The notes beneath the pieces are model-generated. The model made no database searches and had not been told where the DNA came from. It saw only the letters and a list, made by a program, of their open reading frames with translations. From positions 2,232,001-2,296,000 of the forward strand of contig NC_013216.1 in the NCBI RefSeq assembly GCF_000024205.1: a stretch of DNA of 64,000 nt, given 5' to 3'. This DNA comes from Desulfofarcimen acetoxidans DSM 771 (GTDB lineage: Bacteria; Bacillota; Desulfotomaculia; Desulfotomaculales; Desulfofarciminaceae). The position numbers and the translations under genes are program-made. Shown piece after piece: positions 1 through 64,000 of the stretch (position 1 is the first letter of the stretch; the number at the start of each line of letters is the position of its first letter).

Positions 1-1
1 G

Positions 2-298
2 GAGGCTTTTGACAGCCGGCTGCCGGAAATTACTTCAAGAATGCGTAAAAGTGATATTTTGATTATCACAGCTGATCATGGTTGTGATCCTACTACAAAA
101 GGTACTGATCATACCAGAGAATTTATTCCCCTGCTGGTATTTGGACAGGATATTAAATCGGTCAATCTGGGGGTAAGAGCTTGCTTTAGCGATATGGCAG
201 CAACTTTAGGGGAATTATGGGATATTAAATATCCTGAAGGAAAGAGCTTCTGGCAAGAGTTAAGGAAAGAAGGAGCACAGTCAGATGAGAATGTATGA
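2..298 (+). CDS. deoB: Phosphopentomutase, C-terminal part (cut by window edge)
   Basis: The reading frame is open from base 2, so this is the last 98 residues of a longer gene. DeoB interconverts deoxyribose/ribose 1-phosphate and 5-phosphate, linking nucleoside phosphorolysis to the pentose phosphate pool. The visible segment carries the alkaline-phosphatase-superfamily metal motif ITADHGCDPT followed by GTDHTREFIPLL, where Asp and His residues bind the two metal ions in this family. It overlaps the start of the next gene, a pyrimidine-nucleoside phosphorylase, by 14 bases, which suggests translational coupling and fits a nucleoside-salvage operon in which the phosphorylase product feeds this mutase. 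Confidence 0.93.
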   Translation, partial: EAFDSRLPEITSRMRKSDILIITADHGCDPTTKGTDHTREFIPLLVFGQDIKSVNLGVRACFSDMAATLGELWDIKYPEGKSFWQELRKEGAQSDENV

Positions 299-1601
299 TA
301 TTATTCTGAAAAAAAGACGCGGCCTGGTATTGACAGCAGAAGAGATTAATTTCTTCATTGAGCAGTACAGCAGGGATAAAATACCGGATTACCAGGCTGC
401 AGCACTGCTTATGGCAATATTTTTTCGTGGTTTGGATGCTGAGGAAACAGCAGCCTTAACTCTGGCAATGGCTAATTCAGGTGACCGGGCGGATCTGTCT
501 TCTATACCGGGACTGAAGGTAGATAAACACAGCACCGGAGGGGTAGGAGACAAAACTACATTGGTCTTAATTCCAATGGTTGCCGCTGCAGGAGTTCCTG
601 TAGCCAAAATGTCGGGGAGAGGCCTGGGACATACGGGTGGGACAATTGATAAATTAGAGTCAATATCAGGATTTCGGGTTAATCTTGATCCAGAGGAATT
701 TATTTCTCAGGTCAATAACATTAAAGCCGCGGTAGTAGCTCAAACCGGGCAGCTTGCCCCGGCGGATAAGAAACTTTATGCTCTGAGGGATGTTACAGCA
801 ACAGTAGACAGTATCCCTCTAATAGCTTCCAGTGTAATGAGTAAGAAAATTGCCGCCGGAGCGGATGCTATTGTGCTGGATGTAAAAACCGGTTGCGGAG
901 CTTTTATGAGAGAAACAGAAGATGCTTTTAAACTGGCACGCACTATGGTATCCATAGGAAAGAGGGTAAACCTGCCTACAGTGGCCTTGATAACGGATAT
1001 GGATCAACCTTTAGGTAATGCAGTAGGTAATGCCTTGGAGGTCAAAGAGGCTATATTAACCTTGCAGGGCAAGGGACCGTCTGACCTGGAGGAACTTTGT
1101 CTGGCTCTGGGCAGCCAAATGCTTCTGGCGGCTAAGAAGGTTAAAACAGATAAAGAGGGGCGGCAATTGCTGTTAGAGCTATTGAAAAACGGTAAAGCGC
1201 TGCAAAAATTTAAAGACATTATATCTGCCCAGGGTGGACAGGTTGAGGTTTTTGATAACCCGGAACTTTTATCAAAGGCAGACTTAATAAAAAGTGTCAA
1301 AGCATCCAGTGATGGCTATATTTTAGGAATTCACGCAGAAATGATTGGCAATGCGGCTATGCTCTCCGGGGCAGGCAGAGAAACAAAAGATGCTGAAGTG
1401 GATCTCAGGGCGGGAATAGTTCTTCATAAAAAAATTGGTGATAAAATATCTGCCGGGGATACCCTGGCGGTTTTGTATACAAATAGACCTGAGAAGGAAG
1501 CGGAAATAATTAGAATTATTCAAGAGGCATTTATTTCAGGTTCACAAAAACCTTTTCTGCCTCCATTAATACATGGAATTGTAAAACCGGGGGATGTGTG
1601 A
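285..1601 (+). CDS. pdp: Pyrimidine-nucleoside phosphorylase
   Basis: Cleaves uridine, thymidine or deoxyuridine with phosphate to give the free base and (deoxy)ribose 1-phosphate in the cytosol. The 438-residue length is typical of the thymidine/pyrimidine phosphorylase family. The KHSTGGVGDKTTLVL phosphate-binding segment and the family signature SGRGLGHTGGTIDKLE (about residues 109-124) are intact, as is IASSVMSKKIAAGADAIVLD. The ATG at 285 follows AAGGAG and gives the usual MRMxDII N-terminus. The gene overlaps deoB and is last in the operon; a strong hairpin follows at 1738. Pyrimidine-specific Pdp is favoured over thymidine-specific DeoA because of close resemblance to the Bacillus enzyme. 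Confidence 0.95.
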   Translation: MRMYDIILKKRRGLVLTAEEINFFIEQYSRDKIPDYQAAALLMAIFFRGLDAEETAALTLAMANSGDRADLSSIPGLKVDKHSTGGVGDKTTLVLIPMVAAAGVPVAKMSGRGLGHTGGTIDKLESISGFRVNLDPEEFISQVNNIKAAVVAQTGQLAPADKKLYALRDVTATVDSIPLIASSVMSKKIAAGADAIVLDVKTGCGAFMRETEDAFKLARTMVSIGKRVNLPTVALITDMDQPLGNAVGNALEVKEAILTLQGKGPSDLEELCLALGSQMLLAAKKVKTDKEGRQLLLELLKNGKALQKFKDIISAQGGQVEVFDNPELLSKADLIKSVKASSDGYILGIHAEMIGNAAMLSGAGRETKDAEVDLRAGIVLHKKIGDKISAGDTLAVLYTNRPEKEAEIIRIIQEAFISGSQKPFLPPLIHGIVKPGDV

Positions 1602-1737
1602 TTTTTTGTACATATACTCTCTAACCCATCCACAAAATTACATGAAAAACATATTTGCATAAATATATAGGCTGCAATAAGAGTTTTCTTGCTCGATATT
1701 GGTTTTATGTAATACTTTTACAATTGCATGGCACGCT

Positions 1738-1771
1738 GAAAAAGTATACCATCTGTTTGGTATACTTTTTC
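1738..1771. terminator. Perfect 14-bp hairpin after the deoB-pdp operon
   Basis: The arm GAAAAAGTATACCA (1738-1751) is exactly complementary to 1758-1771, with a 6-base loop. The A and T runs inside the arms give U-tracts in both directions, so it could terminate either strand. It lies about 135 bases after the pdp stop codon. Confidence 0.75.
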
Positions 1772-1982
1772 AATTTTAAAAGAGTATAAAAAACTTCACA
1801 AGGTTAATTTGTAACTGCACAATGATTATACCCTTAAAGTTCAGTATCATATTATGGCATATCTAAACAAAAGATATTTTTTCAGAAGGCTTGTTTTAAT
1901 TAAAAGAAATTGCTCTATTCTTTTTTATCAATTGGTGACTAATTTACATATTATGCTATTGAACAATTTAGGGGGTTATGTT

Positions 1983-3788
1983 TTGACTAATAAATTATTG
2001 AATCAACATATACATGAAATGCCTCTTTGCCATAAACCAAATTTTCTTGTTATTTTAGTAGATCAACAGCGTTATGCTGTCAGCTATGAGAACGAAGAAA
2101 TAAAGGTATGGAGAAAGACTCGTTTAAAAGCCCAAGAATTTTTAAAAAGCCGGGGATTTGAATTCAAGAATCATTATGCCGGAAGTGCCGCCTGTTGTCC
2201 CAGTCGTGCCACCCTTTATACCGGGCAATACCCCTCTCTTCATGGTGTCAGCCAAACAGACGGAGCTGCTAAGGGAGCATATGATCCAGACATGTTCTGG
2301 CTTAATCCCAATACAGTACCAACTATGGGAGATTATTTTAGGACAGCAGGTTACCAAACCTACTGGAAGGGGAAATGGCATGCCTCTGCCGCAGATATTC
2401 TAGTTCCCGGCACCCATAAGCCATTTCTCTCTTATAATCAGGGAAATGGTGTACCTATTCCGGATAATGAAAAGCTATATATTAATGCAAATGTACTTGC
2501 AAGTTTTGGATTTAACGGTTGGATAGGGCCCGAGCCCCATGGTGTTAACCCGAGGAATACGGGTTCTTCTGCGGCTGCCGGATTAAGCGGAAGAGATGTG
2601 GTGTATAGTCAGGATACAGTAGAACTGATTAGAGTATTAGAAAAAGAATACAACGAATCAGACGAGTGCCGGCCAAGGCCATGGCTTATAATGTGCTCCT
2701 TTGTAAATCCCCATGATATAGCCTTGTTTGGGGCTATTAGCGGGTCATTGCCGCAATTTAATTTTAAAGTTAATCTCTCTGTTCCCTACATTTCACCCGC
2801 ACCTACGGCATCAGAGTCCTTATTAACTAAACCAAGTGCCCAATCCAGCTATAGAAGAATTTATGCTTATGCCTTTCAGCCGCTGCTGGATACTTTGTTC
2901 TATCGCCAGCTCTATTATAGTCTGGAAATGGAAGCAGATACCCAAATATGCAGGGTTATTAATGCCCTCAGGGAAACATCCTTTTATAATAATACTATTA
3001 TAATCTTCACTTCCGATCATGGGGAGCTTCTTGGAGCCCATGGTCTATTTCAAAAATGGTATCAGGCTTATGAAGAATCAATCCATGTACCATTAATAAT
3101 TCATAACCCAACTCTTTTTGACAAACCTGAATCTACAGATATGCTGACCAGTCATGTAGATATTCTGCCCACAATGTTAGGAATAAGCGGGCTGGATACA
3201 GGGGCAATTCATAAAGTTTTAGCTAACAGCCATACGGAGGTTCATTCTCTTGTTGGCAGAAATCTTTCGCCATTGCTGAAGAGTAAGACAGATTTTATAG
3301 AAGCCGGTGAGGCAATTTACTTTATGACCGATGATAACATTACTAAAGGTCTTAACCAGATAAGTTTTGCGGGTGTACCTTATCATTCTGTAGCTCAGCC
3401 TAATTCTATAGAGACAGTAATTGCGGCTCTTCCTACCGGCAGGGGCGGAACAAAGCAAATATGGAAGTACTCACGTTACTTTGATAACCCTCATTTTTGG
3501 AACATTTCCGGCAGAAGAGATCAGTTTGTTTATAATGGACCAGTGAGAAGAAAATTCAATCCATGCAATTATAATGATACTCCCATTAGACCTCAAGCTG
3601 ACCAATATGAAATATACAATATTACAACCGATCCTTTGGAAATACGAAATGTTTCTTATGAGTCATATAACAACCGATATTTTATGCAAATCAGGGAAAT
3701 ACTCAATGAACTTTTAGAAGAACAACGTAAAAAGAAAAGGTTGTACCCTGTTAGCGGAAATGTGCATGGTAAAACCCCCAATTACTAA
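1983..3788 (+). CDS. Sulfatase family protein, Cys-type
   Basis: A type I sulfatase of about 601 residues, hydrolysing an unknown sulfate ester. The catalytic motif C-C-P-S-R-A-T-L-Y-T-G lies near the N-terminus; the first Cys fits the C-x-P-S-R site converted to formylglycine. Metal ligands are visible in the N-terminal VDQQR and in TSDHGELLGAHG near the middle. The frame opens further upstream (1854), but a TTG at 1983 with GGGGG seven bases before it is the best start. No signal peptide is visible, so the enzyme is predicted cytosolic. No anaerobic sulfatase-maturating enzyme gene is in this window. It stands alone between a terminator and the ABC exporter genes. Substrate cannot be inferred. 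Confidence 0.85.
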   Translation: MTNKLLNQHIHEMPLCHKPNFLVILVDQQRYAVSYENEEIKVWRKTRLKAQEFLKSRGFEFKNHYAGSAACCPSRATLYTGQYPSLHGVSQTDGAAKGAYDPDMFWLNPNTVPTMGDYFRTAGYQTYWKGKWHASAADILVPGTHKPFLSYNQGNGVPIPDNEKLYINANVLASFGFNGWIGPEPHGVNPRNTGSSAAAGLSGRDVVYSQDTVELIRVLEKEYNESDECRPRPWLIMCSFVNPHDIALFGAISGSLPQFNFKVNLSVPYISPAPTASESLLTKPSAQSSYRRIYAYAFQPLLDTLFYRQLYYSLEMEADTQICRVINALRETSFYNNTIIIFTSDHGELLGAHGLFQKWYQAYEESIHVPLIIHNPTLFDKPESTDMLTSHVDILPTMLGISGLDTGAIHKVLANSHTEVHSLVGRNLSPLLKSKTDFIEAGEAIYFMTDDNITKGLNQISFAGVPYHSVAQPNSIETVIAALPTGRGGTKQIWKYSRYFDNPHFWNISGRRDQFVYNGPVRRKFNPCNYNDTPIRPQADQYEIYNITTDPLEIRNVSYESYNNRYFMQIREILNELLEEQRKKKRLYPVSGNVHGKTPNY

Positions 3789-3908
3789 AATATCGGGGAA
3801 TGTGGTATTATTATCTGAACGATACTATTAGACCAGCGTTTGACTTATTCTTCAGGTAAGCAGTTTTGCTGGTACTATATAAATTGTCTTATTCAAGGAG
3901 CAATGATA

Positions 3909-4067
3909 TTGAAACAAGAAAAGTTATACAATGTGATGGACAAATTGTCCAGCCTAGAATATGATTATGCTAAACTAAGAATAGTGGTGGATAAACAACA
4001 AGCTTTATCTGATAAGCTCTTGATCACGCAGGAAGGGAGTATTTTTCGTGGAACGTGTTTTAATTAA
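3909..4067 (+). CDS. Small hypothetical protein upstream of ABC exporter
   Basis: A possible 52-residue charged protein beginning at a TTG eight bases after AAGGAG (3895-3900). It has a heptad-like, possibly helical sequence (KLYNVMDKLSSLEYDYAKL) and no recognisable domain. Its end overlaps the GTG start of the ABC ATPase gene by 20 bases, which would suit translational coupling. I do not recognise a family. The good ribosome binding site and the coupling argue for a real gene; the short length and unknown conservation argue against. Confidence 0.45.
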   Translation: MKQEKLYNVMDKLSSLEYDYAKLRIVVDKQQALSDKLLITQEGSIFRGTCFN

Positions 4068-4821
4068 GACTACTCAACTAAAAAAATGGTATGGGTCTAT
4101 TCCTGTTGTCAAAGGCTTAAATTTAGAGGTCAAGAGCGGAGAAATATTCGGCTTTTTAGGACCAAACGGTGCCGGTAAAACAACCACTATTAAAATGTTA
4201 ACCGGACTGCTGGAGCCTAGTGAAGGAGAGGCATTCATATGTGGATATGACATTAGGAAACAGTCAATGCAAGCTAAGTCATTGATGGCCTATGTACCCG
4301 ACCAGCCTAAATTATACAGCAAGCTTTCTGCACGGGAATTTTTACATCTTATTTCCTCTCTTTACAGAGTGCCTAAGGATATCACAAAAGAAAGAACAGA
4401 ACAGCTTTTGGATATGTTTGGACTTAAAGACCGGGCGGATGAGTTATTGGAGGGTTATTCCCATGGTATGCGGCAGAAGGTAGTGTTGGCATCGGCAATT
4501 ATTCACCAGCCCAGGGTTATTCTTCTGGATGAGCCTACTGTAGGTCTTGATCCTGCCAGCGCCCGTCTTTTGAAAGACATACTACAGAATATGGCCCAGC
4601 AGGGGGTGGCAGTTTTTATTTCCACTCATATTCTGGAGATCGCTGAAAGAATGTGTCACCGTGTCGCTATTCTCAAGGACGGTCTGCTGATTGCTCAGGG
4701 CAGCCCTAAGGAACTGCGACAGAAGGTTGGGCACGGTGGAGAAAGCTTGGAAGATATCTTCCTGGAACTTACTGGTGGTCACGAAAATGTTGAATTAATA
4801 AAAAGTCTGGAGGAGGGATAA
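4048..4821 (+). CDS. ABC transporter ATP-binding protein (EcsA-like)
   Basis: The 257-residue ATPase subunit of an ABC exporter. Walker A is GPNGAGKTTT (about residue 40), the ABC signature appears as YSHGMRQKV, Walker B is VILLDEPTVGLDP, and the switch His is in ISTHILEIAERM. The GTG start has GGAAGGGAG eight bases upstream. The closest general resemblance is to the EcsA / NatA-type exporter group. The permease gene begins five bases after its stop, so the two form one transporter. Substrate is unknown. Confidence 0.92.
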   Translation: MERVLIKTTQLKKWYGSIPVVKGLNLEVKSGEIFGFLGPNGAGKTTTIKMLTGLLEPSEGEAFICGYDIRKQSMQAKSLMAYVPDQPKLYSKLSAREFLHLISSLYRVPKDITKERTEQLLDMFGLKDRADELLEGYSHGMRQKVVLASAIIHQPRVILLDEPTVGLDPASARLLKDILQNMAQQGVAVFISTHILEIAERMCHRVAILKDGLLIAQGSPKELRQKVGHGGESLEDIFLELTGGHENVELIKSLEEG

Positions 4822-4826
4822 AGCTA

Positions 4827-6701
4827 GTGAAAATAGTATTGCCTCCACCTCTGACGGACCCACCGCCGGGACAATCTTTTGCACAAGATTTTAAGCTGTT
4901 GCTGAAAAACCAGATGCTAGTTACATGGAATAAAATGCTACATAGACCAGTGGCTGCTTTAATCGGAATAGTTGTACTATTGCTTATGTTGTTTGCTATA
5001 CTAACTTCCTTAGGATCTTTTGCCTATGGAGCTTTGAAAACGATGCCTCCTCAAATTGCTCAAGGGTTTCTCTCTCTGTTATTTATGGTTGGCTTAGGCG
5101 CTCAGATTTTTTTTGGCATTACTGCAGCTTTTGCTGCCCTGTATATGTCCGATGATTTAGAGCTTCTTTTTATGTTGCCGGTTTCTTTCAAGGCCGTTTT
5201 TGCTGTAAAGTCCCTATCGGTTCTCAACAGTAACTTATTGATAGCTATTTTGTTAGTATTTCTACCGGGGTTTTTCTACGGGCTGCTCTTTCAAGCAGGA
5301 GCATTATTTTATATCTTAGTTATCTTAGTGAGCATCGGGTTATGGGTAATAGGTACAGCCGTAGCGGAACTAATTAACCTTGTGGTGATGCGCATTGTAC
5401 CGCCACATAGGAGTAAGGAAGCTATTGGCTTTATTGGGGTTTTTGCAGGCGTTCTGGTTGTATTTGTTTTTCAAATTCCTAATTTGCTATTAAGAGGCCA
5501 GGGAGAGTTAGACATAGTCAATTGGCTGGCAGGCCAAAAACAGGTGCTTGACATCATGAACTTTTTTCCCTGGGGATGGGGTTCACTCGCTTTACTTGAG
5601 GGGATTTCAGGGAATTTCCTCTCCGGGTTGGGGTGGAGCCTGCTCATACTTTTTGTTGGTACGCTTCTTTTTTTGATAGCTTTTGTTCTTGTCGAACGGG
5701 GATTCCGCCGAGGTTTTATTTCTCTCAGCCAAGGAGAAGGCGGAGGGCGTCGTAAGATACAGACTGCCTTAGGGAATTTGAAAAAAAGTCACCGGCAGAA
5801 AAATATTTCTTATTTGCTTAATACAGAAGTTGCATATACAGCATCTTGCTGGTTGGGAATGTGGGCAGTGGCTAAGAAAGATTTGCTTTCTATGAAGCGT
5901 GACACACGGGAATGGTTTGGCTTTATGCTTCCTTTGATTTTCATGACTTTTTTTGTGGGAAAATTCTTCTTTCTTCCCGGAGGATCCAGTTACTTCTCCC
6001 TTATAGCAGTTCTAATTATGTACACCATTATGTTCAGCGGCAATATGGCTTTGCAATCTTTTGGCAGGGAGGGGGAATCTGATTGGCTATTAAATAGTGT
6101 TCCTCTTGCCGGGTGGCCAGTTGTATGGGGAAAATTATTGGCTTCTGTTCTTCCTACTTTGTTGTTGATGGAAGCTTTGCTGGTTGGTACTGGTTTTGCC
6201 ATAGGTGTTTCCACTGACTTAATCATAATGCTTGTGCTGGCAGCAGTGCTGCTTAGCCTGGGTTCCAGTGCAATTGGCCTCTTTTATTCCATTAATAACA
6301 GCCGTTATAATCCGGACAATCCACAACAGCGTATTTCTCCCGGAGCTTCTATATTAATGTATTTTTTCAACTTATTTTTTGTACTTTTATTAGCCTTAGG
6401 TTTAAGCTATTTGTTCCTGCCTAAAGAGCTTGTTTTAATTGTTAAGAACTTCCCGCCCATGACATTCGAAGGGAGATTTTTGTCAGGTATAATTTATGGA
6501 CTTTATCTCCTGAGCTGCCCCCTGCTGTGGCCGGCAGCTTTAAGGATTCCACTGGGAATAATTGTGGTTTGCGGAATATGGTCATTAATATTTTTCGGAT
6601 TTATTGCTGCCACGGTGCGGCAAAGCCGGAAGGGCTTTCGTGTCGAAATCGTCACAAGTGGCAAGAAAAAATCCGGCAAAAAACGGTTGTATGGTAAATA
6701 A
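4827..6701 (+). CDS. ABC exporter permease, large multi-span membrane protein
   Basis: A 624-residue membrane protein with many hydrophobic helices in two blocks separated by a hydrophilic region around residues 290-340 (EGGGRRKIQTALGNLKKSHRQ). It fits the Firmicute 'putative ABC exporter' permease type that pairs with an EcsA-like ATPase. The GTG start is ten bases after AGGAGGG and five bases after the ATPase gene. The C-terminus is strongly basic (GKKKSGKKRLYGK) and probably cytoplasmic. Cargo is unknown. Confidence 0.85.
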   Translation: MKIVLPPPLTDPPPGQSFAQDFKLLLKNQMLVTWNKMLHRPVAALIGIVVLLLMLFAILTSLGSFAYGALKTMPPQIAQGFLSLLFMVGLGAQIFFGITAAFAALYMSDDLELLFMLPVSFKAVFAVKSLSVLNSNLLIAILLVFLPGFFYGLLFQAGALFYILVILVSIGLWVIGTAVAELINLVVMRIVPPHRSKEAIGFIGVFAGVLVVFVFQIPNLLLRGQGELDIVNWLAGQKQVLDIMNFFPWGWGSLALLEGISGNFLSGLGWSLLILFVGTLLFLIAFVLVERGFRRGFISLSQGEGGGRRKIQTALGNLKKSHRQKNISYLLNTEVAYTASCWLGMWAVAKKDLLSMKRDTREWFGFMLPLIFMTFFVGKFFFLPGGSSYFSLIAVLIMYTIMFSGNMALQSFGREGESDWLLNSVPLAGWPVVWGKLLASVLPTLLLMEALLVGTGFAIGVSTDLIIMLVLAAVLLSLGSSAIGLFYSINNSRYNPDNPQQRISPGASILMYFFNLFFVLLLALGLSYLFLPKELVLIVKNFPPMTFEGRFLSGIIYGLYLLSCPLLWPAALRIPLGIIVVCGIWSLIFFGFIAATVRQSRKGFRVEIVTSGKKKSGKKRLYGK

Positions 6702-6807
6702 GACCTCCCACTTTTATGGACAAATTGCAATTGCGATTGGAATGGATCGATAACCAAAACGTAGTGTCCGGCAGTTCTAAGATGAAAAGAGGAGGTTCAT
6801 AGAAAAA

Positions 6808-8057
6808 ATGAGGGAGTTTGCCAAAAACAAATCTTGGGTTATTCTTATGGGAGTTTTGTTTTTGCTGATGGTGCTGGGTACTGAGCTAAAGCAGGCTAAA
6901 TCTGCGAAAGAAAGCAATTCTCCTAATTCATCAATTTATAATGCTGAAATATTGTATAAATATAAAACCCCATATGTGGGGGATAACAGTAAAGTGGTAC
7001 ACCTTATTGACAGCTTACCCTATGCTAATTTGCGTAAGAATGTTTTATTGCAAACTCAAGTTGTTCCCTACGGGGTAACAGTCGATTACGACTTCAGCTC
7101 TGCTCATAAGGAACCGCAGCAAATGGAAACATACTTTCAGAATAACGCTATTATCCTGTTTGCCTTGATTGAAAATATCGATGAGGTAACCTTTATAACT
7201 CGGGGAATTGGTAAATACCCTAAATATCATTATATAAGATCGGAACTTCAAAAGAACTTTGCTCAGGATATTCGCAGCTACTCCAATGATATTCCGGCAC
7301 TGGAGGCATTACTCGAAGAATTACCAAAACCTGCACCAATTAATCCGGCCCATAGTATTGATATTGCCATAAGTCGTGCTATTATAGCTCAAGGCAGAGG
7401 TTATAAGTCTGGAAGGTAGCTACCGAAGGACACATTATTTTGGACACAGAGGAAAACAACGGCATCGTCAAAGTATATACAATCGCTAGTTTCGGTTGGT
7501 TTGAATTCGAAAACGGTATATTAACCAAAACTAGCGGAAGCGGCGCAATTCCAACGGTTATCACCTTTGCCAGGAATGAGAAAGGTGAATATTCCTTAAT
7601 AAAATACCAGGAACCAGAGGACGGTGCTTATTACACAACTTCTCTCAATAAAATGTTTCCACTAAAATTAAGGCCCCAATTGCTTGCCGCCCAAAATGCA
7701 TATGACGACCTGGCCAGGCAGCAGGAAATCCAGGCAGCAGAGTATCTAAAAAGCATAGATAGGGACGCCAAGGTGAGCGAAGCCTATGTTGAAAAAAAGC
7801 TGGCAGATATTGATGTGCAGGCCTCAAATAAAATTTTTGCTGAACTAACTAAATATGATAGTTTTCTTAATAGTTGTCCCTATTGGTTGGGTACCAGAGA
7901 ACAAATTGAAGATGGTGTTCGATATATCTACGAGACCTCCCAAAGTAAAACAAGCGATGGCCATGACAGGATTACCTTTAGAAAATTAAAAGAAGGTAAA
8001 ACAATAGTCAAAGAACGAAAATATAAAATTATCGGTAACGAGCCAGTTGCCGAATGA
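6808..8057 (+). pseudogene. DUF4825 membrane-anchored protein gene with a frameshift
   Basis: Two adjacent frames read as one protein. The first (6808-7419) has an N-terminal anchor (residues 12-26) and a DUF4825-like region (AEILYKYKTPYVGDNSKV) and stops at 7417-7419. In the -1 frame the sequence just before the stop continues as VATEGHIILDTEENNG, which matches what I recall following ISRAI in DUF4825 proteins of M56/BlaR1-like peptidases, and is open to 8057. Restoring one A in the GGAAGG at 7411-7416 would rejoin the frames into a protein of about 416 residues. No M56 peptidase domain precedes it. It may be a true pseudogene or a sequencing error in a short A run. A GAGGAGG ribosome site precedes 6808. 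Confidence 0.75.
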
Positions 8058-8255
8058 TTTGAATTTGGCCTATTTCTTGGGATTAGATGAAATAGGTAGT
8101 TGTATAGAATGCCAGGATGAGAATGTGAGTATAAGTAAAAAGGCGGAAGAAAGGAGGTGGGAGAAGAATTCTTCATTGCTTTTCACATTTGGTAAGATAG
8201 TTTGTGTTTTTCAGGAACTGTTGGAAAAATTACTAATAGAGGGGGTAAGCGATTG

Positions 8256-9212
8256 ATGACAAATCAAAGCAAACTTGAGTCATATGAGACCATGCTGCTA
8301 ATCCGGCGATTTGAAGAGAAGCTCACAGAACTTTGTAAAATGGAAAGAAAGATTCCTGGGATGATGATCCTTTGCACCGGTCAGGAGGCGGTGGCGGCCG
8401 GTGTATGCGGAGCTCTGGAAAAAGATGACGTAATCATTAGCAACCACCGCAGCCACGGTCACCTGATAGCTAAGGGTGCCGACACGAAAGAATTAATGGC
8501 GGAGATTTATGGTAAAAGAACCGGTTGCAATAAGGGTAAAAGCGGTACCCTGCACATGGCAGTACCCGAGGTAAATGCTCTTTGCACCACTACCGTGGTG
8601 GGAGGAGGTATTCCCATCGCCGTGGGGACAGCTTTTGCCCAGCAGTATAAAAAACAGGACCAAATAACGGTTTGCTTTTTTGGTAACGGTACAACTGATG
8701 AGGGCAGTTTTCATGAGGCTTTAAACATGGCCGCTCTGTGGAATTTGCCTGTGATCTTTGTCTGTGAGAATAATGTCTACGCCGGTGCGCAGCGGACTGA
8801 GCATATCACCAAGATCAAAGATATCGCTGTTCGGGCGATGGCCTACGACATGCCTGGTGAGATAGTGGACGGGAATGACGCAGTTGCTGTTTATGAAGCT
8901 ATAAACAGTGCCAGAGCTCGTTGTCTGCTTGGGGAAGGTCCTATCCTGCTTGAATGCAAAACCTACCGCTGGCGTGGTCATGGTGAGGCTGATCATCAGG
9001 TTTACCAACCCAAGGATGAAATTGACGCTTGGATGGCTCGTTGCCCCATCAAGAAACTGCAGGGGGAACTGATGCAAGAAGGCTTGCTTTCAGAACAGGA
9101 TATCGTAAGAATTGAGGCGAGGGTGGCCGAAACGGTGGAGAGTGCGGTTGACTTTGCTGAGAAAAGCCCCTGGCCGGATTTACAGGAAGCTCTTGAAGAT
9201 GTTTACGTTTAA
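8256..9212 (+). CDS. TPP-dependent 2-oxo acid / acetoin dehydrogenase E1, alpha subunit
   Basis: A 318-residue alpha subunit of the E1 decarboxylase/dehydrogenase. The thiamine pyrophosphate motif runs from FFGNGTTDEGSFHEALNMA to CENN (GxG...NN form), and HRSHGHLIAKG matches the family's conserved His segment. It resembles AcoA most, but pyruvate or branched-chain 2-oxo acid substrates cannot be excluded. The frame is open from 8202, yet the ATG at 8256 after GAGGGGG is the better start. The beta subunit follows after 23 bases. No lipoyl-carrying E2, E3 or lipoate genes are nearby. Confidence 0.9.
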   Translation: MTNQSKLESYETMLLIRRFEEKLTELCKMERKIPGMMILCTGQEAVAAGVCGALEKDDVIISNHRSHGHLIAKGADTKELMAEIYGKRTGCNKGKSGTLHMAVPEVNALCTTTVVGGGIPIAVGTAFAQQYKKQDQITVCFFGNGTTDEGSFHEALNMAALWNLPVIFVCENNVYAGAQRTEHITKIKDIAVRAMAYDMPGEIVDGNDAVAVYEAINSARARCLLGEGPILLECKTYRWRGHGEADHQVYQPKDEIDAWMARCPIKKLQGELMQEGLLSEQDIVRIEARVAETVESAVDFAEKSPWPDLQEALEDVYV

Positions 9213-9235
9213 AACGGTGAGAAAGGAGATTAAAC

Positions 9236-10219
9236 ATGCAGCAGATTACCATGGGTCAAGCCGTTCAGCAGGCCCTTTTTGAAGAGATGCGCAGGGATCC
9301 TGATGTTTTTATAGCGGGTGAGGGTGTGGGCCAATCCATTCATGAGTCACCGATAATGCCCACTTATGGGCTTTTAAAGGAATTTGGGCCGAGTAGGGTG
9401 AAGGACACCCCGGTTTCCGAGGCTGCCATTGCCGGTCTGGCGGTAGGCTCTTCAGTTATGGGTTTGCGGCCGGTTGTGGAAATTATGTTTAATCCGTTTA
9501 TTACCATTGCCTCTGACCAGATCGTCAACCATGCCGCTAAATTACGATACCTTTCCGGTGGCAAAAGTACTTTTCCTATGGTAGTGCGGGTTAAGACCGG
9601 TGCCGGGTTTGGCGCTGGTTGCCAACACTCCCATAACCTTGAGGCGTGGGTAGCCCATTGCCCCGGGTTAAAGGTTGTCATGCCCGGCACCCCGGCGGAT
9701 GCCAAAGGGCTTTTGAAGTCAGCCATTCGAGATGATAACCCTGTTATATTTATAGAGGACATGATGCTTTATTTTGCTCCCGGGCAGGTACCGAAAGAGG
9801 ACTACAGCATTCCCATTGGTGTAGCTGATATTAAGAAGCAGGGTAAGGATGTTACGGTGGTAACCTGGTCCAAGATGCTGGGCGTGGCCTTCAAAGCAGC
9901 TACGGAATTGAGTAAAGAAGGAATTGAGATTGAAATCGTAGACCTGAGGACACTGGCTCCTCTGGATAAGGAAACGATTCTTCAGTCGGTGCGTAAAACG
10001 GGGCGTCTGGTGATATTGCACGAGGCTACCCGCACCGGCGGTTTTGGTGGAGAAATTGCCGCACTGGTGGCAGAAGAGGCTTTCGGAGATCTGAAAGCAC
10101 CGATAAAGAGGGTGGCGGCTCCGGATATACCTGTTCCCTTTAGCCCCCCTCTGGAACAGTTTTATATTCCAAATGAAGGCCAACTCATACAGGCTGTCAA
10201 AACGCTAACAAGTCTTTAA
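9236..10219 (+). CDS. TPP-dependent 2-oxo acid / acetoin dehydrogenase E1, beta subunit
   Basis: The 327-residue partner of the upstream alpha subunit; the two form an alpha2beta2 E1 in this family. Hallmarks are FIAGEGVGQ near the N-terminus, KDTPVSEAAIAGLAVG, the H-S-H-N segment near residue 125 and the C-terminal transketolase-like domain with EIVDLRTLAPLD. The ATG at 9236 follows AAAGGAG. The pair is followed by a long palindrome and no E2 or E3 gene, so this E1 must share an E2/E3 encoded elsewhere or act with another acceptor. Confidence 0.9.
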   Translation: MQQITMGQAVQQALFEEMRRDPDVFIAGEGVGQSIHESPIMPTYGLLKEFGPSRVKDTPVSEAAIAGLAVGSSVMGLRPVVEIMFNPFITIASDQIVNHAAKLRYLSGGKSTFPMVVRVKTGAGFGAGCQHSHNLEAWVAHCPGLKVVMPGTPADAKGLLKSAIRDDNPVIFIEDMMLYFAPGQVPKEDYSIPIGVADIKKQGKDVTVVTWSKMLGVAFKAATELSKEGIEIEIVDLRTLAPLDKETILQSVRKTGRLVILHEATRTGGFGGEIAALVAEEAFGDLKAPIKRVAAPDIPVPFSPPLEQFYIPNEGQLIQAVKTLTSL

Positions 10220-10250
10220 ATGCTTTTGTCGATTATATCATGCAAAATAA

Positions 10251-10278
10251 AAGAGAGAAGGCCTAGGCCTTCTCTCTT
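10251..10278. terminator. 28-base perfect palindrome after the E1 operon
   Basis: AAGAGAGAAGGCCT (10251-10264) is followed directly by its exact reverse complement (10265-10278). As RNA it would fold with a minimal loop at CTAG. No long U-run follows, so termination would rely on the U-poor 3' arm; it may instead be a boundary of the inverted-repeat island that starts at 10278. Confidence 0.5.
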
Positions 10279-10675
10279 AAGCAACCATCCTTACAGTTTT
10301 AACATTCCGTTTAATATTTTATTTTGCCTTTTAATAAATAAATTATCAATGGAACTAGCTACTAGAAAGGTCACCTCACATTCAACTATTAGAACAGAAA
10401 AGAAGCAAAACTATACTACACTGATTGAAACTTACCTTGGGCATACAAATGAAACATTAATAACACTAATTAACCTTCAATAACATTCAATTCATAATCG
10501 AGTTTCTACACCTAACTAAAGAAAGCTTTAAAAAACATCTTTTCATCAAAACTTGTTTAATAGAAAAAACACTACCCAAAACGACTGGCTAACACTAATT
10601 GCAACTAAAACCGAAAGACTACTTTCCGACTTCATGCAAGAACTGATTTCCAAATCACTGTAAGGATGGTGCTTA
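10278..10675. repeat. About 400-bp AT-rich island bounded by 19-20 bp inverted repeats
   Basis: The 717-base gap before dacF holds an inverted repeat: TAAGCAACCATCCTTACAGT at 10278-10297 and its near-perfect complement at 10657-10675 (one base missing). Between them I find no intact gene. Broken + strand frames look like former coding sequence: one open frame ends in LGHTNETLITLINLQ near 10480, another reads about 38 codons from 10488, and a third ends in ERLLSDFMQELISKSL with its stop at the right repeat. The arrangement suggests a MITE-like or decayed mobile insertion. No clear target-site duplication is visible. From 10676 to the dacF ribosome site I see only AT-rich leader sequence. Confidence 0.55.
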
Positions 10676-10831
10676 TATAGATAATAGCATATTAGATTTA
10701 AAAATGCAATAGAAAAATACGATAAACTTTGTAATTATTCAGAAGTTATGAGCCGGAAGTTAGAATAAGAAACCGGCGAATACTGTTAATTATTGCTTCA
10801 GTACTATACGAATAAGTTTTTCGCCTTGTTG

Positions 10832-10860
10832 CATAATACAACTACAGAACTGATTACTAT
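10832..10860 (+). promoter_or_regulatory. Weak candidate forespore (sigma-F/G) promoter for dacF
   Basis: GCATA at 10831-10835, then 16 bases, then GATTACTAT (10852-10860), which partly fits the sigma-F pattern (GywTA, 16 bases, GGnnAnnnT) with one core mismatch. dacF is a sigma-F/G target in Bacillus, so a site is expected here, but the match is weak. Confidence 0.22.
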
Positions 10861-10936
10861 AAGCCTTTAGAAATCTCAATAATCTTTCGGTAAACCATAA
10901 GGCAGATATATATGCACAAAATAAGGAGGAAATAAA

Positions 10937-12115
10937 ATGCGTCTTAGGGTATTTGCAACGGCACTACTTTTCGTTATTATATCAGCAATTTGTATAGTAT
11001 CTAAACCCGGAACAATACAGGCCAAACCGGCAGTCCAGAATAATGAAGCAGGCTTGGAAACAACGGCTGAAGCTGCGATACTGATGGAAGCCAATACGGG
11101 AAAAATCCTTTGGTCCAAACAACCGGATAAGGAACTGCCCATGGCTAGTGTGACTAAAATCATGACCATGCTTTTAGCTGTAGAAGCGGTGGACGCGGGC
11201 AAGGTGAAATTAACCGATAAAATAACTACTAGCGAGAATGCCTGGAATATGGGAGGCTCACAAATTTATCTGGAGCCTGGTGAGGAACTAAGTATGGAAG
11301 AAATGCTTATTTCCATAGCGGTAGGTTCTGCAAATGACGCCTGTGTAGCTGTGGCCGAACACCTGGGTGGTTCGGAGGAAGCTTTTGTTGGTATGATGAA
11401 TAAGAAGGCCAAAGAATTGGGATTAGCTCACACAAATTTTGCCAACACCAACGGTCTTCCGGTAGAAAATCACTATACTTCCGCTCATGATATGGCAATG
11501 ATTATAAAGGAAGCTTTAAGGCACCCGCTTTTTGTCAAAGTTTCTTCAATCTATCGCTATGACTTAAGGGGCGGTGACTTTGTTTTATGGAATACCAACA
11601 AGCTTTTAAAGTGGTACGAAGGAACCGTTGCCGGTAAAACGGGCTGGACAAATGAAGCCAAATATTGCCTGGCTTCCGCAGTAGAACGAAAGGGACTGAG
11701 GCTAATAGCTGTAGTACTGGGAACTGCAGAACCTAAAAGTCATTTCCGGGAATCAATGAAACTATATAATTATGGCTTTGCCCGTTACCAGGCAGTGAAC
11801 CTTGAGAACCAGGGTATTAAAGTGAAAACCGTAAATGTTGGAAAAGGAACAGACAGGGTAGTTGATATAGTAACGGCGGAAAAGGTTAGTCTGGTTGTCC
11901 CAAAAGGGCAGGATAAGGGTTATGAAAAGAAAATAATGGCCCCTGATTTAATTAACGCACCGGTTCAAAAGGGCGATAAGGTGGGTAAATACATAGTTGC
12001 AAAAGACGGGAAAGAAGTGCTGCAGGTGGATTTAATTGCTAATAAATCAATACCCAGAGCTTCATTGCTGCAGCAAATCTACCGGGTAGCTGAAGATGTG
12101 TATACATTAAATTAA
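10937..12115 (+). CDS. dacF: D-alanyl-D-alanine carboxypeptidase, sporulation type
   Basis: A 392-residue serine peptidase of the penicillin-binding-protein fold that trims D-Ala from peptidoglycan stem peptides during spore cortex formation. It has a signal peptide (hydrophobic residues 5-22, then AKPA). The active-site triads are S-V-T-K (MASVTKIMT), S-A-N (VGSANDAC) and K-T-G (AGKTGWTNEA). The C-terminal DacA-type beta domain follows from about residue 280. The ATG follows AAGGAGG. As in Bacillus it sits directly upstream of spoIIA, the basis for the DacF call over DacA or DacB. Confidence 0.93.
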   Translation: MRLRVFATALLFVIISAICIVSKPGTIQAKPAVQNNEAGLETTAEAAILMEANTGKILWSKQPDKELPMASVTKIMTMLLAVEAVDAGKVKLTDKITTSENAWNMGGSQIYLEPGEELSMEEMLISIAVGSANDACVAVAEHLGGSEEAFVGMMNKKAKELGLAHTNFANTNGLPVENHYTSAHDMAMIIKEALRHPLFVKVSSIYRYDLRGGDFVLWNTNKLLKWYEGTVAGKTGWTNEAKYCLASAVERKGLRLIAVVLGTAEPKSHFRESMKLYNYGFARYQAVNLENQGIKVKTVNVGKGTDRVVDIVTAEKVSLVVPKGQDKGYEKKIMAPDLINAPVQKGDKVGKYIVAKDGKEVLQVDLIANKSIPRASLLQQIYRVAEDVYTLN

Positions 12116-12176
12116 AATAAGGGTCGGAATATTCTCAAAAAATCACCATTTTTATACTACACAGTAAAATAAAAAC

Positions 12177-12213
12177 AACCCGTATCATTTTCTGGTGCTG
12201 CGGGTTTTTTTTT
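12177..12213 (+). terminator. Intrinsic terminator between dacF and spoIIAA
   Basis: AACCCG (12177-12182) pairs with CGGGTT (12201-12206), with further pairing inside the arms, followed by nine T residues. It would separate dacF transcription from the sigma-H-driven spoIIA operon. Confidence 0.75.
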
Positions 12214-12284
12214 GACTTGCAGCAATCCTAATGAAATCCTGGCAGTAAAATTCTTTATTTCGACAATAGTTTTACAGAAGAAAA

Positions 12285-12313
12285 GCAGGATAACTTTTCT
12301 ATTTGTAGAATAA
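12285..12313 (+). promoter_or_regulatory. Sigma-H promoter of the spoIIA operon
   Basis: The -35 element GCAGGATAA (12285-12293) and the -10 element GTAGAATAA (12305-12313) are separated by 11 bases, matching the sigma-H consensus RnAGGAwWW / RnnGAATww at every constrained position. It lies 27 bases upstream of the spoIIAA start. In Bacillus the spoIIA operon is under sigma-H and Spo0A~P. I did not find an unambiguous 0A box close by. Confidence 0.85.
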
Positions 12314-12340
12314 CTAGGAATATGGAAGGAGGATGCAGCT

Positions 12341-12679
12341 TTGTTTATAGACTTAGAGGTAAAAAATAACTCACTGGTTGTCAGATTAAATGGTGAACTG
12401 GATTTAAGAACTATCAATTATCTAAGAGAAACATTAGAAGAAGCTCTTGATAAAAGTAATGTAAAACATATGATATTGAACATGTATTTTGTAACATTTA
12501 TAGACAGCTCGGCTCTGGGTGTTATTTTGGGCCGGTATAAAAGAGTTACGCAAAACGGTGGAAAGGTGGCTCTGGTAGGTATTCGACCTATGATTAAACG
12601 CATTCTGGATCTTTCCGGTTTACTAAGCATAATGTACGAGTTTCCTTCTGAGCAAGAAGCCCTGGAGAAAATCGGTTAG
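12341..12679 (+). CDS. spoIIAA: Anti-sigma-F factor antagonist
   Basis: A 112-residue STAS-domain protein. Dephosphorylated SpoIIAA binds SpoIIAB and releases sigma-F in the forespore. The phosphorylation site lies in FIDSSALGVILGR; by alignment with Bacillus Ser58 it is Ser56. The start is TTG at 12341, eight bases after GGAAGGAGG. It is the first gene of the spoIIAA-spoIIAB-sigF operon, directly behind the sigma-H promoter. Confidence 0.96.
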   Translation: MFIDLEVKNNSLVVRLNGELDLRTINYLRETLEEALDKSNVKHMILNMYFVTFIDSSALGVILGRYKRVTQNGGKVALVGIRPMIKRILDLSGLLSIMYEFPSEQEALEKIG

Positions 12680-12690
12680 GAGGTTGTATT

Positions 12691-13131
12691 GTGCTATTAA
12701 AAAATCAGGTAACTATAAGTTTTTTGAGTATCTCTGAAAATGTGGCTTTTGCCAGGGTAACAACAGCAGCTTTTGCCAGTCAATTAGAATTTACTATTAA
12801 TGATCTCGAGGAAATTAAAGTAGCGGTATCCGAGGCTGTTGCCAATGCAATAGTTCATGGTTATAACAATGCAGAAGATAAAATGATAACTATAGAAGTT
12901 AAATTATATGGCAATAAATTAGAAATAGCGGTAATTGATGAGGGAACCGGAATTCCAGATATTAAACAGGCACTTCAACCGTCTTTTTCTACTGATCCGG
13001 AAAGAATGGGGTTGGGTTTTGTATTTATGCAATCATTTATGGATAAACTAAAAATTAATTCTGTTCCAGGGAAAGGTACAAAAGTAATTATGATTAAAAA
13101 TTGTAATAGTAGTATAAAAATGGCGCAATAG
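12691..13131 (+). CDS. spoIIAB: Anti-sigma-F factor / serine kinase
   Basis: A 146-residue GHKL-type kinase that holds sigma-F inactive and phosphorylates SpoIIAA. The N-box is EAVANAIVHGY, the G1 region is DEGTGIPD, and the G2 region is MGLGFVFMQSFMD. A GTG start lies seven bases after AGGAGG and eleven bases after the spoIIAA stop, giving tight coupling of antagonist and kinase. Confidence 0.96.
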   Translation: MLLKNQVTISFLSISENVAFARVTTAAFASQLEFTINDLEEIKVAVSEAVANAIVHGYNNAEDKMITIEVKLYGNKLEIAVIDEGTGIPDIKQALQPSFSTDPERMGLGFVFMQSFMDKLKINSVPGKGTKVIMIKNCNSSIKMAQ

Positions 13132-13160
13132 GTGAGAGTTGAAATAGAGTGGGGAATTAT

Positions 13161-13940
13161 ATGAGCACCAAACTATTAGAAATGAATCTACCCAGATTTC
13201 CTTTGTTAAAAGACGAAGAAATGCGACAGCTGCTGGCTAAAGCTAAGTTAGGTGACGCGGTGGCAAGGGAAAGACTGGTAAACTGCAATTTAAAACTGGT
13301 TTTTAATTTAGTCAAACGATTTAATAACCGTGGCTATGAGCTGGAGGATTTGTTTCAAATCGGCAGCATAGGGCTAATGAAGGCAATTGATAAGTTTGAC
13401 TTGAATTATGATGTTAAATTTTCCACCTATGCCGTACCCATGATCGTTGGTGAGATTAGGCGTTTTTTACGTGATGACAATCCCGTGAAAGTTAGTCGTT
13501 CAGTTAAAGAAATTGCATATAAAGTTCAGCAAACAAAGGAAAGGTTAATAGGAAAATTAGGCCGGGAACCGTCAATAGGCGAAGTAGCTGAGGAGATTGG
13601 ACTGTCCAAGGAAGAAGTTGTTATTGCCTTAGAAGCAGCTCAATCACCGACCTCAATTTATGAAACATTACATCAAGACGACGGTGATCCCATCTATCTA
13701 CTGGATCAATTAAGCAGTAAAGAAGGCAATGATTTATTCTGGCTGGATCAAATCGAGGTTAAAGAACTGCTGAATAATCTGCATGAAAGAGATAGGCAGA
13801 TTCTAATATGGCGATTTTTTGAAGATAAGACTCAATCTGATATCGCACGCAGGTTGGGACTTTCTCAGGTACAAGTTTCACGTTTAGAGCGACAGGCTTT
13901 AAATAAACTAAAAGAAGTAATGGCTGAAAATATAAAGTAA
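13161..13940 (+). CDS. sigF: RNA polymerase sigma-F factor (forespore)
   Basis: The first forespore-specific sigma factor, 259 residues. Region 2 includes NLVKRFNNRGYELEDLFQIGSIGLMKAIDKFD and the -10 recognition stretch FSTYAVPMIVGEIRRFLRDD; region 3 follows, and region 4 has a helix-turn-helix in QSDIARRLGLSQVQVSRLER. I prefer ATG 13161, six bases after GGGG; a GTG at 13149 in the same frame is the alternative (263 residues). It is third in the spoIIA operon. Confidence 0.96.
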   Translation: MSTKLLEMNLPRFPLLKDEEMRQLLAKAKLGDAVARERLVNCNLKLVFNLVKRFNNRGYELEDLFQIGSIGLMKAIDKFDLNYDVKFSTYAVPMIVGEIRRFLRDDNPVKVSRSVKEIAYKVQQTKERLIGKLGREPSIGEVAEEIGLSKEEVVIALEAAQSPTSIYETLHQDDGDPIYLLDQLSSKEGNDLFWLDQIEVKELLNNLHERDRQILIWRFFEDKTQSDIARRLGLSQVQVSRLERQALNKLKEVMAENIK

Positions 13941-13985
13941 TTGCTTTAAATGCCGGAGCGTTTTCTCTTTATGCATAAATAAGCC

Positions 13986-14018
13986 AATATAAGCCATAAT
14001 AATTTTATGGCTTATATT
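13986..14018. terminator. 13-bp perfect inverted repeat between sigF and dodecin gene
   Basis: AATATAAGCCATA (13986-13998) pairs exactly with 14006-14018 around a 7-base loop. It is AT-rich and has no long T-run after it, so it may be an attenuator or weak terminator separating sigF from the dodecin gene. Confidence 0.45.
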
Positions 14019-14037
14019 AATTAAGGGGGTATTGTTT

Positions 14038-14232
14038 ATGCATGTTAAAGTTACTGAAATTGTTGGGGAATCTCCGGACAGTTGGAAAGATGCAGTTGAA
14101 TCAGCTATTGCAGGAGCAAGTAAATCATTGCCAAATATTTCCGCAGTGGAAATTGTTAATTTCACAGCCAATGTATCGCATGGTAAACTAACAGGCTATA
14201 AAGCCGATTGTAAAATCTGTTATAAGGATTAG
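14038..14232 (+). CDS. Dodecin family flavin-binding protein
   Basis: A 64-residue dodecin, a small protein that forms hollow dodecamers storing flavins (riboflavin or FMN) or, in some homologues, CoA. The family core is visible: KVTEIVGESPDSWKDAVESA with the flavin-stacking Trp, then the VEIVNFTANV strand. ATG 14038 is eight bases after AAGGGGG. It lies between sigF and spoVAEa and has its own terminator, so it is probably a separate unit. Two Cys residues near the C-terminus (CKIC) are unusual to my knowledge. Confidence 0.9.
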   Translation: MHVKVTEIVGESPDSWKDAVESAIAGASKSLPNISAVEIVNFTANVSHGKLTGYKADCKICYKD

Positions 14233-14297
14233 TTTGCCGGGTTTATTGAAAGTGAGAGCGTCGGATTTCGTGATTTCAACTGATATTTAATATCTTG

Positions 14298-14325
14298 GAG
14301 AATACCGTCAGGTATTCTCTTTTTG
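14298..14325 (+). terminator. Intrinsic terminator after dodecin gene
   Basis: GAGAATACC (14298-14306), loop GTCA, GGTATTCTC (14311-14319), then TTTTT: a textbook rho-independent terminator. Confidence 0.88.
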
Positions 14326-14408
14326 TTGTTATACAATGTCCATAACATAAAACAAAGCTTTATGGGCAAGATATCTAAGGGTTATTTTTTACCCGAGGGG
14401 TAGATAAA

Positions 14409-14987
14409 ATGAATACGAAAAAAAAAGTAATATTGGTTACAGATGGAGATGAAGCTGCCCGCCAGGCTATAGAAGTAGCCTCACAAAATGTGGGTGCGGA
14501 AACTTTAACAATTTCCGCGGGATGTCCTACCTTATGGTCCGGCAGCGAACTGGTAAGTCTCATTAAACAATCAAAGCATGAACCGGTGGTTGTTATGTTT
14601 GATGATAAGGGTGCTGCTGGAACCGGCAAAGGTGAAGAGGCTCTGGCCTACGTAGCCAATCACAAAGATATTGAGGTCTTAGGCGCTCTGGCTGTCGCAT
14701 CTAACACCTATGCGCCTGGTATACGCGTAGAATCATCCATCACTAAAGATGGGCAGTTTATTCCCGGTCCGGTTAATAAATTTGGTAAAAAAATGCCCCG
14801 TTACATTAAAAATATACACGGTGATACCTTAGATATTCTTAAATATCTAAATATCCCTATTATCATTGGCATAGGTGATGTAGGAAAAATGGACGGTGCT
14901 GATGATTATCGCACCGGAGCAAAAATAACCACCAGGGCTTTTAAAGAAATTTTAGACAGGAGTGGTTTTCATGGCCCAGGCAGCTGA
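14409..14987 (+). CDS. spoVAEa: Stage V sporulation protein AE, soluble AEa type
   Basis: A 192-residue soluble protein of the SpoVAEa family, which in Bacillus lies in the spoVA locus whose other products move dipicolinic acid into spores. It begins KKKVILVTDGDEAARQAIE and carries GCPTLWSG and FDDKGAAGTGKGEEAL, family hallmarks that I recognise. It is probably expressed in the forespore. It overlaps the next gene, spoVAF, by 17 bases. The core channel genes spoVAC, spoVAD and spoVAEb are not beside it. Confidence 0.88.
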   Translation: MNTKKKVILVTDGDEAARQAIEVASQNVGAETLTISAGCPTLWSGSELVSLIKQSKHEPVVVMFDDKGAAGTGKGEEALAYVANHKDIEVLGALAVASNTYAPGIRVESSITKDGQFIPGPVNKFGKKMPRYIKNIHGDTLDILKYLNIPIIIGIGDVGKMDGADDYRTGAKITTRAFKEILDRSGFHGPGS

Positions 14988-16488
14988 GAAACCAAGAAGA
15001 AAAGTTGGAGCTAAGCTGCAAGATAATATGGATTATTTGAAAGAGCACCTGGCGCTGGATGCAAACTTTGATTTGGTAACCAGGGAAATAACCATAGCCG
15101 GTAGAGATGCGGTCATTATTTTTGAAAATGCATTTTGTAATGCTGATTTGTTGATCAAAGTTTTAATTCCGCTCTTAGAAGTAAAAAGAGAGGATCTTGC
15201 GGTTGACCCGCTTAGAAAGCTGTTTCGGCAAAAAATAGGCCATATTGATGTTAATGTTGCTCAGGAGCTGGAGGAGGTAGTAGATACTGTTTTATCAGGA
15301 CCTACTGCTCTTTTGGTGGATGGTGTAGACAATGCCTTTCTATTGGATCTCCGGCATTATCCTGTACGCAGCCCCGCAGAGCCTGATTTGGAAAAGGTTG
15401 TGCGAGGTTCCCGTGACGGTTTTGTTGAAACGCTGATGTTTAATGCAGCCTTGATTAGAAGGCGCATTCGCGATCCCAAATTACGGTTTGAATACATGCA
15501 GGCCGGTTTGCGTTCAAAGACAGACATGGCTATATGTTATATTGAGGATGTAGCGAACCAGGAGAATGTACAGAAAATCAAAGACAGTGTTGCCGACATT
15601 AAAATAGACGGCTTACCAATGTCGGAAAAAGCAGTGGAAGAATTAATTACGCCGGGTTCCTACTGGAATCCCTTTCCCAAAGTGCGTTATACAGAACGCC
15701 CGGATGTGGCTGTGGCCCACTTGCTTGATGGACATATTCTCTTGCTGGTGGATAACTCACCAAGTGTGATTATTACCCCGGCAACTTATTTTCATCACCT
15801 GCAGCATGCGGAAGAATACCGGCAAAATCCTACAGTAGGGATATATTTGCGCTGGGTTAGATATATAGGCGTAGCGATTTCTTTATTTTTGCTGCCCTTA
15901 TACTTTTTGGCTTGCATACATCCGGATATATTGCCGGCTTCTCTAAAATTTATAGGTCCTAAAAAAGTCGGCTCCGTGCCCTTGTTTTTACAATTTATAT
16001 TTGCTGAATTAGCTATTGATTTTGTCCGGCTGGCTACCATACATACTCCTGCCGCGCTGGCTACCTCAACCGGTATTATAGCTGCTTTGCTTATTGGAGA
16101 TCTGGCCACAACTATAGGTCTGTTTTCTCCCGAAGTAGTTTTGTACACGGCAATCTCTGCTATAGGAACATTTTTAACGCCGAGTTATGAGCTAAGTGTG
16201 GCCAATAGACTCGTCAGACTGTTTTTATTAGTAATGGTAGGTATTTTAGGTCTGCCCGGCTTTATTATTGGAGTTGTGTTGACTTTTGTACTGCTGTTGA
16301 CCACCAAGTCCTTCGGTGTCCCTTATTTATGGCCTTTAATTCCTCTGGATATGAGATCTTTAAGCTCTGTATTAATCAGAACACCGGTTCCCATGATAAA
16401 CTTTCGTCCTAAAATACTCAAGACAAAGGATCCCGATAGACAACCTGTTATACCGCAGCCGGCCCGTAAGCCGGGAAAGAAGAATTAG
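14971..16488 (+). CDS. spoVAF: Stage V sporulation protein AF (GerA-family membrane protein)
   Basis: A 505-residue homologue of the A subunit of spore germinant receptors. A large hydrophilic N-terminal domain (about residues 1-290, with DGVDNAFLLDLRHYPVRSPAEPD) is followed by four or five membrane helices from about residue 290 and a basic C-terminal tail. SpoVAF sits in the inner spore membrane and in Bacillus assists germinant-receptor signalling with its partner FigP. ATG 14971 is eight bases after AGGAG; the open frame starts nine bases earlier at a GTG. Coupled to spoVAEa, and closed by a terminator at 16521. Confidence 0.92.
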   Translation: MAQAAEKPRRKVGAKLQDNMDYLKEHLALDANFDLVTREITIAGRDAVIIFENAFCNADLLIKVLIPLLEVKREDLAVDPLRKLFRQKIGHIDVNVAQELEEVVDTVLSGPTALLVDGVDNAFLLDLRHYPVRSPAEPDLEKVVRGSRDGFVETLMFNAALIRRRIRDPKLRFEYMQAGLRSKTDMAICYIEDVANQENVQKIKDSVADIKIDGLPMSEKAVEELITPGSYWNPFPKVRYTERPDVAVAHLLDGHILLLVDNSPSVIITPATYFHHLQHAEEYRQNPTVGIYLRWVRYIGVAISLFLLPLYFLACIHPDILPASLKFIGPKKVGSVPLFLQFIFAELAIDFVRLATIHTPAALATSTGIIAALLIGDLATTIGLFSPEVVLYTAISAIGTFLTPSYELSVANRLVRLFLLVMVGILGLPGFIIGVVLTFVLLLTTKSFGVPYLWPLIPLDMRSLSSVLIRTPVPMINFRPKILKTKDPDRQPVIPQPARKPGKKN

Positions 16489-16520
16489 CTTTGCAAGCAA
16501 TTTTTTGTAATGCTTAGTAT

Positions 16521-16551
16521 CAGACCTGCCGGTAAAAAGACGGCAGGTCTG
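16521..16551. terminator. Bidirectional terminator between convergent spoVAF and membrane acyltransferase gene
   Basis: CAGACCTGCCG (16521-16531) pairs perfectly with 16541-16551 around a 9-base loop, followed by ATTGTTTA on the + strand. It lies between two convergent genes. Confidence 0.8.
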
Positions 16552-16568
16552 ATTGTTTAGTTCAAGTC

Positions 16569-17276
16569 TTAAACTGGCTTTCCCAGTGTATAGATTAAAA
16601 AAAGGATTAGTAACAGTACAGGCTGGTGTACCAGATATATAAGTAAAGAATGTTGGCCCAGAAAGCAAAATAAGTTTTTTTGGGGGGGTGAAAACTTAAA
16701 TAAGCTGTGCTTTTCTCTATAGAACAGCTTGTTGATAGCAATACCGTATAAAAAAGGACCAAACCAGGGAATAAGAGGGTAGTAATCAATTGAAGAAAAC
16801 TGCGGGCCAGGTAGACCAACAGGGCAAAACCAGCTATTACCTATTGTTAAATCCGAAATATAAACTTTGGATATTATTATAATGCTGCCTATTACAAACA
16901 GCGGGCAGGGATCAAGTCTGTTTACCAGGGGACTAAGCAGCATGCTCAGTCCGAGGAACTGCAGAATACCAAATATTATGTTGGAACCTGGCACAAATAC
17001 TGCCGTCAGAAGGTAGATCAACATACCCAAGCTTATGAGTAAAGTTCCGCGCTTTAAATTATTTTTACTAAAAGAACAGCTTACCCCTGCAACTACGATA
17101 AATAGTGATGCAGCAATTTTGCCTGTATAATATATAATACCGGTTTGTATGTTAATTGGAAAGTTATAAAATACAGCCAGATCATAAAGCAGATGAAAAA
17201 TAATCATCAAAATTATGGCAATACCCCTGATAAAATCAATTTCCCAAATGCGGTTGTAACTGTTATTTAAACTCAT
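16569..17276 (-). CDS. Membrane protein with HGSNAT/DUF1624 acyltransferase-like domain
   Basis: A 235-residue protein with about seven hydrophobic helices. It opens with RIWEIDFIRGIAIILMIIFHLLYDL, broken here as the characteristic start of the DUF1624 (heparan-alpha-glucosaminide N-acetyltransferase catalytic domain, YeiB-like) family; the Asp and the His of helix 1 are conserved in that family. Further family features are the PLIPWFGPFLYGI loop and LGQHSLLIYLVHQP near the C-terminus. Acetyl transfer across the membrane is a family-level guess only. It is the only minus-strand gene in the first 60 kb and is transcribed divergently from the DUF3006 gene. Confidence 0.82.
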   Translation of the reverse strand: MSLNNSYNRIWEIDFIRGIAIILMIIFHLLYDLAVFYNFPINIQTGIIYYTGKIAASLFIVVAGVSCSFSKNNLKRGTLLISLGMLIYLLTAVFVPGSNIIFGILQFLGLSMLLSPLVNRLDPCPLFVIGSIIIISKVYISDLTIGNSWFCPVGLPGPQFSSIDYYPLIPWFGPFLYGIAINKLFYREKHSLFKFSPPQKNLFCFLGQHSLLIYLVHQPVLLLILFLIYTLGKPV

Positions 17277-17435
17277 AGCCTATAATACCTCTCTACCCCT
17301 AAATCAATGATATTCTCATAATACCAATACCAATTATAACATAAATTAGATATATCAAATTCCCTCTAAGTTTACTAAAGAAAATTACTTGATTTATTTA
17401 TTTTTTCTGCTAAAATTCTATTTTAGTACCAATAT

Positions 17436-17451
17436 ACTGCTTTAAAGCAGT
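17436..17451. other. 16-base palindrome in a divergent intergenic region
   Basis: ACTGCTTTAAAGCAGT is perfectly self-complementary and sits 27 bases before the DUF3006 start; a second inverted repeat, CTAAAAT / ATTTTAG, lies about 20 bases upstream. They could be operators in the shared region between divergent genes. No regulator is implied. Confidence 0.3.
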
Positions 17452-17478
17452 TAACTTTTATTCTTTAGGTGGTGTTTT

Positions 17479-17679
17479 ATGTTAATTATCGACAGGTTTG
17501 AGGAGGATCAGGCAGTGATTGAGTTCGGTGACAGGCTTTTTGTCATACCAAAACTTTTCTTTCCTTTGGATGCTAAGGAGGGCGATGTTATTAAGCTTAA
17601 GATAACCGTGGACAGGGAGGCTACAAGCAGTAGGGCAAAAATAATAAAAGGCTTATCAGAGGAGTTATTTGATAGCTAA
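17479..17679 (+). CDS. DUF3006 domain protein
   Basis: A 66-residue DUF3006 protein (starts MLIIDRFEEDQAVIEFGD, then the P-K-L-F-F-P and KEGDVIKLK strands). Members are small beta-rich proteins often encoded next to ComEC-like metallo-hydrolases, as here: the hydrolase gene follows after 30 bases. The function is unknown. The ATG follows AGGTGGT. Confidence 0.85.
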   Translation: MLIIDRFEEDQAVIEFGDRLFVIPKLFFPLDAKEGDVIKLKITVDREATSSRAKIIKGLSEELFDS

Positions 17680-17709
17680 CGTCATTAAAGTTTTAATGGA
17701 GGTAGTCAA

Positions 17710-18594
17710 TTGAACAAACGAAAGATATTTTGGCCGGTTTTACTGGTTTTACTGATTATTATCAGCGCAGGCTGCAGCAGATCAAGTAACAATTTAAGAA
17801 ATACAGATACAGAGAAAGCAGTGTTACAGCCGGATTTAGGCAAGCAGGTAAAAGTGCACTTTATTGATGTTGGACAGGCAGATTCCATATTGCTGCAAAT
17901 ACCTGGCGGCCAAAATATTTTAGTGGATGCCGGTAACAATGAAGATGGCCCTCTTGTTGTAGAATACTTAAGAGAACAGGGAGTTCAAAAAATAGACTAT
18001 TTGGTAGCGACACACCCGCACGAAGATCACATTGGCGGCATGGATAATGTTATTAAAAATTTTGAAATTGGCAAGGTATTTATGCCGAATATTCAAACAA
18101 CAACGAAAACCTTTGAAGATGTCCTTTTAGCTCTGAAAGCGAAAGATTTGAAGATAACTACCGCTAAAGCAGGAGTAAGTGTTTTAGAACAGGATAATTT
18201 AAAAATGAATTTTGTTGCTCCAAATAAAAATAATTATGAAGACTTGAACAATTGGTCCGCTGTAATGCGAGTTCAATATGGAGATACAGCATTTTTATTA
18301 ACCGGTGATGCTGAGCAGCTTTCTGAGAAGGAAATGCTTGCCGCCGGAGCTAATCTTAAAGCGGATGTATTAAAAATAGGCCATCACGGAAGCAACAGTT
18401 CTACCGGTAAAAAGTTTCTAAACGCAGTAGCTCCTGAGTATGCAGTAATATCTGTAGGTAAGGACAATGATTACGGGCACCCGCACAAAGAGACACTGGC
18501 CAGATTAACTAAAGCGGGAATTAAAATATATCGCACTGACCAAAGCGGAACTATTGTTTTTACTTCTGATGGGAAGAATATATCAGTTAATTGA
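17710..18594 (+). CDS. ComEC/Rec2-like metallo-beta-lactamase-fold lipoprotein
   Basis: A 294-residue exported hydrolase. The N-terminus is a lipoprotein signal peptide with lipobox S-A-G-C (Cys about residue 22). The MBL fold shows FIDVGQADSILLQ, the metal motif THPHEDHIGG, LTGDAE, GHHGSNSS and YGHPH, as in the C-terminal hydrolase domain of the competence protein ComEC. No ComEC channel domain is present. A TTG start lies eight bases after GGAGG. It probably acts outside the membrane on phosphodiesters, possibly extracellular DNA; the substrate is inferred only. Confidence 0.9.
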   Translation: MNKRKIFWPVLLVLLIIISAGCSRSSNNLRNTDTEKAVLQPDLGKQVKVHFIDVGQADSILLQIPGGQNILVDAGNNEDGPLVVEYLREQGVQKIDYLVATHPHEDHIGGMDNVIKNFEIGKVFMPNIQTTTKTFEDVLLALKAKDLKITTAKAGVSVLEQDNLKMNFVAPNKNNYEDLNNWSAVMRVQYGDTAFLLTGDAEQLSEKEMLAAGANLKADVLKIGHHGSNSSTGKKFLNAVAPEYAVISVGKDNDYGHPHKETLARLTKAGIKIYRTDQSGTIVFTSDGKNISVN

Positions 18595-18759
18595 TTGTAC
18601 GAATTAAAACCAAGAAATAAGGCCAGCTATACTTTAATGCAGCATAAAAGTGTTCTGGCCTATACAGGCATTATTTGCAACAGGCAGCCTTAATACTATT
18701 TACTTTGGGATAAATGTAGGTTAAAGTATAATCAAAAATTATTTCTAGGAAGGTACTAT

Positions 18760-19533
18760 ATGAATCCTCTTACATTTGAGCGAACAAAAGATATTATTAA
18801 AACTCCTTACGATTATACTAAATATGAAATAATGCAGCCGGTCAACCTATCAAATAAAACCTTAAGCTTATTGGATCGTATAGAAAATGAATTATTTCAC
18901 CGAGTTATATTCGTTACTCCGGTAAAGCTTAAGGAAATTAGAAAATGGAATGTTTCTTTAAAGTTTAACAGATCCAATGATGCTTATTTTTTTCTGAATA
19001 ATCTGGCTGATTTGAATGAGATTGCTATTGCCAGGGAATGTATGCGCATGCTTTTGCAGGCGGAAGGTTTCTGGCGCGGATACCTGAAGCCGGAAAGCCA
19101 ATTGGTTGAGGACTTCTTGAATGAACTTTTAACCGGAATAGCAGTTGACCGGAGATTGCACAGCACAGGTATTGATCTTGCTGATTATTTGGTGGAAACG
19201 CAAGAACTAAATGCTAAAGCCTACTCTTTTCCATATGCTGTTTTAATCATGTTAAACAGGGATGAAAGAGTTTTAGCTTTTCGTACTCTGCAGCATTATC
19301 TCAGGGACAGGCTAAACGGTATTATACCTCCCAGTAAAAATTTCAAAAAAATTTTGCTCAATGAATTGCATGCAGTAGTTGAATACGCTAATCAAATTGA
19401 AAGGGTATTATTGGAATATGATCTGGCAGATCCGGACGGCTACCGACAGGCATTTACCGCTCTTATCCAGGCATTCTGGCCGGAAGCTACAGTCGAGTGG
19501 CGTAATGAGGTGGCAGACAAAATTAGTGATTAA
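18760..19533 (+). CDS. Hypothetical protein, 257 aa, soluble and helical
   Basis: I do not recognise this protein. It is 257 residues, without signal peptide or membrane helix, rich in charged and aromatic residues and probably alpha-helical throughout (for example LNEIAIARECMRMLLQAEGFW and NELHAVVEYANQIERVLLEYD). ATG 18760 is preceded by AGGAAGG at the right distance. It is a single-gene unit: about 165 bases of non-coding sequence lie before it and a strong terminator follows at 19550. Confidence 0.75.
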   Translation: MNPLTFERTKDIIKTPYDYTKYEIMQPVNLSNKTLSLLDRIENELFHRVIFVTPVKLKEIRKWNVSLKFNRSNDAYFFLNNLADLNEIAIARECMRMLLQAEGFWRGYLKPESQLVEDFLNELLTGIAVDRRLHSTGIDLADYLVETQELNAKAYSFPYAVLIMLNRDERVLAFRTLQHYLRDRLNGIIPPSKNFKKILLNELHAVVEYANQIERVLLEYDLADPDGYRQAFTALIQAFWPEATVEWRNEVADKISD

Positions 19534-19549
19534 ATAATCTGTATGATAG

Positions 19550-19585
19550 AACACCTGAGAGGATACTTCTCTCGGGTGTTTTTTG
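19550..19585 (+). terminator. Intrinsic terminator after the 257-aa hypothetical gene
   Basis: The arm AACACCTGAGAG (19550-19561) pairs with 19569-19580 (one G-T pair) and is followed by TTTT. Repeat copy A begins immediately downstream. Confidence 0.85.
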
Positions 19586-19587
19586 TA

Positions 19588-19668
19588 CTCCGGAAAATTA
19601 TATTTATATTGGATTTGTGGATAAGTTAAGGTTAGTGCTGCTCGAAAATCGCCTAAGCGACTTTCTTG
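19588..19668 (+). repeat. Dispersed intergenic repeat, copy A
   Basis: Shares with copies B, C and D a left block (CTCCGGAAAATTAT, then TGGATTTGTGGATAAGTTAA) and with B and D a right block (GCTGCTCGAAAATCG, then GCGACTTTCTTG). The right block is self-complementary and would form a hairpin. The middle section seen in B is missing here. It starts directly after a terminator, in the same orientation as the upstream gene. Confidence 0.75.
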
Positions 19669-19745
19669 AATATTATTTGAATATTTGGCATAAATAACTT
19701 TTTAAATGTTCATAATATATTACTGTGGGAGCTAAGGATGGAGTG

Positions 19746-20747
19746 ATGATAATAATAAATGTAAAAGTTGGTATACCCAGAGCCTTGTTGTATTACTATT
19801 TGTACCCGTTATGGAAAGTATTTTTTAACGAGCTTGGCGTAGAAGTTGTTTTATCGCCTCCCACTAACAAGAAGATAATAGGAGCAGGCTTAAAAATTGC
19901 TGTCGATGATACCTGCCTGCCAGTTAAGGTGGCTTTAGGTCATGTGCAGGAGCTGGTGGACAAAGTAGATTATTTATTTGTTCCCAGGTTAGTCAGTATT
20001 TCACCGCGTGAGTATGTTTGCCCAAAGTTTCTGGGTCTACCTGATATAACCAGGTATTGCATGAAAAAACTCCCTTCTATGATTGCAGTCAATTTTGATA
20101 ATTACAAAAAAGAGAAAGATATATACAAGGCATATGATCAAATTGGCCGTTATTTTACCAACAACCCTTTGCGCATTAGAATGGCCTACTGGAAAGCCTG
20201 TCAGGCTCAAAAAAGATTCTGGTTTTTAATGGAACAGGGCTGCACACCCGAAAAAGCCTTTCCTTTTTGTATGGAAAAAAATTTGACTGTGGCAACGGAA
20301 CCGGAACCACCTGCTGAACAAAAAGATTATAAAGTAGCAGTTATTGGTCATCCCTATAATATTTATGATAGTTTTATAAGTATGAATATTATGGATAGAC
20401 TAAAGGCTATGGGAATTGAAACGGTTACCGCAGACAATATTTCTGAGCAGGCAATCCGTCAGGAAGCTTCGCGCCTGCCCAAAAAATTATTTTGGACACT
20501 CGGGCTTAGAATGATCGGTGCAGCTTATAAATATTTGGATAGTGACATTGATGGTTTAATACATATTTCTGCTTTTGGCTGTGGTCCTGATTCTATGAGC
20601 GGAGATTTAATAGATAGGCAGGCTCGCCGTGTAGGCAAGATACCTTTTTTAAACCTGACTCTTGATGAACACACAGGCGAGGCAGGAGTAGTAACCAGAT
20701 TGGAAGCTTTTACAGATATGGTCAAGTGGAGGAGGGCATTAGCTTGA
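19746..20747 (+). CDS. Acyl-CoA dehydratase activase-related protein (DUF2229), first copy
   Basis: A 333-residue protein of the DUF2229 / HgdB-like group associated with 2-hydroxyacyl-CoA dehydratase activases. Hallmarks: KVGIPRALLYYYLYPLWK, then DDTCLPVKVALGHV (conserved Cys), YVCPKFLGLPD (second Cys) and a C-terminal half with ISAFGCGPDSM and LDEHTGEAGVVTRLEAF. Such Cys residues may hold a cluster in this family. ATG 19746 follows AAGG and GGAG motifs. The stop TGA overlaps the TTG start of the next gene by four bases. No dehydratase or CoA-transferase gene is nearby. Confidence 0.85.
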   Translation: MIIINVKVGIPRALLYYYLYPLWKVFFNELGVEVVLSPPTNKKIIGAGLKIAVDDTCLPVKVALGHVQELVDKVDYLFVPRLVSISPREYVCPKFLGLPDITRYCMKKLPSMIAVNFDNYKKEKDIYKAYDQIGRYFTNNPLRIRMAYWKACQAQKRFWFLMEQGCTPEKAFPFCMEKNLTVATEPEPPAEQKDYKVAVIGHPYNIYDSFISMNIMDRLKAMGIETVTADNISEQAIRQEASRLPKKLFWTLGLRMIGAAYKYLDSDIDGLIHISAFGCGPDSMSGDLIDRQARRVGKIPFLNLTLDEHTGEAGVVTRLEAFTDMVKWRRALA

Positions 20748-21844
20748 AAGTGACCTTTCCGCATATGGGTTATATGTGGGTTTGCCTGAAAGCCATGCTG
20801 GAGTACTTGGATGTTGAGGTGGTGGTACCTCCTCCTACCAGCAAAAAAACCCTGACTCTGGGTACCAAACATGCTTCAGAATTTGCCTGCCTGCCATTGA
20901 AATTAAATCTGGGCAATTTTATAGAGGCTTATGAGTTGGGGGCCGAGGCTATTTTGATGGCGGGTGGCTGTGGCCCCTGCCGGTTTGGTTATTATGCATA
21001 TGTGCAAAAAGAGATATTGAATGATTTGCAATATAACTATAACTTAATAGTTTTGGAGCCACCGGAAAAACATATCTCGGAGTTTCTCATCAAAGTTAAA
21101 CAATTAACCGGCAGTAAATCCTGGTATCAGGTAATTAAGGCTATCCGTTTTGGCTATCTTAAAGCAAAAGCTGTTGACGAGATGGAAAAAATCTCTCTAA
21201 AGAGCCGGCCACGTGAACTAAATACCGGCAGCACTGACCTGGCCTTCAAGCTGGCTCTGGCGGAAATTGACCGGGCAGGTACAACAGATGATTTGGCTGT
21301 GGCTTTGGTCAAGGCGAGAGAAATCATGTCCTCTGTAATACTGGATAATCACCGTTCCGTTATCAAGATAGGTCTGGTTGGTGAAATATATACTTTGTTG
21401 GATCCTTTTAGCAATCAGAATATAGAAAAACATCTGGGCAAAATGGGTGTAGAAGTAGATCGGTCTATTTATTTAAGCGAGTGGGTTAATGATCACCTGT
21501 TCATGGGTTTAGTAAAAAATGTACGCAGCAGAGAGGAAGCCTGCAGGGCTTCCCGTCCATACCTGAATCATTTTGTTGGAGGACATGGGGAAGAAACTAT
21601 AGGCAATACAGTTTTGTATGCTAAAAATGGTTATGACGGGGTAATTCAGCTGCTGCCCTTTACTTGTATGCCGGAAATTGTAGCCCAGAGCATACTCCCC
21701 GGAGTTTGCACAGATCATAATATTTCAGTTATGAGTCTGATTTTAGATGAGCAATCCGGTGAAGCAGGTATAATCACCAGGTTGGAAGCCTTCGTGGATT
21801 TATTGAACAGAAAAAAAGAGCAAAGGGAGGCTGTAACAGCTTGA
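20744..21844 (+). CDS. Acyl-CoA dehydratase activase-related protein (DUF2229/HgdB-like), second copy
   Basis: A 366-residue paralogue of the preceding protein, sharing the layout VTFPHMGYMWVCLKAMLEYL, FACLPLKLNLGNF, GGCGPCRFGYYAYVQKEI (Cys-Gly-Pro-Cys) and the C-terminal LLPFTCMPEIVAQ ... LDEQSGEAGIITRLEAF. The TTG start at 20744, nine bases after GGAGGAG, forms a TTGA overlap with the upstream stop. Its own stop overlaps the activase start by four bases in the same way, so the three proteins are probably made in equal amounts and act as a complex. Confidence 0.85.
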   Translation: MKVTFPHMGYMWVCLKAMLEYLDVEVVVPPPTSKKTLTLGTKHASEFACLPLKLNLGNFIEAYELGAEAILMAGGCGPCRFGYYAYVQKEILNDLQYNYNLIVLEPPEKHISEFLIKVKQLTGSKSWYQVIKAIRFGYLKAKAVDEMEKISLKSRPRELNTGSTDLAFKLALAEIDRAGTTDDLAVALVKAREIMSSVILDNHRSVIKIGLVGEIYTLLDPFSNQNIEKHLGKMGVEVDRSIYLSEWVNDHLFMGLVKNVRSREEACRASRPYLNHFVGGHGEETIGNTVLYAKNGYDGVIQLLPFTCMPEIVAQSILPGVCTDHNISVMSLILDEQSGEAGIITRLEAFVDLLNRKKEQREAVTA

Positions 21845-22830
21845 AAAGTTATATGGGTATTGATGTCGGCTCTGTGAGTATAAATATAGTCTTAATTGAT
21901 GAACATTGTCAGGTTAGGGATGCTGTTTATTTGAGAACTCAGGGACAACCTATTAAAACACTGCAAAAAGGACTCAAAGAGATGGCCTCACGCTTACCCG
22001 GCAGTACACAGATAAAAGGAGTAGGTACTACTGGCAGCGGGCGTCATCTAGCCGGTGTAATTTTGGGGGCGGATGCGATAAAGAATGAAATTACCACTCA
22101 TGCAGTGGCAGCATCACATCTGGTTCCGGGAGTACAAACAATTCTGGAAATAGGCGGTCAGGATTCTAAGATAATTTTATTGCGAAACAATGTAGTCAGC
22201 GATTTCGCGATGAATACTGTATGTGCGGCCGGTACGGGTTCTTTCCTGGACCAGCAGGCGGGCAGGCTAAACATAAAAATTGAAGACTTTGGCCCTATTG
22301 CCTTAAAAGCCAGCACACCGGTTCGTATTGCGGGGCGCTGTGCGGTATTTGCGGAGTCAGACATGATCCACAAACAGCAAATAGGTTGTGATATATCTGA
22401 CATATTGGCTGGTTTGTGCGAAGCGCTGGTTAGAAATTATTTAAATAATCTGGGCAAAGGTAAAGAGATTTTAGCCCCGGTTGTTTTTCAAGGTGGAGTA
22501 GCGGCAAATTTAGGCATGATCAAAGCTTTTGAGCAAGCACTGAACTTGCCTGTGCAAATACCCCCTCATTACAATGTCATGGGTGCTGTAGGCGCGGCTT
22601 TACTGGCCAGAGAAGCCGTTAAAAAATCTTTGTCAAGCAGATTTAAGGGTTTTAATGTGGTTGATATTAATTACCGGGCGGGAGGTTTTGAGTGCTCCGG
22701 CTGTGCAAACTGCTGTGAGGTTATTGAAATTCGAAAAAATGAGGAAATAATCGCGCGCTGGGGAGACCGCTGCGGCAAGTGGAGTACTGCTTTAAATAAT
22801 GATTTGAATACAGAAGAAAAAATAAGTTAA
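21841..22830 (+). CDS. BadF/BadG/BcrA/BcrD-type ATPase (CoA dehydratase activase)
   Basis: A 329-residue ASKHA-fold ATPase of the archerase family, which uses ATP hydrolysis to drive an electron from a [4Fe-4S] cluster into a partner enzyme. Motifs: GIDVGSVSIN (phosphate 1), GTTGSGR, EIGGQDSK, and the cluster-ligand Cys segments NTVCAAGTGSFLDQQAGRL and AGRCAVFAESD. A C-terminal extension with CSGCANCCEV adds further Cys residues. Start TTG 21841, coupled to the upstream stop. In many anaerobes these modules are fused in one long protein; here they are three cistrons. The partner substrate is unknown. Confidence 0.9.
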   Translation: MKSYMGIDVGSVSINIVLIDEHCQVRDAVYLRTQGQPIKTLQKGLKEMASRLPGSTQIKGVGTTGSGRHLAGVILGADAIKNEITTHAVAASHLVPGVQTILEIGGQDSKIILLRNNVVSDFAMNTVCAAGTGSFLDQQAGRLNIKIEDFGPIALKASTPVRIAGRCAVFAESDMIHKQQIGCDISDILAGLCEALVRNYLNNLGKGKEILAPVVFQGGVAANLGMIKAFEQALNLPVQIPPHYNVMGAVGAALLAREAVKKSLSSRFKGFNVVDINYRAGGFECSGCANCCEVIEIRKNEEIIARWGDRCGKWSTALNNDLNTEEKIS

Positions 22831-22831
22831 A

Positions 22832-22866
22832 AAGTCGGCTCCTTGCAAAGGGCCGATTCTTTTTTG
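22832..22866 (+). terminator. Intrinsic terminator after the activase operon
   Basis: AGTCGGC pairs with GCCGATT around CTTGCAAA-type loop sequence, followed by CTTTTTT, right after the stop codon of the activase gene. Confidence 0.8.
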
Positions 22867-22886
22867 ACATATATTCATAAAAGCTA

Positions 22887-22915
22887 TTGACAAAAACAGT
22901 GAGGTAGAGCATAAT
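22887..22915 (+). promoter_or_regulatory. Sigma-A promoter of csoR-copA
   Basis: TTGACA (22887-22892), a 17-base spacer and CATAAT (22910-22915). It is one base off the vegetative consensus. Transcription would begin near 22922, just before the CsoR operator. Confidence 0.75.
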
Positions 22916-22927
22916 TAAGCATATATA

Positions 22928-22944
22928 ATACCCCGGCAGGGTAT
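22928..22944 (+). promoter_or_regulatory. CsoR operator
   Basis: ATACCCCGGCAGGGTAT: ATACCC and GGGTAT arms around CGGCA. GC-rich, A/T-flanked palindromes of this kind are the known CsoR binding pattern. Position about +6 to +22 of the predicted transcript would block RNA polymerase when apo-CsoR is bound and release on Cu(I). Confidence 0.8.
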
Positions 22945-22968
22945 AGTTCAGGCGGAAAGGTTATAGAT

Positions 22969-23232
22969 ATGGAAAACAGTAAAAAAGATATGTTAAACAG
23001 GCTAAAAAGAATTGAGGGACAGGTACGGGGTATTCATAAAATGATTGAAGAGGATCGCTATTGTGTGGATATTATGCTGCAAATCAGCGCAACCAGAGCA
23101 GCATTGCAAAAGGTCGCACTGTCACTCTTAGGAAATCACACCCGTGGTTGTGTGGCCGATGCCTTTAAAAAAGAACGGGGTGAGGAGGCAATTAAGGAGC
23201 TTGTACAGGTATTGGACAAATTTATGAATTAA
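22969..23232 (+). CDS. csoR: Copper-sensing transcriptional repressor CsoR
   Basis: An 87-residue all-helical repressor. The Cu(I) ligands Cys32, His57 and Cys61 (YCVDIM and NHTRGCV) are all present, which separates it from formaldehyde- and sulfide-sensing relatives. Helix 1 shows the family start NRLKRIEGQVRGI. It is directly downstream of the operator it should bind and 15 bases upstream of copA, so it is autoregulated together with the pump. Confidence 0.94.
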   Translation: MENSKKDMLNRLKRIEGQVRGIHKMIEEDRYCVDIMLQISATRAALQKVALSLLGNHTRGCVADAFKKERGEEAIKELVQVLDKFMN

Positions 23233-23247
23233 AAGGTTGTGATAAGA

Positions 23248-25701
23248 ATGATTGGTGAAAACTCTATGAGAGCGCAAAGTTTGCCTGCTGAAAACCTTGT
23301 ATTCAAGATTTCCGGCATGTCCTGTGCAGCCTGTGCTCGCAGGATTGAAAAAGCTTTGTCAGGTATAGAAGGGATTGCTGAGGCGGGAGTGAACTTGGCT
23401 GCAGAGACAGCTTCGGTAAAATACGACCCAAATTCGGTTACTGTTGAACAAATGATGGATAGAATAAAAAAATTGGGTTTTGAAGTAGTCACAGAAAAAA
23501 TTGATATAAACATCTCAGGTATGAGTTGTGCGGCCTGTGCCGGTAGAATAGAGGGAAAACTAAACAAGACAGGCGGTGTTATAAAAGCCACGGTTAACCT
23601 GGCTACTGAAAAAGCTTTTATAGAGTATAACGCTGCCCAGGTTAATTTAGCTGATATTAAACAAGTAATCAATAATCTAGGTTTTAAAGTCGTCCATGAG
23701 GATAGCGGTCTTCCTGTAGATACTGAAAAGAACAGGCGCCAATCGGAAATAAACAGACAGAAAAAGTTATTTGCTTTTTCTGCTGTGTTATCATTTCCAC
23801 TGTTTTTGTTTATGCTGGCTATGGTGACTAAATCGCATCACTTTTTCCCGGCTATTATCATGAATCCTTATTTTCAGTTTGCTTTGGCTACACCGGTACA
23901 GTTCGGGCCAGGTTACTTTTTTTACAGGGATGCTTATCTAACCTTAAAGAGTAAGGGAGCCAATATGTCTGTACTGGTAGCACTTGGTACCTCTGCCGCT
24001 TATTTTTACAGTGTGGCTGTTACCTTTTTCGGCAGCCGTCTGGGACTTAATGAGGTCTATTATGAAGCGGGTGCTCTGGTAATTACTCTGGTATTGCTCG
24101 GTAAAATGCTTGAATCCATAGCCAAAGGTAAGACCTCGGAGGCTATCAAGAAATTAATGGGCCTGCAGCCTAAGACGGCCCGGATTATTAAAAACGGCCA
24201 AGAAGTCGAAATTCAGGTCGATGAAGTTAGAGTAGGTGATCTGGTGGTAGTTCGTCCCGGTGAAAAAATTCCGGTTGACGGAATTGTTCGGGAGGGGATC
24301 TCCAGTATAGACGAATCGATGCTCACCGGTGAGAGTATGCCTGTTGATAAAAAAACCGGTGACCAGGTGGTTGCAGCTACTATAAATAAACTGGGCACCT
24401 TTAAATTTGAAGCGATCAAGGTTGGCAGAGACACTGCTCTGGCTCAAATAATTAAAATTGTCGAATCAGCACAGGGTTCCAAAGCTCCTATACAGAGAAT
24501 GGCCGACATTATTTCCGGTTATTTCGTTCCGGCGGTGGTTGCTATGGCTCTGTTAACTTTTGCCTCTTGGTATTTAATTGGGACACCCGGTGATTTTACC
24601 AGGGCGCTGGTTAACTTTACAGCCGTATTGGTAATAGCCTGTCCCTGCGCGCTTGGCCTGGCAACTCCCACATCAATCATGGTGGGTACAGGAAAAGGGG
24701 CGGAAAACGGTATTTTAATTAGAGGCGGCGAACATTTAGAACGTGTGCATAAGCTAAATACGCTGGTTTTGGACAAGACCGGCACTATAACTAAAGGCAA
24801 ACCGGAATTGACTGATATAATTTCCTTGTATGAATACCAGGGTCAAGAAAATACCTTGCTTACCATGGCAGCCGGTGCTGAAAAGGGTTCGGAACACCCT
24901 CTGGCCCGTGCGGTAATCAATGCTGCGTTAGAGAGAAACCTTGCCATTAAGGAACCTGAAATTTTTCAAGCCGTTCCGGGGCATGGTGTAGAGGCTCATA
25001 TAGAAGGTCAAAAGGTGCTTCTGGGAACTAAAAAACTAATGTTGGAGCACGGAGTAAATGTTAATAAAATTACCAGTGATATAGAACGACTGGAGAGTCA
25101 AGGTAAAACTGTCGTTATTCTGAGCATAGATGAGCAACCGGCTGGTCTGCTGGCTATTGCTGATACTGTAAAAGAAGAATCACAGGCTGCTATTGCAGCA
25201 CTGCAGGCTATGGGCTTGGAAGTTTGGATGATTACCGGGGATAACCAGCGAACAGCTCATACTATTGGTCAACAAGTAGGAATAAGTAATATTCTGGCTG
25301 AGGTTTTGCCGGAGGAGAAAGCCAGCGAAATTAAAAAACTCCAGTCTCAGGGCAGGATTGTCGGCATGGTGGGTGACGGTATTAACGATGCTCCGGCGCT
25401 GGTTGTGGCCGATGTTGGCTTTGCTATAGGTACAGGCACGGATGTAGCTATGGAGGCAGCTGATATAACCTTGATGAGAGGGGACTTGTGGGGCCTGGTT
25501 AACAGTATAAAATTAAGCCGGGCAACCATTATTAATATCAAACAAAACCTGTTCTGGGCGCTCATATATAATACTATAGGCATACCCGTGGCAGCATTGG
25601 GATTTTTAAACCCTGTGCTTGCCGGTGCAGCTATGGCCTTCAGTTCTGTATCAGTGGTTTCCAACGCTCTGCGTCTAAAGAATTTCAAGTTTAACCATTA
25701 G
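23248..25701 (+). CDS. copA: Cu(+)-exporting P-type ATPase
   Basis: A P1B-1 copper pump of about 817 residues. Two N-terminal heavy-metal domains carry MSCAACA (Cys26/Cys29 and Cys94/Cys97). Eight membrane helices are expected; the ion-binding CPC is in [13 protein letters not shown], the phosphorylated Asp in [10 protein letters not shown], the nucleotide-domain HP in SEHPLARA and the hinge in [15 protein letters not shown] 23248 is preferred because the upstream GTG (23239) lies only three bases from the AAGG. CsoR and its operator support copper as the ion. Confidence 0.94.
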
Positions 25702-25789
25702 ATTTTAACTGTACTTGAAGCTAAACAGGTTTTAATTTTGCATATATCGAATAATCATGTAGAAATACCTTCTGGAGTTGAAAAACACT

Positions 25790-26002
25790 ATGAAGCAGGA
25801 ACGAGGAAAAGTGTTAGAATTTAAGCCTAGACAAGATAAGAAATTAAAGGATGTTGAATACCAGGACCCGGCCAAAAGGGAGCTTCATCAAAAGCGTGAA
25901 AGAGAAAAAAAATTAAAGGAAAAACAGAGTAAGATATTCAGGAATATTGGACTGTTTATCTTGATTTGTTTTATATTTTATTTAATTAAAGTTACTTTTT
26001 AA
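25790..26002 (+). CDS. Small single-span membrane protein
   Basis: A 70-residue protein, very basic over residues 1-47 (KPRQDKKLKDVE, KREREKKLKEKQSK) with one hydrophobic helix at the C-terminus (IGLFILICFIFYLIKVTF), so probably a tail-anchored or inward-facing membrane peptide. I do not recognise the family. The ribosome site is weak (GGAG 12 bases before ATG); the upstream TTG touches the GGAG and is unlikely. A clear terminator follows at once, which supports a real transcription unit. Confidence 0.6.
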   Translation: MKQERGKVLEFKPRQDKKLKDVEYQDPAKRELHQKREREKKLKEKQSKIFRNIGLFILICFIFYLIKVTF

Positions 26003-26030
26003 GATTCCTTTGATTTGAAGGAATCTTTTC
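26001..26030 (+). terminator. Intrinsic terminator after the small membrane protein gene
   Basis: AAGATTCCTT (26001-26010), a 7-base loop and AAGGAATCTT (26018-26027), then TTC. It overlaps the stop codon, and repeat copy B starts five bases later. Confidence 0.8.
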
Positions 26031-26034
26031 TATA

Positions 26035-26149
26035 CTCCAGGAAATTATGCTTATGATGGATTTATGGATAAGTTAAGTTGATACTGCATAATTTTCAACG
26101 AGTACAAGTGCCTGTGGCTGCTCGAAAGTCACTTAAAGCGACTTTCTTG
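26035..26149 (+). repeat. Dispersed intergenic repeat, copy B (longest uninterrupted)
   Basis: About 115 bp in three parts: left block from CTCCAGGAAATTATGCTT to GGATAAGTTAAG, a middle block with TTTTCAACGAGTACAAGTG, and a right block GTGGCTGCTCGAAAGTC...GCGACTTTCTTG. The right block is nearly palindromic (GAAAGTC pairs with GACTTTC). It lies after a terminator and before a single small gene. Copies A, C and D elsewhere in the window share parts of it. Confidence 0.8.
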
Positions 26150-26248
26150 TTATAAAATTAATTAGCAACAGTACTATATTTGCCTGGCCGGTACATGGTA
26201 AGATAGTACATGATAATAATTGCTTTTTTAATAATCGGAGGTGTAGGT

Positions 26249-26485
26249 ATGAGTTGCAAGAACGATTCTAATTCAGGCAACAGCATAACAGTGGCTGGCA
26301 AGCAGGTGGAAATTAAGGAATTGGTAAAAGCCTCTTCACTTGAGGAAGCCAACAATATGCTGAAGAAAGGTTATATATTTGTATCAGTTTATTGGAATAC
26401 TTTAAAATCATCTGAGGAATATATTTTCGGTAGGCTGGATGTTGGAGATAAACCGCAGAGACGAGTAGGCTTTCTGCAGGATTAA
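26249..26485 (+). CDS. Small hypothetical protein
   Basis: A 78-residue acidic to neutral protein with no recognised domain; SLEEANNMLKKGYIFVSVYW and EEYIFGRLD look like a compact alpha/beta fold. ATG 26249 is chosen because GGAGGTG lies five bases upstream. The frame is also open from ATG 26210, which would add a hydrophobic start ending in M-S-C-K and could make a lipoprotein, but that start lacks a ribosome site. It is followed by an interrupted small ORF and the split helicase gene. Confidence 0.6.
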   Translation: MSCKNDSNSGNSITVAGKQVEIKELVKASSLEEANNMLKKGYIFVSVYWNTLKSSEEYIFGRLDVGDKPQRRVGFLQD

Positions 26486-26511
26486 TAAATATTGAGCTAA
26501 GGGTGAAGAGC

Positions 26512-26718
26512 ATGTCTGAAAGGATGGGTGTTTTGTTTGATGTAAAGAACGGCAAAGTCAGAGTTATCAGGCGCTCAGGTCTGCCGTTTGTAGTTAAGGG
26601 AAAGGATTGACAGCATGATAAACTGCTTTCCCAGGGTTGGGGATATTACGATATAGAAGAGGATGCAACCAAAGAGTTAGTAAAAAGAGACGGCGCCTGG
26701 TATATTCCTGAAAAATAA
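26512..26718 (+). pseudogene. Small ORF interrupted by an in-frame TGA
   Basis: From ATG 26512 the frame reads MSERMGVLFDVKNGKVRVIR... for 32 codons, meets TGA at 26608-26610, and continues in the same frame for another 35 codons (QHDKLLSQGWGYYDIEED ... GAWYIPEK) to TAA at 26716. The downstream half looks coding (acid/base pattern, aromatic residues). The simplest reading is a TGG-to-TGA change of one Trp codon, leaving a pseudogene of 68 codons. Selenocysteine is unlikely: I see no strong hairpin after the TGA and no selenium genes here. The family is not recognised. Confidence 0.55.
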
Positions 26719-26785
26719 AGCCGGTTTTGTATGTCTGGCTCATTTGCTACATAAAATAATTAAAACATATGATGAAGGTGGATTA

Positions 26786-28060
26786 ATGGTTGCCAAGAAA
26801 ACTAATGATGTGAAAGAAAAGATGCTTGATACTTTGTTGCTCTACGGGCCTATAGACATTATCCAGCTATGCGCCAGAATCAACAGCACACCTGACCTTA
26901 TAATCGGTGCATTACAATCCATACTGTTTCATAAAGATTTAATTATGACCAGATCAGAGGTCAATAACCGTATTACTACTTGGGTAGCCCACAAGAGAAC
27001 ACAGAGAAAAAAATTGCTTAAAATTGCTGATTTGGCGGACTGGACGGATAAGAAAACCTTTTTAAATTTAAAGAAGCTGAGAAAACAGCTTACTGACGGT
27101 AATTTTGGGGATATAGAAATTTTACCGGACAGAAAGCAAGCAGCCGTAAAGAAAGCAGCAGGGAAGAATTTTAGTACAGCCAACAAGCTGAAAGCAAAGT
27201 CTGTTCCTGCTCCGATGATTGTTTATAAAATGCTGCCCGAGCAGGTTGTGCCGCAGCCTTATATAGGCAATGATTTGACAGTTGCCGAGGAGCAAATTGA
27301 TGAGATTTTCGGTTTGGATACCGCTATCTCAAATCATGACAGTCCTTTTAAACTTGATAAATTTCAGAGAGTCGCTATTAATGCGGTGCTGGCTGGAAAC
27401 CTGGTGCTGGTATCGGCGCCTACCGGCACTGGTAAAACATTAATTGCTGAAAAGCTGGCGGAACAACTTTTAGAGAACAATTTGAGGATGATCTATACCT
27501 CGCCTCTTAAGGCTTTGTCCAATCAAAAATACCGGGATTTTAAAGAAATGTTTGGGCCCGACAGAGTTGGTTTAGTAACCGGAGATGTTTCAATTAACGG
27601 TTCAGCCTTGCTTTTGGTTATGACGACTGAAATATTTCGCAATAAATGCTTTGGAGAGCCTGAGGAACTTGCAGGTGTAGGATATGTAGTATTTGATGAA
27701 ATCCATTATTTAGATGATCTGGCCAGAGGCACTGCCTGGGAAGAAAGCATTATTTTTGCTCCTCAGCAGGTAAAAATACTGGGGTTGTCAGCTACTGTTC
27801 CTAATATAGCTGAACTGGCCGGCTGGATTGCCAGTGTCCGTAAGACACAGGTAATTGTGGTAGAAGAAAAGATAAGGATAGTGCCGCTGGAAATGAGGTG
27901 GCTTACTGCTGAGGGTAAGGCTGTAGATATGGAAGAGGCGGAAAAAGCGATTGAAGATTACATAGTGGCAAAGGAAAATCTTAAAGAGCAAAGGTTTGCT
28001 CAAGAGGACAGACCTGATTACCAGAAAAAATATGACTGGAGGCGTGGTCTGCATAGATGA
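26786..28060 (+). CDS. Ski2/Mtr4-like DExH helicase, N-terminal half (split gene)
   Basis: A 424-residue protein holding an N-terminal winged-helix-like region (about 1-120) and RecA domain 1 of a superfamily 2 helicase: motif I APTGTGKT, motif Ia TSPLKALSNQKYRDF, motif II DEIH in VVFDEIHYLDD, motif III LGLSATVPN. The frame ends at TGA 28058-28060, and the second RecA domain is in the next frame (-1), starting at an overlapping ATGA. ATG 26786 follows AAGGTGG. Alone it lacks motifs IV-VI and should not work as a helicase. Either the two chains assemble or the gene has been broken by one base. Confidence 0.88.
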   Translation: MVAKKTNDVKEKMLDTLLLYGPIDIIQLCARINSTPDLIIGALQSILFHKDLIMTRSEVNNRITTWVAHKRTQRKKLLKIADLADWTDKKTFLNLKKLRKQLTDGNFGDIEILPDRKQAAVKKAAGKNFSTANKLKAKSVPAPMIVYKMLPEQVVPQPYIGNDLTVAEEQIDEIFGLDTAISNHDSPFKLDKFQRVAINAVLAGNLVLVSAPTGTGKTLIAEKLAEQLLENNLRMIYTSPLKALSNQKYRDFKEMFGPDRVGLVTGDVSINGSALLLVMTTEIFRNKCFGEPEELAGVGYVVFDEIHYLDDLARGTAWEESIIFAPQQVKILGLSATVPNIAELAGWIASVRKTQVIVVEEKIRIVPLEMRWLTAEGKAVDMEEAEKAIEDYIVAKENLKEQRFAQEDRPDYQKKYDWRRGLHR

Positions 28061-29607
28061 GGTATGAAGATAATTCTGTTTATAACAGCATTACCGAAAC
28101 AGTCAAGGACCGTTTGCCGGCACTTTTTTTCGTTTTTAGCCGGGGAAAAACAGAACTTATTGCCGAAGAGTTAAGCCATGATTGGGATTTTTTAAAACCC
28201 GCTGAAAAGAAAACAGTACAGCAAATAGTTGCTGATTTCGAAAAACAAAACCCAACTGCTTTTGAACGTAAAAACAGAAGACTTTTAAAAAGACTGCTTA
28301 GCCGTGGTATCGGCTATCATCATGCCGGGCTGTCGCCGGTCTTGAAAAATCTAGTAGAGACGCTTTATGAGCGAAGGCTTATTTATGCCTTGTGCTGTAC
28401 TGAGACCTTTGCTGCCGGGGTTAACTTTCCGGCTTGCAGTACCATCTTTGATTCCTGCCGGAAGTGGGACGGCAAAACCTTCCGGGGGCTTTTAAACCGT
28501 GAATTTTTTCAAATGGCAGGCAGGGCGGGCCGCCGTGGATTTGATGAAAAGGGTTATGTTTTTGTTCGTATTGATGAGCAGTACCCGGAGCAAACAACTT
28601 TCTTTGATGAAGATGAAGTGGAATCAGTTAACAGTCATTTAACCATATCGCCAAATACTGCGTTAAACCTTTTGCAGTGGAAAACAGATGCGGAAATTGA
28701 GCATTTTTTAACCAATAATTTTGCGGTTTACCAGGGTAAAAAGGAAGAAAGAGCTGTTAATATTGATATTGAAGCCATTACTGCTGAGATAGAAAATTTG
28801 GAACAGCATTTTTGCGAAGAAAGAGATACTCGTACCTGTGCGCTTTATCGCAAAAAACTAAAGAAGGAACTGTATAAGCATTACCGGAGACGCAAAAATA
28901 ACCCGGATTACCAGTCAAAAATAGATGAGATCAAAGAAATCCTGGACTTACCGGCCAGAGATTGCGCCCATTCATTATGTTTTTCAGCAAAGAGAAACCT
29001 GGGTAAACTTGTTTCAGAAAGAAAGCGCTTAAACCGGCAGCGTGAAAAGCTGGCCGGGCAGCATGAAAATTACTTTGATAAGTTCTCCAGTGTTTGCAGT
29101 TTGCTGGAGCAGTTGGGCTATATTGAAGGACGCATTCTGCTGCCAAGGGGGATTTTTGCTTCAAAGATACATATCCAAGAGATACTGGTTACTGAACTGA
29201 TCTTCTCAGGAATTATGTCGGATGCCACACCGGCAGAGATTGCTGCTATTATAGTTGGTATAGATTATGAGGCCAACAGAAGAGATAAGATGATTCCCAA
29301 TGTGGTAGACCTGTCGAAAGTTGAAGAATTGCATAGAGAACTGCAAAAAAGCAACGTACCGTTGCACTTTTGCAGTTGGTCGCCTATACCTGGTCCTCTC
29401 GCGTATTTATGGCATGAAGGTAAAAGCTTTGGAAGCTTGCTGGAAATGACGGAAATGCAGGAAGGAGATATCTTTTCCATGCTGAGAAGAGAGATTGATT
29501 TATTAAGACAGATAGAATCAGCATTAAAGGATGACCCGGCCTTGCAAGCCAAAATACGCGGAGTCAGATTAAGCTTGGACAGGGATGAAGTTTCTGTTTC
29601 GTTTTAG
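28057..29607 (+). CDS. Ski2/Mtr4-like helicase, C-terminal half (split gene)
   Basis: A 516-residue continuation of the same helicase: ALFFVFSRGKTE (motif IV region), CTETFAAGVNFPA (motif V) and QMAGRAGRRGFD (motif VI), then a helical C-terminal region with a coiled coil (about residues 230-340) and a DSHCT-like end. It starts at ATG 28057 inside the upstream stop; an in-frame TAG at 28054-28056 directly before the ATG means no upstream slippage could enter this frame, so it needs re-initiation. I see no Shine-Dalgarno before the ATG apart from possible coupling. The role would be RNA unwinding for decay or processing. Confidence 0.85.
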   Translation: MRYEDNSVYNSITETVKDRLPALFFVFSRGKTELIAEELSHDWDFLKPAEKKTVQQIVADFEKQNPTAFERKNRRLLKRLLSRGIGYHHAGLSPVLKNLVETLYERRLIYALCCTETFAAGVNFPACSTIFDSCRKWDGKTFRGLLNREFFQMAGRAGRRGFDEKGYVFVRIDEQYPEQTTFFDEDEVESVNSHLTISPNTALNLLQWKTDAEIEHFLTNNFAVYQGKKEERAVNIDIEAITAEIENLEQHFCEERDTRTCALYRKKLKKELYKHYRRRKNNPDYQSKIDEIKEILDLPARDCAHSLCFSAKRNLGKLVSERKRLNRQREKLAGQHENYFDKFSSVCSLLEQLGYIEGRILLPRGIFASKIHIQEILVTELIFSGIMSDATPAEIAAIIVGIDYEANRRDKMIPNVVDLSKVEELHRELQKSNVPLHFCSWSPIPGPLAYLWHEGKSFGSLLEMTEMQEGDIFSMLRREIDLLRQIESALKDDPALQAKIRGVRLSLDRDEVSVSF

Positions 29608-29619
29608 AGGTGCGCTGTA

Positions 29620-29886
29620 TTGATCTATTATGTTTACATTTTACAATGCCGGGATGGTTCTCTCTATACGGGTATAACTGATAACCCGGAAAGAAGATTT
29701 AACCAGCACAGGCAGGGCAGCGGCAGTAAGTATGTACGCAGCAGATTGCCGGTTAAACCTGTATATATTTTAACATGCTCAAACAAATCACAGGCTTTAA
29801 AGATGGAGATTTATATAAAGAAACTTTCCAGGCAAAAAAAAGTGGAATTAATCGAAAATAAATTTTTCTTGCCCAAAGAGGTATAA
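29620..29886 (+). CDS. GIY-YIG nuclease-fold protein (YhbQ/UPF0213-like)
   Basis: An 88-residue single-domain GIY-YIG protein. The motif pair appears as YYVYILQC and LYTGITDNPERRFNQH, with the catalytic-type Arg (PERRFNQH) and the Glu in MEIYIKKLSRQKK. Free-standing members of this family are widespread; some act on structured DNA, and most are uncharacterised. A TTG start at 29620 follows GAGGTG. It lies 12 bases after the helicase gene, suggesting co-transcription. Confidence 0.88.
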   Translation: MIYYVYILQCRDGSLYTGITDNPERRFNQHRQGSGSKYVRSRLPVKPVYILTCSNKSQALKMEIYIKKLSRQKKVELIENKFFLPKEV

Positions 29887-29962
29887 AAATTATATTGCGC
29901 AACTTTTTACTATACTATAAAATTAGTGTTGATATTAAGCGCCAGAGAGGAGTAAAGTTGAG

Positions 29963-31318
29963 ATGAGTGCCACTAAGATACTGTTATCGGAAAAAGAAAT
30001 GCCTACCCGCTGGTATAATATACAGGCGGACATGCCCAATTTACCAAAACCACCTTTGAACCCGGTTACCAAACAACCGGTTGGTCCGGAAGATTTATCT
30101 GCAATCTTTCCCATGGAACTGATTAAACAGGAGGTAACCCGGGAACGGTGGATAGATATTCCTGAAGAGGTTCAGGAAATATATCACCTGTGGAGACCTT
30201 CACCTGTTATGAGGGCAAAGCAACTGGAAAAAGCCCTTGATACACCGGCAAAAATATATTTTAAGTACGAGGGTGTCAGCCCGGCCGGAAGCCATAAACT
30301 AAACACCGCTGTTCCTCAGGCATACTTTAATATGAAAGAGGGCATTATGCGTCTGGCTACTGAAACCGGTGCAGGACAATGGGGAGTTGCACTTTCCCAG
30401 GCCTGCAACTTTTTTGGCATGAAATGTTTGGTATATATGGTAAAGGTAAGCTACCACCAAAAACCCTACAGGCGTTCTATGATGCAGATTTTTGGTTCCA
30501 ATGTAGTAGCCAGTCCCAGTGAATTAACTGAGGCAGGCAGAAAAATATTAGCAGATAACCCGGAATCGCCGGGCAGTCTCGGTATTGCTATCAGCGAGGC
30601 TGTGGAAGACGCGGCCAAAAGAGATGATACGAATTATGCTCTGGGCAGTGTGCTTAATCATGTGCTTTTGCACCAAACAGTTATAGGTTTGGAGGCTAAA
30701 GAACAGCTGGCTAAAGATGACGTTTATCCTGACATAGTTATTGCCTGCTGCGGCGGCGGGAGTAATTTCGGCGGCATGGCATTTCCTTTTGTCTATGACA
30801 AGCTGACCAAGGGTACCAATGTTCGCCTGATTGCAGCAGAGCCCAGCGCTTGTCCGACTCTTACAAGGGGACATTTCGGCTATGATTATGGTGATGTGGC
30901 AGGTTTAACCCCGCTGCTATGGATGTATACTTTGGGTACCGACTTTATGCCGCCCGGCATTCATTCAGGCGGTTTAAGATACCACGGTGATTCGCCGTTG
31001 GTAAGTCAATTACTGCATGACGGTATTATTGAGGCCAAGTCCTTTAACCAGACTTCTGTATTTAACGCAGCTGTTTTGTTTGCCAAGTGTATGGGTATAG
31101 TACCGGCTCCCGAATCTTCTCATGCTATTCAATGTGCTATTGAAGAAGCTTTAGCTGCAAAAGAAGCAGGGGAAGCTAAAACCATAATATTTAATTTAAG
31201 TGGTCATGGTTTCCTTGATTTACCCTCGTATGACAGTTTTATGGCCGGAAAGCTTATTGATTATCCGTTGCCTGAAGAGGAATTAAAGCAATCTTTAGCC
31301 AGATTGCCGCAGATTTAA
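29963..31318 (+). CDS. TrpB2-type tryptophan synthase beta-like PLP enzyme
   Basis: A 451-residue TrpB2-family protein. The PLP lysine is in AGSHKLNTA (SHK form of TrpB2), the phosphate-binding loop is [10 protein letters not shown], and ETGAGQWG matches the catalytic Glu segment. TrpB2 proteins are longer at the N-terminus than TrpB1 and often lack a TrpA partner; they can make tryptophan from indole and serine or deaminate serine. No trpA or other trp genes are nearby, but trpS lies 5 kb downstream in a separate unit. The ATG follows GAGGAG. Confidence 0.9.
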
Positions 31319-31347
31319 TATATATTAATTTCCGTGAACTGAAATTT

Positions 31348-31376
31348 GCGGTCTTTTTATGGAAAGACCGCTTTTC
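31348..31376 (+). terminator. Intrinsic terminator after trpB2
   Basis: GCGGTCTTT (31348-31356), 6-base loop, AAAGACCGC (31363-31371), then TTTT: a perfect 9-bp stem with U-tract. Confidence 0.9.
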
Positions 31377-31551
31377 TCTGATTACTCTAAAAAATAATAT
31401 TTATGAATACAAATTCATGTTAGCCAGAAACGAACTAGTTTCTCATTATTGTAAAATAAAGTGGACTTTTTGTAAAAGGTCTAATAGTATGTAAGGTATT
31501 AAATGATAAAAAACCGGCTGACTTTTTTAACAGGAGGAGGCTATTATTTTT

Positions 31552-32895
31552 ATGAAGTTACATGGTACCATGCGTATAAATGAAAGCGGCCATTTAACTA
31601 TCGGCAATTGTGATACGGTAGATCTGGTTCGTGAATACAGTACTCCGCTTTATGTTCTGGATGAGAAGTATTTTCGCAGTAATTGCCGGGAGTATTACCG
31701 TGCCTTTAGTGATAGATTTAACTCCGACGTAATTTATGCCAGCAAAACTTTGCTCAACACCGCTGTTTGCCGCATGATTGAAGAAGAGGGCTTATGTTTG
31801 GACATAGTTTCCGGAGGTGAACTATATACTGCTTTAAAAGCGGGTTTTCCTGCTTCCAGAATGTATTTTCACGGTAATAATAAAACAACGGATGAACTGA
31901 AACTGGCATTAGAAGCCGGAGTAGGCCGTTATATTGTAGATAATCTTTATGAATTGGAATTGTTGAATAATATGGCCGGCAAAGCTAATATTACAGCAGA
32001 TATTCTGTTGCGCATCACACCGGGAGTTGAGGCTCATACCCATGAATACATTAAGACCGGACAAATTGATTCCAAGTTTGGCCTGGCTATAGAAACAGGT
32101 CAAGCCATGGAGGGTACTAAAAAAGCTTTGAATTTAGCTAATGTCCGGTTGCATGGTTTTCACTGTCATATAGGTTCGCAGATTTTTGAACTGGAGTCCT
32201 TTGCCCATGCAGCAAATATAATGATGTCATTTATTAATAACGTGCGTACAGAAACCGCTTTTACCGCTGCTGAATTGGATTTGGGCGGTGGCCTGGGGAT
32301 TTATTACTTTGAAGGTGATGAACCCAAACCGGTAAAAGAACTGGCAGATATAATCATCAATGAAGTGCGCAAGCAAGCTGATGAATATTGTTTGCCTGTG
32401 CCTAAGATTATGGTTGAGCCTGGTCGTTCTATCAGCGGGCCGGCGGGGATAACTTTATATACTGTCGGATCAGTAAAAGATATTCCCGGTATTCGCAAAT
32501 ATGTTGCTGTGGACGGAGGTATGAATGATAACCCCCGCCCGGCTTTGTATCAGTCCCGATATGAGGCGGCCCTGGCTAATAAAATGAATGAGAAAGAAAC
32601 TGAGCTTGTATCAATTGCCGGCAAATGCTGTGAATCAGGAGATATGCTGATTAAGGATACTAAGCTACCCCCGGCGGAACCGGGTGATGTCCTTGTTGTC
32701 ACCAGTACCGGTGCCTATAATTATGCTATGTCCATGAACTATAACCGGATTACCAGACCGGCTATGATTCTCGTAAATGAAGGTGCTGCTGAGGTTATTG
32801 TCCAGAGGGAAACATTTGAAGATTTAATCCGTAATGATTTGATTCCCAAACACCTGCAAAAAAAAGAGGCTGTTAACATAGCTAAGGCTGAATAA
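31552..32895 (+). CDS. lysA: Diaminopimelate decarboxylase
   Basis: A 447-residue fold-III PLP enzyme converting meso-diaminopimelate to L-lysine. The PLP lysine is in IYASKTLLN, followed by SGGELYTAL, FHGNNKT, HCHIGSQI, the GGGLG loop, EPGRS and the C-terminal GKCCESGDML, where the Cys contributes to the other subunit's site. The ATG at 31552 follows AGGAGGAGG at the long distance of 12 bases. No lysine riboswitch is evident in the 175-base leader. It is a single-gene unit. Confidence 0.95.
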   Translation: MKLHGTMRINESGHLTIGNCDTVDLVREYSTPLYVLDEKYFRSNCREYYRAFSDRFNSDVIYASKTLLNTAVCRMIEEEGLCLDIVSGGELYTALKAGFPASRMYFHGNNKTTDELKLALEAGVGRYIVDNLYELELLNNMAGKANITADILLRITPGVEAHTHEYIKTGQIDSKFGLAIETGQAMEGTKKALNLANVRLHGFHCHIGSQIFELESFAHAANIMMSFINNVRTETAFTAAELDLGGGLGIYYFEGDEPKPVKELADIIINEVRKQADEYCLPVPKIMVEPGRSISGPAGITLYTVGSVKDIPGIRKYVAVDGGMNDNPRPALYQSRYEAALANKMNEKETELVSIAGKCCESGDMLIKDTKLPPAEPGDVLVVTSTGAYNYAMSMNYNRITRPAMILVNEGAAEVIVQRETFEDLIRNDLIPKHLQKKEAVNIAKAE

Positions 32896-32913
32896 GAATA
32901 TTAGGAATATAAA

Positions 32914-32955
32914 GAGGATGACTCAAAGGTCTTTAAAAAGTCTTGAGACATCCTC
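32914..32955 (+). terminator. Intrinsic terminator after lysA
   Basis: GAGGATGACTCAA (32914-32926) pairs with TTGAGACATCCTC (32943-32955), one A-A mismatch, followed by CTTTTT. Confidence 0.85.
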
Positions 32956-33020
32956 CTTTTTAATGGGACTAATAACCGAATAAGTCTCTTCCGACACCAG
33001 GGTTGCAGGTCCTCTTTTTC

Positions 33021-33050
33021 TTGGTATTAACATTATCTATATGTTATAAT
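33021..33050 (+). promoter_or_regulatory. Candidate sigma-A promoter of the tRNA nucleotidyltransferase operon
   Basis: TTGGTA (33021-33026), 18 bases, TATAAT (33045-33050). The -10 is perfect; the -35 keeps TTG. It lies 32 bases before the ATG. Confidence 0.45.
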
Positions 33051-33081
33051 AAACTAATGTTATAAATGAAGGAGTCAGGTT

Positions 33082-35715
33082 ATGGAGATTATAACCAGTC
33101 ATATTAACACCGACATGGATGCGTTGGCCTCTATGGTTGCAGCACAAAAATTATATCCTTATGCCAAAATGGTTTTCCCTGGGAAACTATCAAAGACAGT
33201 GGAAGAATTTATGTCTTTACATAAAGATACTATAAACATTCGAACTGTAAAACAGATCGATTTAAAGAAAACTAAAAAGCTAATCATAGTGGATACAAAA
33301 AATCCCCGGCGGATTGGCAAAATAGCTGACATTCTTTCCAACCCGGAGTTGGAAGTACATATTTATGATCATCACCCCTGGGCTGACGGAGATGTAAGGG
33401 GAAAAATAGAAATAGTTGAGCCGATAGGAGCTACGGCTACTTTGTTGGTAGAACAAATTAAAGGAAAAGATATACCTTTAAGCTCTGTAGAAGCTACGGT
33501 GTTGGCGTTGGGAATATACAGCGACACCGGTTCACTGATTTTTAATACAACAACTCCCAGAGATGCTGCGGCAGTCGCTTTTTTGCTGGGACAGGGAGCA
33601 AATCTCTCTGTTATAGCTGATTTTTTGGGAAGACCATTAACGGACGAGCAAAAATCTCTTCTTAAAACTCTATTGGTTTCTGCCGAGCATCACTTAATCA
33701 GCGGTGCAAAAATACTCATAGCCAAAGGTACGGTTGATGATTTTGTGGAGGGCTTGGCTCTGCTCACTCACCAGTTAGCAGAAATTGAAAAATTAGATGC
33801 TGTATTTACTGTGGTAATGATGGAAGACCGTACTCATATCGTAGCCCGAAGTTCCATACCCGGTATAAATACCAATGAAATTCTTTCAGGCTTCGGAGGC
33901 GGTGGGCATGCGGCGGCGGCTTCAGCCACTGTAAAAACCCAGAATATCGAAGAAGTAATCAACACTTTGCTAAAATATATTCGCGGTAAGGTTCACCCGC
34001 CCATGAAAGTGTCAAACATCATGTCTTCCCCGGTAAAAACTGTGCCCCCTGAAATGACCATAACTGAAGTAAATGCTTTAATGCTGCGTTACGGCCACAC
34101 AGGTATGCCTGTTGTGCAGGGTGATAATATGGTCGGTGTTATATCCAAGCGTGACGTTGAAAAAGCTGTTCACCACGGCTTGGGACACGCGCCGGTAAAG
34201 GGTTATATGACCAGAAATGTTTTAACCGTAGACCCGGAAATGTCCGTGTCGGAAGTGCAAAAAATTATGATAGAAAATGATATCGGCAGACTGCCTGTTA
34301 CCAGGGACGGCATGCCCGTAGGAATTGTATCAAGGACAGACATACTTCGCACTATGCACGAAGGTTTTCAGGCCAGTCACTGGACAATATATTCTCAAAA
34401 AGATAAATCGAAGTATGTTTATCAAAATTTGCGTGAGGCTTTGAAAAGAAAACTTGCTCCAATTGCCTGGAACCTGTTGCAGGAAGCAGGTAAAACCGCA
34501 GCCGAGATGGGTTATAATGTTTATACTGCGGGCGGTATAGTTAGAGATGCCTTACTGGGTGTGGAGTCTTTAGATGTGGATCTGGTTGTAGAGGGCAACG
34601 GCATCCTGTTAGCCAGAGCGCTGAGTGAAAAGAGCGGGGCTTTCTTGAGAGTGCACGAAAAGTTTGGTACGGCAGAGATTTGTTTTCCCAACGGCCTGCA
34701 AATTGATGTAGCCACTGCCAGGGTAGAGTTTTATGAATATCCGGCAGCATTGCCCGAAGTGGAATCATCTTCCTTAAAACAGGATCTATATAGGAGAGAT
34801 TTTACTATAAATGCCATGGCGGTAATTCTGGGTGAGGAAAGATTCGGCGACTTAATAGATCCCTTTGACGGTCGGGATGATCTGTATAAAGGTTTGGTGC
34901 GTGTTCTGCATAATCTGAGTTTTGTAGAAGATCCTACCAGAATATTGCGGGCGCTTCGATTTGAGCAGCGCTATCATATGAGAATTGAGCAGCAGACCCT
35001 TTCGCTGTTGAGAAGGGCTGTTAAAGACGGCATGCTGGAAAGAGTCTCTGTAGAGAGGCTATGGGAAGAATTAAAACATATCATGGCGGAAAACAATCCT
35101 GTTAAGATACTGCAGCGGCTGGCAGAAGTTGAAGCATGGCAGTATATTTTTCCGGGAATAGAATACTGGGATATACAGCCGGTTCTTTCCAATTTGCCGG
35201 AAGCCATAGCTTTGCTTAAAGAGCACGGTCAGCCGGAGCCTGAACCCTGGCTGCCTTACTGGTTGTCCATATTGCACAGATCACAGCCAGCAATGGCTGA
35301 GAACCTTTGTCAACGCTATAACTTGAGCAAAAGACAAAGCGTCATGACTAGGCAAATAGTGGAGATGTTGCCCGATATAGTTAAATTGCTGCAAAATAAA
35401 AAAATAAAGCTCAGTGAAGCTGCTGATATATTACTATCGGTACCCGTTGAGGCTTATGCGCTGCTATTAAGCCTCTTGCCGGGGGATTATCAGGAGCACT
35501 TTCTAAATTTATTAGAAGCAATGCAGACTAATAAACCCTGTATCGGTGGAGAGGAAATAAAAAAATTGGGTTACCGTCCCGGACCTATTTATAAACAAGT
35601 TCTGGATGCTCTCCGGCGTGCTCGCCTGGATGGGCAAATAAATAGTACTGAGGATGAAATTGTTTTTGTAAAAGAGTTTTTGCGAGAATGTAAAGACTTT
35701 AAGAAGGGGGTTTAA
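33082..35715 (+). CDS. DHH-CBS-CBS-tRNA nucleotidyltransferase (A-adding type)
   Basis: An 877-residue fusion. Residues 1-300 form a DHH/DHHA1 phosphoesterase (HINTDMDA, IVDTKNP, Asp96-His97-His98, SDTG, GGGGHAAAA); 308-425 hold two CBS domains (NIMSSPVKT, YMTRNVLTV); from about 475 a class II nucleotidyltransferase with GGIVRDALLG and Asp498-Val-Asp500, RRDFTINAMA and a C-terminal helical RNA-binding part. Proteins of this design act as A-adding enzymes for tRNA 3' ends where CC addition is done by a second protein; CBS domains may sense adenine nucleotides. It starts an operon with the M50 protease (1-base gap) and trpS. Confidence 0.9.
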   Translation: MEIITSHINTDMDALASMVAAQKLYPYAKMVFPGKLSKTVEEFMSLHKDTINIRTVKQIDLKKTKKLIIVDTKNPRRIGKIADILSNPELEVHIYDHHPWADGDVRGKIEIVEPIGATATLLVEQIKGKDIPLSSVEATVLALGIYSDTGSLIFNTTTPRDAAAVAFLLGQGANLSVIADFLGRPLTDEQKSLLKTLLVSAEHHLISGAKILIAKGTVDDFVEGLALLTHQLAEIEKLDAVFTVVMMEDRTHIVARSSIPGINTNEILSGFGGGGHAAAASATVKTQNIEEVINTLLKYIRGKVHPPMKVSNIMSSPVKTVPPEMTITEVNALMLRYGHTGMPVVQGDNMVGVISKRDVEKAVHHGLGHAPVKGYMTRNVLTVDPEMSVSEVQKIMIENDIGRLPVTRDGMPVGIVSRTDILRTMHEGFQASHWTIYSQKDKSKYVYQNLREALKRKLAPIAWNLLQEAGKTAAEMGYNVYTAGGIVRDALLGVESLDVDLVVEGNGILLARALSEKSGAFLRVHEKFGTAEICFPNGLQIDVATARVEFYEYPAALPEVESSSLKQDLYRRDFTINAMAVILGEERFGDLIDPFDGRDDLYKGLVRVLHNLSFVEDPTRILRALRFEQRYHMRIEQQTLSLLRRAVKDGMLERVSVERLWEELKHIMAENNPVKILQRLAEVEAWQYIFPGIEYWDIQPVLSNLPEAIALLKEHGQPEPEPWLPYWLSILHRSQPAMAENLCQRYNLSKRQSVMTRQIVEMLPDIVKLLQNKKIKLSEAADILLSVPVEAYALLLSLLPGDYQEHFLNLLEAMQTNKPCIGGEEIKKLGYRPGPIYKQVLDALRRARLDGQINSTEDEIVFVKEFLRECKDFKKGV

Positions 35716-35716
35716 T

Positions 35717-36346
35717 ATGCACTTTCCGTCTTTGCTGGAAATAGCGTTAATGCTTCCGGCCATAGTACTGGGCTTTACTTTCCACGAATTGGCTCACGGC
35801 TGGATGGCTTACAGGCTGGGTGATAATACGGCGCTAAATGCAGGCAGGCTAACGGTTAATCCTTTGGCCCACGTTGATCCTATAGGGCTTTTACTGCTTT
35901 TTATAGCAGGATTTGGTTGGGCTAAACCGGTACCTGTCAATCCCTATAATCTCCATGTGGATGCAGGTAAAGGGATGATGTTGATTTCTCTGGCCGGGCC
36001 TGCCGCTAACATGATAATTGCCGTGATCGCGGCTGTCCTGTTGGGGGTAATTCACTGGCAGAATCCCTATATGACCGCTATCTTAGAAATTATGATCAGA
36101 ATCAACGTTGTGCTGGCTATATTTAATCTACTGCCCATCCCGCCTTTAGACGGGTCAAAAATTTTAGCCGGCATTATACCCTATAAACAGCAATGGCTGC
36201 ATAATTTAGAAACTTACGGTATGATAATATTAATGGTATTAGTATTTTTTACTAATATCATAGGAAATATATTAAATTTTATAATAACCCCGATTGTAAA
36301 CTTTTTAATTGTTAATATTTCCAGTAAACTGGCTGCTATTTTTTAG
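35717..36346 (+). CDS. Site-2-type M50 intramembrane metalloprotease, compact form
   Basis: A 209-residue membrane protease of the small M50 family (no PDZ domain). The zinc motif HELAH is in TFHELAHGW (about residues 23-28) and the third ligand is in NLLPIPPLDGSKIL. The AGPAANM loop is also conserved. Five or six membrane helices are expected. Targets are unknown. ATG follows AAGGGGG one base after the preceding stop. Homologues commonly lie near trpS and scpAB in Clostridia, as here with trpS. Confidence 0.92.
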   Translation: MHFPSLLEIALMLPAIVLGFTFHELAHGWMAYRLGDNTALNAGRLTVNPLAHVDPIGLLLLFIAGFGWAKPVPVNPYNLHVDAGKGMMLISLAGPAANMIIAVIAAVLLGVIHWQNPYMTAILEIMIRINVVLAIFNLLPIPPLDGSKILAGIIPYKQQWLHNLETYGMIILMVLVFFTNIIGNILNFIITPIVNFLIVNISSKLAAIF

Positions 36347-36375
36347 CCTACTATTTAATAAAAGGAGACATTATA

Positions 36376-37353
36376 ATGCGTGTACTTTCAGGAATTCAAC
36401 CCTCAGGTTCTCTGCATTTGGGCAACTATTTCGGTATGATGAAAAGAATGATTGATTATCAGGAGAATCATGAACTATTTTGTTTTTTAGTAAATTACCA
36501 TGCTCTGACAACTGTTTTTGACAGTGAGCTTTTACGCCGGCAGACCTTTGAGGCTGTCTGCGATTTTCTTGCCCTAGGCCTTGATCCTGAAAAATCCGTC
36601 TTTTGGGTGCAATCTGATGTACCCGAGGTTACCGAATTGACCTGGATTTTATCAAACGTAACAGGTATGGGATTATTGGAGCGGTGCCATGCCTTTAAAG
36701 ATAAAACTGCCAAAGGTATACCAGCCAATCACGGATTATTTGCCTATCCCGTGCTGATGGCTGCTGATATTCTGCTTTTTGGCGGTGAAAAGGTTCCGGT
36801 TGGCAAGGATCAAAAACAGCATTTAGAAGTAGCTAAAGACATTGCTCTTCGGTTTAATAATGCCTATGGAGAAACTTTTGTTGTACCGGAACCTGATATT
36901 GAGGAAGATTTTGCTGTAGTTCCGGGGACAGATGGTCAAAAAATGTCAAAATCTTACGGAAACAATATTGAAATATTTGCAGATGAAAAAACACTTAAAA
37001 AGAAGATTATGGGGATTATGACCGATTCCACTCCGGTTGATCAGCCCAAACCTGTTGAGGGTAATATACTTTTTGATCTTTACAGCTTATTTTTAGATGA
37101 TAAAGACAAAGAGAAGCTGAAAGAAAGATTCATAACTCCCGGTCTTAAATACGGTGATTTAAAGAAAGAAATACTGGCTGTAATCTGGGAATACTTTGCT
37201 CCCTACAGGCAGGAACGGGAAAAAATTGTCAGGGATAAGGCATATGTATTGAAAACTATGCAAAAAGGTGCAAACAAAGCCAGGCAAGCGGCAGCTGTGT
37301 ATTTAGAAAAAGCTAAACACAATGTGGGATTGGATTATCGTAGTCTTCTCTAG
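36376..37353 (+). CDS. trpS: Tryptophanyl-tRNA synthetase
   Basis: A 325-residue class I synthetase charging tRNA-Trp. The HIGH-type motif is PSGSLHLGN (Ser-Leu-His-Leu-Gly) and the KMSKS loop is intact in DGQKMSKSYGN. Other family features include GEKVPVGKDQKQHLE. ATG follows AAAGGAG. The 29-base spacer from the M50 gene has no T-box, so it is probably read through from the upstream promoter. A terminator follows. Confidence 0.96.
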   Translation: MRVLSGIQPSGSLHLGNYFGMMKRMIDYQENHELFCFLVNYHALTTVFDSELLRRQTFEAVCDFLALGLDPEKSVFWVQSDVPEVTELTWILSNVTGMGLLERCHAFKDKTAKGIPANHGLFAYPVLMAADILLFGGEKVPVGKDQKQHLEVAKDIALRFNNAYGETFVVPEPDIEEDFAVVPGTDGQKMSKSYGNNIEIFADEKTLKKKIMGIMTDSTPVDQPKPVEGNILFDLYSLFLDDKDKEKLKERFITPGLKYGDLKKEILAVIWEYFAPYRQEREKIVRDKAYVLKTMQKGANKARQAAAVYLEKAKHNVGLDYRSLL

Positions 37354-37403
37354 AAAAAATCTGAACCGAAATTTAATCACAATTGTTTACAAAAAAATAA
37401 AAG

Positions 37404-37440
37404 AAACCCGTGTCACTGTAATGGTGTTACGGGTTTTTTA
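37404..37440 (+). terminator. Intrinsic terminator after trpS
   Basis: AACCCGT (37405-37411) pairs with ACGGGTT (37429-37435), with inner CAC/GTG pairing, followed by a T-run. Confidence 0.85.
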
Positions 37441-37557
37441 TTGCATAAAATTTATATCCATGTGCATTTATTTTCCTTTGCAGGGTTAAAATATACTTAA
37501 TAAAAACGTATATTTTGATGCAAAAATAAGACATCATCAAGGGAGGATAACTTTACA

Positions 37558-38424
37558 TTGAGCAAAAATAAGGTGATTTATATTCTATGCTTGGTTATTG
37601 CGATAACTCTAAGCGGTTGCAAAACAACTCAAAAGCCATTAGACACAGATCCACCGTCTTCACCTAAAACACTGGTGCCCGAGGTATCTACTGTTGCTTT
37701 CGATAGTATTGACATAAGGAATACTCCCACTCCGGTGCAGGATGTAGCGAAAGATATGTCCGGCAAGGAAATGGCGGTTTGGCTTAAAGTAAATAATACT
37801 GCTTACGTTCTGGTTAACCAAAGTAAAAACACATCAGCCAATCGGGTGGAAATATCCGAAATTCTACGCAAAATACCCATAGAAAATTACATTTGGTATC
37901 AGGTAACATTAAATTATAAGTCTGCCAACGGTCAAGAAACTGCTTTTATCAATGAGCCTCTGGCAGCCAAATTTACTCTTCCGGCTGATTATACGATCAG
38001 CGGAGTAGGTTTTGATTTTGAAAAAATAAAGAATATACAGACTAAACCAAGAGCACAGGAACCTTTATCACCTCATACCAGTGAGGAAAACCGGAATACT
38101 GTCTCAGGACCGGTGACGTTGGAAATCAGTAACCCGTTGCCTGACGCGGAGGTTACCGCCCCTTTTAGAATAACCGGCAGGCTAAAAAACGTAACCACCC
38201 AGAACAAAGAACAACTCATTGTCAGGTTGCGTGATGATGCCGGAAAGGTAATAGTGGAAAAACCCGTATCCTCTGACCAGTACCGTACCGGCAATAATTT
38301 TGAAGAAACACTTTCTTACCCGGCACTGACAACTCCGGAGAAGGGTAGTGTGGAAGCACTTTTATTTGACCGTGAAACGGGCGCTGAAAAAAATGTAGTA
38401 AAAATACCTGTGACTTTAAAGTGA
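37558..38424 (+). CDS. Lipoprotein with C-terminal Gmad2 (spore-germination Ig-like) domain
   Basis: A 288-residue predicted lipoprotein: signal peptide with lipobox L-S-G-C (Cys about residue 21), a middle domain of unknown type, a Pro/Ser/Thr-rich linker near residue 160 and a C-terminal Gmad2-type immunoglobulin-like domain (VTLEISNPLPDAEVTAPFRI, then RLRDDAGKVI). Gmad2 occurs in GerM-like and other spore-envelope proteins, so a role at the spore surface or septum is inferred. The start is TTG 37558, eleven bases after GGGAGG. The next gene is a DUF2953 membrane protein. Confidence 0.8.
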   Translation: MSKNKVIYILCLVIAITLSGCKTTQKPLDTDPPSSPKTLVPEVSTVAFDSIDIRNTPTPVQDVAKDMSGKEMAVWLKVNNTAYVLVNQSKNTSANRVEISEILRKIPIENYIWYQVTLNYKSANGQETAFINEPLAAKFTLPADYTISGVGFDFEKIKNIQTKPRAQEPLSPHTSEENRNTVSGPVTLEISNPLPDAEVTAPFRITGRLKNVTTQNKEQLIVRLRDDAGKVIVEKPVSSDQYRTGNNFEETLSYPALTTPEKGSVEALLFDRETGAEKNVVKIPVTLK

Positions 38425-38443
38425 CAGAACAAAGAAAGGGAAT

Positions 38444-39142
38444 ATGGTGAAAATACTTGCAATCTTATTTATTTGTTTTATCATTATCTCGGTCTTGATT
38501 TTGATCTTGTTATTTCTACCGCTTAAAATCAGACTGAAATTTTTACGTGAGAAAAATAACGACTTCTTGTCAATTAGAATATCTTTTTTTCACGGCTTGT
38601 TAAAATATAAACTGGACATACCAAAGATAAACTTGCTTTTATTCCAGTCGGCATTGAAACTGGAAGCGGAGACAGTGGGAGATAATTTGGCGGGCAATGA
38701 TGTTCATAAGAAATACTCTTTAGGCTACTTGTATAAAAAATTTTTCAACTGGTATCCGGAAATAAAAGACTATATGGAAGCAGGTAAATATCTGCTAAAA
38801 AAAGTTGTCCCCCGTGACATAAAATGGAGGACGGAATTTGGCTTTTCAGATGCCGCGTTAACGGGAATATCGGCAGGGATTTTATGGGCTGTAAAAAGTT
38901 CACTGCTTTCCGTCTTGTATAGAATTTTTGCTCCAACAACCAGGCTGCCGGAGATCAAAATAATACCAAGATTCAATGAAAAAACCCTGCAAATAAACCT
39001 GGATTGCATATTTGATGTAAAAATTGGTTACATTATGATTACTGCTTTAATAATTCTTAAGATTTATTTTCAGCATTTGTTATATAAGAATGTTTGTTAT
39101 TTAAGGGGGGTATTTGGTGGCAGAACAACAGCACCCAATTGA
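38444..39142 (+). CDS. DUF2953 membrane protein (YtfI-like)
   Basis: A 232-residue protein with an N-terminal membrane helix (residues 4-26), a soluble part with WRTEFGFSDAALTGISAGILWAVKSS, which is the DUF2953 core, and a C-terminal hydrophobic stretch. As in Bacillus (ytfI-ytfJ), it precedes and here overlaps the ytfJ-type gene by 26 bases. YtfI is of unknown function and linked to sporulation by this context. Confidence 0.85.
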   Translation: MVKILAILFICFIIISVLILILLFLPLKIRLKFLREKNNDFLSIRISFFHGLLKYKLDIPKINLLLFQSALKLEAETVGDNLAGNDVHKKYSLGYLYKKFFNWYPEIKDYMEAGKYLLKKVVPRDIKWRTEFGFSDAALTGISAGILWAVKSSLLSVLYRIFAPTTRLPEIKIIPRFNEKTLQINLDCIFDVKIGYIMITALIILKIYFQHLLYKNVCYLRGVFGGRTTAPN

Positions 39143-39569
39143 AGGTTTAATGAAAACTGCCATGGAAAGCATTAAAGAAATGGTAGATGTGAACACTATT
39201 GTCGGCGATCCTGTTGAAACACCCGACGGCAATGTAATTATTCCAATCTCCCGTGTTGCCTGTGGCTTTGCGGCAGGTGGGGGGGAGTTTGAAGCCGGAG
39301 GAAACGGTGAAAATGAACAAAGTATTCCTGGGTTCGGGGGTGGCAGCGGGGCAGGTGTGTCAGTTCAACCGGTTGGTTTTTTGGTCGTAGGACAAGGTCA
39401 AGTGAGACTTTTGCCTGTCGATGGAAACGCTTTATATGACAGGATTATTGATATGGCGCCGCAAATTATTAATCAAATTCAAACTATGCTGGAGCGTCTG
39501 AAAGGAAATAAACAGCAAAACCAACAAACTGTTTCGGCACAACCTCAAAGCATGCCGCCTGTACAATAA
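39117..39569 (+). CDS. ytfJ: Spore protein YtfJ family (GerW)
   Basis: A 150-residue YtfJ/GerW-type protein, found in spores in Bacillus and affecting germination. Recognisable parts: HPIEGLMKTAMESIKEMVDVNTIVGDPVETPDG, the Gly-rich SRVACGFAAGGGEF and GFGGGSGAGVSVQPVGFLVV, and a Gln/Pro-rich tail. GTG 39117, six bases after AAGGGGGG, is preferred over the TTG three bases upstream. The gene overlaps the DUF2953 gene. Confidence 0.93.
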   Translation: MAEQQHPIEGLMKTAMESIKEMVDVNTIVGDPVETPDGNVIIPISRVACGFAAGGGEFEAGGNGENEQSIPGFGGGSGAGVSVQPVGFLVVGQGQVRLLPVDGNALYDRIIDMAPQIINQIQTMLERLKGNKQQNQQTVSAQPQSMPPVQ

Positions 39570-39578
39570 AATTTCAGT

Positions 39579-39617
39579 AAAAAGCAATCTTCGACCTATC
39601 GATTGGTTGCTTTTTTT
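39579..39617 (+). terminator. Intrinsic terminator after ytfJ
   Basis: AAAAAGCAA (39579-39587) pairs with TTGCTTTTT (39607-39615); more T residues follow. The loop is 19 bases and can pair further (ATC/GAT). Confidence 0.75.
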
Positions 39618-39697
39618 ATTTCTCACAATTCACTTTCCTTTTCAACTGTTCTAATTGAGTAACTATCTACATAAAATAAACTGATGGAGGGACAACT

Positions 39698-40291
39698 ATG
39701 GTTAATATTATTTGGTTGGCTATGGTTATATTAGGAATCCTGGTGGCCGGGTACAACGGCAACATTGAAGTGGTTACTAAAGCAGCCTTTGAAGGAGCAC
39801 AAACCGGTGTAAAAACCTCTCTCAATTTAATAGCTATTATTACCTTTTGGCTGGGTATAATGAAACTGGCTGAAGCAGCCGGTTTGGTGCAGGCACTGGC
39901 GTATCTTGTGCGCCCGTTAACCAGATTTTTATTTCCCAGTATACCGCCCGATCACCCGGCTATGGGTGCTATAGTCATGAATTTAAGTGCCAACATTCTT
40001 GGACTGGGCAATGCAGCTACTCCTATGGGGTTGATAGCCATGCAGGAACTGCAAAAATTAAATCAACGCCGGCCGGATTCTGCGTCAGATGCAATGTGCA
40101 CTTTTTTGGCCTTGAATACATCCTGTATCACACTTATCCCGACTACTATCATAGGTATACGTTTATTATATAACTCGGCCAATCCTACCGAGATTGTTGG
40201 AACAACAATTTTTGCTACAGCCTGTGGTATGACACTGGCTATAGCCGTGGATAGGGTTTTGAGGTTTATCTATAATCAGCAAGGGAGATAA
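39698..40291 (+). CDS. spmA: Spore maturation protein A
   Basis: A 197-residue membrane protein of the nucleoside-recognition (Gate) domain family that is needed in Bacillus for dehydration of the spore core. It shows GAQTGVKTSLNLIAIITFWLG and LSANILGLGNAATPMGLIAMQEL. About five membrane helices are expected. ATG follows GGAGGG. spmB lies 51 bases downstream. Confidence 0.93.
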   Translation: MVNIIWLAMVILGILVAGYNGNIEVVTKAAFEGAQTGVKTSLNLIAIITFWLGIMKLAEAAGLVQALAYLVRPLTRFLFPSIPPDHPAMGAIVMNLSANILGLGNAATPMGLIAMQELQKLNQRRPDSASDAMCTFLALNTSCITLIPTTIIGIRLLYNSANPTEIVGTTIFATACGMTLAIAVDRVLRFIYNQQGR

Positions 40292-40342
40292 AAAAAACAG
40301 AAACTTAGCTGAAATAAAGCAGTTGAGTAAAGAGGTGAGAAC

Positions 40343-40873
40343 TTGTATACAATAATATCCGAGCTCTCCCGCTGGGCTATACCGGTAGTGCTGCTGCTGA
40401 TTCCTCTTATAGCCTTTTTACGTGGTGTCAAAGTCTTTGAAACATTCGTTGAGGGGGCTGAGCAGGGTTTTCATACAGCCATAAAAACTATTCCTTTTTT
40501 GGTAGCCATGTTGGTAGCCATAAGTATTTTCAGAGCTTCCGGCGCTATGGAGTTATTAACCGGTTTTTTATCTCCGGTTTTGGATAAGGTGGGAATCCCT
40601 TCAGAAATATTGCCTCATGCCGTGATGAGGCCTCTGTCAGGCGGGGCTGCACTGGGCATAGCTACGGATATTATTAAAAATCACGGACCGGACAGCTTCA
40701 TTGGTCGTCTGGTATCTACTATGCAGGGCAGTAGTGATACTACCTTTTTTGTATTAACACTTTATTTTGGTTCAGTAGGCATTAAAAAATACCGTTATGC
40801 GATAATTTCCGGTTTGGTTGCTGATTTTACTACTTTAGCAGCCTCAATAATTATCTGCAAAATCATGTTTTAA
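40343..40873 (+). CDS. spmB: Spore maturation protein B
   Basis: A 176-residue membrane partner of SpmA with the same Gate-type fold: FVEGAEQGFHTAIKTIPFLVAMLVA, RPLSGGAALGIATD and the MQGSSDTTFFVLTLYFGSVG segment. The start is a TTG at 40343 after AGAGGTGAG. SpmA and SpmB probably act as a complex in the mother cell or forespore membrane during core dehydration. Confidence 0.93.
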   Translation: MYTIISELSRWAIPVVLLLIPLIAFLRGVKVFETFVEGAEQGFHTAIKTIPFLVAMLVAISIFRASGAMELLTGFLSPVLDKVGIPSEILPHAVMRPLSGGAALGIATDIIKNHGPDSFIGRLVSTMQGSSDTTFFVLTLYFGSVGIKKYRYAIISGLVADFTTLAASIIICKIMF

Positions 40874-40915
40874 AACGTCCTGAGTGGAAACAACTTAATG
40901 AGTATTATTTGTCTT

Positions 40916-40957
40916 AAAAAATCGCGTTAACTTATTGTAAAGTTGACACGGTTTTTT
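40916..40957 (+). terminator. Long-stem terminator after spmAB
   Basis: Arms of 18 bases (40916-40933 and 40940-40957) pair fully if three G-U pairs are allowed, with a 6-base loop and a terminal T-run. Confidence 0.85.
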
Positions 40958-41030
40958 GTTTGTCTTGATAGTTTTCATTTTGGGGGCTATATATGGTACA
41001 ATGGCAAAAAAGATTTAAGGGGTTTTACTG

Positions 41031-41825
41031 ATGAATAAGTCTCGGACAGGCAATGTACAAAAGGAAAGACTTCAGAAAGTTATGGCACGGGCAGGCATTG
41101 CTTCCCGTCGCAAGTGTGAGGAGTTAATTGCGGAAGGTGTTGTTAAAGTTAACGGGCGACTGGTTAAGGAACAGGGGATTAAGGTTGATCCGCAAAAGGA
41201 TAGAATAATGGTGCAAGGAAAAATAATTAACCGTTTGGAAGATAAGATATATCTTCTTATGTATAAGCCACGAGGCTATGTGACTACCCTGCACGACCCG
41301 GAAGGAAGAAAGACTATTGTCGATTTACTCAAAAATATAAAGGAACGTGTTTTTCCCGTGGGACGGCTTGATTATGACAGTGAGGGACTTCTCCTGGTAA
41401 CCAATGACGGAGAACTGGCCAATGCGCTGACACACCCCAGACATGAAGTTAAGAAAACTTACCTGGTCACTGTAGCCGGCATACCCTTGCCAAAATCATT
41501 GGAGCAGATGTCGAAAGGTTTGGAATTGGAAGATGGTATGACTGCTCCCACCCAGGTTGCGCTGGTTGAATTATTAGAAGACAGAAGTCTATTGGAAATA
41601 ACCGTGCATGAGGGGAAAAACCGGCTTGTGCGCCGTATGTGTGAGAAAATTGGTCACCCGGTACTCAGACTGAAAAGAATTAAATTAGGCACACTTAGTA
41701 TTAAAGGAGTAAAACCGGGTCAATATCGTTTATTAAATACTAAAGAAATTCGTGAATTAAAAAAGTCAGCAGGTTTGATAGTACAAGCACGAACGACAAA
41801 ATATAAACCCAAGCATATAAATTAG
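41031..41825 (+). CDS. rluB: 23S rRNA pseudouridine synthase, RluB family
   Basis: A 264-residue RsuA/RluB-type enzyme that isomerises a uridine in 23S rRNA helix 93 (position 2605 in E. coli numbering for RluB). The N-terminal S4 domain (RLQKVMARAGIASRRKCEELI) is followed by the catalytic motif GRLDYDSEGLLLVTNDG with its Asp, and HEGKNRLVRRMCEKIGHPV. The C-terminal tail is basic. The ATG follows AAGGGG. It is commonly next to spmAB or scpAB in Firmicutes. Confidence 0.93.
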   Translation: MNKSRTGNVQKERLQKVMARAGIASRRKCEELIAEGVVKVNGRLVKEQGIKVDPQKDRIMVQGKIINRLEDKIYLLMYKPRGYVTTLHDPEGRKTIVDLLKNIKERVFPVGRLDYDSEGLLLVTNDGELANALTHPRHEVKKTYLVTVAGIPLPKSLEQMSKGLELEDGMTAPTQVALVELLEDRSLLEITVHEGKNRLVRRMCEKIGHPVLRLKRIKLGTLSIKGVKPGQYRLLNTKEIRELKKSAGLIVQARTTKYKPKHIN

Positions 41826-41832
41826 CTTTGGA

Positions 41833-41934
41833 ATGCATGGAGCCAGTTTAGATGATGCGCAGGCAGCCTTTGAGAACCAATCAGGAAGTTTCGATATTTG
41901 TACTAATTGCGGAGGAAATGACATTCAGTGGTAA
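41833..41934 (+). CDS. Possible 33-aa mini-protein with a C-x2-C end
   Basis: ATG 41833 opens a 33-codon frame directly after the rluB stop: LDDAQAAFENQSGSFDICTNCGGNDIQW. It ends in a C-x2-C zinc-ribbon half motif and a Trp. I see no good ribosome binding site, so it may be a remnant of a longer zinc-ribbon protein or a coupled mini-gene. The coding look (regular codon pattern, meaningful motif) is the main support. Confidence 0.35.
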   Translation: MHGASLDDAQAAFENQSGSFDICTNCGGNDIQW

Positions 41935-42025
41935 AATAAAGAAGGATTTTTTTGTCTAGAGGAGAATTACAAAAAGATAACTTCGTGCCACGAACATCCC
42001 GCAGTAATATGTAGGGGGAATAAAT

Positions 42026-42487
42026 TTGAACGAATTTCCGGAACCAATTAGCAATACTACAGGTAAGATAATGGCCAAAATACGTTTAGACTTCCGAGGA
42101 GCAGGGAAACCCATAAAATTTTCCTTCAATAAAAAATCAATAGTCCGGCTGGCTGAAGAAAACAGGGAACAGCAGGCAGCTATTTTTAGAAATATTCCAA
42201 TGCAAGGGGTAAATATAGAGGATATTAATATGGGCATTGATACCTATGCTGTATATGATGACATATTAAATACCGAAGTGGCCTATGCGCCTTTAGAGTT
42301 GTTAGTAGCAGCTGATTCACTAAAGGACATTTTCAGATTCATCACTCGGGATGATTTTAGAAAAATCGAAATTATCGATCCTCCAAGACTTATGTTCACA
42401 AGTTATGAAGTTGAGAACTTGCTCTACAAATTTCATGAAGAAATGATCAAATATAAAATAGTGCTGGAAAGAAAGATAAATCGCTAA
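42026..42487 (+). CDS. Hypothetical protein, 153 aa
   Basis: I do not recognise a family. The protein is soluble, mixed alpha/beta, starting MNEFPEPISNTTGKIMAKIRL, with charged helical segments (KKSIVRLAEENREQQAA and the C-terminal KFHEEMIKYKIVLERK). The start is TTG 42026, six bases after AGGGGGA. It lies upstream of the HutP-family gene with a 32-base gap and is likely co-transcribed with it. Confidence 0.7.
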   Translation: MNEFPEPISNTTGKIMAKIRLDFRGAGKPIKFSFNKKSIVRLAEENREQQAAIFRNIPMQGVNIEDINMGIDTYAVYDDILNTEVAYAPLELLVAADSLKDIFRFITRDDFRKIEIIDPPRLMFTSYEVENLLYKFHEEMIKYKIVLERKINR

Positions 42488-42519
42488 ATGGCATGAGAAA
42501 TATAGGGGAGGCTAAATTT

Positions 42520-42951
42520 ATGAATGAGGGGAATATGTTGCATGGCAGTAAGTATGTGGCTCGTGTGGCAATTCAAATGTCTTTAAGTGACAGCAGAGAG
42601 CAAGAAAAAGAATATAAAGCCAAATTTTCGCGACTAGGTATTAAAACTGCAGCGGTTGATTATGGCGGGGAGTTTATCTCCTCAGTTAATAAAATTATTG
42701 AGCGTTCTGTTGTGGCAGCTAAGAGAGAAGGTGTTATCAGAGAGATACACGCTGAGGAAGGAGCTGTTGCCGGCGCAACCAGGGAAGCCTTATCACAGGT
42801 AATGCCTAAAGCTATAGGCCTTAATGTAGGTGGTAAAATTGGTATTGCCCGCTTTGAAGACCATGTAACGGTAGCTTTATTTTTCGGTGTGGGTATGCTT
42901 CATTTGGATGAAGTAGCTATTGGCTTGGGACACAGGGCTGTCTCTTCATGA
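42520..42951 (+). CDS. HutP-family RNA-binding regulator
   Basis: A 143-residue protein of the HutP family. In Bacillus, HutP binds L-histidine and Mg2+ and prevents termination in the hut leader RNA. The family core is clear: EEGAVAGATREALSQV, NVGGKIGIARFEDHVTVALFFGVGMLHLDEVAIGLGHR, with His residues that would match metal and ligand positions. ATG 42520 follows GGGGAGG. There are no histidine-use genes here; the next gene is DAHP synthase. The ligand and RNA target may therefore differ from Bacillus HutP. Confidence 0.88.
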   Translation: MNEGNMLHGSKYVARVAIQMSLSDSREQEKEYKAKFSRLGIKTAAVDYGGEFISSVNKIIERSVVAAKREGVIREIHAEEGAVAGATREALSQVMPKAIGLNVGGKIGIARFEDHVTVALFFGVGMLHLDEVAIGLGHRAVSS

Positions 42952-42997
42952 GATCTGTAAAGTCTGCATTTTCGCATAAGGTAAGGAGGTGCGTGCC

Positions 42998-43819
42998 TTG
43001 CCTCCCTTTAAACTGGTGAGTCGGGAGCATCAAAGGGAAGATACTGTTATTGATCTGGGTAGTTGCACCATAGGCGGCGAGCAGCTCTTAATCATAGCCG
43101 GGCCCTGTGCTGTAGAGAGCAAAGAACAGGTAATGACTACTGCGGAGGGCCTTAAAAATATTGGTGTGCAGGTTATGCGCGGGGGTGCCTATAAACCAAG
43201 GACATCACCATACTCTTTTCATGGCCTTAGAGAAGAAGGTTTAAAGATTCTGGCCGAGGCTGCCCAGATCTATGATTTGATGGTTATAACAGAAGTAGTA
43301 GATGTTCGTGATCTGGATTTAGTAAGTCATTACAGCCATATAATCCAAATTGGCAGCAGAAATATGCAAAATTTCACTCTATTGTCCGAGGTCGGTCTTT
43401 CCAACAAACCTGTTTTACTAAAAAGAGGCTTTGCAGCCACTATTGAAGAATGGCTTTTGGCTGCCGAATATGTTATATCTGCCGGGAACAAACAAGTAAT
43501 TCTTTGTGAAAGAGGCATCCGAACTTTTGAAACCTACACCAGGAATACTCTGGATATCAGCGCTGTTTCGGCCTTGAAAACACTTTCTCACTTACCTGTT
43601 ATAGTGGATCCCAGCCATGCTACAGGCCGTAAAGAGATGGTTCCCTCAGTGTCAAAGGCTTCCATAGCCGCAGGCGCGGACGGTTTGATGATCGAAGTGC
43701 ACCCAAAACCGGAGGAGGCCTTGTGTGACGGTTTTCAGTCACTGAATATTGAAGAAATGTCTTTTTTAAAATTAGAATTAGAAAAGGTTGCTCTCGCGGT
43801 AAATCGTAAAATTCTATAA
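42998..43819 (+). CDS. aroF: 3-deoxy-7-phosphoheptulonate synthase, core-only (type I-beta)
   Basis: Catalyses the first step of the shikimate pathway, joining PEP and erythrose 4-phosphate. About 273 residues of the KDO8P-synthase-like barrel: IIAGPCAVES, GGAYKPRTSPYSFHG, IQIGSRNMQNF, LLKRG, and VDPSHATGRKEMV with metal-binding His. The start fits TTG 42998, seven bases after AAGGAGGT; the overlapping GTG at 42989 is too close. Related clostridial enzymes usually carry an N-terminal ferredoxin-like regulatory domain of about 60-70 residues; this one starts right at the core linker (PPFKLVSRE), so feedback control by that domain is absent. Confidence 0.92.
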   Translation: MPPFKLVSREHQREDTVIDLGSCTIGGEQLLIIAGPCAVESKEQVMTTAEGLKNIGVQVMRGGAYKPRTSPYSFHGLREEGLKILAEAAQIYDLMVITEVVDVRDLDLVSHYSHIIQIGSRNMQNFTLLSEVGLSNKPVLLKRGFAATIEEWLLAAEYVISAGNKQVILCERGIRTFETYTRNTLDISAVSALKTLSHLPVIVDPSHATGRKEMVPSVSKASIAAGADGLMIEVHPKPEEALCDGFQSLNIEEMSFLKLELEKVALAVNRKIL

Positions 43820-43872
43820 TATAGCTAAATTTTGGTGGTAAGTGCATCATATTTAATCTCTGGTATAATAAT

Positions 43873-43910
43873 AAGCCTGGGGTAATCTTTTTATGCTCCG
43901 GGCTTTTTTA
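43873..43910 (+). terminator. Intrinsic terminator after DAHP synthase gene
   Basis: AAGCCTGGGG (43873-43882) pairs with CTCCGGGCTT (43896-43905), followed by TTTTT. Confidence 0.85.
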
Positions 43911-43993
43911 TTGGATTTGGAAAAAGGAAATTTCGTAGAGATGTCGAAACTACTTTAGTATTATTGTTATTGTTCCCGTTAGGAGTGGGCTTT

Positions 43994-44683
43994 TTGATAG
44001 ATAACATGAGCATTGCTATAGACGGGCCTGCCGGTGCGGGTAAGAGTACCGTAGCCAGGCTGCTGGCAGAAAAATTAGGTTTGCTTTACATAGATACCGG
44101 GGCCATGTATCGTACCTTAACCTTATCTGTACTGAGAGAGCAGCTAGACTTGTCCGATGAGGACAGGATAACAAAATTGGCAGGAGCGTTAAATATTAAG
44201 CTTTCCAATCAACCTCTGGATAATAAAGTTTTTTTAAACGGTGAGGATGTTACTGAGGCTATTAGACAGCCTGAAGTTTCCCGTAATGTAGCTTTAATTG
44301 CCAGGATGCCCGCAGTTCGTCAAATTATGGTTAATATACAGCAATCCCTGGCTGAAAAGGGTAAAGTGGTGATGGAGGGACGGGATATTGGCAATAAGGT
44401 TTTACCCGGTGCCACATATAAATTTTTTCTAACCGCTTCGCCCGAGGAGAGGGCTAAGCGCAGGTACAGAGAATTAATAGAAAAAGGTTACGAGGTTAGT
44501 TTAAATGACTTAGTGCGGGATATAACAGAACGAGATAATACTGACAGAACCAGGTTGACTGACCCGCTCATTCCGGCTCCTGACGCCATAATTATTGACA
44601 GCACAAATATGAGTCTGGTAGAGGTAACTAATAATATTATAAAACTTATTGCTGCCGGCAATAACGGGGGTACCTCTGAATGA
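43994..44683 (+). CDS. cmk: Cytidylate kinase
   Basis: A 229-residue nucleoside monophosphate kinase phosphorylating CMP/dCMP. P-loop DGPAGAGKSTVAR near the N-terminus, YIDTGAMYRTLTL, GRDIGNKVLPGA and the lid region ASPEERAKRRYREL. The best start is TTG 43994, eight bases after AGGAG; the frame is open from 43964. It begins the cmk-plsC-ispH/S1 operon typical of Clostridia; its stop overlaps the plsC ATG by four bases. Confidence 0.95.
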   Translation: MIDNMSIAIDGPAGAGKSTVARLLAEKLGLLYIDTGAMYRTLTLSVLREQLDLSDEDRITKLAGALNIKLSNQPLDNKVFLNGEDVTEAIRQPEVSRNVALIARMPAVRQIMVNIQQSLAEKGKVVMEGRDIGNKVLPGATYKFFLTASPEERAKRRYRELIEKGYEVSLNDLVRDITERDNTDRTRLTDPLIPAPDAIIIDSTNMSLVEVTNNIIKLIAAGNNGGTSE

Positions 44684-45264
44684 TTTATCAAACCAGTAAA
44701 TTTCTCTGTACTGCTGTTTTAAAAATTTTACGCCGCTGGCAAATACAAGGTTTAGGTAATTTACCCGCTAAAGGAGGCTTTCTGATAGTATCCAATCATA
44801 CAAGTTATTGGGACCCTCTCGCCGTTGGTTGCGCTATCAAGCCTAGAATATACTACATGGCCAAAGCTGAGTTGTTTAAGATACCGGTATTTAGAGAATT
44901 GATCACGTCTTTTGGAGCTTTTCCGGTACACAGGGAAAAAGCCGATCGTCAAGCTATTCGTATGGCCTTAAAATTGCTTAAAGAAGGCAAGGTGGTGGGA
45001 ATTTTTCCCGAGGGGACAAGAAGTCATTCCGGAGAATTATTGCAGCCGCATTTAGGTGCGGCTATGCTGGCCTTAAAATCCCAGGTACCGGTCGTGCCGG
45101 TAGCGGTTTTAGACTCCAAGGGTATATTTCGCAGGCTTAAACTTAATATAGGCAAGCCATTTTATATAGGAAACCGGCAATCAGATCAAACGCCAAAAGA
45201 AATTATTGAGGCCGGAACTGAACAAATCATGTCTGAAATTTCTCATTTAATGCAATTAAAATAA
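44680..45264 (+). CDS. plsC: 1-acyl-sn-glycerol-3-phosphate acyltransferase
   Basis: A 194-residue PlsC-type acyltransferase making phosphatidic acid at the membrane. The HX4D motif is NHTSYWDPLAVG, and FPEGTRSHSG and PVVPVAVL are the other conserved blocks. It is ATGA-coupled to cmk and 23 bases before ispH. plsY and gpsA, the earlier steps of phosphatidic acid formation, lie 8-9 kb downstream. Confidence 0.93.
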   Translation: MIYQTSKFLCTAVLKILRRWQIQGLGNLPAKGGFLIVSNHTSYWDPLAVGCAIKPRIYYMAKAELFKIPVFRELITSFGAFPVHREKADRQAIRMALKLLKEGKVVGIFPEGTRSHSGELLQPHLGAAMLALKSQVPVVPVAVLDSKGIFRRLKLNIGKPFYIGNRQSDQTPKEIIEAGTEQIMSEISHLMQLK

Positions 45265-45287
45265 TATTTTAATGGTGATAGTTTGGT

Positions 45288-47318
45288 ATGAAGATTATTG
45301 TTGCGGATAAAGCAGGTTTTTGTTTTGGAGTAAAAAGAGCTATAGATATGGCCAATGATGTGGTGCGTAAACGGGACGGACCTATTTACTCGCTGGGTCC
45401 GCTGATTCATAACCCGCAGGTTGTTGATAAATTGGCGCAAGAAGGCATCATAGCTATTGATGATTTAAAAGAAATACATGCAGGTACCGTAATTATTCGT
45501 TCTCACGGAGTGGGACCGGAAATTCTATCAGAGGTCTATGAAAGAGGTTTAAATCTTATTAATGCAACCTGTCCTTTTGTAAGCCGAGCCCAACAAATTG
45601 CCAGAGATCTTTATACAGAAGGCAGGCAAGTGATAGTTGTAGGAGACAAGGATCATCCTGAGGTTCAAGGTATAGTGGGTTGGGCTAACGGTCAAGCCCT
45701 GGTAGTTCAGAATTCTCTGGAAGCTGAGGCACTGGGGGCAATATCCAATGCAGGTGTCCTGGCACAAACGACTCAACCACTGGTAAATTTTCAGCAAGTG
45801 GTAGATGTCTTAAAACAAAAAACTGAGCAGCTTAAAGAATGCAATACCATTTGTCATGCTACCGGTGAAAGGCAGCAAGCGGCACTTGAACTGGCACGCA
45901 ATGTGGATGTAATGGTAGTAGTGGGTGGAGCAAACAGCGCCAATACAGGGAAACTAGCTAATTTGTGCCGCTCTACCGGAACACCGGCTTACCAAATTGA
46001 AACTGCCGGAGAGTTACGTGTCGGGTGGTTTGCCTGTGTTGAAAAAGTTGGGCTTACAGCAGGTGCATCAACACCTGACTGGATTATAGAGGAGGTTAAA
46101 AAACGCATGAATGAATTAGGCGAAATGAATGGTATAGAAGAAAGTAAAGAGCAACTGGAAGAAATAAACTCTGCTGAAGAGGGTATGCAGGATTCAGTAG
46201 AAGTTAAAGCGCTGCACAATGGAGATATAGTAAAAGGGGTTGTAGTGCAAATAGGCCAGGACGAGGTTCTGGTAGATGTTGGGTCAAAGTCGGAAGGTTT
46301 TATATCTGCTAAGGAATTATCAAGCTTTAACATTAATTCCCCGGATGAAGTGGTCAAGATTGGGGATGAAATAGATGTATTTGTTATAAGTGCGGAGGAT
46401 AACGAAGGTAGGATAAAATTATCAAAAACCAGAGCAGATGCCGAAAATGCATGGGCTAAATTGGAGAGCCTATTGGAAAGCAGTGAAAAGATAGAAGGAA
46501 CAGTGAGAGAGGTTGTTAAAGGAGGTTTGCTGGTAGATGTAGGAGTAAGGGCCTTTTTGCCTGCTTCATTGGTAGATAAGGGTTATGTGGAAGACCTCTC
46601 TAAATATGTAGGGGAAAATATAACTGCTCAGGTGATTGAGATTAACCGGATCAGGAGAAAAGTTGTACTTTCCAGAAAGGCTATCTTAGAAGAGGAATAT
46701 GCTAATCGCAAGGAAGAGCTGCTGAATTCCTTACAGGAGGGCCAAACAGTAAGTGGTATAGTTAGAAGAATTACTAATTTCGGCGCTTTTGTTGATATCG
46801 GAGGTGTTGACGGTCTTTTACACATATCTGAAATGGCCTGGTACAGGGTTACTCATCCTTCAGAAATTGTTCAGGTAGGTGATGAAGTAACTGTTATGGT
46901 ATTAAAGATTGACCGCAATGCAGATAAGATTTCACTGGGATTGAAACAAGTTTTAGCCAATCCCTGGGAAAATGTTGATTCCAAGTACCCTGTGGGAGCG
47001 ATTGTAGCGGCAAAAGTTGTTCGTTTAGCACCCTTTGGCGCCTTTGTTCAATTAGAACCAGGTGTAGAAGGTTTGGTACACATTTCCCACTTGGCAGATC
47101 ATCATGTTGAAAAACCTGAGGATGTTGTGAGTGAGGGTGAAGAAGTTAATGTGAAGGTTTTAAGCGTTGACACACAGGAAAAGCGTATTCGTCTCTCCAT
47201 TAAAGAAGTGACCAAGAAAGTTAAAGAAGAAAAACCGGTACAAAACTATGAAAGCAATAGCCAAGGTTCAGGAGAAATCACTATTGGTGAAATTTTAGGA
47301 GCCAGTCTAAAAAAATAA
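45288..47318 (+). CDS. ispH: IspH (HMBPP reductase) fused to four S1 domains
   Basis: A 676-residue fusion. Residues 1-280 are the [4Fe-4S] enzyme that makes IPP and DMAPP in the last MEP-pathway step: cluster Cys12 (GFCFGVKRA), Cys95 (NATCPFV) and Cys189 (NTICHAT), with SHG and SANT segments. After an acidic linker (about 285-305), four S1 RNA-binding repeats follow (starting near GDIVKGVVVQIG, EGTVREVVKGG, GQTVSGIVRRIT and GAIVAAKVVRLA), like ribosomal protein S1. This fusion is known in Clostridia. The ribosome binding site is weak. Confidence 0.95.
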   Translation: MKIIVADKAGFCFGVKRAIDMANDVVRKRDGPIYSLGPLIHNPQVVDKLAQEGIIAIDDLKEIHAGTVIIRSHGVGPEILSEVYERGLNLINATCPFVSRAQQIARDLYTEGRQVIVVGDKDHPEVQGIVGWANGQALVVQNSLEAEALGAISNAGVLAQTTQPLVNFQQVVDVLKQKTEQLKECNTICHATGERQQAALELARNVDVMVVVGGANSANTGKLANLCRSTGTPAYQIETAGELRVGWFACVEKVGLTAGASTPDWIIEEVKKRMNELGEMNGIEESKEQLEEINSAEEGMQDSVEVKALHNGDIVKGVVVQIGQDEVLVDVGSKSEGFISAKELSSFNINSPDEVVKIGDEIDVFVISAEDNEGRIKLSKTRADAENAWAKLESLLESSEKIEGTVREVVKGGLLVDVGVRAFLPASLVDKGYVEDLSKYVGENITAQVIEINRIRRKVVLSRKAILEEEYANRKEELLNSLQEGQTVSGIVRRITNFGAFVDIGGVDGLLHISEMAWYRVTHPSEIVQVGDEVTVMVLKIDRNADKISLGLKQVLANPWENVDSKYPVGAIVAAKVVRLAPFGAFVQLEPGVEGLVHISHLADHHVEKPEDVVSEGEEVNVKVLSVDTQEKRIRLSIKEVTKKVKEEKPVQNYESNSQGSGEITIGEILGASLKK

Positions 47319-47350
47319 CCTTTAAATTAAACCTAATATTTTGTTCTGTA

Positions 47351-47376
47351 GAGCGGCGTTTCAGCCGCTTTTTTTT
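47351..47376 (+). terminator. Intrinsic terminator after ispH-S1
   Basis: AGCGGC (47352-47357), loop GTTTCA, GCCGCT (47364-47369), then a run of seven T residues. Confidence 0.88.
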
Positions 47377-47408
47377 ATTCCAGAAAATTATGCTTATGAT
47401 GGATCTGC
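47377..47408 (+). repeat. Dispersed intergenic repeat, copy C (left block only)
   Basis: ATTCCAGAAAATTATGCTT and ATGATGGATCTGCGGG match the left end of copies B and D. After this the similarity stops, so it is a truncated copy. Like the others it begins right after a terminator T-run. Confidence 0.7.
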
Positions 47409-47525
47409 GGGCACCACAGAGAACCTGAAAAGCAGGATGCAACTTTCTGGTTTGTTGTATAATCTCAGTGTTTGTGGATACGATAATGACTGCATATTTT
47501 AAAATATTAAGAGGGAGGTAAACTA

Positions 47526-48293
47526 ATGACAAGGTTTCCAATTGGCATTACAGCCCTGTTTATTGTATCCATTTTAATATATCTGGGACTTGCGCAAAGA
47601 GTGTTGGACCGGATGAGATTATCTGATAAAGAAGCACTGGCACTTATTGCAGCAATTATTATAGGCAGTTTTATTAGTATTCCTATACCAATTGGGCGTT
47701 TTGCCACATCTGTCAATCTGGGTGGAGCAGTGGTTCCGGTAGGGCTGGCTCTATACCTTTTAAGTAAGGCCGGTACAGCTAAAGAATGGCTGAGAGCATT
47801 GGTTGCCACAGCTATTACAGCATTTGCAGTTTATTACCTGGCGGCGTTAATTAATTCCGGCATCAGTGAACCGGCGGGGAAATACGCTTTTATGGATGCC
47901 ATATATCTCTATCCTCTGGTAGGAGGTCTGGTTGCTTATTTGGCCGGACGCTCGCGGCGTTCCGCTTTTATTTCAGCAACCCTCGGAGTACTGGTTGTCG
48001 ATATAATTCATTATTTCTGGTTAGTATCAGCCGGGGCACCGGCCGGTACACCTGTAAATATCGGCGGAGCGGGAGCTTTTGACGCCATTGTTTTATCCGG
48101 TGTGTTTGCGGTACTTTTAGCGGAAATTATCGGTGAGTTTAGGGAAAGACTGCAGGGAGGACCAAAAGTTAAAGGCAGATCAGATGAGTTGCTGGCGGGT
48201 TTAAGAAAACCCGGTGTTGAGCAGGATAAATTTACTGCTAAAAAGGAAATCAACCGTCCGGACCAGGGTGAGGAGGTTTCGAAGGATGAATAA
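47526..48293 (+). CDS. DUF1614 membrane protein
   Basis: A 255-residue membrane protein with about seven helices and a hydrophilic C-terminal tail (from about residue 205). It has the DUF1614 pattern IIIGSFISIPI ... NLGGAVVPVGLALYLL, and IGGAGAFDAIVLSGVFAVLLAEI. The function is unknown; homologues often precede spoIIP in sporulating Clostridia, as here, where the genes overlap by eight bases. ATG follows GGGAGG. Confidence 0.85.
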   Translation: MTRFPIGITALFIVSILIYLGLAQRVLDRMRLSDKEALALIAAIIIGSFISIPIPIGRFATSVNLGGAVVPVGLALYLLSKAGTAKEWLRALVATAITAFAVYYLAALINSGISEPAGKYAFMDAIYLYPLVGGLVAYLAGRSRRSAFISATLGVLVVDIIHYFWLVSAGAPAGTPVNIGGAGAFDAIVLSGVFAVLLAEIIGEFRERLQGGPKVKGRSDELLAGLRKPGVEQDKFTAKKEINRPDQGEEVSKDE

Positions 48294-49548
48294 AATCTTT
48301 AAAATTAGCGTTCTAAGTCTGGCGTTGTTAGGTATAGCTCTTTTGTCATTTTCGGTAATTTCTCCAAACAAGAGCATTCCGACCTGGAATATAAGCTCTG
48401 TTTTCAGTAAAGATTATCCCGATCATTTGACGGATAAAGCAATGGTTATTCTGGATCAGAATAACCAGGAAATAAGCAGGGCTGCCCGCAATGTGTCCAC
48501 AGGAGATGAGATTTACAAGCCGGACGGTAAAAGTTATAAAGTGGTGCGGGTGGAAGGTGAAAAAGCCTATGCCAAGTATTTGGGCCGCGATAAAGAATTA
48601 GTGGCCTGGCAAGAATTTTTTAATAATTATGAGGTACCTGTAACCTCTAAGACAGAAAAGGATAATGTGGGAATTTATCACACCCATACCGATGAATCTT
48701 ATGTACCGACAGACGGGAAGGCCGCTATCCCTTTTAAGGGAGGCATTTACCAGGTTGGCAGCGCTTTGGTGAACAGTCTGAAATCAAACGATACCAATGT
48801 TATATGGGATAAAACACCTCATGATCCTCATGACAATAACGCTTATATACGTTCGAGAAGAACAGCCACCAATCTAATGAAAAACAATCCTGTGGCTATA
48901 TTTGATGTACACAGGGACGGCATACCGGACCCTGACTATTATAAAAAACAGGTTAGCGGACAAACTGTGGCCCAACTGCGCCTGGTTATCGGCAGACAAA
49001 ATCCTAAAGTAAGTTCTAATACAGATTTTGCAAAAAGGTTAATGGCCTATGCCAATAAAGTACATCCAAATATTGTTAAGGAAATTTATATGGGCAAAGG
49101 CAATTACAATCAAGATCTCATGTCAACAGCCTTATTAGTGGAGGCAGGTACACATACCAACAGTAAAGTCGAAGCTGAAAAAGGAATTTCCATGCTTGCG
49201 GATGCCGTACCTGTGGTTTTAGGAGTCAATAAACCCGCCAAGCCGGAACCTACAGGCGCAACCGGAAGCTGGAAAGCGCTGGGCTGGATTTTAGCCATTA
49301 CCATCCTTGGTGCCGGAGCATTTTTGATTATCGGTTCCGGCAGCCTTAAAAATGCCGGTACCAGGTTGCGTAAATTTGGCGGCAATGAAATGGCCAATTA
49401 TTTTGGGCCGCCATATATGCTGAAAAAACCTGTACATAAAAAAATAGTGACGGAAGATAAAAAAGAACTGACAAAAGATAAAGATAAGACAGACGCACTT
49501 GATCTTGAAGTGCTGAAAAACGCTCATGATGATATAAGCAAAGACTGA
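48286..49548 (+). CDS. spoIIP: Stage II sporulation protein P
   Basis: A 420-residue cell-wall amidase/endopeptidase of the engulfment machinery (with SpoIID and SpoIIM). It has an N-terminal membrane anchor (residues 4-24), then the catalytic domain with IYHTHTDESYVP, FDVHRDG and LLVEAGTHTNS, holding zinc-ligand His and catalytic Glu residues. ATG 48286 follows AAGG and GAGG; the open frame begins 72 bases upstream. Unusually it has a second hydrophobic helix (about 328-350, WKALGWILAITILGAGAFL) and a charged tail of about 70 residues after the enzyme domain. Confidence 0.93.
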   Translation: MNKIFKISVLSLALLGIALLSFSVISPNKSIPTWNISSVFSKDYPDHLTDKAMVILDQNNQEISRAARNVSTGDEIYKPDGKSYKVVRVEGEKAYAKYLGRDKELVAWQEFFNNYEVPVTSKTEKDNVGIYHTHTDESYVPTDGKAAIPFKGGIYQVGSALVNSLKSNDTNVIWDKTPHDPHDNNAYIRSRRTATNLMKNNPVAIFDVHRDGIPDPDYYKKQVSGQTVAQLRLVIGRQNPKVSSNTDFAKRLMAYANKVHPNIVKEIYMGKGNYNQDLMSTALLVEAGTHTNSKVEAEKGISMLADAVPVVLGVNKPAKPEPTGATGSWKALGWILAITILGAGAFLIIGSGSLKNAGTRLRKFGGNEMANYFGPPYMLKKPVHKKIVTEDKKELTKDKDKTDALDLEVLKNAHDDISKD

Positions 49549-49559
49549 CAGGCAGAAAA

Positions 49560-50033
49560 ATGAAAATAATATATCATTGTTTCGGAGGAGCTCACTCATC
49601 CGTTACTGCTGCGGCTATTCACCTTGGACAACTGCCTGAGGATACTATACCAAATGGCAGTGAATTTACAAAATTGGCATTCTATGATGTACAAAAAAGA
49701 ATTACCCACGGCAATTTATACTTGTCAGGTATTGACAGCGGCAATAATCAAATATATATCCTTGGCAGGCGTGGCAAGTCACAAGCAGTAAGTAATCTGG
49801 CTGAAGATTTAATGCGAGCCTTAGGTGCTGATAAAGAGAATATTATGCTGGTTAATGCGGCAAAGCATGTAAACCTAACTATGAGAATCGGAGGGTTGCT
49901 TTCAAGGCATCTCGGTATGGTAAAGTGGGGAAGACCTATAGTTATTTGGGGTACTCAAAAAGCCTATCCTTACCTGGCCGATTTGGTAAAAAATGTTAGA
50001 CTAAAGGTGGCCTCCGATTCATGCAAACAATAA
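49560..50033 (+). CDS. DUF3189 protein, first copy
   Basis: A 157-residue DUF3189 protein. It starts MKIIYHCFGGAHSSVTAAAIHLG, a P-loop-like Gly/Ser-rich turn, and has GIDSGNNQIYILGRRG and NLAEDLM. DUF3189 is confined mainly to spore-forming Clostridia and has no known function. It follows spoIIP by 11 bases and overlaps a second DUF3189 gene. Confidence 0.82.
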   Translation: MKIIYHCFGGAHSSVTAAAIHLGQLPEDTIPNGSEFTKLAFYDVQKRITHGNLYLSGIDSGNNQIYILGRRGKSQAVSNLAEDLMRALGADKENIMLVNAAKHVNLTMRIGGLLSRHLGMVKWGRPIVIWGTQKAYPYLADLVKNVRLKVASDSCKQ

Positions 50034-50455
50034 TATATTACAGCTGCAATTATTCGCCTTTGGCGCTGGTTATGGCTGCCCGAAAAACCGGTCTGCTCCA
50101 TGATGAAAGAGGTCTGTATGTTTCTGATTTGAAGCAAATTGTACTTCTTAATTCAAAAGGAACCAGGGACCGGTTAATTTTTGTAGGTTTAGACAAGGAT
50201 AATAATAGAATTTATGCTTTAAGCGGATGTGGGCCAAGAGAATTAATATTAAGGTTTATAAACAGCTTTATCAGTTTATGTGGTAAAAATGGTAATAATT
50301 TTACTATAACCGATTGCTCCAACAGTATAAATCCAATACTTTCCCTCAGTTGGTATTTTTTCCAAAAAAATATCTTCGGGTTCTTCGGAGAAATTGTCTG
50401 CCACTTGATTAACAAAAGTTATATCGGTGCTTCTGCAGCAATTAAAAAGTCATAA
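50021..50455 (+). CDS. DUF3189 protein, second divergent copy
   Basis: A 144-residue paralogue of the preceding protein: IIYYSCNYSPLALVMAARKTGLL replaces the HCFGGAHSS turn, and FVGLDKDNNRIYALSGCG matches GIDSGNNQIYILGRRG. The Gly-rich turn has lost its Gly-Gly, so any ligand site may differ. It starts 13 bases inside the first copy, so the two are translationally coupled and may form a heteromer. Confidence 0.78.
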   Translation: MQTIIYYSCNYSPLALVMAARKTGLLHDERGLYVSDLKQIVLLNSKGTRDRLIFVGLDKDNNRIYALSGCGPRELILRFINSFISLCGKNGNNFTITDCSNSINPILSLSWYFFQKNIFGFFGEIVCHLINKSYIGASAAIKKS

Positions 50456-50566
50456 TAAAACACATAAATTATATGGCGATTTCCTGTAATCCTGCTCTTT
50501 TATCTTGACTAAGCTTGGTAATTATTAGATAATTAAAGCTAATGTTATTTTGAGAGGAGGACCCTT

Positions 50567-51889
50567 ATGGGTCAGCGGGGTTTACAAATTGTCCAAGTAC
50601 TGCCTGGCAGTATTGCTGAAGAGGTTGGACTGGAGCCGGGAGACATGGTATTAAGTATTAATGATATGCCAGTACCAGATATTATTGAGTATCGCTACTT
50701 GATTGCTGATGAGGAATTATACCTGCATATAATTAAGCAGAATCAAGAAGACTGGGTTCTGGAAATAGAAAAAGATTATGAAGATGATCTGGGGTTGGAT
50801 TTTGGAGATAATGCTTTTGGATCAACTAAGCGCTGTCAGAATAAATGTATTTTTTGTTTTGTGGATCAAATGCCACCGGAGATGAGAAAAACACTCTATA
50901 TTAAGGATGATGATTACAGGTTGTCTTTTTGGCAGGGTAATTTTATTACCTTGACCAATTTAAAGCCGGAGGATATGGAAAGAATCGTTGCACAAAAGCT
51001 CAGCCCTCTTTATGTATCGGTTCATTCAACTGACCCGGAATTGCGGCAAAGGATTTTGGGCAATCCCAGGGCAGGTAAAATAATGGAGCAATTAACCTTT
51101 TTGGCTGCCGGGGGGATTGAAGTACATGCACAAATAGTGCTGTGTCCGGAAATCAATGACGGAACATATCTAAAAAATACTGTAAAGGATCTCGCAGCTT
51201 TATGGCCTCAAATCAGCTCAATAGCTGTTGTTCCCGTCGGTTTGACCAGGTATTGCCGGAATTCTTTAGTGAGATCTTATACGCCTAACGAGGCCAGGCA
51301 GGTTATTTCCTTTATATCCGAAATACAAAATAAATTTCTTAAGCAGTATAATAATCCGCTTGTTTTTGCCTCAGATGAGTTTTATCTTCTGGCAGGATTG
51401 CCAATACCGGTTGCTGCTAATTATGCAGGTTTCCCTCAAATTGAGAACGGGATTGGGTTGACCAGGTTATTTTTGGATAAGTGGTTAGAATTAGTTCCTT
51501 CCCTGCCAACTGGCTTGCAGAAAACAAGACGTGTTACCCTGATTTCAGGGGTTCTGGCCTCATCTATTCTGGCTCAGGTTGTTGACAGGCTAAATATGAT
51601 AGACAATCTGGAAGTTTGTTTGCGCGTGGTGGTTAATAAGTTTTTCGGTGAGCAAGTTACTGTGGCAGGACTTTTAACCGCAAGTGATTTAGAGGCCGCT
51701 CTGGCGGGAGATGATTTGGGAGATTTGCTCATTTTGCCCTCAGTTATGTTAAAAGCAGGTGAGCAAATCTTTCTGGATGATATTAGTCTTGCCAAACTGG
51801 CAGGAAGACTGAAAATACCCATTGCAGCAGTTGACGGGCCTGCTGATATGATTAGAGTAATATTACAAAGCCCCGAAAAGCTACCTTAG
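50567..51889 (+). CDS. PDZ / DUF512 radical-SAM-like protein
   Basis: A 440-residue protein: N-terminal PDZ-like domain (LQIVQVLPGSIAEEVGLEPGD, about residues 4-65), a radical-SAM-type barrel with CQNKCIFCFVDQMP (C-x3-C-x2-C, about residues 89-96), and the C-terminal DUF512 domain. Found beside der in many Clostridia, as here (12-base gap). The reaction is unknown; the Cys motif predicts a [4Fe-4S] cluster and SAM cleavage. ATG follows GAGGAGG. Confidence 0.9.
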   Translation: MGQRGLQIVQVLPGSIAEEVGLEPGDMVLSINDMPVPDIIEYRYLIADEELYLHIIKQNQEDWVLEIEKDYEDDLGLDFGDNAFGSTKRCQNKCIFCFVDQMPPEMRKTLYIKDDDYRLSFWQGNFITLTNLKPEDMERIVAQKLSPLYVSVHSTDPELRQRILGNPRAGKIMEQLTFLAAGGIEVHAQIVLCPEINDGTYLKNTVKDLAALWPQISSIAVVPVGLTRYCRNSLVRSYTPNEARQVISFISEIQNKFLKQYNNPLVFASDEFYLLAGLPIPVAANYAGFPQIENGIGLTRLFLDKWLELVPSLPTGLQKTRRVTLISGVLASSILAQVVDRLNMIDNLEVCLRVVVNKFFGEQVTVAGLLTASDLEAALAGDDLGDLLILPSVMLKAGEQIFLDDISLAKLAGRLKIPIAAVDGPADMIRVILQSPEKLP

Positions 51890-51901
51890 GAGGAACTATA
51901 A

Positions 51902-53233
51902 GTGTCAAAACCGATTGTTGCTATAGTTGGGCGCCCTAATGTCGGGAAATCCACACTATTTAACCGTATTGTAGGAGCCCGTGTTGCTATTGTTGAGGGT
52001 CAACCGGGAATTACCAGAGACAGGCTTTACCAGGAAGCTGAGTGGTCGGGACGCAGCTTTATGCTGGTGGATACGGGAGGTATAGACTTTCAAGAAAATG
52101 ATGAAATAGTCAGTAATGTGCGTCACCAGGCCAGGTTGGCTATTGAGGAAGCGGATTTAGTACTTTTCGTGGTTGATGCAAGAAGCGGTTTATTGGGCTC
52201 CGATGAAGAAGTTGCCAATATTTTACGCCGTACAGATACACCTGTTTTACTGGTTGCCAATAAAGTTGAAAATTTTTCCCTGGAGGATAATCCGCAGTTT
52301 TTAGAATTTTATAGCCTGGGATTGGGAGAGCCTATACCTGTTTCTGCTGCCGAAGGTAAGAATACCGGAGATTTGTTAGATCAAGTAATTACTCTGCTGC
52401 CACTGGAAATTAAGGATGATTATGATCCTGATGTAATTAAAATTGCAGTAATTGGACGGCCTAATGTGGGTAAATCTTCGCTGGTTAACTCCATATTGGG
52501 GCAAGAGAGGGTTATCGTCAGCAATGTACCCGGTACCACCAGGGATGCCATAGATACTCCCTTTGAGCGGGATGATAAACATTATGTATTAATTGATACT
52601 GCAGGTATTCGCCGAAAAAGCCGGATATACATATCCACTGAAAAATATAGCGTTTTAAGATCCTTAAAAGCTATTGATCGCTCGGATGTTGCTTTGATTG
52701 TTCTGGATGCGGAAGAAGGGGTAACTGACCAGGATAAGCGAATTGCCGGTTATGCACATGAAAAGGGCAAAGCCAGCATTATAATTATAAATAAATGGGA
52801 TTTGATTGAGAAAGATGATCATACCATGTCCATTTTCACCAGAAAGATTAGAGAGGAAATGGGCTTTATCACCTATGCTCCGGTTTTGTTTATTTCAGCT
52901 TTGACCAGGCAGCGGGTGCATCGGGTTCTGGAACTGGTTGACTATGTCAGTGAACAACATTCTCTGCGCATAGCAACGGCCAATCTTAACACACTAATCA
53001 GAGAGGCCTTGCTGCACAATGCACCGCCCGCACCAAAAGGAAAACGCCTGAAAATATATTATGCAACCCAGAAAAGTGTTAAACCGCCCACTTATATACT
53101 CTTTGTTAATGATCCGGAATTAATGCATTTTTCCTATCTACGTTATCTGGAAAATCAGCTGCGTTTGGCTTACGGTTTGGAAGGCACTCCCATAATATTT
53201 AAACTGCGCAGAAGAAGTGACGAGGAGGGATAG
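51902..53233 (+). CDS. der: Ribosome-assembly GTPase Der (EngA)
   Basis: A 443-residue tandem GTPase needed for 50S subunit maturation. Domain 1: [20 protein letters not shown] (instead of NKxD); domain 2: [20 protein letters not shown]; then a C-terminal KH-like domain (about 350-443). The GTG start follows AGGAGG. The first-domain NKVE is a small departure from the G4 motif; NKxD-to-NKxE changes are rare but Asp/Glu exchange may preserve guanine contact. Confidence 0.95.
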
Positions 53234-53238
53234 GAAGA

Positions 53239-53841
53239 ATGAATATGCTTATGGCTATTATCATTAGCTATTTGATTGGTTCCATCCCCTTTGGCTATCT
53301 GGTGACCCGTATCTGGAAAGGTATAGATATAAGAGATTTGGGCAGCGGCAACATAGGCGCAACCAATGTCTGGCGAAATCTGGGTCCGGCGGCAGGGTTG
53401 CTTGCTTTAGCCGGAGATATTGGTAAAGGTGTGCTAGCCGTGATTCTGGCCAAGTCTCTGGGCAATGAAACAACTGTTTTACTGGCTTCACTGGCCGTAC
53501 TGGCTGGTCACAGTTATCCTGTCTTCTTAAATTTTAAAGGAGGCAAAATGGTTGCTACCGGTCTGGGTGTACTGCTGGCTACCAACTCCACTACGCCTAT
53601 TGTTGCCTTGGTGGCATTTCTAATATGGCTGCTGTTTGTTGGCGTAAGCCGTTATGTTTCTCTGGGTTCGATTGCCGCAGCCGTATCTGTATCTATAACC
53701 ATGCTGGTATTAAAAGAACCCTGGCAGGTGCTTGTTTTTGGGTTTACAGCCTCCGTATTGGCTATATATAAGCACAGCTCCAACATTAAACGACTGTTAA
53801 ACGGAACTGAAAATAAAATAGTATTTAAAAATAAAAAGTGA
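53239..53841 (+). CDS. plsY: Glycerol-3-phosphate acyltransferase PlsY
   Basis: A 200-residue membrane enzyme acylating glycerol 3-phosphate from acyl-phosphate. The family motifs are present: YLIGSIPFGYLVTR, DLGSGNIGATNVWR (motif 1), GHSYPVFLNFKGGKMVATG (motif 2) and a C-terminal YKHSSNIKRLLNGTE (motif 3). Five bases after der; 22 bases before gpsA, which supplies its substrate. Confidence 0.96.
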   Translation: MNMLMAIIISYLIGSIPFGYLVTRIWKGIDIRDLGSGNIGATNVWRNLGPAAGLLALAGDIGKGVLAVILAKSLGNETTVLLASLAVLAGHSYPVFLNFKGGKMVATGLGVLLATNSTTPIVALVAFLIWLLFVGVSRYVSLGSIAAAVSVSITMLVLKEPWQVLVFGFTASVLAIYKHSSNIKRLLNGTENKIVFKNKK

Positions 53842-53863
53842 GGGGGAGGAATAAACATTAACT

Positions 53864-54904
53864 ATGGGTAACAAAATTGCAATACTGGGGGCTGGGAGCT
53901 GGGCTACAGCTCTGGCTGCTCTGTTGAGTAAAAAAGGCTATCCGGTGATGATGTGGGCAAGAAGTCAGGAACAAGTTACACAAATTAATAATTTTCAAGA
54001 AAATACCCGCTATTTACCAGGAGTGTTTTTACCTCCCCAATTAATGGCTTCAACAAATTTAGAGGAAGTAGTGTCTGACTGTAAAACAGTTATTTTCGGG
54101 ACTCCTTCCCATGCTTTTAGAAAGATTTTGCAAGAGGTGTTGCCATATGTTCATAAAGAAGCCGTTTTTGTTAATACGGCCAAAGGTATTGAGGAAGATA
54201 GTTTATACCGTATGTCAGAGGTATTTATGCAGGAGGCAGGCACTCAAAGCTTGTCCCGTTATGCGGCGATTTCCGGTCCCAGTCACGCAGAAGAGGTGGG
54301 ACAGAATTTGCCCACTACAGTTGTAGTTGCCGCAAAAGAAAAGATTGTGGCAGAACAGGTTCAGGACATCTTTATGACTGATATGTTTCGGGTTTATACA
54401 AACCCCGATTTGCTGGGAGTAGAACTTGGTGGAGCCTTGAAAAACATCATTGCTTTAGGAACCGGCATTTCAGATGGCCTTGGTTTTGGCGACAACACAA
54501 AAGCAGCTTTAATGACCAGGGGGTTGGCTGAAATAACCAGGTTAGGTATTGCTATGGGTGCTAATCCTTTAACCTTTGCCGGTCTGGCCGGAGTAGGCGA
54601 TCTGATAGTTACCTGCACCAGTGTGCACAGCCGTAACAGGCGGGCAGGTATAGAAATAGGACGAGGCAAATCCTTGCAAGAAACCTTGAGTGGGATAAAT
54701 ATGGTTGTTGAGGGTGTTCGTACTACGGCCGGCGCACATGGTTTGGCGCAAAGATATGATGTAAAAATGCCTATTACGGAACTGACTTACGAAGTATTGT
54801 TTAAAGGCTTAGCTCCTCTGACAGCTGTCAATAAACTTATGACCAGGCTCAAGACACATGAAGTTGAAGAAGTTGCTTTAGCAGCTGTAAACTGGACGAA
54901 ATGA
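53864..54904 (+). CDS. gpsA: Glycerol-3-phosphate dehydrogenase [NAD(P)+]
   Basis: A 346-residue enzyme making sn-glycerol 3-phosphate from dihydroxyacetone phosphate. Rossmann [10 protein letters not shown] near the N-terminus, SGPSHAEEV, the catalytic Lys in [11 protein letters not shown] and the substrate-binding [10 protein letters not shown] and SRNRRAG. The ATG at 53864 is about 14 bases from the GGGGGAGG, an unusually long spacing. It ends the DUF512-der-plsY-gpsA operon at a strong terminator. Confidence 0.95.
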
Positions 54905-54910
54905 AAACAG

Positions 54911-54944
54911 GAACTTACTTCTTAAAGAAGTAAGTTCTTTTTTT
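54911..54944 (+). terminator. Intrinsic terminator after gpsA
   Basis: GAACTTACTTCTT (54911-54923) and its exact complement (54925-54937), then a run of T residues. Confidence 0.9.
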
Positions 54945-55107
54945 ATTTTTTTAGTCATATCTTAGAGCAATAAAGGCATATATATATATTGTTAATATAT
55001 GCCATATATAAAACGCTTTAATTGTTTTGCTTTGAGATTTAGGGAGGGATGCATTTAAATTATATGCTTAACATATTTATTATTATAGCCAGGGAGGGAG
55101 TGTGCTC

Positions 55108-56586
55108 ATGGAAAAAATAGATATTTTCCGGGATATAGCAGAACGCACCGGAGGAGATATATACCTGGGCGTGGTTGGTGGCGTTCGAACCGGAAAATCA
55201 ACCTTTATTAAGCGATTTATGGAAACAGTAGTAATACCGAAAATTGACAACCCATACGATCAGGAGAGGGCCAGAGACGAACTCCCGCAAAGCGGGGCAG
55301 GCAGAACAGTTATGACTACTGAACCCAAATTTATACCGAACGAAGCTGTGGAAATTGATATTACACCAAACCTGAACGTTAAAATACGTCTTGTGGACTG
55401 CGTGGGATACCGGGTAGAAGGAGCTTTGGGTTATGAAGAGGACGACGGTCCCAGAATGATTTCTACCCCGTGGTTTGACGAGGATATTCCTTTTCAGGAA
55501 GCAGCCGAAATTGGTACCAGAAAAGTGATATCTGAGCATTCAACTATTGGGATTGTGGTTACCACTGATGGCTCGATAACGGATATTCCCAGAGAGAACT
55601 ACATGGAAGCAGAGGAAAGGGTGATTTCTGAATTAAAAGACCTTAACCGGCCTTTTATTATAATCTTAAACAGTATTAACCCTGACGAGCCGGAAACAAG
55701 TCAATTAGCCTATGAATTAATGGAAAAATATGATGTTCCTGCTCTGGCCTTAAACTGTGCTGAATTAAATCAGTCAGATATTTTAAAAATATTGGAAGAA
55801 GTGCTCTATGAGTTTCCTGTTAATGAGGTTAATGTTGCTCTGCCCAAATGGGTTGAGGAACTGGAAACCACTCACTGGTTACGGGAAAAGTTTGAAAGTG
55901 CTGTTGGCAATACTGTAAACAATGTCCGCCGTTTGAGAGATATAGATATGGCTCTGGAAGAATTGGCCGAGTTGGAATTTGTTCGGCTGGTTGAACTGGA
56001 GAATATGGATATGGGAACAGGATCAGCAACAATTAATATTGACGCTAAGAATGAGTTATTTTACCAAATATTATCTCAAGAAATCAATTTATCTGTTGAA
56101 GGTGAACACGATGTTTACAGGTTGATGAGGGATTTGAGTGCAGCAAAGAAAGAATATGATAAAGTTGCAGCTGCACTTCAAGAAGTTTATGAAACCGGTT
56201 ACGGTGTGGTTATACCAACTATGGATGACATGAATATGGAAATGCCGGAGTTAATCCGTTCAGGAGGAAGAAGCGGTGTTAAATTAAAAGCCAGCGCTCC
56301 ATCCATTCATATGATCAGGGCTGATATCAAAACGGAAATTACTCCGGTTTTCGGCACTGAAAAGCAATGTTCGGATTTACTCAGTTTCTTGTTTGAGGAA
56401 TACAAAGAAAATCCGGAAAAGTTGTGGAGTACAGAAATATTTGGCAAGTCGGTACATGCTCTGGTGCGTGAGGGTATTCAGAATAAACTGCAGCGGATGC
56501 CGGAAAATGCTCAGGAAAAACTGAGAGAGACAGTTTCCAGGATCGTAAATGAGGGCAGCGGCGGCTTAATATGTATTATAATTTAA
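55108..56586 (+). CDS. spoIVA: Spore coat morphogenetic ATPase SpoIVA
   Basis: A 492-residue (same length as Bacillus) ATPase that polymerises on the forespore surface and forms the coat basement layer. Walker A GGVRTGKSTF, Walker B region IRLVDCVGYRVEGA, the middle domain, and a C-terminus GSGGLICIII like the membrane-docking end of the family. ATG 55108 lies eight bases after AGGGAGGG; a GTG at 55102 is the alternative. It is expected to be sigma-E dependent; the AT-rich upstream region holds CATATATA at 55003, too ambiguous to call. Confidence 0.96.
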   Translation: MEKIDIFRDIAERTGGDIYLGVVGGVRTGKSTFIKRFMETVVIPKIDNPYDQERARDELPQSGAGRTVMTTEPKFIPNEAVEIDITPNLNVKIRLVDCVGYRVEGALGYEEDDGPRMISTPWFDEDIPFQEAAEIGTRKVISEHSTIGIVVTTDGSITDIPRENYMEAEERVISELKDLNRPFIIILNSINPDEPETSQLAYELMEKYDVPALALNCAELNQSDILKILEEVLYEFPVNEVNVALPKWVEELETTHWLREKFESAVGNTVNNVRRLRDIDMALEELAELEFVRLVELENMDMGTGSATINIDAKNELFYQILSQEINLSVEGEHDVYRLMRDLSAAKKEYDKVAAALQEVYETGYGVVIPTMDDMNMEMPELIRSGGRSGVKLKASAPSIHMIRADIKTEITPVFGTEKQCSDLLSFLFEEYKENPEKLWSTEIFGKSVHALVREGIQNKLQRMPENAQEKLRETVSRIVNEGSGGLICIII

Positions 56587-56612
56587 CCGGTCAAATATGA
56601 CCGGTATTTTTT
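56586..56612 (+). terminator. Intrinsic terminator after spoIVA
   Basis: ACCGGTCA (56586-56593), loop AATA, TGACCGGT (56598-56605), then ATTTTTT. The stem starts on the last base of the spoIVA stop codon. Confidence 0.88.
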
Positions 56613-56786
56613 ATTCCAGGAAATTAAGCTTATAATGGATCAGTGGATAAGTTAAGCATAACTTTCAACGAGATTCCCATGCTGCGGCACAGCATTATGG
56701 AGAATGAAAATGATACTTCTGAGTTTATTTTCATGGTAGCACAAGTGCTTGTGGCTGCTCAAAAGTCTCTTAAGGCAACTTTTTTG
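56613..56786 (+). repeat. Dispersed intergenic repeat, copy D (with ~66-bp insert)
   Basis: Left block ATTCCAGGAAATTAAGCTT to GGATAAGTTAAG and middle TTTCAACGAG match copy B; right block ACAAGTGCTTGTGGCTGCTC to AACTTTTTTG matches B again. Between them about 66 bases (56673-56738) are inserted, holding two small hairpins (ATGCTG/CAGCAT at 56679-56695 and ATGAAAAT/ATTTTCAT at 56704-56734). A 73-codon frame across this copy is not conserved in the other copies, so I do not call it a gene. Confidence 0.8.
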
Positions 56787-56868
56787 TTGCTAAAAAAAGC
56801 AGATAATGATATAATGTCTATCGTACAAGGATATGTATCCATGTTGCATGGACACCAGAGGTGAAACT

Positions 56869-57348
56869 ATGAACCCCAAAAAATTGAAGTTTTATCTGGT
56901 TCAGGAGGATATATTGCCGGAGGCGATTATAAAAACTGCACAAATCAAGGAACTGCTTTTAAGAGGAACAGTATCTACTGTAAATGAAGCTGCCGAAAAA
57001 GTAGGATTAAGCCGCAGCGCATTTTATAAATATAAAGATGGTATCTTTCCTTTTAACGATTGGAAACAGGGTAATATAGTTACTGTATCCTTGAATTTGG
57101 AACACCGATCCGGAATACTATCAAATATATTGAATACTATTGCGCAAAATAATGGAAATATTATAACTATCAATCAGAATATTCCTATTCATGGTATGGC
57201 CAATGTTACTATCTCCTTTGAAACAACATCCCTGTCAGGTGATATTGAACACTTATTGCGTAATATCAAAAATATGGATGGCGTTAAAAAGGCTGATATT
57301 GTAGCTCTGGAGGGTAAGGTTTTTGTTACTAATAATATGGGGGAATAA
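56869..57348 (+). CDS. pheB: ACT-domain protein, PheB / UPF0735 family
   Basis: A 159-residue protein with a short helix-turn-helix-like N-terminal part (IKELLLRGTVSTVNEAAEKVGLSRSAFYKYKDGIFPF) and a C-terminal ACT domain (TVSLNLEHRSGILSNILNTIA ... VTISFET). ACT domains bind amino acids. The PheB/UPF0735 family is of unknown function and is regularly found directly before hom, as here (3-base gap). ATG 56869 follows AGAGGTGA. A role in sensing an aspartate-family amino acid is inferred. Confidence 0.88.
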   Translation: MNPKKLKFYLVQEDILPEAIIKTAQIKELLLRGTVSTVNEAAEKVGLSRSAFYKYKDGIFPFNDWKQGNIVTVSLNLEHRSGILSNILNTIAQNNGNIITINQNIPIHGMANVTISFETTSLSGDIEHLLRNIKNMDGVKKADIVALEGKVFVTNNMGE

Positions 57349-57351
57349 AAT

Positions 57352-58659
57352 ATGCAAAAAAGTCTAATCAAAGTTGCTTTGCTGGGTGCAGGTACAATTG
57401 GTGGTGGAGTATATAAGCTGCTTAATGCCAACAGTAAGATTATTGAACAAAGAATTGGCTCGCAAATCGTAGTGTCAAAGGTTCTGGAACGTAACGCCAG
57501 GCGTTGTCAGGAACTTGGTATGGCCAACAATTTGATTGCCAATTCTATTGATGAGATTATTGATGACCCGGAAATAGATATTGTTATAGAGTTAATGGGG
57601 GGCATAGATCCGGCCAGGGAATTTGTGATCAAAGCTTTAGAAAAAAAGAAGAGTGTGGTAACTGCCAATAAAGACATGGTGGCACTGCACGGTAAGGAAT
57701 TGTTTGCTGCCGCTATTAAAAACAAGGTGGATTTACTGTTTGAAGCCAGTGTGGGCGGTGGTATACCTATCATTCGTCCTTTAAAACAATGTTTGGCTGC
57801 CAATCATATACAGGAAATAATGGGTATCATCAACGGCACCACTAACTATATGTTAGAGAAAATGAGTCAGGAAGGTCTGGATTTTGATCTTGTTTTAAAA
57901 GAAGCCCAATCCAAAGGCTATGCGGAAGCCAATCCCAGTTCAGATGTAGAGGGCTTTGACGCAGCCAGAAAAATTGCTATTTTAGCTTCTATTGCTTTCA
58001 ATACCAGAGTTACTGTGAACGATGTTTATGTAGAAGGAATTTCTCGCATTACTGCAGAAGATATTGCTTATGCCCGTGAATTGCATTATGTCGTCAAGCT
58101 TCTGGGTATTGCCAAGGAAGCGCCGGAAGGTATTGAGGTAAGAGTACATCCGGTTTTTATTCCCGAGCAGCATCCTCTGGCATCTGTGGGAGATGTTTTT
58201 AATGCTATATTTGTAAAAGGCGATGCGGTTGGTGAAACCATGTTCTATGGCCGTGGTGCAGGAGAAATGCCTACCGCCAGCGCAGTTGCAGCCGATGTCA
58301 TGGATGCTGCGCGCAACCTGAATAATAATGTACGGGGTCTTGTAGGTTGTACCTGTTTTGAGGATAAACCCATTAAGCCAATCGGGCTTACCATCAGCAA
58401 ATATTATATACGTATGCAGGTTGCTGACCGACCGGGTGTTTTGGCTTCCATTGCTTACGAGTTTGGCCGCTATAATGTCAGCCTGGCTTCTGTACTGCAA
58501 AAGAATACCTTGGGAGATTCGGCCGAACTGGTGCTGGTAACTCACCGGGTCAAGGAGCAAAACCTAAGAGATTCACTGGATAAAATAAAGCTTCTGGACG
58601 CAATCGTTCATGAGGTTTCCAATGTAATCAGGGTTGAAGGTGAAGATGTAAAAGCTTAG
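57352..58659 (+). CDS. hom: Homoserine dehydrogenase
   Basis: A 435-residue enzyme reducing aspartate semialdehyde to homoserine. N-terminal NAD(P) fold LLGAGTIGGGVYKLL, VVTANKDMVA, catalytic region GIINGTTNYMLEKM and EANPSSDVEGFDAARK with the substrate Lys/Asp residues, and a C-terminal ACT domain (MQVADRPGVLASIAYEFGR) for feedback by threonine. First enzyme gene of a hom-thrB-lysC cluster. Confidence 0.96.
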   Translation: MQKSLIKVALLGAGTIGGGVYKLLNANSKIIEQRIGSQIVVSKVLERNARRCQELGMANNLIANSIDEIIDDPEIDIVIELMGGIDPAREFVIKALEKKKSVVTANKDMVALHGKELFAAAIKNKVDLLFEASVGGGIPIIRPLKQCLAANHIQEIMGIINGTTNYMLEKMSQEGLDFDLVLKEAQSKGYAEANPSSDVEGFDAARKIAILASIAFNTRVTVNDVYVEGISRITAEDIAYARELHYVVKLLGIAKEAPEGIEVRVHPVFIPEQHPLASVGDVFNAIFVKGDAVGETMFYGRGAGEMPTASAVAADVMDAARNLNNNVRGLVGCTCFEDKPIKPIGLTISKYYIRMQVADRPGVLASIAYEFGRYNVSLASVLQKNTLGDSAELVLVTHRVKEQNLRDSLDKIKLLDAIVHEVSNVIRVEGEDVKA

Positions 58660-58707
58660 AGACGTCACCAAAATATTAATAATGGACCCCGTTTGGAGGA
58701 ACATAAT

Positions 58708-59610
58708 ATGATCCGTGTGAAGGTTCCTGCTACTGTGGCTAACCTTGGACCAGGTTTTGATTGCTTAGGTATGGCCCTGGAGTTTTATAATGCCGTAGAA
58801 ATGTACGAAATTCCATCCGGGCTTTACATTGAGGTTCAAGGGGAAGGAACTGAATTAATCCCTAAAAATGAACAAAATATTGTCTATCAAGCCGCCAGGC
58901 GTGTTTTTCAAAAGGTAGGCTATACACCGGCCGGGCTCAAAATTAAACTGACCAATAATGTCCCCGTAGGCAAAGGGCTGGGCAGCAGCGCTTCGGCTAT
59001 TGTAGGAGGTATTATTGCGGCCAATGTGATGTCAGGCAAGCAATTAAAGGAAAAAGATTTACTGTCTCTGGCTGCTGAAATAGAAGGACACCCGGATAAT
59101 GTTGCTCCTGCTCTGCTTGGCGGAATTATTGTTTCTGTATCACTTGAAGGTGATATTAAATATATCAAAATAACACCTCCATCACAATTAAAATGTGTGG
59201 TAGCAGTACCTGATTTTTGTCTTTCCACTAAAACATCGCGGGAGGCTCTCCCGCAGCAGGTCAGCTTTAATGACGCTGTTTTTAACATAGGAAGGGTTGC
59301 CTTATTGGTAGCCAGCCTCCAGCAGGGAGAATTGGGCCTGCTCAGTGTGGCTATGGATGACCGTATGCACCAGTCATACCGCTCAGGTTTGATTCCAGGC
59401 ATGAAAAAGGTAATGGCTGCTGCCAAACTGGCAGGTGCCAGGGGTGTTACATTGAGCGGGGCCGGGCCTACGTTAATTGCTTTTGCTGATAATAATATGG
59501 AACTGATTTCTAAGGTTATGAAGGATACTTTCCGGCAAAACGGCATTATGGCTAAAGTTTATATCCTTAATCCCAGTCCGGTAGGATCTATGACTTTGTG
59601 CTGTACTTAA
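58708..59610 (+). CDS. thrB: Homoserine kinase
   Basis: A 300-residue GHMP kinase phosphorylating homoserine for threonine synthesis. ATVANLGPGFDCLG near the N-terminus, the ATP loop PVGKGLGSSASAIVGG and the C-terminal SGAGPTLIAF. ATG 58708 is seven bases after GGAGG (open frame from 58693). thrC, the next step, is not in the window. Confidence 0.95.
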   Translation: MIRVKVPATVANLGPGFDCLGMALEFYNAVEMYEIPSGLYIEVQGEGTELIPKNEQNIVYQAARRVFQKVGYTPAGLKIKLTNNVPVGKGLGSSASAIVGGIIAANVMSGKQLKEKDLLSLAAEIEGHPDNVAPALLGGIIVSVSLEGDIKYIKITPPSQLKCVVAVPDFCLSTKTSREALPQQVSFNDAVFNIGRVALLVASLQQGELGLLSVAMDDRMHQSYRSGLIPGMKKVMAAAKLAGARGVTLSGAGPTLIAFADNNMELISKVMKDTFRQNGIMAKVYILNPSPVGSMTLCCT

Positions 59611-59624
59611 CGGGGAGTAAGCTG

Positions 59625-59699
59625 ATGCAGGGGAGCTTCCCGATAGATACATCAGAAGACAAATATATTTTAGAGGATAAGAAGGTAGGGGAGTTTTAA
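59625..59699 (+). CDS. Possible 24-aa leader peptide upstream of lysC
   Basis: ATG 59625, seven bases after GGGGAG, opens a 24-codon frame ([19 protein letters not shown]...) whose TAA ends two bases before the lysC ATG. The lysC ribosome site (GGGGAG) lies inside this frame. The arrangement would couple lysC translation to the small frame. It has three Lys but no run of a single amino acid, so classic attenuation is not indicated. Confidence 0.35.
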
Positions 59700-59701
59700 A
59701 G

Positions 59702-60916
59702 ATGCTGGTTGTACAAAAATACGGTGGCAGTTCTGTAGCTAATCCTGAGCGCATAAAAAGAGTTGCCGCCCGCATAGTTGAAACAAAACTGCAGGGCCAT
59801 AATGTGGTTGTGGTAGTGTCTGCCATGGGGGACACTACGGACGATTTAATCGATTTAATGAAGCAGATTGCCGAGAATCCTTCAGAGAGAGAAATGGACA
59901 TGCTGCTTTCTACAGGCGAACAAATATCCGTTGCTTTATTGGCCATGGCCATTGAGAGCCTGGGAGAAAAGGCTGTTTCTTTAACGGGTGCCCAGGTAGG
60001 TGTTGTTACAGATAATGTTCACACCAAAGCTAAAATTATTGATGTTCACACGGAAAGAATGAAGGCTGAGCTAAAGACAGGCAATATTGTTGTGGTGGCA
60101 GGTTTTCAGGGTATCAGCATGGATAACGACATCACCACACTGGGACGCGGTGGATCGGATACTTCAGCAGTGGCACTGGCGGCTGTACTGCGCGCCGGTC
60201 TTTGCGAGATATTTACTGATGTAGACGGTGTTTATACTGCAGATCCCAGAATAGTGCCGGAAGCGCGCAAACTAGATATTATTTCCTTTGATGAAATGCT
60301 GGAACTTTCTCACCTCGGGGCAGGAGTGCTGCACCCCAGGTCAGTGGAATTGGCCAAGAAATATAAGGTACCGCTTCATGTTCGTTCAAGTTTTAATAAT
60401 CACCAGGGTACAGTGCTCAAGGAGGTTGAAGAAATGGAAGGCATAAATGTTGTCACCGGTGTGGCTCATGATTATAACGTGGCTATAGTGGGTATTTTTG
60501 ATGTTCCCGATGAGCCGGGAATTGCCATGAAGATATTTAATGCTCTGTCTGATGCTAATATTAATGTAGATGTTATTGTTCAGAGCGCAATGCGCAATAA
60601 TATTAATGATATAGCTTTTACCGTTACCAAAGATGAATTAATGAAAACACTTCAGGTAGTTAAAGACAGTCAGGAAAAAGTAGGCTATAAAGAATACAGC
60701 TGTGATGACAAGGTAGCCAAAGTTTCCATTGTCGGGGCCGGTATGGCCAGCTATTATGGGGTGGCCGCCAGGATGTTTGAAGCTCTGGCAGAAGAAAATA
60801 TAAATATTGAAATGATAACTACCTCAGATATTAAAGTTTCCTGTATCATTAGTTCCGATGACACTGAAAAGGCTGTCAGGGCTTTACATAGAAAGTTTGA
60901 ACTGGGAGCTGTATAA
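59702..60916 (+). CDS. lysC: Aspartate kinase (class with two ACT domains)
   Basis: A 404-residue enzyme phosphorylating aspartate, the entry to lysine, threonine and methionine. N-terminal [58 protein letters not shown]-terminal tandem ACT domains ([33 protein letters not shown]). Which amino acid inhibits it cannot be told. Being next to hom and thrB suggests a threonine-branch role. Confidence 0.96.
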
Positions 60917-60942
60917 CAGCAAGAATATACTGATACTAATCA

Positions 60943-60975
60943 AGAAGAAGTGGTCTTTTGCCGGCTGCTTCTTCT
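60943..60975 (+). terminator. Possible weak terminator between lysC and larE
   Basis: AGAAGAAG (60943-60950) and CTTCTTCT (60968-60975) form an 8-bp stem with a 17-base loop. No clear T-run follows. Confidence 0.3.
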
Positions 60976-60999
60976 ATACTTGTAAACCGGGGGCATTTT

Positions 61000-61806
61000 A
61001 TGCGGAATAATTTCAGCGAAAAGTCAGCTAAACTAAAACAACTGATTGGCAACTACGGCAATGCCATGGTCGCATTCTCCGGTGGGACGGATAGCACACT
61101 TTTGCTCAAAATGGTCGCCGATACTCTGGGCGTGGATAAGGTGCTCGCGGTGACAACTGTTTCACCTCTATTACCCGCAGCGGAACTGATAGAGGCAAAA
61201 AACCTGGCCAAAAACATGGGAGTTGCACACCTAACCTTATCTACCGGGGAATTGAATAACCGTGATTTTATCGGTAATTCACGGGAAAGATGCTATTTAT
61301 GTAAACAAATTAGGTACAGTAAGCTATTGGAGACTGCAGAAATTCGGGGCTATGATGTAATTTTGGACGGTACCAATGCGGAGGATGAACTGGACTTCAG
61401 GCCCGGTATACGTGCACTGGATGAGTTAGGTGTAAAAACACCTCTTAGGGAAGCCGGTCTATCAAAGGCTGAAATACGTATGCTGGCCAAAACCTTTGGT
61501 TTAAACAACTGGCAAAAACCTTCTGCAGCCTGTCTTGCCTCACGTATTCCTTACGGAATAACAATAACCGAGGAGAATCTATTAATAATTGAAAAAGCAG
61601 AAGCTTTTTTGAAAGGTCTCGGGTTAGGACAATTAAGGGTAAGACACCACGGAAATACTGCCAGGATAGAAGCAGAACCGGATGAATTTGCTCTTATAAC
61701 GGCAGCAGCTAAACAAATAGCCGCTTTTTTCAAATCGCTGGGATATATTTATACTACACTTGATTTACAAGGTTTCCGCAGTGGCAGTTTAAATGAGAAA
61801 AATTAA
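61000..61806 (+). CDS. larE: ATP-dependent sacrificial sulfur transferase LarE
   Basis: A 268-residue PP-loop ATPase that adds sulfur to pyridinium dicarboxylate mononucleotide in nickel-pincer cofactor synthesis. PP-loop SGGTDST (27-33), ERCYLCKQ (Cys98, Cys101) and PSAACLASR (Cys178, aligned with the sacrificial Cys176 of the Lactobacillus enzyme). The extra C-x2-C raises the possibility of the three-Cys, [4Fe-4S]-type LarE, which recycles rather than sacrificing its sulfur. ATG 61000 follows GGGGG. larB follows after 26 bases. Confidence 0.92.
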   Translation: MRNNFSEKSAKLKQLIGNYGNAMVAFSGGTDSTLLLKMVADTLGVDKVLAVTTVSPLLPAAELIEAKNLAKNMGVAHLTLSTGELNNRDFIGNSRERCYLCKQIRYSKLLETAEIRGYDVILDGTNAEDELDFRPGIRALDELGVKTPLREAGLSKAEIRMLAKTFGLNNWQKPSAACLASRIPYGITITEENLLIIEKAEAFLKGLGLGQLRVRHHGNTARIEAEPDEFALITAAAKQIAAFFKSLGYIYTTLDLQGFRSGSLNEKN

Positions 61807-61832
61807 ATTTTAGCTAATAATGGAGTAAAGCT

Positions 61833-62588
61833 ATGGATACGAGCAGTTTGAGAGAATTATTAGAAGATGTGAAAAACGGCCGAATTGTTCCCGAAGCGGC
61901 TGCCGAAAAAATTAAGCGATTGACTTTTCATGATCTTGGTTTTGCCAAGGTCGATATACACCGCAGCCTGCGGCAGGGTTTTCCGGAAGTTATTTATTGT
62001 GCCGGTAAAACCACAGAGCAAGTTGTGTCTATAATAAGTGTTTTGGCCGGCAATCACAAAAATATTCTGGCCACCCGGGCCAACCGATCAATATTTGAAT
62101 CTGTTCGGACTGTGCTGCCCATGGCTTATTTTCATGAAATCCCTGGCCTAATAAGTATTCAAACCGAGAAGCCTGAACCGGTGGGCAGCATTCTGATTGT
62201 CTGTGCGGGCACATCGGACCTGCCTGTAGCGGAAGAGGCAGCCGTAACTGCCGAAATTATGGGCAATAGGGTAGAACGCTTGTATGATGCAGGGGTTGCC
62301 GGAATTCATAGATTATTGTTAAACGAGGACAAACTCAACTCTGCCAGGGTAATAATTGTAGTTGCCGGGATGGAGGGTGCTCTGGCCAGTGTAGTAGGAG
62401 GCTTAGTGGATAAACCTGTTATTGCAGTCCCTACCAGTGTAGGTTACGGAGCCAGTTTTCATGGTCTGGCCGCACTTTTAAGTATGTTAAACAGTTGTGC
62501 CAATGGTGTAACGGTAGTAAATATTGATAACGGTTTTGGAGCCGGTTATGCGGCTTCTTTAATAAATAAAATTAATGAGACTGCATAG
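61833..62588 (+). CDS. larB: Pyridinium-3,5-biscarboxylic acid mononucleotide synthase LarB
   Basis: A 251-residue enzyme carboxylating nicotinic acid adenine dinucleotide in the first step of the nickel-pincer nucleotide pathway. The C-terminal PurE-like domain is clear: [61 protein letters not shown]-terminal LREL...[10 protein letters not shown]...[12 protein letters not shown] is the family's usual start. No larC or larA follows; the operon ends at a terminator 70 bases on. Confidence 0.94.
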
Positions 62589-62658
62589 TTTTAAGAAGGC
62601 TTCTTATAAAGTTTTTGGGGTAAACTAAAACATCTCGCGAATTAACCTTTCGACTTTT

Positions 62659-62690
62659 GTCCACTCACTTTATCGGGTGGACATTTTTTT
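62659..62690 (+). terminator. Intrinsic terminator after larB
   Basis: GTCCAC (62659-62664) pairs with GTGGAC (62677-62682), then ATTTTTTT. Confidence 0.82.
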
Positions 62691-62762
62691 GCTGTACAAA
62701 AATATATTTCCGAATTTTTATAACCTTTATTTTTCTATCTTGGTTGAATACTATGATTATAG

Positions 62763-62802
62763 TATATGACTATCCAACAGCACCTTTGGGGACAGTCATA
62801 TA
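62763..62802. other. Inverted repeat between convergent larB and flavoprotein genes
   Basis: TATATGACT (62763-62771) is complementary to AGTCATATA (62794-62802), 22 bases apart. It may end transcription of the minus-strand gene, but no T-run is seen on that strand. Confidence 0.3.
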
Positions 62803-62849
62803 CCGCAGCTTGGTGATTAATTGTTAAGAATTCTATTATAGTTGTTATT

Positions 62850-63476
62850 TTATCCTTTACCCAGCATTTTCCCCGCTACAAAAACCTCCTGTAAAATCTC
62901 CGGATAATTATTGACATCTCCCGGCAGATCTATTTTGGGATAACAGTGGGAGCCCAGGAGTTTAATTTCCAGCATACTGAAGAAATATTTGGCCACCTGC
63001 ACAGCCCCGTCAAAAACGTCGGGAAAGTTGGTTCCGGCAGCGGACAGGTAGATGCCCCGCCTGGCCTTTCTTTTTTCTTCATTTTCTATTACATTGCGTT
63101 GCAAAAGAAATTTGGTTGCCCAGAATTGTTGAGCCCGGTCAATAAAATTTTTAGCTTGAGCACATATGCCCATGGAGAATATTGGTGCGGCTAATATAAT
63201 ACTTTCTGCTGACAGTACTTTATCATAAATTTGCATAACTTCGTCTTTTACTACGCAGCGACCGTTTTTGTTACACCCGCCGCAAGCACGGCAAGGAGAA
63301 AACTTATAATCCACCAGATAAATTAACTCAGTTTCTGCTCCTGCTTCAGCTGCTCCCTTGAGAGCCTGTTTAGCTAAAATAGCCGTGTTGCCGTTTTTTC
63401 TCGGGCTGCAGGCAACAGCCAAACATTTACGTTTATTCTCACTTATTAATTGGCCAACACTTGTATCTTCTGACAA
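62850..63476 (-). CDS. Iron-sulfur flavoprotein (Isf-like, flavodoxin fold)
   Basis: A 208-residue flavodoxin-fold protein with FMN loop ACSPRKNGNTA and a compact cluster motif Cys62-x2-Cys65-x2-Cys68-x5-Cys74 (PCRACGGCNKNGRCVV). Isf-type proteins carry FMN and a [4Fe-4S] cluster and reduce O2/H2O2 or small quinones in strict anaerobes, or shuttle electrons from ferredoxin. The start is TTG at 63476 (minus strand) with AAGGAG 12 bases before it. It is a single gene next to the IS element end. Confidence 0.9.
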   Translation of the reverse strand: MSEDTSVGQLISENKRKCLAVACSPRKNGNTAILAKQALKGAAEAGAETELIYLVDYKFSPCRACGGCNKNGRCVVKDEVMQIYDKVLSAESIILAAPIFSMGICAQAKNFIDRAQQFWATKFLLQRNVIENEEKRKARRGIYLSAAGTNFPDVFDGAVQVAKYFFSMLEIKLLGSHCYPKIDLPGDVNNYPEILQEVFVAGKMLGKG

Positions 63477-63520
63477 TATGATTACACACTCCTTTCTACT
63501 ATGACAGAATGCATGTCTTA

Positions 63521-63550
63521 TTAAATAGCTGCTTCTAAGCAGTTATTTAA
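63521..63550. other. 30-base palindrome upstream of the flavoprotein gene
   Basis: TTAAATAGCTGCTT, CT, AAGCAGTTATTTAA: a 14-bp stem with one G-T pair. It lies 45-75 bases upstream of the minus-strand flavoprotein start and 10 bases from the IS element end. It may be an operator for the flavoprotein gene, or a hairpin that attracted the transposon. Confidence 0.4.
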
Positions 63551-63559
63551 TAATAACGT

Positions 63560-63724
63560 GAACCTCCTCCGGGACGAGCCCGGAGGCTTCTACCCGTAAG
63601 ATTTCTCATTTCATTGAGAACTGCCCTGGCAAAGCAAGGTCTTACACTCTCTCATGAGCTACAGCACTGTGTTACCACAGCCTTGGCCCGGTCCATGGGC
63701 ATCTACTACTCATCGTAGATACGT
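63560..63724 (-). ncRNA. Right end of IS200/IS605-type element and likely TnpB omega-RNA 3' part
   Basis: On the minus strand, after the tnpB stop, comes a structured non-coding tract ending in CTCCGGG/CCCGGAG hairpin (63566-63586) and then GGAGGTTCAC (about 63569-63560), the usual look of IS605/IS1341-type right ends. TnpB guide RNAs (omega-RNA) are made from the 3' end of tnpB through the right end, with the guide just outside it; by that rule the guide here would be the sequence left of about 63559. A smaller hairpin, TGTGGTAACACA, is also seen. The exact boundary is an estimate. Confidence 0.6.
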
Positions 63725-64000
63725 TTAAGCAGTTTTTTTCAGTGCCAGCACCTTCAGCCGTGCATATTCGACCTTCTCAGGTAACTTACGGCCTTTGGTG
63801 AATTTACCGTTAACCGATTTATCCAGAATCCCGGAAGCACCGACCATATCCCGGTGCGGGCCGGCGAAACCGCACTTGCCGCATTTATAGGTGCGGCCTG
63901 TTTGCTTGGTATACTCTGCACAAGCCGGACAAGTACCCGAAGTACCGCGTTCATCCACTGGTATCAGCTTAATGCCATGACGCTTTAACTTATACTCCAG
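63725..64000 (-). CDS. tnpB: TnpB (IS200/IS605 OrfB) C-terminal part, cut by window edge
   Basis: The minus-strand frame is open from the window end (LEYKLKRHGIKLIPVDERGTS), so only the last 91 residues are visible. TnpB is the RNA-guided nuclease of IS605-family elements, ancestor of Cas12. The zinc ribbon (CPAC, 13 residues, CGKC) is intact; the RuvC-III Asp is in HRDMVGASGIL, where the more usual form is DRDxNAAxNI. Whether the nuclease is active cannot be judged from this part. No tnpA is visible on this side. Confidence 0.9.
   Translation of the reverse strand: MEYKLKRHGIKLIPVDERGTSGTCPACAEYTKQTGRTYKCGKCGFAGPHRDMVGASGILDKSVNGKFTKGRKLPEKVEYARLKVLALKKTA

Follow-up and report, generated by a model that had tools for sequence, protein, structure and literature searches.

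The repeat found four times in the 64,000-nt window of the Desulfofarcimen acetoxidans genome (the whole stretch of DNA analyzed here) is probably a mobile DNA element, non-autonomous and of the single-strand kind (IS200/IS605-REP-like), recognized through its hairpins. Both the single-strand mechanism and the HUH (Y1) enzyme are inferred. A transposase supplied in trans would recognize the folded top strand, and the left end (TACTC...) would be joined 3' of a TTTTTT(A/G) tract, with no duplication of the target. The T-tracts of terminators occur often in intergenic space and can be entered safely, and as a result about half of the copies would lie behind terminators and face in the direction of the gene. 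The element is best regarded as a new variant among single-strand mobile elements, and not as a 3' regulatory RNA.

Copies in the window and in other genomes

The initial annotation placed four copies of the repeat in the window, all in one orientation, and both direct reading and a covariance model (R1, built from 27 genomic copies) bear this out (Table 1). Each copy starts within a few bases of a terminator T-run, as had been noted, and repeat recovery in the window gives this element as the leading family. The copies vary in their interior while the ends tend to be kept, again in line with the earlier description. An internal deletion in copy 1 has removed the 3' strand of P1 and P3, copy 3 is truncated, and copy 4 has an added internal module (~56673-56739, GATTCCCATGCTGCGG...TTTTCATGGTA), which recurs in genome copies at 1770941, 2548612, 2872915 and 3243801. 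The right block is indeed self-complementary (GAAAGTC..GACTTTC).

Table 1. Copies of the element in the window, the terminators preceding them, and the paired segments of copy 2
Feature	Position	Strand	Description
Copy 1	19586-19668	+	R1, 59.9 bits, E 1.3e-9; left module and right hairpin
Terminator hairpin before copy 1	19550-19580	+	-19.6 kcal/mol; T-run 19579-19584
Copy 2	26033-26149	+	R1, 140.7 bits, E 5.4e-25; full-length type A, 117 nt
Terminator hairpin before copy 2	26001-26027	+	-11.5 kcal/mol; T-run 26026-26029
P0 5' strand of copy 2, TACTC	26033-26037	+	Pairs with GAGTA 26100-26104
P1 5' strand of copy 2, GGAAATTATGC	26040-26050	+	Pairs with GCATAATTTTC 26086-26096
P4 right-end hairpin of copy 2, GAAAGTC...GACTTTC	26124-26146	+	Followed by terminal TTG
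Copy 3	47376-47413	+	R1, 30.8 bits, E 4.4e-4; fragment, left end only
Terminator hairpin before copy 3	47350-47371	+	Terminator scan; T-run to 47376
Copy 4	56612-56786	+	R1, 69.8 bits, E 1.7e-11; type C, 175 nt
Terminator hairpin before copy 4	56585-56606	+	-13.1 kcal/mol; T-run 56607-56612

A profile search of the genome and its relatives, as proposed in the initial annotation, finds more than 100 copies, and one related genome that also carries the element. The D. acetoxidans genome (a single contig of 4,545,624 bp) has at least about 120 confident copies, in addition to tandem arrays. With copy 2 as the query, BLAST recovers about 43 near-full copies distributed over both strands, and the covariance model gives at least 170 matches at E < 1 with 150 of the 1956 candidates scored, the copy number being a lower bound. 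Among the 100 relatives searched, only G001, which belongs to the same taxonomic family as D. acetoxidans, contains the element, in a diverged version with 38 covariance-model matches (E up to 1), and there is none in 98 order-mates. The right-end pattern has two unrelated single matches and nothing credible among the genomes of 85,000 other species, in a collection that may omit the host and its near relatives, and no match among viral contigs. None of the papers searched describes the D. acetoxidans repeat.

Modular structure, fold and decay

Full copies of the element are 83-183 nt long, with 118 or 154 nt being typical. The left module (TACTC[CT]AGGAAATTATGCTTATGATGGATCTGTGGATAAG) and the right module (GAGCACGAGTGCCTGTGGCTGCTCGAAAGTCGCTTAAAGCGACTTTCTTG) enclose exchangeable inner stretches, which distinguish type A (118 nt), type B (about 154 nt), type C (about 175-183 nt) and a rarer type D. 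Internal deletions and truncations are frequent, and the deletions mostly spare both ends. At the junctions of tandem arrays, CTTTCTTG is followed directly by [T/C]ACTC. Such arrays are located at G000:C1:4485210-4485497, 3365318-3365627 and 215164-215474, and their members are 90-97% alike, more than most dispersed copies, which suggests that they arose through local duplication.

The consensus folds with an energy of -41 kcal/mol (z = -4.5) into three helices, P0/P1, P3 and P4. In the G001 version the stems and the target are conserved and the loops differ. The P0 helix, TACTC/GAGTA in D. acetoxidans, is TACTT/AAGTA in G001. Over 86 copies, 2056 Watson-Crick cells are observed, compared to 2019 expected by partner shuffling, a test that takes no account of the relatedness among copies. 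A compensatory excess is seen at the P0 pairs alone, apart from a weak one at the base of P4. G-U is not clearly preferred over A-C once two pairs with G-U as a main state are excluded. The median identity is 73% between pairs of copies and 84% to the consensus, and the best dispersed pairs reach about 90%. The pattern fits decay of the copies once they have inserted, whichever copy is active retaining the structure. Most copies are old and decaying, in a way that looks neutral, and the family is rich in fossils.

The consensus of the left module also holds a perfect DnaA box in reverse complement (TTATCCACA; TGTGGATAA in the element, for example in 19586-19668), in both genera and despite the differing loop around it. 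A DnaA-box function was rejected, as TGTGGATAA is perfect in just 33 of 105 copies and is no more conserved than its surroundings.

The T-tract target and its relation to terminators

Of the 105 copies whose left end was located, 76 have a T-run of four or more at that edge, against a background of 10% in nearby windows. The flank from -7 to -1 of these 105 copies has the consensus TTTTTT(A/G), with TTTTTTA and TTTTTTG being the commonest sequences. A T-run after the right end is at background level (7 of 77), and there is no sign of target duplication. The last seven bases of the element, TTTCTTG, resemble the target. The left and right cleavage sites of IS200/IS605 elements are similar to each other.

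In about 50 of the 105 copies the T-run is preceded by a hairpin with an energy of -6 kcal/mol or lower, compared to 3 for shuffled flanks. The repeat had been described as always following a terminator. This is true of all four copies in the window, but genome-wide about half follow a hairpin terminator, and a T-run precedes nearly all. With gene orientation taken from simple ORF calls, the left neighbor gene is sense at 42 hairpin sites and antisense at 8, whereas the numbers at hairpin-less sites are 26 and 27 (Fisher p = 0.0002). Of the terminator proximity and sense orientation that the initial annotation proposed to check, the first holds for about half of the sites and the second for 42 of these 50, with no preference for gene orientation elsewhere.

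At the hairpin-less sites one orientation with respect to replication is nevertheless favored, by 38:17 (p = 0.006), or 36:14 when array members are removed, with the terminus placed near 2.295 Mb from the switch in gene and element orientation. The bias toward one replication strand is modest, and it depends on the simple ORF calls and on this placing of the terminus. As the hairpin-less sites have no preference for gene orientation, transcription does not place the element. Moreover, these sites are oriented independently of genes and biased to the replication strand, which argues that the target is the T-tract and not termination. Insertion into the lagging-strand template would produce such a bias, and IS608 and ISDra2 are known to insert there (PMC6006769). 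The earlier suggestion that the repeat targets U-tracts on insertion is supported by the more than 100 copies, by the T-tract that borders them on the left, by the lack of any sign of duplication, and by the two gene orientations found where the hairpin is missing.

Among the fetched loci of the D. acetoxidans genome, no paralogous empty site was found for this family. Genus g13 of the same order has a hairpin element unrelated in sequence (GGCATATCGGAAAGTATAAAACTTTCCGACATGC...AGTTTTTCT), with more than 100 matches in total in five genomes (G043, G024, G052, G070 and G088; loci L290-L319). This element also sits after T-runs, and it has inner-module variants. For five occupied sites in G024, the two flanks were fused and the product searched for in congeners. 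Two of the five have an empty site in a close relative, and the alignments of the other three are not clean. In the first pair, the empty site of G070 has TTTTTT followed by ATGAAAGCC (TTTTTT and then ATGAAAG, a terminator T-run), and the occupied site of G024 has TTTTTT, the element of 93 nt and AATGAAAG, with the flank AATGAAAGCC. In the second pair, ATTTTTG is followed by CAAAATAAAAGG in the empty site, and GTTTTG by the element and CAGAATAAAAGG in the occupied one. The g13 family is mobile and inserts at T-tracts without duplication, and by analogy the same may apply to the D. acetoxidans family. We tentatively suggest, at somewhat less than even confidence, that single-strand transposable hairpin elements of this kind form a class for which poly-T tracts, and hence terminators, serve as a safe harbor. 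In two or more genera of the order, sequences without relation to each other would have converged on the target and the orientation rule, and a Y1 enzyme not yet recognized would serve them.

If the element aims at the T-tracts of terminators, this would account for the build-up of more than 100 insertions with little harm, in parallel with bacterial-C introns but for a DNA element. The element offers testable rules, with T6 and a purine as the target and a preferred replication strand. There is also a risk for annotation, where such repeats may be taken for double terminators or 3' regulatory RNAs.

Candidate enzyme, alternatives and known systems

The D. acetoxidans genome has many IS605-type Y1 genes. 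The two IS605 families whose ends were inspected were rejected as parents of the element, as these ends differ from its own. BLAST of the element against the Y1 loci finds chance neighbors only. G001 has only one Y1 protein, a short RAYT that is 72% identical to one that D. acetoxidans carries twice. The short RAYT has 172-173 residues, and its HUH and Y---NP motifs are intact. This protein, common to both host genomes, is no more than a candidate for the enzyme.

The short RAYT genes are located at about 4,244,031-4,244,549 (L074) and 4,208,627-4,209,145 (L075) of G000:C1, and at L219 of G001. In both genera the gene has an apparent ATA start, 7 bases past GAGGAGG, instead of ATG, GTG or TTG, and the protein begins (I)PRK.RVWYPGA.YH.MCRGNHR. 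The two D. acetoxidans genes belong to a duplicated region whose flanks are nearly identical, and the neighboring gene resembles by eye a Mg-chelatase/ComM family protein.

It is possible, though rather unlikely, that the elements belong to a REP/RAYT system, as REP-like substrates of this short tyrosine transposase. The presence of an intact RAYT as the sole Y1 protein of G001, and its conservation in D. acetoxidans, would fit this explanation. The protein also resembles NCBIfam NF047646 (REP_Tyr_transpos), but its score of 65 bits is under the cut-off of 80. In addition, the element has no GTAG foot and is not a single palindrome of 20-40 nt, and no copies of it flank the short RAYT gene. 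In the sampled stretches of three genomes with a close short RAYT (217 kb of G061, 269 kb of G090 and 400 kb of G086), no T-anchored family of this sort is seen, and the RAYT was not confirmed there as a predictor of such families. RAYTs of some kind are present in 67 of the 100 relatives. G052 has the g13 family yet no RAYT match at E < 1e-20, and in G024 the best-matching RAYT is of the long type. The loci of G086 and G090 (L270-L289 and L370-L389) show other palindromic repeat families, for example GGTGCCAGGTGTTGAAAGGTTGAAAATC palindromes and GGGGACAGGCTGC/CAGCCTGTCCCC pairs, which may have to do with the long RAYT/TIRYT type.

A structured RNA, such as a 3'-UTR, attenuator or sRNA element that the host maintains at many terminators, is very unlikely. 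The strong consensus fold, the intergenic position and the sense orientation at 42 of 50 hairpin sites would be consistent with such an RNA. However, half of the sites have neither a hairpin nor a preference for gene orientation, the stems show little compensatory excess, G-U is no clear favorite over A-C, and internal deletions and truncations are frequent. Moreover, no Rfam family matches the element. These observations also speak against the initial idea of a structured 3' element moving along with terminators.

Retro-mobilization of the element by the machinery of bacterial-C group II introns, which insert directly after intrinsic terminators, is more improbable still. The landing zone matches that of these introns (PMC8919778), and the D. 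acetoxidans genome has several reverse transcriptases and matches to domain V. In the element itself, however, there is neither domain V nor intron boundaries, the window has no Rfam match, and about half of the sites have a T-run only. Group II introns were rejected as the source, being present in the genome but unlinked to the element. A classical MITE of a DDE transposase, another initial proposal, would fit the size, copy number and internal deletions, but can be dismissed, as the ends are not inverted repeats (TACTC[CT]AGG on the left and CTTTCTTG on the right) and target duplication is not in evidence.

The single-strand mobile element favored here shares features with several known systems. 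Bacterial-C (IIC) group II introns also lie directly after intrinsic terminators (PMC8919778). In comparison, the element has no ribozyme core or reverse transcriptase, and a T-run alone suffices. The likeness to the BOX elements of pneumococci (PMC3049150) is one of architecture only, with conserved end modules and variable inner ones in a parasitic, largely dormant family. The details of this architecture are unrelated, and BOX elements, as far as is known, are not directed at T-tracts in one orientation. REP/RAYT systems (PMC6006769, PMC8266576, PMC3733652) are like the element in their many hairpin repeats between genes and in the logic of recognition, and both hosts have a Y1 RAYT. On the other hand, the element lacks the GTAG tag, is much longer, has one orientation relative to its target, and the RAYT gene is unflanked.

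The closest of these systems by defining features are the PATEs (palindrome-associated transposable elements) of Haloquadratum and IS605 relatives (PMC3119063, PMC7290912). Both the element and PATEs are short and non-coding, without terminal inverted repeats and with palindromes near their ends. Further likenesses are the lack of target duplication, the sequence diversity of the copies and the core deletions, with duplication-free pairs of empty and occupied sites coming only from the g13 family. The element differs from PATEs in that the inspected IS605 ends of the host do not match its own, and in having a long T-tract as the target, an association with terminators, a three-helix structure and exchangeable inner modules.
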